This document shows positions 1 to 64,000 of a DNA stretch of 64,000 bases, in pieces (positions within the stretch are counted from its first letter, which is position 1; each line of letters begins with the position of its first letter). Where the stretch lies: NCBI GenBank assembly GCA_026984915.1, contig JALSRG010000056.1, positions 62,001-126,000 on the forward strand, read 5' to 3'. Source of the stretch: Marinosulfonomonas sp. GTDB taxonomy: Bacteria > Pseudomonadota > Alphaproteobacteria > Rhodobacterales > Rhodobacteraceae. The notes beneath the pieces were generated by a model that searched no databases, was not told where the DNA came from, and saw only the letters and a program-made list of their open reading frames with translations. A program made the translations under genes and the position numbers.

Positions 1-182
1 GCCGCTGTCCCCGCGGCCCCCGAAATCAAACCGGCAACCCCGGTTGCCACGATGAACCACCCCGAGAGACCAAGCAAAGCCGCCCCCATCGAAAGCACCA
101 GAACAGTCAGGGCAATACCACGCCACAACGCTTTTCTCTCTGACCGCCAGATAAACCGGAAGATATTGAAAAGGTGGATCAT
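1..182 (-). CDS. cydC: CydC, thiol/heme ABC exporter subunit (5' part only)
   Basis: This is the N-terminal 60 codons of a leftward gene that runs off the left edge. The ATG overlaps the cydD stop (ATGA). The visible protein has a short charged start and then a hydrophobic segment with the LLGLSGWFIVATGVAGL sequence found in the first membrane helix of CydC. In characterised bacteria CydC pairs with CydD to form a heterodimeric ABC transporter of the cytoplasmic membrane that exports glutathione or cysteine and is needed for cytochrome bd assembly. The translational coupling to cydD supports the assignment. Whether cydAB follow cannot be seen. Confidence 0.85.
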   Translation of the reverse strand, partial: MIHLFNIFRFIWRSERKALWRGIALTVLVLSMGAALLGLSGWFIVATGVAGLISGAAGTA

Positions 183-1882
183 TTCTGATCTCCCGCCAGT
201 TCAATCCGCCTGTCCATTCTTGCAGAAAGTTCCTGGTCATGGGTTGCGACAATCAGCGTTGTGCCTTTGGCCGCAAGTGTCATCAGCCCGCGTGTTACCG
301 CCGCTGCCGTTTGCGCATCCAGATCCGCGGTCGGTTCATCTGCCAGGATAACATCACGCCCCGACAGAGCCGCCCTCGCAACAATCAACCGCCGGGCTTC
401 GCCCCCGGAAACACCAGATCCGATTTCGCCCAGACGGGTCTGCAGCCCATTGGAAAGCCGGGCAATGATCCCGTCGGCCGCCACCAGAGACAGGGCCGCC
501 TCAATCTGCTTTTCCGTAATGTTTTCGGCCCCCATGGTCAGATTCCAGCGCAGCGATCTGGCGAAAAAATGCGGGCGCTGCGGAACCCAGGCCAGCCGGG
601 CCCGCCACCGGTCTGCCAAAGCTTCCGTCAGTTCTTCGCCGGCGACAGAAATGCACCCCCCGGAAGGGCGCAGCAACCCCGCCAACGCCGCAATCAATGC
701 CGATTTTCCGGCACCACTTGGCCCTGTTATGGCAACGGTCTGACCAGCCTTGATATCAAAATCCGGATAGCAGAGTTTCTGGGAATTCCCCATCCGCAAG
801 CACAGCCCCCGCACAGAAATATCGGCCTTCCCTGTCAGGGGGGCAGTCGCCTTGCCTTCACCCAGATACTTTGTCTCAAGCGTGCTTTCCATCTCCAGCA
901 AATCACGGGCGACCGCACCGGCGGCCGCCTTGTCATGCCAGGCGGCCGCAACATCGCGCAGTGGTTGAAAGAAGGCAGGCGCCAGCATTAACAGGAACAC
1001 GCCCTGCCCTGCAGTCAGCGGCATCGAATAAGCGCCGAAATTCAGATCCCCCAGCAAGGAAAACCCGACGTAAATTGCCACCATTGCCACGCCCAAAGCA
1101 GCAAATAACTCCAGCACAGTCGACGACAGAAATGCGATGCGCAACACTGCCATTGTGCTTGCCCTCAGGCCCTCGGCGCGTTCACGAAACTGGTCCAGCA
1201 TCCGGTCTGTGGCATCGAGCAGCCTTATATCAACCAACGCCATCAGACGCTCCATCAACAAAGCATTCAAACCGGAAATCTCGTCCATCTGCCGTTCGCT
1301 TGCCGTCTGTGCCGCAATGCCAACAAGCGCCATGAACACCGGGATCAGCGGCCCCGCAAACAACAGGACAAGCGCGGCCACCCACGACTGTGTCGCCGAG
1401 ACTGCGACCAGAACCAGAGGCACAACGGCCGCCCGCAGATAGGCCGGCTGATAGCGGGCCAGATAGGGGCGCAGGTTATCAAGTTTTTCCGCAGCCAATG
1501 CCGCCAATGCGGCCGATGCCGGGCGCGCTGAATCCACGGGGGATCGCCGTACTTCGCCAGCCAGCAACCGGTGCCGTTCCTGCGCAATGACCTGATCGGC
1601 GGCCAATGTCACAACCCGGTCTGACCAGGCATCCAAACCTGCCCGGACGATACCGATAGCAACGAACATCGCCACCGCAATCAGGTTTTCCGCCCCGGCA
1701 GTTTTCCCTGCCAATAGCGCCGAAAACAGCCAGGCAACCGCTGCCGCCTGCCCGATCCACAGCAGGGAGGACACTATTGAGATCACCCCCGCCCGGGTCA
1801 ACCGCGCGCGAACCGGTGCAGCCGCCTGCGCCAGCCGTTGCCTTGATCTGGCTGCAGAGTATTTTTCACCTTGGCTGTTCAT
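179..1882 (-). CDS. cydD: CydD, thiol/heme ABC exporter permease-ATPase
   Basis: This is a full-length fused ABC exporter half-transporter of about 567 residues. An N-terminal six-helix membrane domain (to about residue 325) is followed by an ATPase domain with Walker A GPSGAGKS near residue 389, the signature VSGGE near 493, Walker B VILADEP near 513 and a switch histidine in VATH near 550. It forms the CydDC heterodimer required for cytochrome bd biogenesis in known systems. The start is uncertain. A GTG at 1888 is in frame, but the ATG at 1882 follows an AGGTG, so it is preferred, although the spacing of three bases is short. It is coupled to cydC by ATGA and diverges from the NsrR-like gene. 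Confidence 0.9.
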   Translation of the reverse strand: MNSQGEKYSAARSRQRLAQAAAPVRARLTRAGVISIVSSLLWIGQAAAVAWLFSALLAGKTAGAENLIAVAMFVAIGIVRAGLDAWSDRVVTLAADQVIAQERHRLLAGEVRRSPVDSARPASAALAALAAEKLDNLRPYLARYQPAYLRAAVVPLVLVAVSATQSWVAALVLLFAGPLIPVFMALVGIAAQTASERQMDEISGLNALLMERLMALVDIRLLDATDRMLDQFRERAEGLRASTMAVLRIAFLSSTVLELFAALGVAMVAIYVGFSLLGDLNFGAYSMPLTAGQGVFLLMLAPAFFQPLRDVAAAWHDKAAAGAVARDLLEMESTLETKYLGEGKATAPLTGKADISVRGLCLRMGNSQKLCYPDFDIKAGQTVAITGPSGAGKSALIAALAGLLRPSGGCISVAGEELTEALADRWRARLAWVPQRPHFFARSLRWNLTMGAENITEKQIEAALSLVAADGIIARLSNGLQTRLGEIGSGVSGGEARRLIVARAALSGRDVILADEPTADLDAQTAAAVTRGLMTLAAKGTTLIVATHDQELSARMDRRIELAGDQK

Positions 1883-1893
1883 TTGCACCTATA

Positions 1894-1916
1894 TAGATGT
1901 ATTGAATATACGTCTT
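1894..1916. promoter_or_regulatory. Candidate NsrR-type operator
   Basis: This is a 23-base imperfect dyad with half-sites GATGTATT and TATACGTC. It matches the known NsrR consensus (AAGATGYATTT, one base, then its complement) at about 19 of 23 positions, counting the free central base. It lies immediately upstream of the cydD start and in front of a divergent NsrR-like gene. The expected role is NO-sensitive repression of cydDC and perhaps autoregulation. The match was made by eye. Confidence 0.6.
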
Positions 1917-2008
1917 ATGTGGATCTAGCTATTCGGATACTGATCTGAGTCAATGACGATCACGAATAAATAGGTAATTTTGTCGTAACTTAAAACCGAA
2001 GGTATCAA

Positions 2009-2452
2009 ATGCGCCTGACCGTGAAAACCAACCTTGCCATGCGCACGCTCATGTTTTGTGCTGTGAACAAACACCGTCTGGTACGCAAGTCGGAAATCGC
2101 CAAGGCCTGCAATGCCTCGCCCAACCATCTGGGGCATGTTATCAACCTGCTGGGGCAGACCGGATTTATTGAAACCCTGCGCGGGCGTAGTGGCGGGGTG
2201 CGGCTGGCCTGCCCGCCAGAAAGCATCAGTGTTGGCAAGGTTTTCCGCATCTTTGAGGCTAACGTCCCCTTTGCCGAGTGCTTTGCCGGGGCTGAAAACC
2301 ACTGCCCGATTACCGCGGCCTGCCGTATGCGCGGATCAATCTCCCGCGCGATCGAAGCATTCTATGCCACGCTGGACGAAGTCACGCTGAGTGATCTGGT
2401 CAAGGAAAACACCGCACTGGAGGCGGTTCTGGGCCTGACTGAAGATGCTTAG
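2009..2452 (+). CDS. nsrR: Rrf2-family regulator, NsrR-like [Fe-S] nitric oxide sensor
   Basis: The 147-residue product has the Rrf2 layout: an N-terminal winged helix-turn-helix with the motif ASPNHLGHVINLL, the wing RGRSGGVRLA, then a cluster-binding loop with cysteines 91, 99 and 105. NsrR proteins also bind an NO-sensitive iron-sulfur cluster through three cysteines in this place, although the first spacing in E. coli NsrR is shorter (four intervening residues). IscR would show a different cysteine spacing. The divergent cydDC genes and the operator-like dyad between them suggest control of cytochrome bd assembly by nitric oxide. The exact effector is inferred from family and context. Confidence 0.82.
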   Translation: MRLTVKTNLAMRTLMFCAVNKHRLVRKSEIAKACNASPNHLGHVINLLGQTGFIETLRGRSGGVRLACPPESISVGKVFRIFEANVPFAECFAGAENHCPITAACRMRGSISRAIEAFYATLDEVTLSDLVKENTALEAVLGLTEDA

Positions 2453-2862
2453 GCGCTTTCCCTATAACCAGATCCGGTAGGCCAGTGGGATTTAGCCGCC
2501 ATGCCGTGGAATTGCATGCAACCACTTGTACGCTACTACGGATGGTAGACATATCTAGGATATTGCGGTTTTTGCCGATTCTCCCTCAAGATATAGTTGA
2601 TCTGCGCCGCGCTTGCGTGTATCTGTGCGCATACAGGTGCATAGACGCGGTAATGCAGACTGACGCGGCGGGGTTCGGATGCTATAGCAACCGGGCCCCG
2701 TTCATTTTTCGGCTGGAATAAAAACGGGCCGATCAGAGACCGAAAGGATGCGGACACAGGAAAAGGCGCCAGGTGCTCAGACGCGGTCTTCGCATCGTGC
2801 CTTGCGACACATCCTGACGCCTTCCTGATTTGGCTTGCCCCGAAGGGTTTGCCGCATCAAAT

Positions 2863-3083
2863 GCTCCGGTTCCCGAGGGAACCTTTGCAACTGCTTCTGA
2901 TCCGAAGACCATCAGCAGCCCGCACCGACCCGTGTCAAACCGCCTGTTCGTATTTGTTCCGAAAAACCCATACGGACCTGCCGTTTCCCACAGACTTTCG
3001 CATCTCGGTTTCTGTCCGAAGACTTCTGCCAATCTGCTCCGGTCCCTAGGGGCCTTTGCGTATCGCTTGGGGTTCCATGAACC
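2863..3083. repeat. Array of short palindromes followed by CTTT(G/C)C
   Basis: Three palindromes recur: GGTTCCCGAGGGAACC (from 2868), GGTCCCTAGGGGCC (from 3041) and GGGTTCCATGAACCC (from 3069). Each is followed directly by CTTTGC or CTTTCGC. The first two also share the upstream GCTCC and a downstream GCTT, giving two imperfect direct copies at 2863-2896 and 3036-3068. CCGAAGAC occurs twice between them (near 2901 and 3016). This looks like degenerate copies of one intergenic element. Its function is unknown. Confidence 0.55.
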
Positions 3084-3157
3084 CTTTCGCGGTAAGGAAA
3101 GGTTTGCAAATCTGCCCGAGTCGTTCAAGGAAAATCGACGGGGGCGGTGAAATTTAT

Positions 3158-3200
3158 TGGGGATAAGTCTTTGATTTCACTGTGGATAATTGGTGGATAA
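3158..3200. promoter_or_regulatory. Cluster of three DnaA-box-like 9-mers
   Basis: TGTGGATAA at 3181-3189 is an exact complement of the canonical DnaA box TTATCCACA. TGGGGATAA at 3158-3166 and TGGTGGATAA at 3191-3200 are one-mismatch or near matches in the same orientation. The cluster lies in a non-coding region with short AT-rich patches. It could be a DnaA-binding regulatory site or part of an origin. There is no dnaA, parAB or hemE in view to support an origin. Confidence 0.4.
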
Positions 3201-3279
3201 GTCGGAAAGATATGCAGAGTCAGCGGGTTGGAAAGGGAGGTTGATGTATGGGGGAAATGTACGTCCCAACAGAGGGCAG

Positions 3280-3394
3280 CGCCCGACCCTGGGGGGCGCA
3301 TGGGGCGGCTGTGCGGGGCGGGCGGCGGAAGCAGCCGCGACACCCACGCGAAATGAACCGCTGCAAAGCGCCCTCCCGTGGGGAGGGTCGGGCG
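3280..3394. repeat. GC-rich inverted repeats downstream of lepA
   Basis: CGCCCGACCCT at 3280-3290 is exactly complementary in reverse to AGGGTCGGGCG at 3384-3394. The second arm adjoins a compact hairpin CCCTCCC-GTG-GGGAGGG at 3371-3387. Another short pairing (GCGCCC with GGGCGC) lies at about 3279-3299. No U-tract follows on the lepA strand, so this is not a typical intrinsic terminator, though it may mark the lepA mRNA 3' end. Confidence 0.5.
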
Positions 3395-3410
3395 TAGGGC
3401 TGTGGAAGGA

Positions 3411-5210
<1,800 letters not shown>

Positions 5211-5567
5211 GGAAAAGGGATATGAGGCAGGCAGGCGGGTTGGTCAACATACCTTATGGAAATACCCGAAACTGTCCAAACGAACCGGGCCGCCTCTGTG
5301 CTGAAGTGGCCGGGCTTTTCTGGACAGTTCGGCAACTGATCCAAGGTGGCCGGATTTCCTTCACCCCTCCCCACGCCGTTCACACCGCCAGCCTCAAAAG
5401 CCATCAAGCCTTGTGTCAGACACTCGGAAACCGCGCGCAGAGCGCGTGCTTCGCAATCAACCGAACGGAAAAGAGAAACCAAAATGCCCACCTCTGAAAC
5501 CGCCGGGAATGGAAAGGTTATACAAGCCAAAATGGCAAAGGTATGTGGCGGTTCACAAAAAGTGAAA
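5211..5567. other. Spacer between lepA and tRNA-Arg
   Basis: No gene is seen. It contains the 67-base inverted repeat at 5266-5332 and a short dyad TTCAC-AAAAA-GTGAA just past the 3' end of the tRNA, which could act as a weak tRNA terminator on the minus strand. The lepA promoter should lie here, but no clear -35/-10 pair was found. Confidence 0.6.
5266..5332. repeat. Inverted repeat, 12-13 base arms
   Basis: The arms CCGAAACTGTCCA (5266-5278) and TGGACAGTTCGG (5321-5332) are complementary apart from one missing base. The 42-base loop contains partly complementary CCGGGCCGC and GTGGCCGGG, so the whole unit could form a long cruciform. It may be a small mobile-element remnant or a transcript-end structure. 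There is no transposase nearby. Confidence 0.55.
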
Positions 5568-5644
5568 TGGCGCGCTGGGGAGGATTCGAACCCCCGACCC
5601 CCTGATTCGTAGTCAGGTACTCTATCCAACTGAGCTACCAGCGC
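5568..5644 (-). tRNA. tRNA-Arg (anticodon ACG)
   Basis: A 77-nucleotide cloverleaf is readable on the minus strand. The acceptor stem is GCGCTGG paired with CCAGCGC, the D-loop has GTAGCTCAGTTGGATAGAG, the anticodon stem CCTGA/TCAGG encloses CTACGAA (anticodon ACG, read as ICG after deamination), the T-arm has GGTTCGAATCC, and a CCA end is encoded. It decodes CGU/CGC/CGA. It lies 49 bases downstream of the sensor kinase gene on the same strand. Confidence 0.97.
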
Positions 5645-5693
5645 ACGGACAGGCGGGATTTAACGACAGACGCCCCGGTTTGCAAGAGGCAAA

Positions 5694-7097
5694 TCACTCG
5701 GCGGCGCCTTCCAGTACGATTTCTGCCTTGGGCAGGCAAATCAGGAAGGATGTTCCATCCTCGTCCGAGTTGAGAAGTTCCAGCCGCCCACCGTGACCGC
5801 GAACAAGCTCTTCGGCAATTGCCAACCCCAAACCGGTGCCGCCTTTGCGTACGCCACCCTGAAACGGCGTAAAAAGGTTTTCGCGTGCCTTTGGCGGCAA
5901 TCCGGGGCCGGTATCGCTGACATAGATATTCCAGGCCTTATCATCCTCCTCGGCCCGAATAGCGATTTTCCCGGGCTTGCCGCTGGCAATAATCGCCTGG
6001 CGTGCATTGCGGACGAGATTCACCAGCACACGGTACAACTGTTCACTATCCGCCCGGATAACCAGGCCGGCGGGGATTTCTGCGCAATAACTGACCTCCT
6101 GATCCGTGACGGCCATACGCTCACTTTCCACCACATCTTGCACAACATCTGTCAGGTGGATGCGCGCCAGTGCCGGAGGATGTTCCTCTGCCTTGCCAAA
6201 GGCCAGCGTTGTCTCACACAGGTTCACGGCCCGGCTGATGGAATTCACAAGTTTGGGCGCGGCCCGTGCAACAGCAGGGTCGTCACTATCCTCCATCCTG
6301 TCAGCAAACAACTGGGCTGTTGTCAGGATATTGCGCAAATCATGACTGACCTTGGCAACAGCACTTCCCAACTGGGCAAGGCGATCTTTTTGCTTCAGGC
6401 TCCCGGTAAGCTGGGTCTGCATCGTTTGCAACGCAATTTCTGCGTCCCTGAGCTCTGTGACACCCGCGCGTGGCTTTATTATGCGGCGGGCGTCTTCAGG
6501 CGCAGCCGCATAAGATTTCATATGTGACACAACCCTTTTGATTGGCGTTACAAGGAAGCCGCGCACCGCCAGAAACAAGAGCATGGCTGTGAACAGGGAA
6601 ATGACCAGAGACAGCAATAAAATACTGATACCATAGTCAATCATGGCGTTGCGCAGCGGCTTGGCGTCCATCGTCACTTCGATCTGCAATCCCGCACCCT
6701 GGACCGGCTCGCCAATAATGCGGATAATCTCCGGCTCCGGGTTCAGCAACCGCATCATCGCATCGCGGATCAGCTGATAAGGGGTGGCGTGGCGCAGATC
6801 ATATGTCTCGGACACCGCTTCGGGGAGTGGCGACGACAACATCAACTGGCGCATATCGTTGCGGCGCAGAACGACATTATAAACGCCGGCATTCTTCAGC
6901 AGCTCTTTTTCCAAATCTTCGTCGATCATATCGTCAGCCAGCAGCGAGAGCGATGCGATTTGTGCCTTTTCGAGCCGAAGTAAAAGGAAATCCTCACGGA
7001 ATCGGGCGACCGACGGCACAAAAATCAGAACTTCGGCGAGCATGACGAACAAAACCGTCAGCATCAGGAAACGGCCAGAGAGTGAGTTCAAAACCAT
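5694..7097 (-). CDS. Membrane sensor histidine kinase
   Basis: The 467-residue protein has a transmembrane helix near 12-30, a periplasmic segment of about 120 residues, a second helix near 155-180, a HAMP-like linker, and the phospho-acceptor motif VSHDLRN with His252. The ATPase domain has the N box LVNLVRNARQAI near 358, G1 SDTGPGLP near 394 and G2 GGTGLGLAI near 419. All catalytic motifs are present. A longer frame reaches 7223 but overlaps the upstream gene, and the ATG at 7097, 22 bases after the oxidoreductase stop, begins directly with the membrane segment. No response regulator is adjacent, so the partner and signal are unknown. It probably belongs to a unit with the flavoprotein and TVP38 genes. 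Confidence 0.9.
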   Translation of the reverse strand: MVLNSLSGRFLMLTVLFVMLAEVLIFVPSVARFREDFLLLRLEKAQIASLSLLADDMIDEDLEKELLKNAGVYNVVLRRNDMRQLMLSSPLPEAVSETYDLRHATPYQLIRDAMMRLLNPEPEIIRIIGEPVQGAGLQIEVTMDAKPLRNAMIDYGISILLLSLVISLFTAMLLFLAVRGFLVTPIKRVVSHMKSYAAAPEDARRIIKPRAGVTELRDAEIALQTMQTQLTGSLKQKDRLAQLGSAVAKVSHDLRNILTTAQLFADRMEDSDDPAVARAAPKLVNSISRAVNLCETTLAFGKAEEHPPALARIHLTDVVQDVVESERMAVTDQEVSYCAEIPAGLVIRADSEQLYRVLVNLVRNARQAIIASGKPGKIAIRAEEDDKAWNIYVSDTGPGLPPKARENLFTPFQGGVRKGGTGLGLAIAEELVRGHGGRLELLNSDEDGTSFLICLPKAEIVLEGAAE

Positions 7098-7119
7098 ATC
7101 AGCCCCGCCAAGTATTGTA

Positions 7120-8538
7120 TCATGACAACCTGCGTTGCACAAAGCCAACGATACGCTTAACCCAGACACTATCAAACAGTCGTGGCGAGAAATAGGCCCC
7201 GACCGCCCGTTTGCTGATTTCACTCAGCGTCGGATAAGGCAGGACCGTTGCCGCAATTGCACTCATTTTGAGCTTGTTCGCAAATGCCATCGCCCAGAGA
7301 CTGATCATCTCTCCGGCCTGTGCTCCGGCGATTGTTACACCGACCGGCCGCCCCTTTACCACAAGAACCTTGATGCGGCCGGTTGTTTTTCCTTCAGCAA
7401 TAGCGCGATCATTTTCGGCATAGTCAAAGCGCACGATTTCCAGTTTCACGCCATATGTCAGCTTTGCTTCAGCCTCGGTCAGGCCGATATGCGCAAGCTC
7501 CGGGTCTGTATAGGTCGCCCAGGGAATATGGTCATTCCTTGCCTTGGACGGCAATCCAAACAGGATGGATTTTATGACCACCCCGGCCTGATAACCGGCA
7601 ACATGGGTGAATTGCAGCCCACCGGTAACATCGCCTATGGCATAAACCCGACGGTTGGATGTACGCAAATCAGCGCCAACGGTAATGCCCGCACGGCTGA
7701 ACTCAACACCGGCGGCGGCGAGGTTCAGCCTGTCGATATTGGGCTTGCGCCCGACAGCCATCAAAAGATGCGTACCCTTGAAGACGCGGCCATCCTTCAC
7801 TTCAACTTCTATGGAACCGGATTCGCCACGAATTTCCGCGGCCATTGCGTTTTCTTCTATGTCGATACCTTCTCCGCGCAGCCGCTCAAGCACGATTGCT
7901 GCCATCTCCGGATCATCCTTGCCCAGCGCTTTCATGCCTTCGATGACGGTCACGTCACACCCCAGCCGCCGGTGTGCCTGGGCCATTTCCATTCCGATCG
8001 GTCCACCACCAATCACCAAAAGGTGTTTTGGTTTTTTCCGCAGTTCGAAGATGGTTTCATTGGTCTCGTAGGATACTGTATCAAGTCCGGGAATGGGCGG
8101 AACAAGAGGGGACGAGCCGGTTGCAATTACAAACCGCCGCGCAGTTATCGTGGTATCTCCGGCCCGCACCTGCGTGGGTGACAGAAATTCGCCAAATTCG
8201 GGGATCACCTTCACACCCAAACCTTCAAACCGTTCTTGGCTGTCGTTCGGCTCGATTGTCGCTATCACTTTCGCCACGTGGTCTTTTGTTGCCGCATAAT
8301 TAACTTTTGGCCTGACCGGTTTTACGCCAAATGGTCCGCCTGTCTCCATCGCATGGGCATGCCTGGCGGCGGCAATCAGCGCCTTGGAAGGAACGCAGCC
8401 ATAGTTCAGGCAGTCGCCCCCCATCTTGTGGCCCTCGAGCAGCACAACGCGTGCCCCCATCTGTACAGCCCCGGCTGCCAGAGACAGACCTCCAGACCCT
8501 GCACCAATGATGCAGATATCAGTCGTAATATTGTTCAT
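7120..8538 (-). CDS. FAD-dependent pyridine nucleotide-disulfide oxidoreductase, mercuric-reductase-like
   Basis: The 472-residue flavoprotein has an N-terminal FAD-binding GAGSGGLS, the redox-active disulfide GGDCLNYGCVPSK (Cys43 and Cys48), an NAD(P)H-binding GGGPIGMEMA in the middle, the second FAD motif YAIGDV, and the C-terminal dimerisation domain. The catalytic base motif of dihydrolipoamide dehydrogenase (HAHPTLSE) reads LPYPTLSE, so the active-site His is Tyr, as in MerA-type enzymes. The C-terminal vicinal cysteines and N-terminal HMA domain of true mercuric reductase are absent. It is therefore neither a standard Lpd nor a standard MerA. It starts three bases after the TVP38 gene. 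Fused TVP38-FAD oxidoreductase proteins are known, which supports a joint role. The substrate is unknown. Confidence 0.85.
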   Translation of the reverse strand: MNNITTDICIIGAGSGGLSLAAGAVQMGARVVLLEGHKMGGDCLNYGCVPSKALIAAARHAHAMETGGPFGVKPVRPKVNYAATKDHVAKVIATIEPNDSQERFEGLGVKVIPEFGEFLSPTQVRAGDTTITARRFVIATGSSPLVPPIPGLDTVSYETNETIFELRKKPKHLLVIGGGPIGMEMAQAHRRLGCDVTVIEGMKALGKDDPEMAAIVLERLRGEGIDIEENAMAAEIRGESGSIEVEVKDGRVFKGTHLLMAVGRKPNIDRLNLAAAGVEFSRAGITVGADLRTSNRRVYAIGDVTGGLQFTHVAGYQAGVVIKSILFGLPSKARNDHIPWATYTDPELAHIGLTEAEAKLTYGVKLEIVRFDYAENDRAIAEGKTTGRIKVLVVKGRPVGVTIAGAQAGEMISLWAMAFANKLKMSAIAATVLPYPTLSEISKRAVGAYFSPRLFDSVWVKRIVGFVQRRLS

Positions 8539-8541
8539 GGG

Positions 8542-9273
8542 TCAGGTCCCCTTGGATTTTGAAATGTACTTCAACACCATTGGCAAGGCTGCAAGTGCAC
8601 ATAAACCAAGGATTGGCAGCAGGATACGTGGCTCAAAGATAATACCCGGATTTGGTGTTTCACCTCGGGCGAACACTTCACCCAGCCCCGCACCGATTGA
8701 CGTGTAGACAAGTGCGCCGGGAATAATCCCCAGAAAAGTCGAGACGACAAAACGATACAGGGGAACGCCAACCATTGCCGGGACCAGGTTTGCAACAAAG
8801 AAAGGAACCGCTGGTACCAACCGGATAAGAAACAGCATCGACCATTGATTTTCGTCGATACCGTCTTTTATCTTTTTGACGGCGCCCTGGCTGTTTTCCA
8901 TCTTGGCTGCCAGTTTGTCGCCCAAACCCCACCGGGCAGCCAGAAAGATCATGGTTGCACCCAGGGTTGCCGCCATCACATTGAACAGGGTTCCAGGGAA
9001 AATCGAGAACAAAAAACCGCCTGTCATGGATGCAATTGCCGCACCAGGCAACGAAAAGGTGACAATCAATGTATAGATGGCAATAAAACATACGGCGGTC
9101 AGCAGGAAATGGCTGTCACGATAGGCAAGAAGCGCCTCTCGGTTTTCTCGCAGAGTTTCAAAAGTAAGGTAATCACGCAGGGTAAAAGCGCCGATAACAG
9201 CAACCAGAACGATTGCCATGAGCGGCAAGGCCTTGATCAGGCCGGGCTTTGTTGTTTCCGTCATTTCGAGCAT
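8542..9273 (-). CDS. TVP38/TMEM64 (SNARE-associated, DedA-like) membrane protein
   Basis: The 243-residue polytopic protein has helices near 14-30, 57-73, 83-114, 147-165, 175-195 and 217-233. The family core follows the pattern RLVPAVPFFVANLV with PLYRFVVSTFLGIIPG (about 151-186). TVP38/DedA-like proteins are thought to move lipids or ions across membranes; the substrate here is unknown. The reading frame extends to 9567, but the ATG at 9273 has AGAGGA eight bases upstream and is the likely start (a second ATG follows at codon 4). It is the first gene of the flavoprotein-kinase unit. Confidence 0.85.
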   Translation of the reverse strand: MLEMTETTKPGLIKALPLMAIVLVAVIGAFTLRDYLTFETLRENREALLAYRDSHFLLTAVCFIAIYTLIVTFSLPGAAIASMTGGFLFSIFPGTLFNVMAATLGATMIFLAARWGLGDKLAAKMENSQGAVKKIKDGIDENQWSMLFLIRLVPAVPFFVANLVPAMVGVPLYRFVVSTFLGIIPGALVYTSIGAGLGEVFARGETPNPGIIFEPRILLPILGLCALAALPMVLKYISKSKGT

Positions 9274-9460
9274 CCGGCCTTTCCTCTGTGCGCGTTTTCC
9301 CTGCCAACATGCGCGACAGATACATTCAGGGGTAGCCCCCTCACGCCCGCTTGATCGGAGGTGATGCATTATTTCATTCTGAAGCAGGGTTTTTGCAGGG
9401 ATTGAAACATATTCGTCACCTGTAATGCGAAAATGTTGCAATAATCCGCCTTGCAAAGAA

Positions 9461-9489
9461 TTGACTTGGCCTTCACGACCCCCTAAATG
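9461..9489 (+). promoter_or_regulatory. Candidate sigma-70-type promoter for rpmH
   Basis: TTGACT at 9461-9466 is followed after 17 bases by TAAATG at 9484-9489. It lies about 70 bases upstream of rpmH on its strand. The -35 is good and the -10 is moderate. Confidence 0.5.
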
Positions 9490-9556
9490 ACGGACTTCGA
9501 ATATGAACAGTCCGCGAATCCATTCAGGGTAGCGGGCAAGCTGACGGAGACGGGCG

Positions 9557-9691
9557 ATGAAACGCACCTACCAACCTTCGAACCTGGTCCGCAAACGCCG
9601 CCATGGGTTCCGCGCACGCATGGCCACAAAAGCTGGCCGCAAGATTCTGAATGCGCGGCGCGCAAAAGGCCGTAAAACACTGAGCGCATAG
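9557..9691 (+). CDS. rpmH: Ribosomal protein bL34
   Basis: This 44-codon gene begins [17 protein letters not shown] and is rich in Arg/Lys to its end, the standard size and sequence of bL34 of the large subunit. GGAGA lies seven bases before the ATG. It is followed by rnpA, the near-universal rpmH-rnpA pairing. Confidence 0.97.
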
Positions 9692-9736
9692 CATTGGGCG
9701 CCTGACTTTGGGCGCCATGCGTGAAAGGCCGGATAC

Positions 9737-10174
9737 ATGACACCGCCGAAGACTTCCGTGGCTGGCAAATACGCCGGGCCCCCGGATGGGTCATCGGCGG
9801 TATCGTTATGTCCACAGGAAGTTTATTTGCAAAGCCTTCGCAAGCGAACGGATTTCCTGCGCGCGGCAAGGGCGCGTCGTCAGGGAACCAAGGGCCTTGT
9901 TCTTCAGGCGCGCAAGCGCGGCGATAATGAACCCGGCGAAAGCATCATTCGCTATGGGATTACCTGCTCCAAGAAAGTCGGCAATGCCGTAACCAGAAAC
10001 CGCGCCAAGCGCCGGTTACGTGCCCTCGCCCGTGACATTCTGCCCAGGGCCGGGGTGCCGGGGTGGGATTATGTTTTGATTGGGCGGGCTGAAAAAACGG
10101 TTGGGCGGCCTTATATGGAGATGGAGAATGATCTCCGCCATGCTTTGCACAAGGTTCACGGCACACCAACATGA
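9737..10174 (+). CDS. rnpA: Ribonuclease P protein component
   Basis: The 145-residue basic protein carries the RNR motif ([14 protein letters not shown] near residue 84) and the [12 protein letters not shown] segment near the start. It is the protein cofactor that helps the RNase P RNA process the 5' ends of pre-tRNAs. An AAAGG eight bases before the ATG at 9737 supports the long start, which adds about 30 non-conserved residues. Its stop overlaps the yidD start (ATGA). Confidence 0.95.
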
Positions 10175-10422
10175 CTCCGCTTGCCCACATTGTCGCCTTG
10201 CCGGTTCGCGCCTATCGGTTGCTGTTCAGCCCCTGGGTCGGCCATAGCTGCCGCTATCAACCGACTTGCAGTGCTTATGCTTTGGAGGCACTGGAAAAAC
10301 ATGGCGCCCTCAAAGGCGGATGGCTGACATTGAAACGCATTGGCAGATGTCAGCCATGGGGCAGTAGCGGCTATGATCCGGTTCCGGGTCCCAAGTGCGG
10401 TCAAAACCACAAGAAAAGCTAG
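10171..10422 (+). CDS. yidD: Membrane protein insertion efficiency factor YidD
   Basis: The 83-residue protein has the family core [28 protein letters not shown] and [15 protein letters not shown], with the conserved Cys pair and CxPTCS-like motif. YidD acts at the inner membrane and assists YidC-mediated insertion. It is translationally coupled to rnpA, in the conserved rpmH-rnpA-yidD order. Its 3' end overlaps the convergent DUF900-type hydrolase gene by four bases. Confidence 0.95.
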
Positions 10423-11375
10423 GGCACGAGAGCAAGATTGCCTTTGTCGGTCAGACCGCGCGTTGGGATATCATGGCGATCAATCTTTCCCTGAATTGTG
10501 TAATGAATATCCTGTAAAAGCTTGCCATCGTAGAAGTACCAGATATGCGAGGCATTCTCGATTACTCCGTCATATTTCTTCCTGTGTTTCTTGTAGTAGG
10601 GGCCGCAGGTTATGCTGACTGCTTTCTCCGGCAGGTTGTCAGGCAGCCCAATGCGCCCGACACGCGGGGCAACACCAATACGCTTTACGTCCGACAGGGA
10701 AAGAATATCATCATATGGGTTATGGTAATTGGTCAGCCGTACACAATGACGATAGAGGGAAGATGATTTTGGATTGCCCTCCTCAAGAGAACTTGCCGAA
10801 ATGTCACCCGACAAAAGCATGACCTGACTGACCGACCAACTGCGCGCGGCAACAGCCGGGCGGTCATCTGCATCATCAAACGCCTCACGCACCACAAAGC
10901 AACCCATTGAATGGGCCAGAATATGAACATTGATCCGGCAATCAGGCCTTTGTAACGCTGCAAAACTCTTGATGCCTTCCTCAACCAGTTTGAAGGCCGT
11001 CAGTTTCGCATCTGTCCGGTCTTCAAGGTAATTCAACGCCGAATTCTGGCTGGGCCAGTCAAAGCTGACAACGACACCTCCGAAACCATGTGCCTCCAGC
11101 CCGGCGCGGATTTTTCTGTGTCTCTCAAGCATCACTTTTTGCGATGTGTTAAATCCATGTACATAGATCACGATATCTCCGGAAGGAAACCCATCGACAG
11201 TGCCAGACTTGGCAGCGTCGCGTATTTCCATCAGCCAATCGGATTTTCGCATTTTCTGAGCAGGCCAGTTGACACCAGAGCTTTCAGGAACCGCCAGAAA
11301 CCGCGCGGGGCCCGGTTCTCCGCCGAACCGGTTGTTTTTGAGGTTTCGAGCGCAAAAGATATAGTCCATCGGCAT
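10419..11375 (-). CDS. DUF900-type alpha/beta hydrolase
   Basis: The 318-residue protein has the DUF900 signatures in order: YVHGFN near 71, SFDWPS near 104, the nucleophile elbow AHSMG with Ser156, and a late ENASHIWYF giving the probable catalytic His. The family is predicted to be esterase or lipase-like; no substrate is known. It has no signal peptide, so it is probably cytoplasmic. It is a single gene convergent with yidD and divergent from ttcA, interposed on the opposite strand in an otherwise rightward housekeeping block. The second Met (codon 3) is a possible start. Confidence 0.8.
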
Positions 11376-11463
11376 TCCTCCCTAAAATACAAACCCTAAA
11401 AGAATGCAATGATTATGTCAGAAAACACTTTCCCAAAATAGTCAGGTTTTGCATACCGGTGTC

Positions 11464-12333
11464 ATGCTTGATGACAATGACGATATCCATCCGCTGTTTC
11501 ACGGCGCACCCTCGACCACCGAATTCAAGAAGTTGCGCAAACGCATCGTTCGGCTCACCCGTGAAGCAATTGAACAATACAGCATGGTTGAGCGCGATGC
11601 GCGCTGGCTGGTCTGCCTGTCCGGTGGCAAGGACAGCTATACCCTGCTGGCGGTTCTGTATGAACTGAAATGGCGCGGCTTGTTGCCCGTTGATCTGCTG
11701 GCCTGCAATCTGGATCAGGGGCAGCCGAATTTTCCCGCCACGGTGATACCCGAATTTCTGGAACGCATGCAGGTGCCGCACCGGATCGAATACCAAGACA
11801 CCTATTCCGTGGTGATGGACAAAATTCCCGAGGGCCGCACCTATTGTTCCCTTTGCTCACGCCTGCGCCGGGGCAATCTATATCGCATCGCCCGTGAGGA
11901 GGGCTGCTCGGCCGTCGTGCTGGGGCACCACCGTGATGACATTCTGGAAACCTTTTTCATGAATCTGTTTCACGGTGGGCGACTGGCAACAATGCCCCCC
12001 AAGCTGCTGAATGAAAAAGGTGACCTGTTCGTTTTTCGCCCCCTCGCCCACGTGGCGGAAGCCGACTGCGAGAAATTTGCGGCCGCGATGAGCTATCCGG
12101 TCATCCCGTGTGATCTTTGCGGTTCTCAAGACGGGTTGCAACGCCAACAGGTCAAAGCGATTCTTGACGCTTGGGAAAAGAATGCGCCAGGGCGGCGCCA
12201 GGTGATGTTCCGTGCGCTCATGAATGCCCGGCCTTCGCACTTGCTGGATCCGAATCTTTTTGATTTCACCAGGCTGACACGACAGCGTGAACAAAAAAGG
12301 AACAATTTTCATGAAATTCCTGAGCTTCGTTAA
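11464..12333 (+). CDS. ttcA: tRNA 2-thiocytidine(32) synthetase TtcA
   Basis: The 289-residue protein has the PP-loop SGGKDS near 53-58, the cluster-binding YCSLC (Cys128, Cys131), the LGHHRDD motif and a later IPCDLCG cysteine. TtcA thiolates C32 of certain tRNAs using ATP and an iron-sulfur cluster. An in-frame TTG at 11449 would add five residues. The ATG at 11464 was chosen, but neither has a strong ribosome binding site. It is divergent from the hydrolase gene. Confidence 0.93.
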
Positions 12334-12408
12334 CTGAACGCTGATCAATGCGTTCTAGCGTCCATTGCAGAATTGTGGCTTTGCCACCTCTGTAAAAGGA
12401 CGTACGCC

Positions 12409-13944
12409 ATGGCAAACGGGGCCAAGTTTTCACTCTCCAACTTGCGTAATATGCTGGGAGGGCCAGGGTTTCTGGCCTTTTTCCCTGCCCTTACGCTTGG
12501 CGGATACTGGCTCTGGGGGGAAAAGGCCCTGTTGGCGATGGCGTTGGGATTACCTGTTTTACTTGTTCTTCTGGGGACATATCGAAATGCACCGCTGCCT
12601 GCGCCTGCCGCACGTGACGGGCTGACCGGGCTCTGCCTGCGTCAGGATGTACAGGGAGCTCTGGAACAGGTCTTGCAAAAGGGCAACAAGAACGGGCGCA
12701 CCACGGCCTGCATTGCGCTGGAGATAGACGATTTCGATTCGTTTGTTGAACGTATGGGGCACAAGGCCGGAGAGGATATCCTTTGTCGTGTGGCAGAAAG
12801 AATACGCGGTGTTTTACGTGACCTCGATGTTATTGGCCGCCTTGACGGTTCTGTTTTCGCAGCAGCGCTGGCCCCTGTCAGACGCGCCGATCTGGAAGGG
12901 TTAATTCAAATCTCCGGACGACTTCAGGCTGCCATTGCCGAACCGATCAGCCTGGATGCGACGAATGTCTACGTATCAGCATCGGTCGGATTCTGCCTGA
13001 AAAGTCGGTCGCCACAGCCATCTGGTGAGGCCATGCTGTCCGCTGCCCTTCAAGCCTTGCACGAGGCGCAGCGCAATGGGCCAGGGGCAATTCGGGCGTT
13101 TACCACTGAAATGCAACAGCACGTTGCAACACGCCATGCGTTGGAGGAAGAGGTCAGCGATGCTCTGGAAACGGGCCAGATCGTGCCCTGGTTTCAACCC
13201 CAGATTTCCACCGACACCGGGCGCGTAACGGGATTTGAAGCATTGGCCAGATGGATCCATCCTGAACGTGGGTTAATCTCTCCCGGAGAGTTTCTTCCTG
13301 CAATCGAACGGTTGGGCCTGTCAGAGCGGCTGGGCGAAATCATGCTTTACCAGTCTCTGAAAGCCCTTCGGCAATGGGACAAGGAAAACTTTGCAGTTCC
13401 ACAGGTTGGTGTAAATTTTTCTTCGCATGAATTGAGAAACCCAAAGCTTACTGACCGGATTCGCTGGGAACTCGACCGGTTCGATTTATCGCCTGAACGG
13501 TTAACCGTCGAGATACTTGAAACCGTCATGGCTGATACGAATGATGATATGATCACACGCAATATTTCTTGTCTTGCCAAGCTTGGTTGCGCCATCGACC
13601 TTGATGATTTTGGCACCGGGCATGCTTCTATTGCCAATATCCGGCGTTTTGCCATTGGACGGATAAAGATAGATCGTTCATTTATCACCAAGGTTGACCA
13701 GGATCAGGAGCAAAGACGCATGGTATCTGCAATTCTGACTATGGCCGAACGCCTTGGGTTGGAGACGCTCGCAGAGGGGGTCGAAACCATCGGGGAACAT
13801 GCGATGCTTGCGCAGTTGGGTTGCGGCCATATCCAGGGCTTCGGGCTGGCACGGCCAATGCCTTTTGCCGATACGCTTACCTGGATGCGCAAACATTATG
13901 AAAAACTCTCGGATCCACCCAGAATCGGACGGAAAGCTGGGTGA
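12409..13944 (+). CDS. Membrane-anchored GGDEF(degenerate)-EAL cyclic-di-GMP phosphodiesterase
   Basis: The 511-residue protein has two hydrophobic segments near 20-56, a GGDEF-type domain in which the active motif is RLDGS near 144 (so no cyclase activity is expected), and a C-terminal EAL domain. The EAL domain keeps FEAL near 276, VNFSS, EILET, DDFGTGHAS, KIDRSF and AEGVET, the residues for metal binding and hydrolysis of cyclic di-GMP. It is therefore predicted to be an active phosphodiesterase with a regulatory GGDEF-like domain. AAAGGA lies eight bases before the ATG at 12409, which is preferred over an earlier in-frame ATG at 12373. Confidence 0.9.
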   Translation: MANGAKFSLSNLRNMLGGPGFLAFFPALTLGGYWLWGEKALLAMALGLPVLLVLLGTYRNAPLPAPAARDGLTGLCLRQDVQGALEQVLQKGNKNGRTTACIALEIDDFDSFVERMGHKAGEDILCRVAERIRGVLRDLDVIGRLDGSVFAAALAPVRRADLEGLIQISGRLQAAIAEPISLDATNVYVSASVGFCLKSRSPQPSGEAMLSAALQALHEAQRNGPGAIRAFTTEMQQHVATRHALEEEVSDALETGQIVPWFQPQISTDTGRVTGFEALARWIHPERGLISPGEFLPAIERLGLSERLGEIMLYQSLKALRQWDKENFAVPQVGVNFSSHELRNPKLTDRIRWELDRFDLSPERLTVEILETVMADTNDDMITRNISCLAKLGCAIDLDDFGTGHASIANIRRFAIGRIKIDRSFITKVDQDQEQRRMVSAILTMAERLGLETLAEGVETIGEHAMLAQLGCGHIQGFGLARPMPFADTLTWMRKHYEKLSDPPRIGRKAG

Positions 13945-14069
13945 GATGACCTTGTTTTCTTGCACTATGCGCCGATTCACCCCGGTTGGGGGCCGGAAAA
14001 CCGCTTGACCTTTGTGCCTGTGACCTGTTGAACCACTCTGACCAATTTCATTGACAGGGTGCAGTCCAA

Positions 14070-15899
14070 ATGGACGATCAAAACAAGAATCTTATCCTTG
14101 CAGTTGTCCTAAGCAGTATCGTCATGCTTGTGTGGCTGGTGTTTTTCCAACCACCCCCACAAGCGCCCGCGGATCAGTCGGCGGTTACGCAAGCTCAGAC
14201 GGCAACCACCAGCGGCGGTGTCGTGACACCGCCGCCTGAGCCTGCCAACAATACCGCCACAGAAACAACAGCGCCGGCGCTCACAAACCCGCAATCCGAA
14301 GCATTATCCAAAGCACCCCGGATTAAAGTTGAAACGCCCAAGGTCACGGGTTCCATTTCCCTTCTGGGCGGGCGAATTGACGACCTCGCCTTGAAAGATT
14401 ACCGGCAAACGCTTGATCCGGATTCTGATCTTGTCAAGTTGCTCAACCCGGCGGACCAGGCCAAACCCTATTACACACTATATGGCTGGGTCCCCAGTGG
14501 TGCATTGACCGCAGAAGACCTACCGGGTGCCTCTACGCTGTGGCAGATCGAATCTGGTGACATTCTGACGCCGGACAGCCCGGTTTCCCTGGTTTGGGAC
14601 AATGGGAAGGGGCTGATTTTTCATCGTCAGATACAGGTGGATGAGAAATACATGTTCGACATAACCCAAAGCGTTGAGAACAAAACCAACACCCCTGTTT
14701 CCCTGGCCCCTTACGGAATGGTCGTTCGGCAGGGAAAACCAGAGACGGAAGGCAGATATATTTCGTTTGAGGGTGCAATCCTTCTTTCTGACGGCGAGCT
14801 TACGGAATTAAAGTATTCCAAATTACCCAAACTTGATATTCTTCCCCGTGAGGGCGCCCCGGCAGAGGTTGTTGATGTTACAAAAGACGGCTGGGTCGGA
14901 TTTACCGACAAGTACTGGATGACCATCCTGATACCGCAGAACGGTGAGCCTTTTAAAGCCGTGACAAAATACGTCCCGGCAGGAGAAATCTACCAGACCG
15001 AGACCCGGCTTCCGTTGATCACGGTGGCGCCCGGTGCAAAAGCGGGCATAGAAACGCGTCTTTTTTCCGGGGCGAAAGAATGGTCTACGCTTCGCGCCTA
15101 TCAGAACAAGGAAGGAATTGACCGGTTCCTGGATACCATCGACTGGGGTTGGTTCTATTTTCTGACCAAGCCCATTTTCTGGCTGTTGCATAATCTTTAC
15201 GGGCTTATCGGAAACATGGGCTGGTCGATCATTGCCCTGACGATAACGCTCAAGGCTCTGCTGTTACCGCTCGCCTACAAGTCTTATGTGTCCATGGCAA
15301 AAATGAAAGAACTTCAACCTGTCATGGAGAAACTGAAGAAAGATGCCGGCGATGACCGGCAGAAACTTCAGAAAGACATGATGGCGCTTTACAAGAAGGA
15401 GAAAGTCAACCCAGCCTCCGGCTGCCTGCCGATCCTTCTTCAGATCCCTATCTTTTTCTCGCTATACAAAGTGATCTTTGTAACCCTTGAGCTACGTCAT
15501 GCCCCCTGGATTGGCTGGATTCGCGACTTGTCCGCACCTGACCCATCCTCGATTCTGAACCTGTTTGGCCTGCTTCCCTTTCAGCCACCTGAAACGGGAC
15601 TATTGGCAATGTTTTCCATTGGACTATTGCCGATTCTACTTGGCATATCGATGTGGCTGCAGCAAAAGCTGAACCCCGCGCCCACAGACCCGACACAAAA
15701 AATGATCTTTGCCTGGATGCCATGGGTGTTCATGTTCATGCTGGGACGTTTTGCCAGCGGGCTGGTGCTATACTGGATCACCAACAACACCATTACCTTT
15801 GCACAACAATATGCAATCATGCGCAGCCACGGTCACAAGCCTGATGTTTTTGGGAACATCATGCGCAGTTTCAAGCGCAAAAAACCGGAAACAAAATGA
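14070..15899 (+). CDS. yidC: Membrane protein insertase YidC
   Basis: The 609-residue protein matches Gram-negative YidC. It has an N-terminal helix (NLILAVVLSSIVMLVWLVFF), a Pro/Thr-rich linker, a large periplasmic beta domain, and a C-terminal five-helix Oxa1 core with YKSYVSMAKMKELQP, the coiled LKKDAGDDRQKLQ segment, and NPASGCLPILLQIPIFFSLYKV. It inserts and folds inner-membrane proteins alone or with SecYEG. Its stop overlaps the MOSC gene start (ATGA). Confidence 0.97.
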   Translation: MDDQNKNLILAVVLSSIVMLVWLVFFQPPPQAPADQSAVTQAQTATTSGGVVTPPPEPANNTATETTAPALTNPQSEALSKAPRIKVETPKVTGSISLLGGRIDDLALKDYRQTLDPDSDLVKLLNPADQAKPYYTLYGWVPSGALTAEDLPGASTLWQIESGDILTPDSPVSLVWDNGKGLIFHRQIQVDEKYMFDITQSVENKTNTPVSLAPYGMVVRQGKPETEGRYISFEGAILLSDGELTELKYSKLPKLDILPREGAPAEVVDVTKDGWVGFTDKYWMTILIPQNGEPFKAVTKYVPAGEIYQTETRLPLITVAPGAKAGIETRLFSGAKEWSTLRAYQNKEGIDRFLDTIDWGWFYFLTKPIFWLLHNLYGLIGNMGWSIIALTITLKALLLPLAYKSYVSMAKMKELQPVMEKLKKDAGDDRQKLQKDMMALYKKEKVNPASGCLPILLQIPIFFSLYKVIFVTLELRHAPWIGWIRDLSAPDPSSILNLFGLLPFQPPETGLLAMFSIGLLPILLGISMWLQQKLNPAPTDPTQKMIFAWMPWVFMFMLGRFASGLVLYWITNNTITFAQQYAIMRSHGHKPDVFGNIMRSFKRKKPETK

Positions 15900-16645
15900 A
15901 TGGGCGCGTCGCTCAGATCTGGCGCTATCCGATAAAGGCCCATGGTTGCGAGGCTTTGCAGCAAGTCGAACTGAGCAAAGGGCAGACTATGCCCTGGGAC
16001 AGGCACTGGGCGGTTGCACATGAGCATTCCGAGGCTGATGGACGTGAATGGGTGCCTTGTGCCAATTTTTCACGTGGGGCCAAAGCTCCGTCCCTGATGG
16101 CACTCAAAGCCCGCCTGGATGCAAGGACCCAGCGTATTACGCTGACACATCCTGACCTTCAACCGCTGTCTTTTCTTCCTGATGGCGATGAAACTGGTTT
16201 TCTGGAATGGATTCGCAAAATTATGCCGGAAACCCGGGCTGCCTCGGCCCGGATTATCCGCGTTCCCGGACGCGGCCTGACAGATACAGCTTTTCCTTCC
16301 ATCAGTCTGAACTCACTTACAACGCTTGACGCATTGAGTTCTGCCGCCGGGCATACGCTTTCACCCCTTCGGTGGCGGGGCAACATCTGGTTTGAGGGGC
16401 TCCCGGCCTGGCAGGAATTCGACTGGATCGACAAACGCCTACGCATTGGCACGGCGGAACTGGTTGTGCGTGAGCGCATCACCCGCTGTCGTGCGACCAT
16501 GGCCAATCCTGAAAACGGGATATGCGACACTGATACCCTGGCATTGATCGAAAAGAATTGGGGTCACAAAGATTTCGGTATATATGGCGAAATTATCACT
16601 GACGGATGTGTTAGCGTCGGCGACAAGCTGGAAGTATTGCAATGA
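15896..16645 (+). CDS. MOSC-domain protein
   Basis: The 249-residue protein has the N-terminal MOSC beta-barrel domain (IWRYPIKAHGCEAL) and a C-terminal MOSC domain with RCRATMANPENG carrying the conserved cysteine thought to bind molybdenum cofactor or sulfur. Relatives include mARC/YcbX-type reductases and the MOCO sulfurase C-terminus; the precise reaction here is unknown. It is coupled to yidC and yihA by ATGA overlaps on both sides. Confidence 0.88.
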   Translation: MNGRVAQIWRYPIKAHGCEALQQVELSKGQTMPWDRHWAVAHEHSEADGREWVPCANFSRGAKAPSLMALKARLDARTQRITLTHPDLQPLSFLPDGDETGFLEWIRKIMPETRAASARIIRVPGRGLTDTAFPSISLNSLTTLDALSSAAGHTLSPLRWRGNIWFEGLPAWQEFDWIDKRLRIGTAELVVRERITRCRATMANPENGICDTDTLALIEKNWGHKDFGIYGEIITDGCVSVGDKLEVLQ

Positions 16646-17292
16646 CATTAGCCTTTCCCCTTGCCCAGGAACCAGACACAGCCAGCAAAGAGCGTGGACG
16701 CAAACTGTTTGCCGGTAACACCGATTTCGTCAAGGGCGTCGTTGCCATGGACGGCCTGCCAGATGCAGACCGCTTGGAAGTCTGCTTTGCCGGTCGCTCA
16801 AATGTCGGAAAATCAAGCCTGATCAATGCATTGACCGGTCGTAACGGGCTTGCACGGGCCTCAAACACCCCCGGACGCACACAGGAAATCAACTATTTCA
16901 CGCTGGGCGACACGGCCTATCTGGTAGACCTGCCTGGCTATGGCTATGCAAACGCCCCTTTGCCGGTCGTTGAAAAATGGCAGCGGCTTCTCAAAGCCTA
17001 TCTTGCAGGTCGGCAGACACTACGCCGTGCTTTTGTTCTCATTGACGCCCGGCACGGTGTTAAACCTGTGGACGAAGAAATCCTGAGCCTTCTGGACAGC
17101 GCCGCCGTTACATTTCAGGTTATTCTGACCAAGGCGGACAAGGTAAAACCCCGCGATGTTAGGCCAATGCTCGCGCAGGTTCGAAAGGCCCTCTCAAAAC
17201 ACCCTGCGGCATTTCCCGAGATTGTCATGACTTCATCCCAGAAGGGCGAAGGAATAGCCACACTTCGTTCAATAATCGCCGACCTGGAATGA
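16642..17292 (+). CDS. yihA: Ribosome biogenesis GTPase YihA/YsxC (EngB)
   Basis: The 216-residue TRAFAC GTPase has G1 GRSNVGKSS near 51, a switch I TPGRTQEIN, G3 DLPGYG near 95 and G4 TKAD near 163. It is a cytoplasmic GTPase needed for late 50S assembly. It is translationally coupled to the MOSC gene and convergent with the SDR gene three bases away. Confidence 0.96.
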   Translation: MTLAFPLAQEPDTASKERGRKLFAGNTDFVKGVVAMDGLPDADRLEVCFAGRSNVGKSSLINALTGRNGLARASNTPGRTQEINYFTLGDTAYLVDLPGYGYANAPLPVVEKWQRLLKAYLAGRQTLRRAFVLIDARHGVKPVDEEILSLLDSAAVTFQVILTKADKVKPRDVRPMLAQVRKALSKHPAAFPEIVMTSSQKGEGIATLRSIIADLE

Positions 17293-17295
17293 AAT

Positions 17296-18036
17296 TCAGA
17301 CGTGTTGCGCGCCGTTCACTTCGATTTCGGTTCCCGAAATGTAAGAAGATTCCTGCGAGCACAAAAAGTAGATCGCTGCGGCAACCTCCTCTGGCTGGCC
17401 CAGCCTGCGCAAAGGCAGTTTCTCTACAATCTTGTCTGTTCCCGGGCTGAGAATGGCTGTTTCGACTTCCCCGGGGGCAATCGCATTGACACGCACCCCG
17501 AACGGGCCGAAATCATGTGCCATTTCTCGTGTCAAAGCGGCAAGTGCGGCCTTTGATGTCGCATAAGCCGCCCCGGCGAACGGATGCACTCTGCTCCCGG
17601 CAATAGACGTAACATTCACGACCGCCCCTTTTGCCGCGGCCAGTTCGTCAATGAGACCGCGGGCCAGTACAACTGGTGCAAAGAAATTCACGTGAAAGAC
17701 CTGCCCCCATGTCCGCAAATCTGTGCTGATGGTATCCAATCGTTCGCCATCCGGGCCTTTTGGGGAAATCCCGGCGTTGTTCACCAGCGCGTCCAGCCGA
17801 CCATCCAACTTGGCACGAATGACTTTAACCGCTTCCATGGTCTTGTCTGGTGAGGACAAGTCGATTTCAACATGGTTTTCATTGCCACCACCCCATGGGC
17901 ATTCCACAGGAAACGGCTGCCGTGAGCATGTAATGACGCGCCAGCCTTCTGCATTGAACCTGCGAACGGTAGCGTGCCCAATACCTCGGCTGGCACCGGT
18001 CAGAACCATGGTTTTTTGTTGTGATGCTTTTTCCAT
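17296..18036 (-). CDS. Short-chain dehydrogenase/reductase
   Basis: The 246-residue classical SDR has the cofactor motif TGASRGIG near 14, NNAG near 87, catalytic Ser in [13 protein letters not shown] catalytic Tyr/Lys, and a C-terminal [15 protein letters not shown]. It is an NAD(P)-dependent oxidoreductase of FabG-like form. The physiological substrate cannot be told. It is monocistronic, on the strand opposite yihA and argB. Confidence 0.9.
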
Positions 18037-18157
18037 TTTGGCCCCATATGTTTCCTGTCACCCTACTCTGCATGGAAAGAAACGACAATTGGCAACTGTC
18101 GTGCACTTGGCAGCGGCGGCGCAAAGATCTAACAAAAGAGCAGCACAGGGAAAAACG

Positions 18158-19024
18158 ATGAAAAAGCGAGCTGTTATGAACCGGGACTGGATTGCCACCG
18201 CGCGGACTCTGTCACATGCCCTGCCACTGTTGCAACGCTATGACGGGGCCACCGTGGTGGTGAAATTTGGCGGCCACGCCATGGGAGATGATGCCGCAAT
18301 GGACAGTTTCGCCCGCGACATCGTTCTGATGCAACAGGTTGGCGTAAACCCGGTGATTGTTCACGGTGGCGGGCCGATGATCAACGCAATGCTGGAAAAG
18401 CTGGGCATCCAGTCAGATTTCATTGACGGAAAGCGTGTCACGGATGCTGCCACGATCGAAGTGGTCGAAATGGTTCTTTCCGGCCGTGTAAACAAACGGA
18501 TTGTCCAGGCGATCAATGCACAGGGGGGCAAAGCTGTTGGCCTGTCAGGGAAAGACGCAAATCTGATGCTCTGTGACCAAACAGATCCTGAACTGGGGTT
18601 TGTCGGGACACCTTCAAAGATGGATGCCAGTGTTCTGCATACATTGTTTGATGCAGATACAATCTCGGTCATTGCCCCTTTGGGTGCAGGCAGCAACGGG
18701 GAAACCTACAACATCAACGGCGATACTGCCGCCGGCGCAATTGCAACTGCGTTGAAGGCAGATCGACTGCTGTTATTAACCGACGTTTCAGGTGTAAAGG
18801 ACAGGAATGGCAACATTGTCTCTGAGCTTACACCGGAAAAAATTCGCCAGATGACAAAGGACGGGGTGATTGCAGGTGGCATGATCCCCAAAACGGAAAC
18901 CGCGTTGAAAGCGATTGAGGGTGGTGTGCGCGGCGTCGTTATCCTTGACGGTCGTGCCCCGAATGCTTGTTTGCTGGAACTCTATACTGAACATGGGGCG
19001 GGAACACTTATTCGTGCGCACTAG
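18158..19024 (+). CDS. argB: Acetylglutamate kinase
   Basis: The 288-residue protein shows [10 protein letters not shown] near 29, HGGGPMIN near 65, the [12 protein letters not shown] region, [10 protein letters not shown] and GGMIPK near 240, all typical of ArgB. It phosphorylates N-acetyl-L-glutamate in arginine synthesis. The frame opens far upstream (17723) inside the SDR gene, but CAGGGA seven to eight bases before the ATG at 18158 marks the start. Confidence 0.97.
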
Positions 19025-19093
19025 GGCGTAGACCTAAAGCGTTTGTGTACCTTGGCCATTTGCTTATTTCCAGCTTTGCAATATGCTTGTCAG

Positions 19094-19888
19094 ATGGAAA
19101 ACGAAGCCCTGATACGCCTGCTGTCCTTTCTCGGGTTGTTTGCGCTCTTTGCAAGCATCGAGGCTGTAGTGCCGAGGCGCAAACGGGTCCAGCCACGCAA
19201 GACACGTTGGATCACAAACATTTTCCTTGTCCTGATCGACAGTATTACATTGAAACTGTTGGCAATCGTTCTGCCATTTCTTGCGGTTGGTGCGGCCTAT
19301 GACGCCCAGGTTAATGGCTGGGGGCTATTGAACCATCTTGAATGGCCATTATGGATCAAGGCATTGATAACAGTGCTGTTCTTGGATTTTGCTATTTGGC
19401 TGCAACATCTTGTCACCCACAAAGTCCCTATTCTCTGGAGGTTTCACCGGGTTCATCACGCCGACCGGGATATTGACGTAACAACGGCTGTTCGGTTTCA
19501 TCCAGTTGAGATTGCAGCTTCGATGCTTTTGAAGATCGGATTGGTTTATGCCCTTGGGCCTCCGGCTTTTGCCGTTGTGATATTTGAAATCATCCTGAAT
19601 GGCAGTGCGATGTTCAATCACGCCAATATTCGCCTGCCGCTTTGGCTTGACCAAATTGTCCGGTTGGTACTGGTCACACCCGACATGCATCGCGTGCACC
19701 ATTCCGGCATCCGGCGCGAGCATGACAGCAACTATGGGTTTGCTCTGTCAATCTGGGATCGCGCCTTTGGCACCTACATTGCTCAACCCGAAGAAGGTCA
19801 TGATGCAATGACGGTTGGTTTGCGCTGGCAAGATGACCGGCCGTCAAAGCTGGGATGGATTCTTCGCCTGCCGTTTCTCCAGAAATGA
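19094..19888 (+). CDS. Sterol desaturase/fatty acid hydroxylase family membrane protein
   Basis: The 264-residue membrane protein has at least four hydrophobic helices and the three His clusters of the di-iron family: HLVTH near 105, HRVHH near 118 and HRVHH near 199. The family comprises hydroxylases and desaturases of sterols, carotenoids and lipids. Which lipid is used here cannot be told. The ATG at 19094 begins just before the first helix. The stop overlaps the Fe-S protein start (ATGA). Confidence 0.88.
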   Translation: MENEALIRLLSFLGLFALFASIEAVVPRRKRVQPRKTRWITNIFLVLIDSITLKLLAIVLPFLAVGAAYDAQVNGWGLLNHLEWPLWIKALITVLFLDFAIWLQHLVTHKVPILWRFHRVHHADRDIDVTTAVRFHPVEIAASMLLKIGLVYALGPPAFAVVIFEIILNGSAMFNHANIRLPLWLDQIVRLVLVTPDMHRVHHSGIRREHDSNYGFALSIWDRAFGTYIAQPEEGHDAMTVGLRWQDDRPSKLGWILRLPFLQK

Positions 19889-20538
19889 ATTTTGAACGCC
19901 TGCGGCAAACAGTGCAGAATTCGCACCTGGAAATCTTTGCCGCATTTCATCCCGGCCCGGATGATTTGGCACCGAACACCTGTAAAACGCTGTTATTGCT
20001 TGGCCCGCACGAACCCGGTTTCTGGGCACATGTTTCTTCGCAGCCCGAGTTTACCGATGGGGCTCAAAACCCGCTCGATCGCTGGTCAAAACGCATAGCA
20101 GGAAAAATTGCATCGGCAATTTCTGCCCAGGCTGTTTTCCCCTCTGATGGCCCTCCTTACCCACCTTTTATTGCCTGGGCATTGCAAAGCGGCTGGGTTT
20201 ACGCATCCCCCGTTGGCTTGCTGGTACACCACCGCGCCGGATTGTTTGTATCATTCCGCGCTGCCCTCGCCTTGTCGTGGGCAATGGATTTACCAAAACC
20301 GCCGCCCACCCCATGCGAAACCTGCCGCCAACAACCCTGCCGCACTGCCTGCCCCATTGGGGCGCTGTCCAGATCGCAGTATGATGTCGAAGCATGCCGT
20401 AGCTATCTGAGCACCCCAGCGGGTGATCGCTGTAAAAAGCAGGGCTGCCTTGCACGTCGCTCTTGTCCGGCAAGTCAGAGTTATGGCAGGCTGGACGCGC
20501 AATCCGCTTTTCATATGAAGGCCTTTCATTCATCATGA
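19885..20538 (+). CDS. 4Fe-4S cluster protein, ferredoxin-like (QueG-related arrangement)
   Basis: The 217-residue protein has C-x2-C-x4-C-x3-C-P at residues 144-156 and further cysteines at 171, 183, 188 and 194, enough for one or two 4Fe-4S clusters. The CETC...CPIGAL spacing resembles ferredoxin-like domains of epoxyqueuosine-reductase relatives, but the cobalamin domain is not evident. A longer frame starts at 19855, but the ATG at 19885 overlaps the previous stop and is preferred. It is coupled on both sides, so it may donate electrons to the hydroxylase; that is inference. Confidence 0.72.
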   Translation: MNFERLRQTVQNSHLEIFAAFHPGPDDLAPNTCKTLLLLGPHEPGFWAHVSSQPEFTDGAQNPLDRWSKRIAGKIASAISAQAVFPSDGPPYPPFIAWALQSGWVYASPVGLLVHHRAGLFVSFRAALALSWAMDLPKPPPTPCETCRQQPCRTACPIGALSRSQYDVEACRSYLSTPAGDRCKKQGCLARRSCPASQSYGRLDAQSAFHMKAFHSS

Positions 20539-21056
20539 CCCAAAGCAATCCACTGCGCCTCATATTGACCCGTCATGCAAAATCCAGTTGGGATATCCCG
20601 GCTCAAGAGGACCACGAGCGCAGCCTTAACCCACGCGGATATCGTGCTGCAAAGCGCATTGGAAACTGGATTTCAGCAAGGGGCTTCTGCCCGGAGGTTG
20701 TTCTTTGCTCAACAGCGCGACGGGCCCGGGAAACCTGGGATGGGATAGCGGCTTCTTGTGGTGACCTGCCTGACTGCGATGTTTCCTACCTTGACCGGCT
20801 GTACGTGGCCCCAGCAGAGGCCATGCTGGAAACCATCCGCAAAAGTAACGGAAGCTCCCTTCTATTAGTCGCACATAATCCAGGTATTGCCCATCTGGCC
20901 AGCCTCTTGGCGGTATCCCCTTCAGAGCACCCCAGATTCAACGACTATCCATCAGGCGCGACAACAGTCTATCAGTTCGAGATTGCTCGCTGGCAGGATT
21001 TGCGCCCGTATTCCGGACGTATCTCTGATTTTGTTATACCTCGAGAGTTGCGCTAA
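20535..21056 (+). CDS. Histidine phosphatase family protein, SixA-like
   Basis: The 173-residue protein opens with LILTRHAKSSW, the RHA form of the catalytic RHG motif, and has CSTARRARETWDG and LLVAHNPGIAHLA carrying the second catalytic His. SixA relatives dephosphorylate phosphohistidine in phosphotransfer proteins. The target here is unknown. Its ATG overlaps the preceding stop (ATGA). A shared terminator with the convergent bzt operon follows. Confidence 0.9.
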   Translation: MTQSNPLRLILTRHAKSSWDIPAQEDHERSLNPRGYRAAKRIGNWISARGFCPEVVLCSTARRARETWDGIAASCGDLPDCDVSYLDRLYVAPAEAMLETIRKSNGSSLLLVAHNPGIAHLASLLAVSPSEHPRFNDYPSGATTVYQFEIARWQDLRPYSGRISDFVIPRELR

Positions 21057-21060
21057 CAGC

Positions 21061-21088
21061 AAAAAGGCCCCGGTTTGAAACCGGGGCC
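21061..21088 (-). terminator. Intrinsic terminator of the bzt operon (possibly bidirectional)
   Basis: GGCCCCGGTTT and AAACCGGGGCC form an 11-base stem at 21066-21088. On the minus strand it is followed by TTTTTG, a U-tract. It lies between the convergent SixA-like gene and bztD. The plus side lacks a long U-tract. Confidence 0.85.
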
Positions 21089-21117
21089 CATTGTTACAGT
21101 GTGGTGGAAAAAACTGT

Positions 21118-21909
21118 TTAGTGGCCAAGAATCTGGCTGAGGAACAGCTTTGTACGATCCGACTTCGGATTGTTGAAAAACTCCTCAGGCTCATTCTGTT
21201 CGACAATCTGTCCCTGGTCCATAAAGATAACCCGGTTAGCCACTTGCCGCGCAAACCCCATTTCATGGGTTACGCACAGCATTGTCATGCCTTCTTCGGC
21301 AAGCTCGATCATCGTATCGAGAACCTCTTTGATCATCTCCGGATCCAGCGCCGAGGTCGGCTCGTCAAACAGCATGATCCGTGGTTTCATGCAAAGCGAC
21401 CGGGCAATCGCCACGCGCTGTTGCTGCCCACCAGAGAGCTGCCCCGGAAACTTATCCGCTTGTTCCGGGATTTTCACCTTTTCAAGAAAATGCATTGCAA
21501 TTTCTTCAGCTTCTTTTCTGGGCGTCTTGCGTACCCAGATCGGCGCCAACGTGCAGTTTTCCAGAATGGTAAGATGCGGAAACAGGTTGAAGTGCTGAAA
21601 ACACATCCCCACTTCACGGCGGATCTTGTCAATGTTCTTGAGGTCCGAAGACAACTCTGTTCCATCGACGATGATCGTGCCTTTCTGGTGTTCTTCAAGG
21701 CGGTTTATACACCTGATCAGCGTTGACTTGCCCGAACCGGAAGGCCCGCATATCACGATGCGTTCGCCCCGGTTCACCGTCAGATTGATATCGCGCAACA
21801 CATGGAACGATCCGTACCATTTGTTCATATTGACGATTTCAATCGCAACCTCGTCGGAAATCTGCAGGTTGCTACGATCTACTTGGCGTTCTGTCGCGAG
21901 TTCAGACAT
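21118..21909 (-). CDS. bztD: Amino acid ABC transporter ATPase BztD/AapP
   Basis: The 263-residue ATPase has Walker [10 protein letters not shown] near 56, Q-loop, signature LSGGQQQR near 160, Walker [13 protein letters not shown] near 180 and the switch His in CVTHEM. It powers import through the BztBC permeases. The length equals that of Rhodobacter BztD. It is the last gene of the four-gene operon, 16 bases after bztC. Confidence 0.95.
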
Positions 21910-21925
21910 AACGTCACTCCTTTAG

Positions 21926-23209
21926 TTAATGACCTGTCTGAAGCTTGCGCTCCAGATACATGGAATAGCGAGACATGGAGAAACAGAAAATCCAGAACAC
22001 AAAGGCGATGAAAACATAAAGTTCCCAAACGATTCCCTGCCATTCTGCATTTGCCTGGATAGCTTTGGCAAAGCCCAGCATGTCAAACAGTGAAATGATC
22101 GAAACCAGCGTGGTATCCTTGAACAACCCGATAAAGGTCGAAACGATACCAGGGATCGATATTTTCAGGGCCTGTGGCATGATGATCAGCCGCTGTGCTT
22201 TCCAGTAGTCAAGCCCCAGCGCATCGGCCGCCTCATACTGACCTTTGGGCAATGCTGCCAGCCCACCACGGATAACCTCGGCCATATAGGCGGCGGCAAA
22301 AAGCGTTACCATGATCATCACCCGCAGGATAATGTCAAAGTCCGTGCCAGGGGGCAAAAATACATTCAGAAGGGTCGATGCCACGATCAGCAATGTGATT
22401 AACGGCACACCGCGGATAAATTCGATAAACCCGACAGATAATGATTTGACGATCACCAGATCAGATTGCCGCCCTAATGCAAGCACGATACCCAATGGCA
22501 AAGACCCGACAATGCCAGTAACTCCAAGAGTCATTGACAGCATGAGGCCACCAAACTTGCGGCTTTCAACCGGCTCTAACGCCAGCGGAACAATGCCTGC
22601 AAGCCCGTTGGCGACCGGGCCTGCTAAAAACAGCCACCAAATGAGGGTTGCCAACACCCCGAGAATGAGAGCAAACAACGACCCCAGAACAGGCTCGAGA
22701 AACCGGAATGCGAAGAAACCGATGACAAAGCCAAGCAGCGCCACGACGACACCCCAGACCGGACCACCCCATAGCAACCAGACCGCAATAAAGGGGTAAA
22801 GCGCCGAGAACCAAAGCATCTTGCGCGGAAGGCCATTGAACAACACCGGGGCCACAGCCACGAACAACAGAACAAACGCCAGATTGGGGCGCCAATACAA
22901 ATGGTTCGGGTAGAACCCATACATCAGTTGCGAGAACCGTTCATGGATAACGGCCCAGCAGGCACCGGTATCGCCCTTCAGTATTTCACGGCATTCACTT
23001 AGCGAACTTGCGTTCCAGATACCGTTGAAAAACCACGGGAAGGCCGCAGACACAGCGATAACAATCAATACCAGCATCACAATTGTCAGGATGGAATTCA
23101 GCCAACCGGAAAAAAGGTTTTCCTTGATCCAGCCTATCGGGCCAACATTGGTTATCGGCGGGGCTTGCTCGGCAAGCATTTCGGAACGAACATAGGAAGT
23201 TTCTCTCAT
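21926..23209 (-). CDS. bztC: Amino acid ABC transporter permease BztC/AapM
   Basis: The 427-residue inner-membrane protein has a long N-terminal region with about five helices and a C-terminal binding-protein-dependent permease domain with the EAA loop (EAADALGLDYWKAQRLIIMPQA). The unusually long N-terminal part is characteristic of BztC/AapM. It pairs with BztB. A GGAG lies before the ATG, and one base separates it from bztB. Confidence 0.94.
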   Translation of the reverse strand: MRETSYVRSEMLAEQAPPITNVGPIGWIKENLFSGWLNSILTIVMLVLIVIAVSAAFPWFFNGIWNASSLSECREILKGDTGACWAVIHERFSQLMYGFYPNHLYWRPNLAFVLLFVAVAPVLFNGLPRKMLWFSALYPFIAVWLLWGGPVWGVVVALLGFVIGFFAFRFLEPVLGSLFALILGVLATLIWWLFLAGPVANGLAGIVPLALEPVESRKFGGLMLSMTLGVTGIVGSLPLGIVLALGRQSDLVIVKSLSVGFIEFIRGVPLITLLIVASTLLNVFLPPGTDFDIILRVMIMVTLFAAAYMAEVIRGGLAALPKGQYEAADALGLDYWKAQRLIIMPQALKISIPGIVSTFIGLFKDTTLVSIISLFDMLGFAKAIQANAEWQGIVWELYVFIAFVFWIFCFSMSRYSMYLERKLQTGH

Positions 23210-23210
23210 A

Positions 23211-24482
23211 TCAACGCTCCGTCAATTTCACGCGTTCATTATACCAGTTCATCACCGATGAAATGGACAATGAGATTACAAGATAGATGAGCATCAGCAG
23301 AAGCACGCATTCCAACTCACGGCCTGTCTGGTTCATGGTAATGCCGCCCAGAGTGCCGGTAATATCCATATAGCCAACGGCAATGGCCAGTGACGTATTT
23401 TTGGTCAGATTCAGATACTGCGAAATCAACGGCGGAAAGATGATCCGCAATGCTTGTGGCAAAACCACAAGGCTCATGATCTTGTTTGCTCGCAGGCCCA
23501 AAGCTGCGGCTGCCTCGGTCTGGCCTTTCGAAATGGCCATGATCCCGGCGCGCACAATTTCTGCGATGAATGCGGCTGTGTATAATGACAACGCAATCCA
23601 CAGCGCAACCAAAGAATTGCGCATATGAATCCCGCCCCTGAAATTGAAGCCCTTGAGTTCAGGAAAGCCTAAGTGAAACCCAAGCAGGATTAACACAATC
23701 AGAGTGGGAACGACGATAACACCCAGTCTCAGATACCAGGTTGCAGGGCGATCACCCGTCGCAGCCTGGATTACATCAGCCCGGCGCTTGATGAGCTTAC
23801 TGATCAGAAGTCCGCCAATAAACACGGCCAGGATGGCAATCAGATCAAGACTGACGCCAAAATAAAAGCTGTCGTTGTAGATACCCTTCAGGACGGTAAC
23901 ATCACCCAAGCTTCTCGAAAACAGCGGCTCTGGCACATAAACGCCCCGGTTCGTAATCGCGATACTGTTGCCAAACAGCATATTGGCTGCGCCAGTTTTA
24001 TAATCTTTCAACTTTGGCATGGTTTCGCTCAGAATTGCCATGAGGAACACGATCCAAAGCAAAACCGGGACGTTCCTTAAGGTCTCCACATAGACCGTCA
24101 TGACTTTGGCAACCAACCAGTTTTTTGACAGGCGCATTACGCCAACAAACACCCCAATTGTGGTCGCCAACACGCAGCCCATCACAGCAACCAAAAGGGT
24201 ATTCAGCAACCCGACAAACGCAGCACGGGCATGCGTAGACCTTGAGGTGTACTCGATCAGGCGCTGGTTAATATCGTATCCGGAAGGATCCTTGAGAAAT
24301 CCGAATTCAATTGTTTTGCCCAATGCATCCAGATTCTGGAGCGTATTGTTCACAAGCCAGGCAATCCCGATCAAGAACCCGATCAGTGCCACAACCTGGA
24401 TGGTAATGGACCTGTACCGCGAATCGTAGATCAGCATACTGAGCCGGAACGACGCCTTAGGTGGGTCGGTCAGTGTTGTCAT
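23211..24482 (-). CDS. bztB: Amino acid ABC transporter permease BztB/AapQ
   Basis: The 423-residue permease has an N-terminal helix pair, a periplasmic insertion and a C-terminal permease domain with the EAA loop (EAAAALGLRANKIMSLVVLPQA). In the Bzt and Aap systems it forms the channel with the second permease. The ATG at 24482 has GGA eight bases upstream and is preferred over an in-frame ATG at 24491, whose GGG is too close. Confidence 0.94.
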   Translation of the reverse strand: MTTLTDPPKASFRLSMLIYDSRYRSITIQVVALIGFLIGIAWLVNNTLQNLDALGKTIEFGFLKDPSGYDINQRLIEYTSRSTHARAAFVGLLNTLLVAVMGCVLATTIGVFVGVMRLSKNWLVAKVMTVYVETLRNVPVLLWIVFLMAILSETMPKLKDYKTGAANMLFGNSIAITNRGVYVPEPLFSRSLGDVTVLKGIYNDSFYFGVSLDLIAILAVFIGGLLISKLIKRRADVIQAATGDRPATWYLRLGVIVVPTLIVLILLGFHLGFPELKGFNFRGGIHMRNSLVALWIALSLYTAAFIAEIVRAGIMAISKGQTEAAAALGLRANKIMSLVVLPQALRIIFPPLISQYLNLTKNTSLAIAVGYMDITGTLGGITMNQTGRELECVLLLMLIYLVISLSISSVMNWYNERVKLTER

Positions 24483-24566
24483 AAGTGACATCCCTGTTTT
24501 CCCCAGCCTTTGAGCAAATGCGGTTTGTCCGCATTGATGTCTGGGGGATTTTCATTGCAAGACGGG

Positions 24567-24597
24567 TACAGGGGCGCAGACTGGCTGCACCCCTGTA
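24567..24597 (-). promoter_or_regulatory. Strong intercistronic hairpin between bztA and bztB
   Basis: On the transcript, TACAGGGGTGCAG pairs with CTGCGCCCCTGTA (13 base pairs with one G-U) around a five-base loop. It starts ten bases after the bztA stop and is not followed by a U-tract. Such hairpins after binding-protein genes usually stabilise the 5' message or lower downstream expression, giving excess binding protein. Confidence 0.75.
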
Positions 24598-24607
24598 TTT
24601 CTTAAAC

Positions 24608-25624
24608 TTAACGGAACGGGGGCGAATAGATAAGGCCGCCGTCTTTCCATTGTGCGTTCAGGCCGCGGGCCAGTCCGATCGGTGTGTTTTCACCGATATT
24701 TTTCTCGAACAACTCGCCATAGTTGCCGCCGGCTTTGATCGCGCGGTAGGCCCATTGCTTGTCGAGGCCAAGCATGGCGCCCAAGTCACCTTCAGTTCCC
24801 AGAATACGGTTGATTTCCGGGTTGTTGGTTCCTTTTGCCAATTCATCGATATTGGCCGACGTGATGCCCAGTTCTTCTGCTGAAATCAGTGCGTTCAGCG
24901 TCCAGCGAACCAGATCACCCCATTGGTTGTCGCCGTGGCGTACAAGCGGGCCGAGAGGCTCTTTCGAAATGATTTCGGGCAGGATCACGTGATCTTTCGG
25001 ATTTTCGAAAGACGCGCGTGTTGCGGCAAGACCGGACGCATCCGTTGTCAGCACGTCACAGGCACCGGAAAGATACTGCTGCTGGGCTTCTGCGTTGGTT
25101 TCAATCGGAACGGGCTCGTAGCTCATGTTGTTGGAACGGAAGAAATCCGCCAGGTTGAGCTCGGTTGTTGTACCAGTCTGGATGCAAACAGTTGCACCAT
25201 CAAGGTCTTTGGCGGAAGTCACACCAAGACTTTTCGGAGCCATAAAGCCCTGACCGTCGTAATAGTTAACACCTACAAATTCGAACTTGAGGTCAACGTC
25301 ACGGGTGAAGGTCCATGTAGTGTTCCGTGCCAGCATATCGACTTCGCCAGAAGCCAGCGCCGTAAAGCGGGTTTTCCCGGTTGTCGGAACAAACTCGATT
25401 GCGGTCGGATCGCCAAGAACGGCAGCTGCGACAGCACGACATACGCCAACGTCGAAACCATTCCAGGTTCCGTTCGCGTCAGGTGCTGCAAAGCCAACCA
25501 GACCTGTAGACACGCCGCAGTTCAGCTTGCCACGTGCTTTCACGTCGTCCATTGTGCCCGCAGCGACAGCGCCGGCCGCCAAGCTTGCAACCGTCAGCGC
25601 GCCAAAAAATACGGATTTTTTCAT
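24608..25624 (-). CDS. bztA: Periplasmic glutamate/glutamine/aspartate/asparagine-binding protein BztA/AapJ
   Basis: The 338-residue protein starts with a signal peptide (MKKSVFFGALTVASLAAGAVA) and has the mature family-3 solute-binding fold (GFDVGVCRAVAAAVLGD; GEVDMLARNTTWTFTRD; QTGTTTELNLADFF; SKEPLGPLVRHGDN). The sequence closely resembles Rhodobacter BztA, so transport of acidic amino acids and their amides is likely; broader Aap-like specificity is possible. The frame opens at 25717, but GAGG before the ATG at 25624 fixes the start. It is the first gene of the operon. Confidence 0.95.
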   Translation of the reverse strand: MKKSVFFGALTVASLAAGAVAAGTMDDVKARGKLNCGVSTGLVGFAAPDANGTWNGFDVGVCRAVAAAVLGDPTAIEFVPTTGKTRFTALASGEVDMLARNTTWTFTRDVDLKFEFVGVNYYDGQGFMAPKSLGVTSAKDLDGATVCIQTGTTTELNLADFFRSNNMSYEPVPIETNAEAQQQYLSGACDVLTTDASGLAATRASFENPKDHVILPEIISKEPLGPLVRHGDNQWGDLVRWTLNALISAEELGITSANIDELAKGTNNPEINRILGTEGDLGAMLGLDKQWAYRAIKAGGNYGELFEKNIGENTPIGLARGLNAQWKDGGLIYSPPFR

Positions 25625-25768
25625 TTTTACCTCTTCCTGATGTTCCGCCCGTTCAGGGGCGGTATATCCGGCCATAGCTGGCCGGGGGCGATACTTTGAA
25701 AGGCGTTCGCCCTCCAATGCTGATCAGTTTGCGCAAAATGTAAAGAAACCGTCAAGGGTGATGTCGCA

Positions 25769-25834
25769 AATAACCCCCAATTTCCGGCCGTTTCTTCATC
25801 ACAAAGTGACGCATGTTCAAATTTGGGGGTTATT
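25769..25834. repeat. Inverted repeat between the ATP12 gene and bztA
   Basis: AATAACCCCCAATTT (25769-25783) pairs with AAATTTGGGGGTTATT (25819-25834), perfect apart from one extra A. A smaller TCAC/GTGA dyad lies in the 35-base loop. It overlaps the ATP12 gene stop codon and sits upstream of bztA. It has no U-tract, so it could be a transcript-end hairpin or a protein-binding element. Confidence 0.6.
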
Positions 25835-26549
25835 CGCCATGTCGCGCCAGATCAAAGAACCGATTCGCATGCAGGAAATCACGGAACTTAAGGGTAGATT
25901 CCCTATCCGCAATCTCATCAACCCCCCAGTTTTCAACCTGCCAGTCTTCATCAACTCTTGAGCGTTTCCAAAGCTCTTCAATTGGAAGAAATTTTCGTGT
26001 TGCTGCCAGCCCAATAACAAACGATCCGGAAAGACCGACAAGATCATGAAATGCGGCAATCTGGAACGAGTCCATGGCGAGTGCCGTTTGCCTTAGTCTG
26101 CTCAAGGCATTTGTATCCTGTGGAATATGGATAACCCCTGTTCCGGATATCAGCCGGGCGCCGAATGCATCGGCGGCCCAGTCCAATAGCGGATCCCAGG
26201 CTTTGGCCTGCCTTTCGCGCAATTCTTTCGGGGCTTCGGCCCGATAGCACAGAAGATCGGTGTCAGCATAAGCCGCTATCTGCTCCACAACTGCATCAAA
26301 TTGCGGTCTGACCTTATCGATTGCCGCATTGGCTGTCCGGGTTACGGGCATCTTTTCGGGGTCAATCTCGCCTGTCTGGGCTTGCCATTCTTCGGCAATT
26401 GCCAGTGCAATGCGCTCTTGCGGAACTATAAGGGGTGATTTTGACGGCGTTAACAGGGGCCGCCCGTCAAGATGCACCGTAAATCCACAGTCTACAGGTT
26501 TGCAGGTTGCTTCGTTCCAGAAGCGCTTCTTTTTCCAACCATTTCCCAT
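25830..26549 (-). CDS. ATP12-family F1-ATPase assembly chaperone
   Basis: The 239-residue protein matches the ATP12 family: KKKRFWNEATCKPVDCGFTVHLDGRPLLTP near the start, then LIVPQERIALAIAEEWQAQ, and DTDLLCYRAEAP near the middle. In mitochondria ATP12 binds the F1 alpha subunit during assembly. Bacterial homologues are largely alphaproteobacterial. The ATG at 26549 lies one base after the HAD gene stop; a longer frame to 26600 would overlap that gene. Confidence 0.92.
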   Translation of the reverse strand: MGNGWKKKRFWNEATCKPVDCGFTVHLDGRPLLTPSKSPLIVPQERIALAIAEEWQAQTGEIDPEKMPVTRTANAAIDKVRPQFDAVVEQIAAYADTDLLCYRAEAPKELRERQAKAWDPLLDWAADAFGARLISGTGVIHIPQDTNALSRLRQTALAMDSFQIAAFHDLVGLSGSFVIGLAATRKFLPIEELWKRSRVDEDWQVENWGVDEIADRESTLKFRDFLHANRFFDLARHGE

Positions 26550-26550
26550 T

Positions 26551-27237
26551 TTATCGGCCCGTATCCAGGTTTTGCAGAATCTGGGCAAGATGATCTGCAT
26601 CCATAGCGATATGTTGTGCGCCGGCTTCCTGCAGGCGGGCCTTGTCGTGATAGCCCCAGTTCACCCCGACAGCCGCAATCCCTGCGGCGGCGGCCATTTG
26701 CATATCATAAACAGTATCACCAACCATAACCGCCTGTGCCGCGTCACAGCCCGTTTCTGACAGCGCGGTCAAAATCATTGAGGGATGCGGTTTTGAAGGA
26801 TGATTGTCCGCCACCTGACAGGTCACGAAATGCTGCTCAAACCCATGTGCCCTGATAACATGGTCCAGCCCTCGCCACGATTTTCCGGTCGCAACCCCCA
26901 TCAGCGTTTCCGGAAACCGCAACAAACTGTCCAGCAAGCTACGAATACCGGGATATAGCGGGGAAGAAATCTGTTCGCTCTGGGTTTCACGTGTCGCCAT
27001 TACGGCAGAAATATATGCTTCAGTCAAATTCCGGCGTTCTTGCGCATTTGCAGAAGGGCACAGTTGTTCGAATGCTTTTGGCAAAGACAACCCGATAATG
27101 TCTTTCACATTTTTCGGCTCAGGAGCCACGCGGCTGGTTGCTTCGAAAGCCTTGATCATACAGGTCGCGATAAGCCCCTGACTGTCGACCAGTGTTCCGT
27201 CCACATCAAAGATGATCAGTCTCAGTGCGCGCGTCAT
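26551..27237 (-). CDS. HAD-superfamily hydrolase, phosphoglycolate-phosphatase-like
   Basis: The 228-residue protein has motif I FDVDGTLVDS near 9, motif II in GVATGKS near 113, a Lys in SKPHPSM and motif III MVGDTVYDMQMA. It is a subclass IA HAD phosphatase with an alpha-helical cap. The substrate is unknown. Its start overlaps the RluC-type gene stop (ATGA), and it precedes the ATP12 gene. Confidence 0.88.
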   Translation of the reverse strand: MTRALRLIIFDVDGTLVDSQGLIATCMIKAFEATSRVAPEPKNVKDIIGLSLPKAFEQLCPSANAQERRNLTEAYISAVMATRETQSEQISSPLYPGIRSLLDSLLRFPETLMGVATGKSWRGLDHVIRAHGFEQHFVTCQVADNHPSKPHPSMILTALSETGCDAAQAVMVGDTVYDMQMAAAAGIAAVGVNWGYHDKARLQEAGAQHIAMDADHLAQILQNLDTGR

Positions 27238-28280
27238 CCTTCATCCTCAAAAGGGTCCACGGGTACGTCTGCCGGCTCCCAGCCCAGCGTTTTCCATGTT
27301 TTCTGCATATGCTCCGGCAAAGGGGCTGTCAGGCTGAGTGGAACGCCGGTTACCGGATGAAGCAATGCTAATGATCGCGCATGCAAATGCAATTTCCGGC
27401 TGATTTCACCACCCAGCTGGGCCCCCCAACCGTCGCCCAGGTTTTCTTGACCGGCTCCACCATATTTCCCGTCACCTATGATCGGATGGCCGATTTCTGC
27501 CATATGTGCGCGTAGCTGATGCGTGCGCCCGGTGACCGGCACCAGAGCCATCCAGCTGACGCGGCCCCCAAGAGCAGACAAAACGGCATAGTCCGTAGTG
27601 GCCCGTTTGGCGCCTTCGGTACTGGCAATGTCGTCAGGCGCGATACAGTGCATCTTTTCGCCTTCCCCTCGCGCACCATGACCACTGGCTTTTACCAACC
27701 CGTATCTGATCGTCCCCATCCGCAGGGTTGGCACGCCTGCCACTGCTGCCCAGTATATCTTTCGCGTATCGCGATGCCGGAAGGCCTGGGTCAATTTGGC
27801 CGCGACAACGCGCGTGCGGGCAAGCAATAAAATACCCGATGTATCCTTATCCAGTCGGTGCACCAGCTTCGGTTTTTCATCCATGTCAAAACGCAAAGCT
27901 TCGGCCAATCCGTCCACATGGCGGGTCTGCTTGCTTCCGCCCTGAACAGCGAGGCCGGGGGGCTTGTTCAAAGCGATAATGTGATCATCGCGGTAAATTA
28001 CTGCATTCTGAATCATGGCCATATCATCGTTGCTGATATGGGCAACACGGGCTTGTGCAGTTATCTGTTCCGGATCAGGCAGTGGCGGAATACGCACAAC
28101 CTGCCCGGCTGTTATTCGGGTGGCCGGTTTTACACGACCACCATCAACCCGGATATCACCTTTTCGGCACAATTTTTCGATACGGCCCTGACTGACATGG
28201 GGAAATCGGCGGCGAAACCAACGATCCAGCCGCTGATCTTTTTCATCTTCCTTGACTGTAATGTGCTGAACCCGGCTCAA
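27234..28280 (-). CDS. rluC: RluC/RluD-type rRNA pseudouridine synthase
   Basis: The 348-residue protein has an N-terminal S4 RNA-binding domain (QRLDRWFRRRFPHVSQGRIEKLCRKGDIRVDG) and the catalytic HRLDKDTSGILL near 140 with the essential Asp, then RTHQLRAHMAEIGHPIIGDGKYGG. It isomerises uridines of 23S rRNA. RluC is the likeliest member from the S4 arrangement; target sites cannot be confirmed. It overlaps crcB upstream by ATGA. Confidence 0.9.
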   Translation of the reverse strand: MSRVQHITVKEDEKDQRLDRWFRRRFPHVSQGRIEKLCRKGDIRVDGGRVKPATRITAGQVVRIPPLPDPEQITAQARVAHISNDDMAMIQNAVIYRDDHIIALNKPPGLAVQGGSKQTRHVDGLAEALRFDMDEKPKLVHRLDKDTSGILLLARTRVVAAKLTQAFRHRDTRKIYWAAVAGVPTLRMGTIRYGLVKASGHGARGEGEKMHCIAPDDIASTEGAKRATTDYAVLSALGGRVSWMALVPVTGRTHQLRAHMAEIGHPIIGDGKYGGAGQENLGDGWGAQLGGEISRKLHLHARSLALLHPVTGVPLSLTAPLPEHMQKTWKTLGWEPADVPVDPFEDEG

Positions 28281-28654
28281 GAGAACACCGACCGGGCGGC
28301 AAAAAGCCCTGCTGCGATAGCGGCAAGCGAAAGGATAACAGAAGCCGCGGCATAAACGAATGCAAGCCCGGACTGACCGCGCTCAAAAATCGTCATGAAG
28401 TCCAATGAAAAAGATGAGAAAGTCGTAAACCCGCCCAGCATCCCGACAGTCAGAAACGGGGCCATACGGGTGCCGCCTTTTTCAGCCATCAGCACGACAA
28501 GCACACCCATCAGGAACGAGCCGAAGATGTTCACAAAAATGGTTCCCCAAGGGAATCCAGGCCCCATAAGATGAAAGGCCCCCCGCCCCGCAAGATAGCG
28601 TAGCGATGCGCCAACAGCCCCGCCAAGGGCGACTTGTACAACCGTATAATTCAT
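28277..28654 (-). CDS. crcB: Fluoride channel CrcB/Fluc
   Basis: The 125-residue, four-helix protein has GGAVGASLRYL near the start, GTIFVNIFGSFLMG and the hallmark GGFTTFSSFSLD. It exports fluoride as a dual-topology dimer. It lies 31 bases after rarA and overlaps the RluC-type gene. No fluoride riboswitch is visible, which fits its position inside an operon. Confidence 0.95.
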   Translation of the reverse strand: MNYTVVQVALGGAVGASLRYLAGRGAFHLMGPGFPWGTIFVNIFGSFLMGVLVVLMAEKGGTRMAPFLTVGMLGGFTTFSSFSLDFMTIFERGQSGLAFVYAAASVILSLAAIAAGLFAARSVFS

Positions 28655-28685
28655 GCCTACTCTTTTGACTGCACGACTGGGCTTG

Positions 28686-29999
28686 TCAACTCTTGTGGCG
28701 TTTTGCGCGCAGTCTGGCGAAATATTCCAGCCGCTTTTTCAGTTCCCTCTCATAGCCCCGCTCGACCGGCTGATAATAAACGCCATGCTTCATGGAATCC
28801 GGAAAGTAGTTCTGACCCGAAAAACCATCCTCTGCGTCATGGTCATACGCGTAACCACTGCCAAATCCCTGTTCTTTCATCAGCTTCGTCGGTGCGTTCA
28901 GGATATGTTTCGGCGGTGGCTCCGATCCGGTCTTTTTGGCAGCGGCCATGGCGGATTTATACGCCACATAGGCCGCATTGGATTTCGGGGCCAGCGCCAG
29001 GTAGGTCGCAGCTTGCGCCAGTGCAAGTTCACCCTCGGGGCTGCCCAGACGTTCATAGGTTTCCCATGCGTGCAAACAGATTGTCTGTGCCTGGGGGTCA
29101 GCCAACCCGATATCCTCAACTGCCATACGGGTCAGCCTGCGGGCCAGAAAACGCGGATCCTCGCCGCCAGCCAGCATGCGCGCCAGCCAGTAAAGCGCCG
29201 CATCCGGGTCTGATCCGCGTACGGATTTATGCAGGGCGGAAATCAGGTTGTAATGCTCTTCACCACTTTTATCATATTTGACCGCGCGCCGCATCAATCT
29301 GGAGGTCAGCGCTTCGACATCCAGCTTTTTATCAACATTCCATGCTGCAATCTGCTCGATCAGATTGAGCAAAGCCCGCCCGTCACCGTCTGCCATTTCC
29401 AGCAGGGCCTCGCGGGCATTCCCCTCAAGAGGCAATGCCTTGCCCGTTTCCCGCTCCGCCCGCTGCGCCAACAGCTCCAGATCGGCAAGGGTCAGACGCG
29501 TAAGGATCAGAACCTGCGCCCGGCTCAACAGGGCTGCATTCAGTTCAAACGAAGGGTTCTCGGTTGTGGCCCCAACCAGAAGGATCGTTCCATCCTCCAT
29601 GAACGGCAGAAACCCGTCTTGCTGTGCCTTGTTGAAGCGGTGAATTTCATCAACAAACAGAAGTGTACCCCGGCCATTCTGCCGCCGCAGGCGCGCTGCC
29701 TCAAAAACTTTCTTCAGATCAGCAACCCCGGAAAAGATCGCGCTGATCTGAACAAAGTGCAGATCTGTTTCATCTGCGAGAAGCCTGGCGATCGTGGTTT
29801 TCCCGACTCCGGGCGGGCCCCAAAAGATCAGAGAGTTCAGACTGTTTGACCGGAGCATCACACCCAACGGCGCATCAGGACCAAGCACCTGATCCTGACC
29901 AATCACCTCGGCCAGAGTCTTGGGCCGCAAACGATCCGCCAAAGGCTGCGGGGCCCCTTTGACAGTGGAAGCGGCATTTGTATCAAACAGATCTGCCAT
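28686..29999 (-). CDS. rarA: Replication-associated recombination protein A (RarA/MgsA)
   Basis: The 437-residue AAA+ ATPase has LRPKTLAEVIGQDQVLG, Walker A GPPGVGKTTIA near 61, Walker B LFVDEIHRFNKAQQD near 112, sensor 1 GATTENPSFELN and the C-terminal tetramerisation region (YAYDHDAEDGFSGQNYFPD). It acts at stalled replication forks with SSB and the clamp-loader machinery. It is the first gene of the rarA-crcB-rluC-HAD-ATP12 unit. Confidence 0.96.
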   Translation of the reverse strand: MADLFDTNAASTVKGAPQPLADRLRPKTLAEVIGQDQVLGPDAPLGVMLRSNSLNSLIFWGPPGVGKTTIARLLADETDLHFVQISAIFSGVADLKKVFEAARLRRQNGRGTLLFVDEIHRFNKAQQDGFLPFMEDGTILLVGATTENPSFELNAALLSRAQVLILTRLTLADLELLAQRAERETGKALPLEGNAREALLEMADGDGRALLNLIEQIAAWNVDKKLDVEALTSRLMRRAVKYDKSGEEHYNLISALHKSVRGSDPDAALYWLARMLAGGEDPRFLARRLTRMAVEDIGLADPQAQTICLHAWETYERLGSPEGELALAQAATYLALAPKSNAAYVAYKSAMAAAKKTGSEPPPKHILNAPTKLMKEQGFGSGYAYDHDAEDGFSGQNYFPDSMKHGVYYQPVERGYERELKKRLEYFARLRAKRHKS

Positions 30000-30054
30000 A
30001 AGCCAAATCTAGGGGCCCAGCAGCAATTAGAAAAGCGAAATGGGCATTTTGGTA

Positions 30055-30072
30055 TTGAAACAACCGTTTCAA
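30055..30072. repeat. Perfect hairpin across the luxI stop codon
   Basis: TTGAAAC and GTTTCAA form a seven-base stem with a four-base loop on the luxI transcript. The TGA stop lies within the hairpin. No U-tract follows directly. It may mark the luxI transcript end before rarA. Confidence 0.55.
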
Positions 30073-30659
30073 TGCAGGTTTGAGGCGAAATTCATCGACA
30101 CAACCTGATTCTTGATACCATCGATTTCCAAAACCGGACCCATCGCTGTCATGTCCACGCCAACCCGTGCCGCCCAACGTGGCCAATTGGCATTGAGAAG
30201 CGTCAAACATTGTGTCGCCCCAAGATTTCTGGCTGCCGTGGAAAGCTCAAAGACCAGTTTGGCATGAACCCGGCGACGCAGTCTTGCAGGTACTTTGTGC
30301 GAAACAAAAAGTCTTGAGCTTTCCCAGATCGTTTCTCCTACAGGCGCATCTTCGTATAACAGGTTTGAGGGAATGGTCTCGAGCAAACCACGTTGAGCAT
30401 CGCGGATCATATAGCTGTAAATACCGCATTTTGCTGTCGTTGGTGTCAAACGGTTGCCCGCCAGAACCTGGCCCAACTTATCGTGCACGACAACCCAACG
30501 GCTTGCAGGTGTATCATATTGGTCATATTCCATACCCATCGCTTCGGGTAGGTCCCATTTGTTCTGGACGATGAATAGCTCCCTTCTAGCGCGAAACATA
30601 TTCGCGAACAGCTCTCCATGGTTGTGGAAATTTTCGAAAGAAAGTGTCGTTGTCTGCAT
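30069..30659 (-). CDS. luxI: Acyl-homoserine lactone synthase (LuxI family)
   Basis: The 196-residue protein has the invariant LuxI residues at their usual positions: Arg25, Phe29, Trp35, Glu44, Asp46, Asp49 and Arg70, with the later Glu-Arg pair at 113 and 116 (ESSR). LuxI enzymes make N-acyl-homoserine lactones from S-adenosylmethionine and acyl-ACP. The acyl chain cannot be predicted here. AGGAGG five bases before the ATG at 30659 fixes the start and predicts strong translation. It is downstream of luxR with 55 bases between. Confidence 0.93.
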   Translation of the reverse strand: MQTTTLSFENFHNHGELFANMFRARRELFIVQNKWDLPEAMGMEYDQYDTPASRWVVVHDKLGQVLAGNRLTPTTAKCGIYSYMIRDAQRGLLETIPSNLLYEDAPVGETIWESSRLFVSHKVPARLRRRVHAKLVFELSTAARNLGATQCLTLLNANWPRWAARVGVDMTAMGPVLEIDGIKNQVVSMNFASNLH

Positions 30660-30684
30660 AGCAGCCTCCTGCAGGTTGGTAGTT

Positions 30685-30706
30685 AAAAAAGAACCTTGCG
30701 GAAGGT
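30685..30706 (-). terminator. Terminator-like hairpin between luxR and luxI
   Basis: Read leftward, ACCTT-CCGC-AAGGT is followed by TCTTTTTT, a short-stem intrinsic terminator pattern. It lies between the luxR stop and the luxI ribosome binding site. It could limit read-through into luxI, so luxI may depend on an internal promoter or on antitermination. The five-base stem is short. Confidence 0.5.
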
Positions 30707-30714
30707 GAAGCCAG

Positions 30715-31326
30715 TCAAAGCAGATGGTTGTCACGTGCCCGTTGAATGGCTTCGGCGGTTGTGCGTGCCATCAGATTCTGACGCGCAGCTGTCAACCTGG
30801 CCTTTAGGGCGCTTTCCGAAATCCCAAGTTTTGCAGCCGCAGCCGCATGCCTGTCACCTTCCGCAATACATTTCAACGCTGCGATTTGTGCCTTGGTAAG
30901 CTTACCGCGCGGTTCGGAAATCTCATGCAGTCGCTTGGCTGTGGCTTCAGCCTCAGCGATCTCAGTATCATCAAATTCCCGGTCTCCCCTCGCCAAGCTT
31001 ACTATCGTCCTCGACCGGATCGGCCCGCACGAAATCGTAACGCCATACCTCAACCCAAACTTGGCGGCTTCTTTGAAGATACCGAATGGGTCTGGAATCT
31101 TTTTATTGCTCCACCGGGTTGACCCTGTTTTGCAAAAGCCCCACGCAGTCATCGGATCACGTAGGACAAACCCGTTATCAGTGTAGTGATCTGTCCATGC
31201 CTGATCATAAGTCTGGAATGACATCAAAGGTGATGTGAAGCGAATATGCAGAGCGACAAAGTAGCCCAACGGTGCAAGGTCCCCCAGCTTTTGCAACTCG
31301 CGATCAAAGTCAGACTTGTCAAACAT
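30715..31326 (-). CDS. luxR: LuxR-family autoinducer-responsive regulator
   Basis: The 203-residue protein has an N-terminal autoinducer-binding domain with Trp44, Tyr48, Asp57, Pro58 and Trp72 matching the conserved W57, Y61, D70, P71 and W85 of TraR/LuxR. The C-terminal LuxR helix-turn-helix (KLGISESALKARLTAARQNL) keeps the conserved Leu and Gly but has Gln147 where Glu178 is almost invariant. It is shorter than most LuxR proteins. It should bind the signal made by the adjacent LuxI. It reads leftward, upstream of luxI. Confidence 0.9.
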   Translation of the reverse strand: MFDKSDFDRELQKLGDLAPLGYFVALHIRFTSPLMSFQTYDQAWTDHYTDNGFVLRDPMTAWGFCKTGSTRWSNKKIPDPFGIFKEAAKFGLRYGVTISCGPIRSRTIVSLARGDREFDDTEIAEAEATAKRLHEISEPRGKLTKAQIAALKCIAEGDRHAAAAAKLGISESALKARLTAARQNLMARTTAEAIQRARDNHLL

Positions 31327-31341
31327 GCCTTTTTAGACAAG

Positions 31342-31401
31342 TTGCACAATTCTCAGTCAACCCTAAATTGTAGCCCATTGAGAACTGAACGAATGGTGCA
31401 A
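31342..31401. repeat. Inverted repeat in the divergent luxR / small-ORF spacer
   Basis: TTGCACAATTC (31342-31352) is matched in reverse by GAATGGTGCAA (31391-31401) with one mismatch. The arms flank the 38-base middle of the intergenic region and end just before the small ORF start. They could be a pair of oppositely oriented regulator sites controlling both directions. Confidence 0.5.
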
Positions 31402-31403
31402 TT

Positions 31404-31586
31404 ATGAATCCTCTTGAACCGGACCTGTTTGCAAAACTGATGTCATTACCAGATGGTACACGTATGGATTTGTTCGAGTTTCTTGGTGCATCGCCAGTTG
31501 GCAAACGGCAATTGAGCCAAATGATCAATGAATTGGAAGAATCATTTCAGGAAAAGCGTTTGACGTTGAACAGCAGCATCAACTGA
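31404..31586 (+). CDS. Small hypothetical protein divergent from luxR
   Basis: A 60-codon frame starts MNPLEPDLFAKLMSLPDG and is predicted to be mostly helical (ELEESFQEKRLTL). I do not recognise the family. It lies between the luxR spacer and the terminator at 31631, so it forms a complete possible transcription unit. No clear ribosome binding site precedes the ATG. It could be a small partner of the quorum-sensing genes or not a gene at all. Confidence 0.45.
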   Translation: MNPLEPDLFAKLMSLPDGTRMDLFEFLGASPVGKRQLSQMINELEESFQEKRLTLNSSIN

Positions 31587-31627
31587 TTTTTTCAGAACCA
31601 GATTGGTTATTTACAACCTAACAATAA

Positions 31628-31656
31628 AAAAACCCGCCTAAACGGCGGGTTTTTAT
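31628..31656. terminator. Bidirectional terminator (end of rplQ operon)
   Basis: AACCCGCC and GGCGGGTT flank a five-base loop at 31631-31651. T-rich tracts lie on both sides (AAAAAAA before, TTTTTATTT after on the plus strand). It ends the leftward rpoA-rplQ transcript and the rightward small ORF. Confidence 0.9.
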
Positions 31657-31674
31657 TTATTTGCTCGCTTTCAA

Positions 31675-32094
31675 TCAGTCCTGGGCGGTTTCTTCGGCCT
31701 CGGCGCGGGCTTTATCCGCAGCGCCTTTTGCATTGAGATCGCGATCAACGAATTCAATAATCGCCATCGGAGCCATGTCACCATAGCGGAAACCGGCCTT
31801 CAGCACGCGGACATATCCACCCTGACGGTCCTTGTAGCGCGGCCCCAGCACATCAAACAGCTTTGTAACATACTGGTCTTGTTTCAGCCGGCTTGCCGCC
31901 TGACGACGCGCATGCAAATCTCCCCTTTTGCCGAGCGTGATCAGTTTCTCGATGACGCGCTTCAGCTCTTTGGCTTTCGGCAAAGTGGTTTTGATCTGTT
32001 CGTGCTCAATCAATGAACCGGCCATGTTGGCAAACAGGGCCTTGCGGTGTTCATGGGTTCGATTCAGACGGCGGTAGCCTCTTGCATGGCGCAT
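31675..32094 (-). CDS. rplQ: Ribosomal protein bL17
   Basis: The 139-residue protein begins [20 protein letters not shown], the bL17 hallmark, with an acidic Ala/Glu-rich tail common in alphaproteobacteria. It lines the 50S subunit near the exit tunnel. It is the last gene of the cluster, 201 bases after rpoA, a long gap for this junction. Confidence 0.97.
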
Positions 32095-32210
32095 TTTCTT
32101 GTTCCTTCTTCAGGTTTATACTTTGTCTGGCCTCCCATGCGTGTGGGCGGCTCTCCTTGGGGCGGTATTGCCCATTTGTTCCCCGCAATTACGGGCATTG
32201 ACGAAGTTAT

Positions 32211-32285
32211 CCCGCACTTGATGCGGGATCTCTTCTCTGATTTATGCCGCCGTTTGGGCAGCAGACCCCGCATCCAGTGCGGGGG
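32211..32285. repeat. Pair of palindromic repeats between rpoA and rplQ
   Basis: CCCGCACTTGATGCGGG (32211-32227) and CCCCGCATCCAGTGCGGGG (32266-32284) are each palindromic. They are also related to each other in inverted orientation, so they can pair together or form two hairpins. The CCCGCA...TGCGGG core resembles common alphaproteobacterial intergenic palindromes. They occupy most of the unusually long rpoA-rplQ spacer. Confidence 0.75.
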
Positions 32286-32286
32286 C

Positions 32287-32310
32287 GAAGACCAGTTAGA
32301 ACTGGTCTTC
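32287..32310. repeat. Perfect inverted repeat over the rpoA stop codon
   Basis: GAAGACCAGTT (32287-32297) and AACTGGTCTTC (32300-32310) are exact reverse complements with two bases between. The rpoA TAA lies at the centre, so the last codons of rpoA and the bases after the stop form one hairpin. It adjoins the palindromic repeats. Confidence 0.85.
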
Positions 32311-33312
32311 GAACTTCTTCGCCAGATCCTCGATGTTTTCCGGCGGCCAGTCTTCGACATCCATACCCAGATGCAGCCCCATGCCTGACAGCACTTCCTT
32401 GATCTCGTTCAAAGACTTGCGGCCAAAATTCGGAGTGCGCAGCATTTCCGCTTCGGTTTTCTGGATCAGATCGCCGATGTAAACGATGTTGTCGTTTTTC
32501 AGACAGTTTGCCGAACGGACAGACAGTTCCAACTCGTCCACCTTCTTCAGCAGCAGCGGATTGAATTCCAGCCCGTCGTCTTCTTCCTGACGGCCCGCAG
32601 CTTCCGGCTCTTCGAAGTTCACGAAAATCGAAAGCTGGTCTTGCAGGATACGGGCTGCAAAGGCTACAGCGTCTTCCGGTGTAATTGACCCATCGCTTTC
32701 CAGTTTCAAGGTAAGCTTGTCATAGTCAAGAACCTGACCTTCCCGGGTCGGCTGTACGTCATAGGAAACTTTGCGGATAGGCGAATAGATCGCATCAATC
32801 GGAATAAGGCCGATAGGCGCATCCTCCGGCCGGTTCTTATCTGCTGCCAAATAGCCCTTACCGGTGTTCACCGTCAGTTCCATGAACAAGTCAGCACCTT
32901 CGTCAAGATGACAGATCACGTGATCCTTGTTCAGAATCTCAATACCCGCCGTCTCGGTGATGTCTCCAGCCGTCACAATGCTTGGGCCTTTGGCAGAAAT
33001 CGAAAGGCGCTTTGGCCCTTCGACTTCCATGCGGATCGAAACACCCTTCAGGTTCAGCACGATATCGGTGACGTCTTCACGCACCCCGGAAATCGTGGAA
33101 AATTCATGCAGAACGTTGTCAATCTGCACGCTGGTGATCGCAGCGCCCTGCAGACTGGACATCAGAACACGGCGCAATGCATTGCCCAATGTAAGGCCAA
33201 AGCCGCGCTCCAACGGTTCGGCAATGACTGTTGCTTCTCGCAGCGGGTCATTGCCTGGTTTCACTTCAAGCTGTGTGGGCTTGATCAATTCTTGCCAATT
33301 CTTGTGGATCAT
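32296..33312 (-). CDS. rpoA: RNA polymerase alpha subunit
   Basis: The 338-residue protein has the N-terminal dimerisation domain ([36 protein letters not shown]) and the C-terminal domain with [14 protein letters not shown] and [17 protein letters not shown]. It scaffolds the polymerase and contacts activators and UP elements. The ATG at 33312 has GGAGG eight bases upstream. An upstream in-frame codon at 33327 is rejected. Confidence 0.98.
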
Positions 33313-33423
33313 GCGTGTCGCCTCCATTCTTGTTTTCGACCCATGTCCTTTGCCGAAAACGCCCGAGGTTCAAAATGACAGGCGCAGGCAGCAATTAATG
33401 CAACCTGTGCCAGATAACTCTAC

Positions 33424-33813
33424 TTAAACGCGGCGGCGCTTGGGGGGCCGACAGCCGTTGTGGGCAATCGGTGTCACGTCCCGAATTGACGTGATGTTAA
33501 GGCCCAAAGCAGCCAAAGCACGAAGCGCGCTTTCCCGGCCGGAACCAGGCCCCTGAACTTCGACCTCAAGGGTTTTCATCCCGTGCTCCTGCGCCTTCCG
33601 GCCGGCATCCTCTGCGGCCATCTGCGCCGCATATGGTGTGGATTTTCTTGAGCCCTTGAAACCCATTGTCCCGGCCGATGACCAGGCAATTGCATTTCCC
33701 TGAACATCCGAGATCAGGATCTTTGTGTTGTTGAACGAGCTGTTCACATGCGCAACACCAGAGGCAATGTTCTTACGCACCTTGCGTTTTGTGCGGGTTT
33801 TATCTCGTGCCAT
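33424..33813 (-). CDS. rpsK: Ribosomal protein uS11
   Basis: The 129-residue protein has [39 protein letters not shown] and the C-terminal [18 protein letters not shown]. It sits in the 30S platform. It lies 15 bases after rpsM. Confidence 0.98.
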
Positions 33814-33828
33814 TGATCAATCCTCCCT

Positions 33829-34197
33829 CTACTTCTTTTTGCCGGCAATCGCGCGGGCCGGGCCCTTACGAGTACGTGCATTGGTGTGCGTGCGCTGGCC
33901 GCGCACAGGGAGGTTGCGACGATGGCGCAAACCGCGATAACAGCCCAGATCCATCAGGCGCTTGATGTTCATCTGGATTTCCCGGCGCAGATCGCCTTCG
34001 ACCATATAATTCGCGTCGATTTCTTCGCGGATCTTCAGAACCTCGGCATCGGTAAGTTCGTTTACCCGTTTAGCCGGATCAACGCCAACGGCTTCGCATA
34101 TTTTCTTGGCCGATGTCCGGCCAATTCCAGTGATGTAAGTAAGGGCGATCGAGACCGGTTTATGGGTCGGGATGTTTACGCCGGCGATACGTGCCAC
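33829..34197 (-). CDS. rpsM: Ribosomal protein uS13
   Basis: The 122-residue protein begins [22 protein letters not shown] and ends with a basic tail ([17 protein letters not shown]). It forms 30S head-50S bridges. It follows adk after a 166-base spacer that contains a weak GC hairpin but no clear terminator. Confidence 0.98.
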
Positions 34198-34363
34198 GTG
34201 TATTTTCCTTTCGTTGCGGTTCCGTAACCCCAGAACCTTTTTTCACAACGCAGGCCCGAAGGCATCTTACCCACGGGCCGGAGCTGAATTCGTCTGCATC
34301 TCACAAGTATGACAAGACCCTGTTCAAGTTGCCAAATGCGATTCTCTTACAAGAAAGGGTCAA

Positions 34364-35041
34364 CTAGGGCGTTTTTACGTTGCCGTCAAGGGGTCTGAGC
34401 GCATCAAGCACAGATGCTATTTCCGAGGCCACCGTATCAATCGGTGCCAACCCGTCGACAGAATGCAAAAGCCCCTTGGCATAGTAGTACCCAATCAGCG
34501 GCGAGGTCTTTTTATAGTATTCCATCAGCCGGGTTTTTAGCGCCTCTTCATTGTCATCCGCACGGCGTATCAGATTGGAAGAGCCACACTCATCGCACAC
34601 CCCGTCCACCTTGGTTGGCTTGGTTGCATCATGATAGACTTCACCGCAATCTCCACAGGTGTACCGACCGGCAATGCGTTTCACCAGCGCATCATCGTCA
34701 ACCCGCAACTCGATAACGGCATCCAGCTTTTTGCCGTTTCGCTCCAACAGCTCTCCCAGTGCATCAGCCTGGGCCAGTGTGCGCGGGAAGCCGTCAAAAA
34801 TAAAACTGGCATTTGGTGCGGCTTTTATTTTCTCTTCGATCAGCCCGATCACAATGTCATCTGTGACAAGCTCTCCGGCATCCATTATTGCCGCAACTTT
34901 CCTGCCCATTTCGGTGCCAGAGGTGCGGGCCTCGCGCAGCATGTCCCCGGTCGACAACTGTATCATGCCACGCTCTTCTTCCAAGCGACGCGCCTGCGTG
35001 CCTTTGCCCGCCCCCGGAGGGCCAAGAAGGATTATATTCAT
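34364..35041 (-). CDS. adk: Adenylate kinase
   Basis: The 225-residue enzyme has the P-loop [18 protein letters not shown] and a long LID with two Cys-x2-Cys pairs (CGDCGEVYH and CDECGSS), so the lid probably binds zinc. It interconverts 2 ADP with ATP and AMP. Its start overlaps the secY stop (ATGA), the common secY-adk coupling. Confidence 0.97.
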
Positions 35042-36408
35042 CTGTTGATCTTTCTTCTGCGGGTCGTACCGCCTTTGCCGCGTTTTTTGCCACGCAGTTG
35101 CGATTTCTCGATCAGGCCTTCGTATTGATGCGCCAGCAAATGCGACTGAACCTGTTGAATGGTATCCATCGTAACCGACACCACAATCAAGACGGACGTG
35201 CCGCCAAAATAGAACGGGATGTTGAACTGGGCCCGCAGGATTGCCGGCAAGAGCCCAACCGCTGCCAGATAGGTCGCACCGATAACCAGCAAACGCGTAA
35301 CCACATATTGCAGGTACTCGGCCGTTTTCTTGCCCGGACGAATGCCCGGAATAAACCCGTTCTGGTTCTTCAAATTGTCTGCAACCTCATCGGGCTTGAA
35401 CGAAACATTGAAGGTATAGAAGAACGTGAAGAAAACGATCATTACCGCAAAGAACAACAGATAAAGCGGCTGACCAGGTCCGAAATAGGCAAGCAATGTC
35501 GACATGATCGGGCCGGTCTGGTCGCCGGAGAAGGTTGCAATCGTCGTTGGCAGCAGCAACAGGGATGACGCAAAAATCACCGGGATCACACCCGCCGGGT
35601 TTACCTTTATGGGCAAATGCGAGTTGCCACCGTCATAAACCTTCATGCCCACCTGCCGACGCGGGTACTGGATATGGATCTTGCGCAAGGCCCGTTCCAT
35701 GAATACGACAAAGGCGATGACGGCAATGACCATTAAAATCACACCAATAACCAGCAACGGATTGACGCCATTCGTCTGGCTCTGACTCAGAAACCGTGCC
35801 ACAGCAGCCGGAATTTCCGCCACAATACCCACGAAAATGATCAGCGAGATACCATTGCCGATACCGCGCGCCGTGATCTGCTCGCCAAGCCACATCAGGA
35901 ACATGGTCCCGCCGACCAGCGTCATGACAGTTGCTGCTTCAAAATACAGGCCGGGGTTTTGTGCAAGGCTACCCGCCTCCAGCGATTTCGCCAGACCGTA
36001 AGCCTGGAACGTCGCCAGAAAGACCGTGGCATAGCGTGTATACTGGTTGATCTTCTTCCGCCCCTGTTCACCTTCCTTCTTCAAGGCTTCCAACGGTTTG
36101 TACATCGAGGTCATCAACTGGATGATGATTGATGCCGAGATATAGGGCATGATGCCAAGCGCAAAAATACCCATTCGTTTCAGGGCACCACCCGTAAACA
36201 TGCTGAGGATCCCGCCGATACCGCTCTGGGCGCTGTCCATGAATTCGCGCAGGGCGTTGGGGTCAATCCCCGGAACCGGAATGAACGTGCCAAGCCGGTA
36301 AACGATCAACAGACCGATGGTAAAGAAAATACGTTGGCGAAGCTCGGTCGCCTTACCAAGGGCGCTCCAGCTCATGTTTGCCGCCATTTGCTCTGCCGCA
36401 GATGCCAT
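35038..36408 (-). CDS. secY: Preprotein translocase subunit SecY
   Basis: The 456-residue protein has ten hydrophobic helices, the [14 protein letters not shown] loop after the first helix, the plug region [23 protein letters not shown] and [14 protein letters not shown] at the C-terminus. It is the channel of the Sec translocon. It lies 101 bases after rplO, with a strong hairpin in that spacer. Confidence 0.98.
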
Positions 36409-36429
36409 GCGTGATCTCTCTATATAACA

Positions 36430-36461
36430 GCGCCGCCGAACCGGTCTCCGGTCGGCGGCGC
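36430..36461 (-). promoter_or_regulatory. Strong hairpin between rplO and secY
   Basis: GCGCCGCCGA and TCGGCGGCGC form a ten-base GC-rich stem whose loop contains CCGG-AGA-CCGG, which can extend it. No U-tract follows. It may stabilise the 3' end of the rplO message or act as a processing site. Confidence 0.7.
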
Positions 36462-36509
36462 AGGAAAACCTGTCTGTATGTAAGCAGCATGCACGCTACT
36501 CACAAGTAC

Positions 36510-36983
36510 TTATTCAGCCGCTGCCGGTGTTGTTACTGTCAATTTACCGCCGGCTTTCTCTACCAACGCGACTGCTGATTTGGATGCGCCGGTCACTGTC
36601 AGCTCGACTTTTGCACTAAATTCACCCTTTGCAAGTATGCGAATACCGTCCAGTTTGCGCCGCACCAGACCACTTTCAACCAACACATCCTCTGTGATCG
36701 GTTTCTTGGCGTTCAGTTTCTTGGCGTCGATGAATTTCTGCACAAGTCCCAGATTAACAACAGCAAACTTTTTGCGGTTGGGCTTGTTAAAGCCTCGCTT
36801 GGGAAGCCTTTGATAGAGCGGCATTTGCCCGCCCTCAAAGCCATTGATAGCCACACCCGAACGGGATTTCTGGCCCTTGATGCCTCGGCCGGCCGTTTTA
36901 CCTTTGCCGGAACCCGGGCCACGGCCAACACGTTTGCGGGATTTTGTCGCGCCTTCGTTATCGCGCAGTTCATTCAGTTTCAT
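36510..36983 (-). CDS. rplO: Ribosomal protein uL15
   Basis: The 157-residue protein begins [22 protein letters not shown] followed by the [20 protein letters not shown] motif. The frame extends to 37115, but the ATG at 36983 is the conserved start. It is separated from rpmD by DUF3461 and two spacers, so it probably has its own promoter within 36984-37258, though none is clear. Confidence 0.97.
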
Positions 36984-37209
36984 ATCGCTCTCTCCTTGCC
37001 GGATATGGTCGCGAGCGAAGGACCAACCACGGCTCAAATGTGTAAATTCATGGCGACAGAATCGCCACCGAACGCGTATAGACGCATGGTCCGGCAGGAT
37101 CAAGGGAAATACCAATCCAGGCCCCGGTTTACAGCAGTTGCAATTGCATGTTTTGAATCACAAGATCACCGATAGGGTGTAACCGCATGCCGCGTTTAAT
37201 TGGATTGCC

Positions 37210-37224
37210 GGTCACATCTTGACC
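37210..37224. promoter_or_regulatory. Short dyad upstream of rplO
   Basis: GGTCA-CATCT-TGACC is a perfect five-base dyad with a five-base spacer in the DUF3461-rplO gap. It could be a regulator site. Nothing else supports this. Confidence 0.25.
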
Positions 37225-37255
37225 CCGGCCTGATCGGCCAAGACCGTTTTTTTTT
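37217..37255 (+). terminator. Plus-strand terminator-like hairpin with nine Ts
   Basis: A GGCC-TGATC-GGCC hairpin (37227-37239), extendable by TCTT/AAGA outside, is followed by ACCG and then nine Ts at 37247-37255 on the plus strand. It is opposite to all neighbouring genes. It overlaps the DUF3461 3' end region. Confidence 0.4.
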
Positions 37256-37258
37256 ACT

Positions 37259-37651
37259 TCAATCCAGCGTTTCAATCATCTTGGTCAAATGCGCGATACG
37301 CTCGGCGACCTCCGCGTTCAGCGCCGTCAATTCCTGCTGCAGGCTTTGTTTGGTGGCTGACGTCTGTTTATTGTCTGCCAGGATTGCATCCAGTTCGGAA
37401 ATGGCCCGCGCCAGAATCGGTGAAATCTCATAGCGGATGGCCTGCTCGCCGCGCAGTTCGGATCCCGGCATGGGTTTGCTAATGCGTTTGAACTCATAAC
37501 GCCGACGCTTGGGCAGAAAGGAATTTTTCGGGCGCCGGTAATTGATCTTCAGAACGTCCATATCTTCGGCCACATGCACGGTTACATAGCCGATGATCTG
37601 TTCTGGATTGAGTACGCCCATTTCAGTCAGGCTTGGTGTCTTCGTTTTCAT
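37259..37651 (-). CDS. DUF3461 family protein
   Basis: The 130-residue protein has the DUF3461 signature: SLTEMGVLNPEQIIGY near the start, DVLKINYRRPKNSFLPKRRRYEF in the middle and a C-terminal helical segment with ELDAILADNK and a coiled-coil-like LNAEVAERIAHL. No function is known for the family. It lies between rpmD and rplO after a terminator, so it is probably transcribed from its own promoter in 37652-37764. Confidence 0.85.
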   Translation of the reverse strand: MKTKTPSLTEMGVLNPEQIIGYVTVHVAEDMDVLKINYRRPKNSFLPKRRRYEFKRISKPMPGSELRGEQAIRYEISPILARAISELDAILADNKQTSATKQSLQQELTALNAEVAERIAHLTKMIETLD

Positions 37652-37764
37652 GTGCGCGTCCCATAATACTGTTCATAGAATATTGGCTTCCCAAACAGTA
37701 ACTTGTTTTTGTGCTGAAACAACTGGTTTTCACAATTTTCCGGTATCCGGGCTGTGCCAGAAAC

Positions 37765-37791
37765 AAAAACGCCCCGGGTTTCCCCAGGGCG
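37765..37791 (-). terminator. Intrinsic terminator after rpmD
   Basis: On the minus strand, CGCCCTGGG and CCCGGGGCG (with one U-G pair) flank a GAAA loop and are followed by TTTTTGTTTC. This is a strong terminator within the ribosomal protein cluster. It would end the spc transcript after rpmD. Confidence 0.85.
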
Positions 37792-37822
37792 CTTGCAATT
37801 CTTGTATCAGGCAACGCGGTTA

Positions 37823-38014
37823 TTAACTGCGTTCTTCGATGATCTCCACCAGATGCGGGATTTTGGCGACCATACCACGCACGGCGGGGGTGTCTTCCAG
37901 TTCACGCGTCTTGTGCATCTTGTTCAAACCCAGACCGATCAGCGTCTGGCGCTGGCTGGCAGGGCGGCGGATCGGGCTGCCGATCTGTTTTACGACAATG
38001 GTTTTCTTGGCCAT
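37823..38014 (-). CDS. rpmD: Ribosomal protein uL30
   Basis: The 63-residue protein begins [25 protein letters not shown] and has [20 protein letters not shown]. It lies 12 bases after rpsE and is followed by the terminator. Confidence 0.97.
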
Positions 38015-38026
38015 GATCAGATCTCC

Positions 38027-38605
38027 TTACGCTTCAGCCGGGGCTTCAGCAGCCTTGGCGGGTGCATCAGCATCGGGTTTGCGCAGAATATCGGCAACCT
38101 TCTTGCCACGGCGTTGCGCGACCATACGCGGGCTGCTTTCCTTGGTCAGCCCGTTGATGGTTGCGCGAACCATGTTGTAGGGATTCTGCGAGCCAATGGA
38201 TTTGGCCACAACATCCTGAATGCCCAGCATTTCAAACACAGCGCGCATTGGGCCACCGGCGATGATCCCGGTACCTTGTGGGGCAGTACGCATCACAACC
38301 TTGCCGGCGCCGTGACGGCCTTCCATATCGTGGTGCAACGTGCGGCCTTCGCGCAATGGTACGCGGATCATCTGGCGTTTGGCCTGCTCGGTCGCCTTGC
38401 GGATTGCCTCGGGCACTTCCTTGGCCTTGCCTTTGCCAAACCCGACGCGGCCTTTCTGATCTCCGACAACCACAAGTGCGGCAAAGCCAAAACGCTTACC
38501 ACCTTTTACGGTCTTGGAAACACGATTGATCGTAACGAGACGATCGGCGAATTCCGGGGTCTCATCGCGGTCACGACGGTCCCGACGTTTGGTATCTCTA
38601 GCCAT
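38027..38605 (-). CDS. rpsE: Ribosomal protein uS5
   Basis: The 192-residue protein has [35 protein letters not shown] and [25 protein letters not shown] short Ala-rich C-terminal extension follows KPDADAP. It belongs to the 30S decoding-fidelity set. Confidence 0.98.
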
Positions 38606-38615
38606 TCTCGTCTCC

Positions 38616-38975
38616 TTAGAACTTCAGGCCGCCTTCACGGGCAGCATCGGCCAAAGCCTTTACCTTACCGTGAAAGAGGAAGCCGCCACGATCAAAGTAA
38701 CATTCGGTCACTTTGGCTTTTTTGGCACGCTCTGCTATGGCCTTGCCAATTTTGGCGGCGGCCTCGACGTTGTTTTTGCCGACCACACCCAGGTCTTTCT
38801 CCAGCGAGGAGGCAGATGCCAGTGTGACGCCATTCACATCGTCGATCAGCTGAACGCTGATATTTTTGTTGCTGCGGTGAACCGACAAGCGCGGACGCCC
38901 GTTTGCGGTTCGGCGCAGTTTGTTCCGTGCGCGCAGGCGGCGCTTGAGGAACAGGTCTCGTTTGCTGTTTGCCAT
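38616..38975 (-). CDS. rplR: Ribosomal protein uL18
   Basis: The 119-residue protein has [20 protein letters not shown] and ends AYLYDRGG-like as [27 protein letters not shown]. It binds 5S rRNA. It lies ten bases before rpsE. Confidence 0.97.
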
Positions 38976-38986
38976 CTTTGCCGTCC

Positions 38987-39520
38987 TTACTTTTTCTTGC
39001 CTTCCTTACGGAAGATATATTCATCTTTGTATTTGATACCTTTGCCTTTGTAGGGCTCGGGTTTGCGCCATTCGCGGATATTCGCGGCCACCTGACCAAC
39101 CAGCTGCTTGTCGATACCTTCAACAATAACAACCGTCTGTTTGGGGGCGGTTACAGTTACCCCCTCGGGGACGTCAAACAATACATCATGGCTGTAACCC
39201 AGCGCCAGTTTCAGGGTATTGCCCTGCATCTGCGCCCGGTAACCAATACCGTTGATCTCAAGCTCTTTCTTGAAGCCTTCGGAAACGCCTGTCACGAGGT
39301 TTTCGACAACAGTGCGGCTCATCCCCCACTGCTGGCGCGCCCGCTTGGACATGCCGCGCGGTGTGACCGTAATTTCATTGTCTTTCAACGTGATGGTCAC
39401 ATCATCCGTTGCGGTAAAGCTCAAGGTTCCTTTCGGGCCTTTCACTTCTACGAACTGTCCGGAAACAGATGCCGTAACACCGGTAGGCAAAGAGACCGGT
39501 TTTTTGCCAATTCTAGACAT
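38987..39520 (-). CDS. rplF: Ribosomal protein uL6
   Basis: The 177-residue protein begins [17 protein letters not shown] and has the YPYKGKGI-like [13 protein letters not shown] near the end. The frame continues to 39724 through rpsH, but the conserved start is the ATG at 39520. Confidence 0.98.
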
Positions 39521-39530
39521 TCCCCGCCCC

Positions 39531-39923
39531 CTAATAAACCGTGCAGAGCACTTCGCCGCCAACATTGGCGCTGCGTGCTGCTGCATCCGACATGACACCT
39601 TTCGATGTCGAGACAATCGACACACCCAGGCCCTGACGGACCGAAGGGATGTCCTTGACGCCCATATAAACGCGGCGGCCAGGGGTCGAGACCCGGTGGA
39701 GTTCGCGGATGACAGGGGTGCCATCGAAATATTTCAGGCTGATTTCAATGGCAGGATGGCCATCTTTGCCCGTCGTTTTCTCATAGCCGCGGATATAGCC
39801 TTCGCTGGCCAGAACATCCAGAACCCAGGCGCGCAACTTGGACGCCGGAGTTTCTACCGTGGATTTGCCACGCATCTGGGCATTCCGGATACGGGTGAGC
39901 ATATCGCCGATAGGATCATTCAT
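39531..39923 (-). CDS. rpsH: Ribosomal protein uS8
   Basis: The 130-residue protein begins [16 protein letters not shown] and ends [23 protein letters not shown]8 represses the spc operon in E. coli; that control is not shown here. The ATG at 39923 is the conserved start rather than the longer frame to 39998. Confidence 0.98.
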
Positions 39924-39936
39924 ATCGTCTCTCCCT

Positions 39937-40242
39937 TTACCAACTGGACTTGACCAGGCCGGGGATCTTCCCGTCTGAACCAAGTTCCCGAAGTGCAATC
40001 CGCGAAATTTTCATTTTGCGATAATATGCATGCGGACGTCCCGTAAGCTGGCAACGGTTGTGCAGCCGGGTCGCCGAGGAATTGCGGGGCAGTTTCGCCA
40101 GTTTCAGATGCGCCTTGAAACGCTCTTCCATCGGGCGCGACTCATCGTTTGCGATTTCCTTCAAAGCGGCCCGCTTGGTTGCATATTTTGCAACCAGCGC
40201 CTGACGCTTCTTTTCGCGTTCGATCATTGCTTTTTTAGCCAT
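39937..40242 (-). CDS. rpsN: Ribosomal protein uS14 (zinc-independent form)
   Basis: The 101-residue protein has [28 protein letters not shown]. It lacks the paired CxxC motifs, so it is the long, zinc-free type. It lies 21 bases after rplE. Confidence 0.98.
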
Positions 40243-40263
40243 GTCTTTTCTCTCTCCCCGCGA

Positions 40264-40827
40264 TCAACTGTTGAAAGGCATGTTGAAAGCTTTCAACAGC
40301 GCTTTTGCTTCCGCATCAGTCTTGGCGGTGGTGCAGATAACGATATCCATTCCCCAAATCTCATCGACCTTGTCGTATTCGATCTCGGGAAAAACGATGT
40401 GCTCTTTCAGACCCATGGCATAATTGCCCCGGCCATCAAAGCTCTTGGCGGAAACGCCGCGAAAATCGCGGATCCGCGGCATTGCGATGGTGATCAGCCG
40501 ATCGAGGAATTCGTACATCCGATCTCCTCGAAGGGTGACTTTCGCACCCAGTGGCATATCCTCGCGCACACGAAACCCGGCGATGGATTTCTTGGCGCGG
40601 GTGATCACCGATTTCTGGCCTGCAATCGCTGTCAGATCAGCTTCGGCCGATTTGGCCTTTTTGGTATCGCGCACGGCCTCGGCTCCACAGCCGATGTTAA
40701 GAACGATCTTGTCCAGCTTGGGCAGCATCATATCGTTCTTGTAACCAAACTCTTCTTTCAGAGCAGCGCAAATGCTGTCTTTGTACAGCGCCTTGAGACG
40801 CGGGGTGTATGTCGCAGCATCAAGCAT
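40264..40827 (-). CDS. rplE: Ribosomal protein uL5
   Basis: The 187-residue protein has [22 protein letters not shown] and a C-terminal [22 protein letters not shown]. It binds 5S rRNA. Its start overlaps the 3' end of rplX by eight bases. Confidence 0.98.
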
Positions 40828-41134
40828 CGATCACCTCACCGGATTTCTTGGCGTAACGCACCTTTTTGCCGTCTTCCATACGGAAACCGACGCGGGTAGG
40901 GCCGCCATCTTTTGGGTCAACCAGCGCAAGGTTGCTGAGCTGGATCGGCATTGCCTGTGGAACACGCCCACCTTGGCTGTTCTGAGTTTGGCGCTGGTGG
41001 CGGATGGCAATATTCAGGCCTTCCACGACAGCTTTCCCGGTTTTAGGGTTGACAGATGTAATCACACCCGTGTTGCCCTTGTCCTTACCAGTCAGAACGA
41101 TGACCTTGTCACCTTTTTTCAACTTGGCAGCCAT
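40820..41134 (-). CDS. rplX: Ribosomal protein uL24
   Basis: The 104-residue protein begins [20 protein letters not shown], the KOW motif, and has [14 protein letters not shown]. It starts one base after rplN. The alternative upstream codon at 41155 is rejected because it would enter rplN. Confidence 0.97.
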
Positions 41135-41135
41135 T

Positions 41136-41504
41136 TCACAACACCTCCGGTGCAAGCGAAATGATTTTCATGAAGTTCTTCGCCCGCAACTCGCGAACAA
41201 CCGGCCCAAAGATACGGGTGCCGAGCGGTTCGTTGTTGTTGGTGAGGATAACAGCCGCATTCCGGTCAAACCGGATGGCTGTGCCGTCTTCGCGGCGAAC
41301 TTCTTTGGCGGTGCGTACGACGACGGCCTTGCGGACATCGCCTTTTTTCACGCGACCGCGCGGGATGGCTTCCTTTACCGAGACAACGATGATGTCGCCG
41401 ACGGATGCGTATTTACGCTTGGAACCACCCAGAACCTTGATGCACTGAACACGGCGGGCGCCGCTATTGTCAGCAACATCCAGATTGGTCTGCATCTGGA
41501 TCAT
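41136..41504 (-). CDS. rplN: Ribosomal protein uL14
   Basis: The 122-residue protein begins [29 protein letters not shown] and has the [10 protein letters not shown] end motif. It is 74 bases after rpsQ. Confidence 0.98.
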
Positions 41505-41578
41505 TGGTTTCTCCCGACCTTTGGGGACTAACCGTCTTTGCGGGCCCCAGGGTTTCGATCAAACCGGAATGTTACCGC

Positions 41579-41809
41579 TTAATTGGCGATAACCTCCCAG
41601 CGTTTCGTTTTCGACATCGGTGCGCATTCCTGAATGCGGACTTCGTCACCGACCTTGAAAGCGTTCTTGGCATCGTGAGCCCGGTATTTCTTGGACTTAC
41701 GAATGGTCTTTTTCAGAACCGGGTGTGTAAACCGGCGCTCAACCAGAACCGTGATGGTCTGGTCATTCTTGTCGCTGGTCACGGTGCCTTGCAAAACACG
41801 TTTTGGCAT
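41579..41809 (-). CDS. rpsQ: Ribosomal protein uS17
   Basis: The 76-residue protein begins [34 protein letters not shown]. It is the primary 16S rRNA-binding S17 of the 30S body. It lies 13 bases after rpmC. Confidence 0.97.
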
Positions 41810-41822
41810 CTCTTCAGGCTCC

Positions 41823-42026
41823 TTATTCGGTTGCCGCGGCTGCGGCTTTCTGGTTCAGCACGGTTTTCACCCGCGCAGCGTCGCGACGGACCTTGCGCAT
41901 ACGGGCTGTATTCTCGAGTTGCCCGGTTGCCTGTTGAAAGCGCAGATTGAACGCTTCCTTTTTCAGGCTTGCCAGCTCTTCCACAAGCTGATCAGGCGTC
42001 TTGTCATTCAGTTCCTTGGCGTTCAT
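41823..42026 (-). CDS. rpmC: Ribosomal protein uL29
   Basis: The 67-residue protein has [44 protein letters not shown]. It is the first gene after the terminator downstream of rplP, so a promoter must lie in 42027-42102 or the terminator must leak. Confidence 0.96.
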
Positions 42027-42102
42027 CGCCGTATCCTCTCATCAGAAGCCAGCGACAGAGCACAATGCACATAGCGCACGACCCGGCCACCACTTTTCCA
42101 AC

Positions 42103-42136
42103 AAAAAATGCGAACCCCCGCTAAACCGAGGGTTCG
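42103..42136 (-). terminator. Intrinsic terminator between rplP and rpmC
   Basis: On the minus strand, CGAACCCTCG and CGGGGGTTCG form a ten-base stem (one U-G pair) around GTTTAG, followed by CATTTTTTG. It starts eight bases after the rplP stop. A terminator here splits the S10 operon before rpmC. Confidence 0.82.
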
Positions 42137-42144
42137 AAGAATTC

Positions 42145-42558
42145 CTACCAGTCCTCGCGGACAACTGTGCGTGTCTTGATCGGCAGCTTCATCGCTGCCA
42201 AACGCAGAGCTTCCCTTGCCACAGATTCGGTCACCCCGTCAATCTCAAACATGATGCGGCCCGGTTTTACCCGTGCGGCCCAGTAGTCGACCGAGCCTTT
42301 ACCTTTACCCATCCGGACTTCGGCGGGCTTGCTGGTGACTGGAACATCCGGGAAAATCCGGATCCAGACCCGGCCCTGACGTTTCATGTGCCGGGTCATG
42401 GCGCGCCGTGCCGCTTCGATCTGGCGGGCCGTTACGCGCTCGGGCTGAATTGCCTTGAGTCCATATGTCCCGAAAGTCAGGGTCGTGCCACCTTTGGCCA
42501 GACCATGAATGCGGCCCTTGAACTGTTTGCGATACTTTGTGCGCTTTGGTTGCAGCAT
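42145..42558 (-). CDS. rplP: Ribosomal protein uL16
   Basis: The 137-residue protein begins [24 protein letters not shown] and has [22 protein letters not shown]. It lies near the peptidyl transferase centre. It is followed by a strong terminator. Confidence 0.98.
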
Positions 42559-42570
42559 CTCTCTTCCTCC

Positions 42571-43278
42571 TTAGCGGCGGCCGCCAGCACCACGTGGTGC
42601 AGGGCCTTCCTGGAGTTCCTGTTGACGGCGATCATGCGCCTGCGGATCATGCTCCATGATCTCACCTTTGAAGATCCAGACCTTGATGCCGATGATGCCA
42701 TAGGGGGTCATGGCGCGGGCTGTCGCATAGTCGATATCTGCCCGCAGCGTATGCAGGGGAACACGCCCCTCACGATACCATTCCGTACGTGCAATTTCTG
42801 CACCACCCAGACGACCGGCAACATTCACCCGAATACCCAATGCGCCCATACGCATCGTGTTTTGCACAGAGCGCTTCATCGCGCGCCGGAATGAAACACG
42901 GCGCTCAAGTTGCTGAGCAATGCTGTCAGCCACCAGTTGCGCGTCCATTTCCGGCTTGCGGACTTCGACAATATTCAGGTGCAACTCGCTGTCGGTCATT
43001 TTCGCCAGCTTTTTGCGCAGCGTTTCAATATCCGCACCCTTTTTGCCGATGATGACACCGGGGCGCGCCGTATGAATTGTGACACGGCATTTCTTGTGCG
43101 GGCGTTCGATGATCACACGGCTGATACCAGCCTGCTTGCAATCATCATTAATGAACTCACGCATTTTGATATCTTCCAAAAGAAGATTGCCGAAATCTTT
43201 GGTTTCAGCATACCAGCGGCTGTCCCAGGTGCGGTTCACCTGCAGGCGCATGCCAATCGGATTTACCTTATGACCCAT
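42571..43278 (-). CDS. rpsC: Ribosomal protein uS3
   Basis: The 235-residue protein begins [22 protein letters not shown] and has the KH-type [18 protein letters not shown]. Its start overlaps the rplV stop by one base. Confidence 0.98.
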
Positions 43279-43658
43279 CAGGCTTGCTCCTCAACTTGAC
43301 GCACCAGAATGGTGAGCTCTGAAAACGGCTTCATGATCTTGCCAAACCGGCCACGCGCCCGTGGGCGGCCGCGCTTCATGGTCAGGTTCTTGCCGACATA
43401 GGCTTCGGCCACGATCAGTTCATCCACATCCAGATTGTGGTTGTTTTCAGCGTTCGCAATCGCGGACTGAAGGCATTTCTTCACATCCTCGGCAATCCGC
43501 TTTTTCGAGAAAGTCAGGTCCGCAAGGGCCTTGTCAACTTTCTTGCCGCGGATCATTGCGGCGACCAGATTCAGTTTTTGCGGGCTCGTACGAAGCATCT
43601 TGGCTTTTGCCATTGCTTCATTCTCGGCCACGCGGCGGGAATTTTTTACCTTGCCCAT
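43278..43658 (-). CDS. rplV: Ribosomal protein uL22
   Basis: The 126-residue protein has [25 protein letters not shown] and the tunnel-loop [21 protein letters not shown]. It contacts the exit tunnel where macrolides bind. Confidence 0.97.
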
Positions 43659-43661
43659 GAC

Positions 43662-43940
43662 TTATTTCCGCTTCGCTTTTTTGTCGGCGGCATGACCGTA
43701 ATAGGTCCGAGTTGGCGAATACTCACCGAACTTCTGACCAATCATGTCTTCCGTGACATTGACAGGAATATGTTTGCGGCCGTTGTAAACACCAAACGTC
43801 AGACCCACAAACTGGGGCAGGATCGTTGATCGGCGCGACCATATCTTGATAACTTCGTGACGGCCGGATTCGCGGCTCTTTTCGGCTTTTTTAAGCACAT
43901 AAGAATCGACAAACGGGCCTTTCCATACAGAACGTGACAT
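43662..43940 (-). CDS. rpsS: Ribosomal protein uS19
   Basis: The 92-residue protein begins [18 protein letters not shown] and ends FSPTRTY-like as [19 protein letters not shown]. It is two bases after rplB and three before rplV. Confidence 0.98.
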
Positions 43941-43942
43941 GA

Positions 43943-44785
43943 TTACCGACCCTTCTTCTTGGCGTGACGTGAACGAAGAATAAGCTTGCTCGAAGCTTTC
44001 TTCTTGTTCCGGGTGCGTGCGCCCTTTGTGGGCTTGCCCCAGGGGCTGACCGGGTGACGGCCACCCGAGGTGCGACCCTCACCACCGCCGTGCGGGTGAT
44101 CAACAGGGTTCATGACAACGCCGCGAACAGAGGGCCGAATGCCCTTGTGCCGGTTGCGGCCGGCCTTACCCAGGTTCTGGTTGCTGTTATCTGGGTTTGA
44201 AACCGCGCCAACAGTGGCCATGCATTCCTGACGAACCATCCGCAATTCACCCGAGGAAAGACGAATCTGGGCGTACCCACCATCACGTCCGACAAACTGC
44301 GCATAAGTCCCGGCGGCACGGGCGATCTGCCCGCCTTTGCCTGGCTTCATCTCAACGTTATGCACGATTGTGCCAATTGGCATGCCGGAAAACGGCATTG
44401 CGTTACCCGGCTTCACGTCAGCCTTGGCAGAGGCAATGATCTTGTCGCCAACGGCCAGGCGTTGCGGCGCCAGGATATAGGCCTGCTCACCGTCGCTGTA
44501 TTTCACCAGCGCGATAAAGGCGGTACGGTTGGGATCGTATTCGATCCTTTCCACAGTTGCCGGAACATCAAATTTCCGCCGCTTGAAATCAATGATGCGG
44601 TAGAGGCGTTTTGCCCCTCCGCCGATACGACGCATCGTAATCCGTCCGGTATTGTTCCGGCCACCCGATTTCGTCAAACCCTGTGTAAGGGATTTGACCG
44701 GGCGTCCTTTCCAAAGCTCCGAACGGTCGATCAGAACCAGCCCACGCTGGCCTGGCGTCGTCGGTTTATACGACTTGAGTGCCAT
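43943..44785 (-). CDS. rplB: Ribosomal protein uL2
   Basis: The 280-residue protein begins [22 protein letters not shown] and has [30 protein letters not shown] with the conserved His needed for peptidyl transfer. A 96-base spacer with a hairpin separates it from rplW. Confidence 0.98.
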
Positions 44786-44839
44786 GCTTTCTGTCTTCCG
44801 TTAGCTTTGACCCGTTACCGGGCCGGATTGAAATAGTCA

Positions 44840-44862
44840 CGGCCCCGCATACGCCGGGGCCG
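44840..44862 (-). promoter_or_regulatory. Hairpin between rplW and rplB
   Basis: CGGCCCCG and CGGGGCCG form an eight-base stem around a seven-base loop. The following TGACTATTTC is only weakly U-rich, so it is not a convincing terminator. It may be a processing or attenuation structure. Confidence 0.55.
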
Positions 44863-44881
44863 ATAGATTCGCTGCCTTCTA

Positions 44882-45178
44882 TCAAAGGCCCGTGGAAACG
44901 TCGATAGTATTACCCTCTTCCAGGGTAACATATGCCTTTTTCACGTCCTTACGCTTGCCCGGTTTCCCGCGAAAACGTTTGGTCTTGCCTTTGGTAATGG
45001 TTGTGTTGACCGCTTTCACCTTTACACCAAACAGGCTTTCGACCGCCTTTTTGATCATCGGCTTGTTGGCGTCGATCGCCACCTCGAACACAACGGCATT
45101 GGCCTCGGAAGCCATGGTCGCCTTCTCGGTGATAACCGGCTTGCGGATCACATCATAGAGTTCTGCCTTCGTGCTCAT
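44882..45178 (-). CDS. rplW: Ribosomal protein uL23
   Basis: The 98-residue protein has [22 protein letters not shown] and [20 protein letters not shown]. It docks trigger factor and SRP at the exit tunnel. Its ATG overlaps the rplD stop by four bases. Confidence 0.97.
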
Positions 45179-45795
45179 TTCAGTCGAGCCTCCAGTGCTT
45201 CGACACCTGCTTTGGTCAACACCAGAGTGTCGCGCTTCAGGATGTCATAAACATTTGCGCCCATCGACGGCAGAATATCCAGACCTTCGATATTCCCAGC
45301 GGCCTTGGCAAAGTTTTCGTTCACCTCGGCACCATCGATCACCAGGGCACGTTTCCAGCCCAACTCTTTCATGGCCTTGGCCAGCACGCTGGTCTTGGCT
45401 TCTTTCAGTTCGGCTGCATCAATCACGACCAGTTCTCCCGCACCGGCCTTGGCGCTCAGTGCATGGCGCAGGCCCAGTTTGCGGAATTTCTTGGTCAGAT
45501 CATGCGCATGGCTGCGCGGGGTCGGGCCCTTATATACACCACCTTTGCGGAAGATCGGCGCATTCCGGTCACCGTGACGTGCACCGCCGGTGCCCTTTTG
45601 GCGATAGATCTTCTTGGTGGAATAGCTGGTTTCCGACCGGGTCTTGACCTTGTGGGTGCCGGCCTGGGCACGGGCCCGCTGCCAGCGCACCACGCGATGC
45701 AGGATATCGGCGCGCGGTTCCAGCCCAAAAATCTCGTCATCGAGATCAATCGAGCCGGCCTTTTTGGCGTCGAGTTTTATGACATCAGTTTTCAT
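45175..45795 (-). CDS. rplD: Ribosomal protein uL4
   Basis: The 206-residue protein has [34 protein letters not shown], the tunnel loop of uL4, and GVEALEARL at the end. In E. coli L4 represses the S10 operon; no target hairpin is recognised here. It overlaps rplC and rplW by four bases each. Confidence 0.97.
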
Positions 45796-46532
45796 TCTTC
45801 AGCCCCTCCTTCCGGAGCCTCTGCCGGTGCTTCCTGAGCCGAAGCTTCGGCGGCAGCAGCCGATTTCAGAGCCGCCGGGAACGGAACACCGTCCGGCAAT
45901 TTCTTCTTGACCGCATCCTTCACCGTCACCCAGCCACCTTTGGAGCCGGGAACAGCGCCTTTGATCATGATCAGCCCACGATCGGCATCTGTACGCACAA
46001 CTTCCAAATTCTGGGTGGTGACGCGTGCAGCCCCCATATGTCCGGCCATCTTCTTGCCCTTGAACACTTTGCCAGGGTCCTGACACTGGCCGGTAGACCC
46101 ATGCGAACGGTGGCTGATCGACACACCGTGCGTTGCGCGCAAACCGCCAAAATTATGCCGTTTCATGGCACCGGCAAATCCTTTGCCGATGGACGTTCCG
46201 GAAACGTCAACCTTTTGACCTTCAACGAAATGCTTGGCCGAAATCTCTTCACCAACACCAATAAGGTTGTCGGCAGAGACACGAAATTCTGCAATCTTCC
46301 GCTTCGGCGCGACTTTCGCAGTGGCAAAATGGCCGCGCATCGCTTTCGATACCCGTTTCACCTTTGCCGTACCGGCGCCGAGTTGAACAGCCGTGTAACC
46401 ATCCTTTTCAGCGGTGCGCTGTGCAACCACCTGAAGGTTTTCCAACTGAAGAACCGTCACAGGAATCTGTTTCCCGTCCTCCATGAAAAGCCGGGTCATG
46501 CCGACTTTCTTTGCAATGATACCAGAGCGCAT
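45792..46532 (-). CDS. rplC: Ribosomal protein uL3
   Basis: The protein (246 residues from this start) begins [20 protein letters not shown] and has [32 protein letters not shown], the loop near the catalytic centre. A C-terminal Ala/Glu-rich extension follows. AGGGGG nine bases before the ATG at 46532 fixes the start over the in-frame 46550. Confidence 0.97.
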
Positions 46533-46546
46533 CTGCTTATGCCCCC

Positions 46547-46855
46547 TCAAACCTTGATTTCAACGTCAACACCGGCCGCCAGGTCGAGCTTCATCAGCGC
46601 GTCAACGGTCTGTGGTGTCGGGTCAACGATATCCAGCAGCCGTTTATGCGTGCGGATCTCGAACTGATCACGGGATTTCTTGTCAACGTGAGGACCACGC
46701 AGAACCGTGAATTTTTCAATCTTGTTCGGCAGAGGAATCGGGCCGCGCACAGTGGCGCCTGTCCGTTTCGCTGTATTGACAATCTCCTGCGTGCTGGCAT
46801 CCAGAACGCGATGGTCAAAGGCCTTCAGCCGTATGCGAATATTTTGGCTTTGCAT
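46547..46855 (-). CDS. rpsJ: Ribosomal protein uS10
   Basis: The 102-residue protein begins [26 protein letters not shown] and has [32 protein letters not shown]10 also binds NusB in antitermination. It lies 80 bases after tuf. Confidence 0.98.
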
Positions 46856-46935
46856 CTATTTAGCCTCTCGCGGCGTTGGAGTTGATAGGTGGAGCGGGGA
46901 TCATTCCCCGCCCCACGTCGAACCCGGATTTTGGA

Positions 46936-48111
<1,176 letters not shown>

Positions 48112-48156
48112 GGTGGCCTCCTGTTAATCTTGGGTGCGGTAAGCGGGCAGTCCCTC

Positions 48157-50274
<2,118 letters not shown>

Positions 50275-50298
50275 TGGATTGGGCCTATGCCTAAAGGG

Positions 50299-50781
<483 letters not shown>

Positions 50782-51153
50782 TTATTTGGGGCGCTTGGCG
50801 CCGTATTTCGAACGGCGTTGCTTACGGTCTTTGACGCCTTGGGTATCCAATACGCCACGCAGGATGTGATAACGGACACCCGGAAGGTCTTTTACACGGC
50901 CGCCACGGATCAGAACCACCGAGTGCTCCTGCAGGTTGTGGCTCTCACCGGGGATGTAGCTGATGACCTCAAAGCCATTTGTCAGACGCACTTTGGCAAC
51001 CTTCCGCATGGCCGAGTTCGGCTTTTTGGGTGTTGTGGTATAAACGCGCGTGCAGACACCGCGTTTCTGCGGGCAGCCCTCAAGATGGAGGGATTTTGAG
51101 CGTTTCACTTTCGGCTGCCGCGGCTTGCGGATCAGCTGTTGTATCGTTGGCAT
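50782..51153 (-). CDS. rpsL: Ribosomal protein uS12
   Basis: The 123-residue protein begins [21 protein letters not shown]. The [13 protein letters not shown] and [13 protein letters not shown] loops carry the usual lysines, so no streptomycin-resistance substitution is seen. It is the first gene after the str promoter. Confidence 0.98.
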
Positions 51154-51371
51154 TCCGGTCTATCCCCGTGTTGCACCACATTAATTTCTTCCAACGGAGC
51201 ACGCTCCGCATATTTCAAGCGCCTCACGCATTCGCAAAACGCAAAAACCGCTACGCCCCTGCCTTTTGGGACGACGCGGTGGGTATCCAGAGGATCGGGG
51301 CCAAGGCCCGGATCATGACCACTACAGTTCTGAGTTAGGCAACGGGGAAAACCCCTAGCCCAAGTGGGCGC

Positions 51372-51400
51372 CGTATATGAGGAGTCGCGAACCTTGTCAA
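51372..51400 (-). promoter_or_regulatory. Sigma-70-type promoter for the str operon
   Basis: On the minus strand, TTGACA (51400-51395) is followed after 17 bases by TATACG (51377-51372). The -35 is perfect. It lies about 220 bases upstream of rpsL in the EamA-rpsL spacer. The long leader contains a GGGG-TTTT-CCCC hairpin near 51345. Confidence 0.7.
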
Positions 51401-51419
51401 CAGTGTGAAGACACGAAGT

Positions 51420-52298
51420 TCACACCCCGGCCTGCCCCTGGGTACGCGGCCGCTTCAGGCGCGCCTCGCGATACAGGGTAAAAGCGCCCATCAGAACAAC
51501 GATGACGCTTCCAGTCAACGTCAGCAAATCCGGCCATTCTCCGAAAAAAACATAGCCCAGCAGCAGGGCCCATAGCAGGCTCGTATAGCGAAATGGCGTT
51601 ACAAAGGCGATATCACCAACCCGCATGACCATGACACTGAAAAGCGAGCCGCCAATAATGAAAACCACGGCTGCAAACAGCAGCGCCAGGCTTTTGCCGC
51701 CCACATATGCCCAGGGCTCAAACGCTGCGCCGGCCCCCGCCGCCAATGTCACCCCGGCCGTGCTGACAAGAGCCACAAGGGTTGAAGGAACAGTTCGGGA
51801 CATGCGGCGCACACTCAAATCGCGCAAGGTTACAAAGCCAACAGCAATCAGGGCATAAACGGAATAGATGGAAAACCCCTCCATCCCGGGCCGCACGATC
51901 AGCATTACTCCGGCAAACCCGATCATAATCGCCAAAAGCCGCCGCCAGCCGATCGGCTCTTTCAGAAACAGCGCCGCCGCAAGTGTCACTGTCAGCGGCA
52001 ATGCCTGAAGGATCGCGGTAACATTTGCCTGTGGTGCGTTGAACAGCGCAGTAACAAAGAACCAGGCCGCCCCCATTTCCGCGAAAGTACGCAAGACAAT
52101 CAGGAACCAATCCCTGCCTGGCAACATGGTGAACAAAACGCCTGAACGATATGCCATGACCGCCAGAAAGGCGACAGTCGCGATGCCGCGCAGAAAAATC
52201 GCCTGAAACAACGGCAAATCTCCGGCCAGGGCCTTCATGCAGCTGTCATTCAATGTATAGGCGGCCATCGAGGCCATCATCAGCACCGCGCCGTGCAT
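51420..52298 (-). CDS. EamA/DMT-family transporter
   Basis: The protein of about 292 residues has ten hydrophobic helices in two EamA repeats (AAYTLNDSCMKALAG... and the second from about residue 143). The first repeat ends with LKEPIGWRRLLAIMIGFAGVMLIV. It is an inner-membrane drug/metabolite-type exporter of unknown substrate. A TTG at 52319 is in frame, but the ATG at 52298, preceded by GAGTGA, is preferred. It is interposed between rpoC and rpsL, in the direction of the cluster, with its end 20 bases before the str promoter. Confidence 0.85.
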   Translation of the reverse strand: MHGAVLMMASMAAYTLNDSCMKALAGDLPLFQAIFLRGIATVAFLAVMAYRSGVLFTMLPGRDWFLIVLRTFAEMGAAWFFVTALFNAPQANVTAILQALPLTVTLAAALFLKEPIGWRRLLAIMIGFAGVMLIVRPGMEGFSIYSVYALIAVGFVTLRDLSVRRMSRTVPSTLVALVSTAGVTLAAGAGAAFEPWAYVGGKSLALLFAAVVFIIGGSLFSVMVMRVGDIAFVTPFRYTSLLWALLLGYVFFGEWPDLLTLTGSVIVVLMGAFTLYREARLKRPRTQGQAGV

Positions 52299-52485
52299 GT
52301 TATCACTCAGATGTCGCAAATTTCGCCTGTCCCGGATTTACTTTTGGGGTTTTCCTTCTGCTCTTGCCCTGCATGGACTGGCTGCCAGATTAATCCAAGC
52401 AGTATTTTTCAGGTAATTTTATCTGAAAGGCCGGCAAACGGGTTCGGGTCTGGGCAGGCTGTGTACTGATTTGCCTGGGAAATGC

Positions 52486-52512
52486 AAAAGCCCCGCACCA
52501 GGATGCGGGGCC
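52486..52512 (-). terminator. Intrinsic terminator after rpoC
   Basis: GCCCCGCA and TGCGGGGC form an eight-base stem with a six-base loop at 52490-52511, and a TTTTGCATTT U-rich tail follows on the minus strand. It lies about 40 bases after the rpoC stop and closes the rplKAJL-rpoBC transcript. Confidence 0.85.
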
Positions 52513-52550
52513 TTCACTTGATATATTTTATTGACCAATTGTCCTATTGA

Positions 52551-56849
<4,299 letters not shown>

Positions 56850-56857
56850 TTACCCCG

Positions 56858-60997
<4,140 letters not shown>

Positions 60998-61185
60998 GCT
61001 TGATGTCACCTTTCAGCTTTTCGCGGGCACGTCCAAGTCGGGGAACCAAGGCCGCGCCGCACACGAAACAGGGGGTTGGGATCACTTCCTGCAAACCGTC
61101 CCACCGATCTGCGCCCGATCCCGAAAACCGCACCTTGGAAAAACCATGCCCTGCGGTCGTCACACGGCCTTTCCAAGACGGGCTC

Positions 61186-61216
61186 GGCTGAACCCGGTTT
61201 GCCACCGGATTCAGCC
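61186..61216 (-). promoter_or_regulatory. Strong hairpin between rplL and rpoB
   Basis: On the minus strand, GGCTGAATCCGG and CCGGGTTCAGCC form a 12-base stem with one G-U, around a seven-base loop. No U-tract follows. A second pairing (CTTGGAAA with TTTCCAAG) lies further along the 255-base spacer. E. coli has an attenuator and RNase III site at the same junction, so a similar role is likely. Confidence 0.7.
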
Positions 61217-61252
61217 TGATTACTTACTGCTGGGCCTGTTCGCCCTGCACTC

Positions 61253-61627
61253 TTATTTGACTTCGACTTCTGCGCCAGCTGCTTCCAGCTTGCCTTTGAT
61301 GTCTTCGGCTTCTTCTTTCGAAACGCCTTCCTTGACGGCTTTACCGCCTTCATCAACCAATGCCTTGGCTTCTTTCAGGCCCAGACCGGTGATGGCGCGG
61401 ACTTCCTTGATGACGGCGATTTTCTGGGCGCCTGCGGCTTTCAGAATAACGTCGAATTCGGTTTTCTCTTCTGCCGCACCACCACCTTCGGCAGGGCCGG
61501 CCATGACGACAGCGCCACCGGCGGCGGGCTCGATGCCATACTCGTCTTTCAGAATGGTTTTCAGTTCTTGTGCCTCGAGGAGGGTCAGACCCACGATCTC
61601 TTCGGCAAGTTTTTTCAGATCAGCCAT
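61253..61627 (-). CDS. rplL: Ribosomal protein bL12 (L7/L12)
   Basis: The 124-residue protein has an N-terminal dimerisation segment, an Ala/Gly hinge and the C-terminal GTPase-stimulating domain ([38 protein letters not shown]). It forms the stalk with L10. Confidence 0.98.
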
Positions 61628-61699
61628 TTTACTGTTTCCGTTCGTTTAAGATGTGTTCCAACGTTCAGGATGGTTCCCTACGCCGGTCTCGTTGTTGCT

Positions 61700-62215
61700 T
61701 TATGCGGCTTCCCGCTCTTCCAAAGTCGAAAGAATGCTTGCGATATTGCTTGCAGGCGCGCCAATGGCCCCCGCGATGTTGCTGGCAGGTGCACCAATGC
61801 AACCCGCGATCGAAGCAATAAGCTCGTCACGCGACGGCATCGAAGCAACGGCTTTCACACCGGCGACGTCCAATACGTTCTCACCCATTGCACCACCAAG
61901 GATCTGGAACTTGTCGTTCTCCTTGGAATAGGCCTGAGCAACCTTGGCCGCAGCCACAGGATCCTCGGAATAGGCAAGTACTGTCATGCCGTTCAACAAG
62001 TCAGCGATGCTTGCGCAGGGCTTTCCGTCTAGGGCGATCTTGGCGAGCTTGTTCTTGGCAACACGCACAGACCCGCCCGCTTCACGCATTTGCGCGCGCA
62101 GGTCCTGCATCTCAGCAACCGTGAGACCAGCGTAATGTGCAACCACAATCACGCCAGAGCTTTCAAAGATTTGGCCCAGTTCTTCGACCAGTCTCTCTTT
62201 TTGTGCTCTATCCAC
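61700..62215 (-). CDS. rplJ: Ribosomal protein uL10
   Basis: The 171-residue protein starts at a GTG ([17 protein letters not shown]) with GGAG seven bases upstream, and the reading frame opens ten codons earlier at 62245. It anchors the L12 stalk. The C-terminal region has a repeated IGAPASNIA. It lies 72 bases before rplL. Confidence 0.95.
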
Positions 62216-62478
62216 AGTTTCACTCCAATTATGGAGGGCTTGCACCCTCCGGCTCAGTTATGCCCCGTTGCCGGGGCGTTCGGGTCCAATTCAGGGTCCC
62301 GAGGCCAGATCACCCGAGGTCAGCCCCCGGAAAATTCGTCTCGTTCCCCATCTCGGGAAGGAATTAACAACCTTGCGGCCAACCCTCCGTCTCGGACAGG
62401 ACGTGGCCAGTGTGGCCCCGCCATCTGACGGGCCGTAAGGCCCGCCAAATTCTTTTGCGGGCAAATGCCCGCCTGCAT
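62216..62478 (-). promoter_or_regulatory. Structured leader between rplA and rplJ (candidate L10 leader)
   Basis: This 263-base spacer can form at least four hairpins: GCGGGCA/TGCCCGC (62457-62472), CGGGCC/GGCCCG (62429-62444), GCCCCG/CGGGGC (62262-62277) and GGAGGG/CCCTCC (62233-62250). Known rplJ leaders bind L10-L12 for autoregulation. That role is inferred from position and structure only; the L10-specific kink-turn was not resolved. Confidence 0.5.
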
Positions 62479-63177
62479 TCAGTTCCCCGTGGCCGAATCC
62501 AGATCCACGGTAACCCCCGGCCCCATGGTAGAGCTGAGCGCAATTTTCTTCATATAGGTGCCTTTTACACCGGACGGTTTCGCCTTGGCGATTGCATCCA
62601 CGAAGGCGCGCAGGTTTTCGGCCAGTTGCTTCTCGTCGAATGACGCCTTGCCGATACCAGCATGAACAACCCCGGCTTTTTCCGCCTTGAACTGGACCTC
62701 ACCACCCTTGGCCGCTTTCACCGCCTCGGCCACATCCATGGTAACAGTGCCAACACGCGGGTTTGGCATCAGGTTGCGCGGCCCCAGAACCTTGCCCAAA
62801 CGGCCAACGATCGGCATCATGTCAGGGGTGGCAATGCATCGGTCAAAGTCGATCTTGCCGCTCTGAACCGTTTCCATCAGGTCTTCGGCACCCACGATAT
62901 CCGCGCCGGCCTCTTTTGCCTCGTCAGCCTTCGCGCCACGGGCAAAAACGGCCACGCGCACGTCTTTGCCAGTGCCGTTTGGCAGTGCGACAACGCCACG
63001 GACCATCTGGTCGGCATGCCGGGGATCAACCCCCAGATTCACGGCAACATCGACGGTTTCGTCAAATTTGGCGGTTGCATGGTCCTTGACCAGCTTTACG
63101 GCCTCTTCCACGGAAACGTTTTGCTTTCCTGCAAAGGCTTCGCGGGCTGCTTTGGTGCGTTTTCCAAGTTTTGCCAT
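62479..63177 (-). CDS. rplA: Ribosomal protein uL1
   Basis: The 232-residue protein has [24 protein letters not shown] and [21 protein letters not shown]. In E. coli L1 represses the L11 operon. It is one base after rplK. Confidence 0.98.
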
Positions 63178-63178
63178 G

Positions 63179-63604
63179 TTACTTCACCTCAATGCCCATG
63201 GACCGCGCCGAGCCAAGAATGATCTTCACGGCAGCTTCGAGATCGTTTGCATTCAGATCCTTCATTTTCGCCTCGGCGATTTCCTTGACCTGGGCAACCG
63301 TAACAGAACCGACAGTCTCACGCCCCGGCAGGCTGGCACCGGATTTCAGCTTGGCCGCTTTACGCAGGAAATAAGACGCCGGTGGTGTCTTGATATCCAT
63401 GGTAAAGGACTTGTCCTGATAATATGTAATCACGGTCGGGCATGGCGCACCCGGCTCCAGATCCTGCGTCTTGGCATTGAACGCCTTGCAGAATTCCATG
63501 ATATTGATGCCGCGCTGACCAAGGGCCGGCCCGACGGGCGGGCTGGGGTTGGCTTGTCCGGCAGGCACCTGCAATTTCATCGTGCCAGCGAGTTTCTTGG
63601 CCAT
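63179..63604 (-). CDS. rplK: Ribosomal protein uL11
   Basis: The 141-residue protein has [35 protein letters not shown], the thiostrepton/GTPase-centre binding region. It lies 105 bases after nusG and one before rplA. Confidence 0.98.
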
Positions 63605-63709
63605 TTGGCCTCTCCTTTTTTCACCTCCGCCCGAAACGCGTTCCCGGCGGTCTTCAGTTTAGTGGTCCGACCTCACAGGCGCGCCTGCTCTGTCTCCCAC
63701 GATCACCAC

Positions 63710-64000
63710 TCAGGTCTCTTTTGATACCTGCGTGAATTCCAGCTCAACCGGGGTCGCCCGGCCAAAAATCGAAACCGACACCTTGAGGCGCTGGTTGTCT
63801 TCATCCACATCCTCAACCATACCGTCAAAACCCTCAAAGGGGCCGTCAGTCACGCTGACCTTTTCGCCGACGGTGAAGTTGATCAAGGTCCTTGGGGCCT
63901 CCTGGCCTTCCTCGACCCGGTTCAGAATCTGGTTCACCTCGGCGTCACGCATCGGAATCGGCTTACCCTGCGTTCCCAGAAACCCGGTCACGCGATTGAT
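63710..64000 (-). CDS. nusG: Transcription termination/antitermination factor NusG (3' part)
   Basis: The C-terminal 97 or so residues are in view; the 5' part lies past the right edge. The KOW domain is clear: [46 protein letters not shown]. NusG couples transcription to translation and assists Rho. Its place just upstream of rplK is standard. Confidence 0.95.

Follow-up and report, generated by a model that had tools for sequence, protein, structure and literature searches.

In the window, by which we mean the whole 64-kb stretch of DNA that was analysed, the S10 part of the ribosomal-protein operons ends on the minus strand with rplP (L16, 42145-42558), placed by the list of open reading frames and with orthologues in 53 of the 61 genomes searched. 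After a gap of 118 nt it is followed by rpmC (L29, 41823-42026), the first gene of the spc-like operon of the family, likewise placed by the open reading frames and by orthologues; an earlier note on this DNA had named both genes correctly. The gap holds, on the same strand, a stem-loop starting 8 nt past the rplP stop (hairpin 1, 42111-42136), a U-tract of six T (42103-42108), and an RNA element, the rpmC leader (42034-42108), whose 5' end overlaps the U-tract. A Shine-Dalgarno-like AGAGGA (42034-42039), recognized in the sequence, stands directly past the leader.

Hairpin 1 and the border after rplP

Hairpin 1 resembles an intrinsic terminator. Its stem has 10 pairs, seven of them G-C and one G-U, enclosing a loop of 6 nt, and with just C-A between the stem and the U-tract, the T6 begins two nucleotides past the G+C-rich stem. 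The first 50 nt past the rplP stop have a folding energy of -17.8 kcal/mol (z of about -3.2), while at the 12 other internal stops tested in the S10/spc genes z lies between +1.0 and -1.9 in 11 cases and is -2.1 for rplX. A terminator rule demanding at least 10 pairs, 7 G-C, and T6 within 10 nt was applied to both strands of the 64-kb window, and hairpin 1 was the single match; when the whole window was dinucleotide-shuffled ten times, the counts were 0, 0, 0, 0, 0, 0, 1, 0, 0, and 0, i.e., one match in total. The strong terminator-like hairpin that had been noted past rplP, a 10-bp stem with T6, is therefore present as described and is the only one of its kind in the window. The possibility that it is a repeat was ruled out, as its stem pattern has no second occurrence in the genome.

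The hairpin recurs in the relatives that share the compact layout, where it lies 0-16 nt past the rplP stop, as compared to 19-93 nt in 52 other rows. Past rplP, 18 of the 21 compact rows have a perfect stem of 7 bp or more, the remaining three folding less regularly, and z is below -1 in 17 of the 21. A U-run close to the hairpin is mostly not kept, nor are the letters of the hairpin conserved between the compact relatives. Of the 14 A-form rows (see below), two gave no stem of 7 bp or more; of the other 12, four (the window, L209, L212, and L221) show a run of at least four U within 12 nt of the stem, while in the remaining rows this run is displaced or absent, so that stem and U-run are not kept together in relatives of the same architecture. 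As most A-form rows have no U-run close to the stem, hairpin 1 may have been kept for a function other than termination.

The positions of rplP and rpmC were surveyed in 61 genomes, of which 33 from the Rhodobacteraceae and 19 from other families of the class yielded both genes. In 31 of the 33 the junction is 88-224 nt wide, filled with genes, or broken: it measures 88-224 nt in 13 genomes and more than 1.6 kb in 14, the genes are on opposite strands in one and on different contigs in three (possibly an assembly effect), and only in two (G017 and G036) is it as short as 34-37 nt. All 19 genomes from outside the family have junctions of 17-69 nt. Of the 59 non-compact Rhodobacteraceae rows, a count that leaves aside rows L068, L073, L074, and L075 ("others f1"), 52 have a stem of 7 bp or more within 150 nt of the rplP stop, and these stems are mostly terminators of the A-rich/stem/T-rich type (e.g., L034, L035, and L060). 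In rows L077-L111, such a stem is found in three of 35, and one of these three (L092) is titled Rhodobacteraceae. As far as gene arrangement and predicted stems tell, rplP is the end of a transcription unit in the Rhodobacteraceae and the rplP/rpmC junction is an operon border. The premise of the earlier note, a terminator in the middle of one stoichiometric operon, fails because rplP closes the unit in the family; the widths of the junctions and the stems past rplP in the relatives rule it out.

It should be mentioned here that many roseobacters (e.g., L034, L035, and L060) carry more than 1 kb of other DNA, seemingly including unrelated genes, between rplP and rpmC. The ribosomal cluster of the genome studied is also interrupted a second time, at rpmD/rplO, where a DUF3461 gene (37259-37651, Pfam E 1.1e-14) is inserted between the two genes; a 12-bp terminator-like stem is located past rpmD (37767-37794, minus strand).

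The earlier note had offered a separate promoter for rpmC as one of two ways out, and this is borne out in most of the wide-junction relatives, but no such promoter was found in the 19 compact genomes, that of the window among them. Of the 54 wide-junction rows, 40 have a promoter of the form TTGCC-N17-TATACG upstream of rpmC that exceeds the 99% shuffle level; 27 of these rows served to train the matrix, and 13 of the 40 are outside the training set. The strict pattern TTGNC-N-N16-18-TATR occurs in 27 of 61 rows, a set that includes 7 compact ones, as compared to 1% of shuffled regions. The -10 hexamer TATACG has no T at position -7, in line with what a passage of PMC8407463 describes for alphaproteobacteria. 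None of the 21 compact rows, the window's included, reaches the 99% shuffle level with the same matrix; these rows represent 19 genomes, as L129/L216 and L135/L219 are identical loci. In the 380 nt upstream of rpmC in the window, no site scores higher than -1.1 (99% shuffle level, 12.3), and a sigma-70 scan of the window gave no minus-strand site near the junction.

Two forms of a probable RNA leader before rpmC

The RNA element of the window, which we call the A form, consists of UUGGAAAAG (42101-42093), a second hairpin (hairpin 2), and CUUCUGA (42048-42042), and the window and a minority of the relatives have the arrangement UUGGAAAAG - hairpin - CUUCUGAUGA in common. A model built from ten relatives with the window left out (R3) finds 42034-42108 on the minus strand with 43 bits (E 4.4e-11) as the sole significant match in the 64 kb, the next best having 9.3 bits. 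It also finds L218, L220, and L221, which were outside its training, while six compact loci of other kinds are not matched. The model that includes the window (R2) matches 14 of 248 Rhodobacteraceae genomes, and 13 of the 14 matches stand before rpmC. In hairpin 2 the sequence varies with the pairing kept, whereas the core letters are invariant. The A form has three doubly changed pairs, a number equaled in 115 of 500 shuffles, while its covariation score is reached in 0 of 500; as the core letters do not vary and the core pairs never change, covariation backs only hairpin 2. The A-form RNA is, judged from these comparisons, probably a ribosomal-protein leader. The control by a ribosomal protein that the earlier note had envisaged is plausible, but the conserved RNA at 42034-42108 is a separate element downstream of the terminator hairpin and not that hairpin itself.

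Most relatives have a different structure between the promoter and rpmC, the B form, which reads CACCGG - AAUC - AGGG - U GA - CCC ... GGG - G - CCCU - CCGGUG. In 34 rows, 96.6% of the cells of its 13 pairs are paired, and 9 pairs (36 cells) show double changes; on all five measures used, this covariation is reached in 0 of 500 shuffles. When the partner strand is slid by one to three columns, the pairing falls to 31-57%, and RNAalifold recovers the same fold unaided. For 28 of the 34 rows, the presence of the outer 6-bp stem had been a condition of selection, whereas that of the two inner helices had not; these helices, free of that selection, contain five doubly changed pairs. Alignment A1 excludes as non-leaders the loose-filter picks L001, L025, L082, L085, L089, L102, L105, L106, and L108, and six of its rows (L076, L114, L124, L128, L137, and L138) were placed by hand. 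The B-form model (R1) matches 194 of the 248 Rhodobacteraceae genomes, nearly always once each. Position was checked in two overlapping subsets of the 194: rpmC is immediately 3' of the B form in all of the 30 best loci, and the distance to rpmC is 9-22 nt in all of the 21 genomes whose coordinates were checked. In 289 genomes across the class, R1 gave four matches, three of them in Rhodobacteraceae and before rpmC and a weak one (G458) without rpmC. On these grounds, the B form too is probably a ribosomal-protein leader. A B-form leader in the window was considered as well and rejected, as the best R1 match there has 10 bits and lies elsewhere.

Some rows (L120, L126, L128, L130, L132, and L137-L139) have an extra hairpin-like stretch between the promoter and the B core, flanked by CATC... 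and GATTCG. At three further compact junctions with strong hairpins (G007, G011, and G020, i.e., L010, L014, and L024), neither R3 nor R1 gives a match; these are possibly further leader types.

The leader type differs even within one genus, since the three other genomes of the window's genus have the B form in the compact layout. In a tree of 80 rows, which is built on three short proteins, has many open forks, and skips L214 and L062 for missing genes, the A-form rows appear at several places and require four changes, at least three of them forced by starred branches. With this scatter, the change between A and B may have gone in either direction. In 41 genomes of the family sample, no A or B leader was counted.

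Neither the leader of the window nor the loci of nine relatives gave a match at gathering score to any family of Rfam 15. Elsewhere in the window, the family of the alpha operon ribosome binding site gives a weak match (34165-34242, minus strand, 23.8 bits vs a gathering score of 38, E 0.07).

S8 as a candidate ligand

The first suspect as ligand of the leaders is S8, a lead suggested by a likeness that was seen by eye and after the fact. The sixth gene past rpmC, in the open reading frame at 39531-39998 on the minus strand, is rpsH, which encodes S8 (Pfam Ribosomal_S8, E 1.4e-47, with matches to S8 structures in the PDB); the S8 domain starts at about residue 26 of this frame. S8 is named as the known repressor of the spc operon of E. 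coli in a passage of PMC10931766. Its binding core, as given in part of PMC4176348, is composed of G597-C643 with nucleotide 641, the invariant A642, and A595-(A596-U644).

The strand order of the E. coli S8 operator is 5' GAAACU ... AAGUC 3', and the B form reads 5' GURACC ... GGGC 3', with counterparts of G639-C599, A642, and C643-G597 found by eye in 31 of the 34 rows. In the A form, the order is that of 16S rRNA, AAG ... ACU, and nucleotide 641 is absent. Most A-form leaders have a bulged A at the position of A642, whereas the window has a G there, which weakens the S8 reading for this genome.

Neither R1 nor R2 gave a significant match in 16S and 23S rRNA (L200, L201, L204, and L205), and mimicry of rRNA at the level of the models was rejected on this basis. 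A descriptor of the A core finds the S8 site in helix 21 once in each of two 16S sequences and nothing in four 23S sequences; it was written after both sites had been seen, and its hits were not counted. A descriptor in operator order (D2) matched only 10 of the 34 B leaders and did not recover the E. coli operator that served as its positive control; it does not count as evidence. D2 likewise found nothing near rplE in the window, but it is not a valid test. An S8 operator would be located at the rplE start, while the present RNA stands before rpmC.

We regard it as a tentative idea, with the chances clearly against it, that the two forms are alternative S8 operators, the A form in the strand order of helix 21 of 16S rRNA and the B form in that of the E. 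coli spc operator, where the strands are swapped. Within the family, the two would have replaced each other several times, even within the window's genus, with the gene order kept and the border promoter gained or lost.

Reading of the junction and known systems

We find it somewhat more probable than its negation that hairpin 1 is a leaky terminator, close to the terminating ribosome, at the S10/spc border, followed by the leader of the rpmC operon, which would be under the control of a ribosomal protein, with S8 suspected. According to this proposal, the S10 operon has its 3' border at hairpin 1, and a second operon of ribosomal-protein genes, equipped with a structured leader of its own, starts with rpmC. 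A ribosome at a stop codon overlaps the base of a hairpin 8 nt away, owing to its size. In the compact layout, the ribosome finishing rplP would thus cover the base of hairpin 1 and hinder its folding, such that transcription would read through into the rpmC operon when rplP is translated and would be cut when it is not. Further downstream, the 3' strand of the leader lies directly before the Shine-Dalgarno sequence of rpmC, and a ribosomal protein encoded in the operon, S8 being the first suspect, would by binding it lower the translation of rpmC and of the genes coupled to it. The terms leaky and ribosome-gated are inferred from two observations, namely that no promoter was found in the compact genomes, where complete termination would shut off genes that are essential, and the spacing between hairpin and stop.

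The main rival to a leaky or ribosome-gated terminator is a guard of the mRNA end. An RNase would cut in the U-rich stretch, hairpin 1 would protect the rplP side, and the leader side would become separate. The U/A-rich stretch between hairpin 1 and the leader would suit such a cut, and the compact relatives do keep the hairpin and mostly not the close U-run; however, the window's stem with T6 fits a terminator rule for which about 0.1 matches are expected by chance, and terminator-like stems occupy the border in the wide-junction relatives. We consider this rival unlikely. Just as improbable, in our estimate, is a full terminator combined with an unseen rpmC promoter inside rplP or at the junction, unlike the promoter of the relatives. 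Exactly such a pair of terminator and promoter exists in the wide-junction relatives, but the promoter score in the window (-1.1 vs 12.3), the failure of all 21 compact rows to reach the shuffle level, and the sigma-70 scan speak against it.

It is much less likely still that hairpin 1 is itself a regulated attenuator to which a ribosomal protein binds to set the read-through. The precedent is E. coli, in which L4 acts on the S10 leader by attenuation. Part of PMC2704228 names L4 binding before the S10 gene. At the present junction, however, the hairpin letters are not conserved between the compact relatives, and the conserved element is the next one. Finally, a chance hairpin without function would be in line with the one match that the ten shuffled windows gave in total, but the position of hairpin 1, the family-wide border, and the recurrence of a hairpin equally far from the stop make this explanation hardly credible.

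With regard to known systems, hairpin 1 shares with intrinsic terminators the stable G+C-rich stem followed by T6. It differs in lying only 8 nt from the stop, and the leader follows directly with no recognized promoter between. The L2-Alphaproteobacteria leader (RF03142) belongs to the same gene cluster, and a match below threshold stands before rplB in the window (44788-44862, minus strand, 33.1 bits vs a gathering score of 37.8), which is another place and another RNA. In the spc operon of E. coli, as in the present proposal, the repressor S8 is encoded in the same gene block, and the B form shares the strand order of the operator given in part of PMC4176348, a match drawn by eye after both had been seen. 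The E. coli operator overlaps the rplE start, whereas the leader stands before rpmC, and the other core letters differ.

In the literature searched, which placed most subscription journals and supplements outside its scope, we found no leader before rpmC in Rhodobacteraceae. The A- and B-form rpmC leaders are thus unlisted and a more interesting object than hairpin 1: they match no Rfam family, most of the genera sampled in a large, well-studied family have such an RNA ahead of an essential operon, and the changes of terminator, promoter, and leader at a fixed gene border show the evolutionary splitting of a ribosomal operon. The closest comparison is with the 20 r-leaders of Eckert and Weinberg 2020 (PMC7247131). 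Among the 20 entries in Table 1 of that paper, there is none for the regulation of rpmC/L29 or this operon, rpmC and L29 do not occur in its main text, and its alphaproteobacterial r-leader is the L2 leader before rplB. In common with those r-leaders, the present ones are conserved, lineage-limited RNAs located directly before a ribosomal-protein gene, with covariation in the B form.
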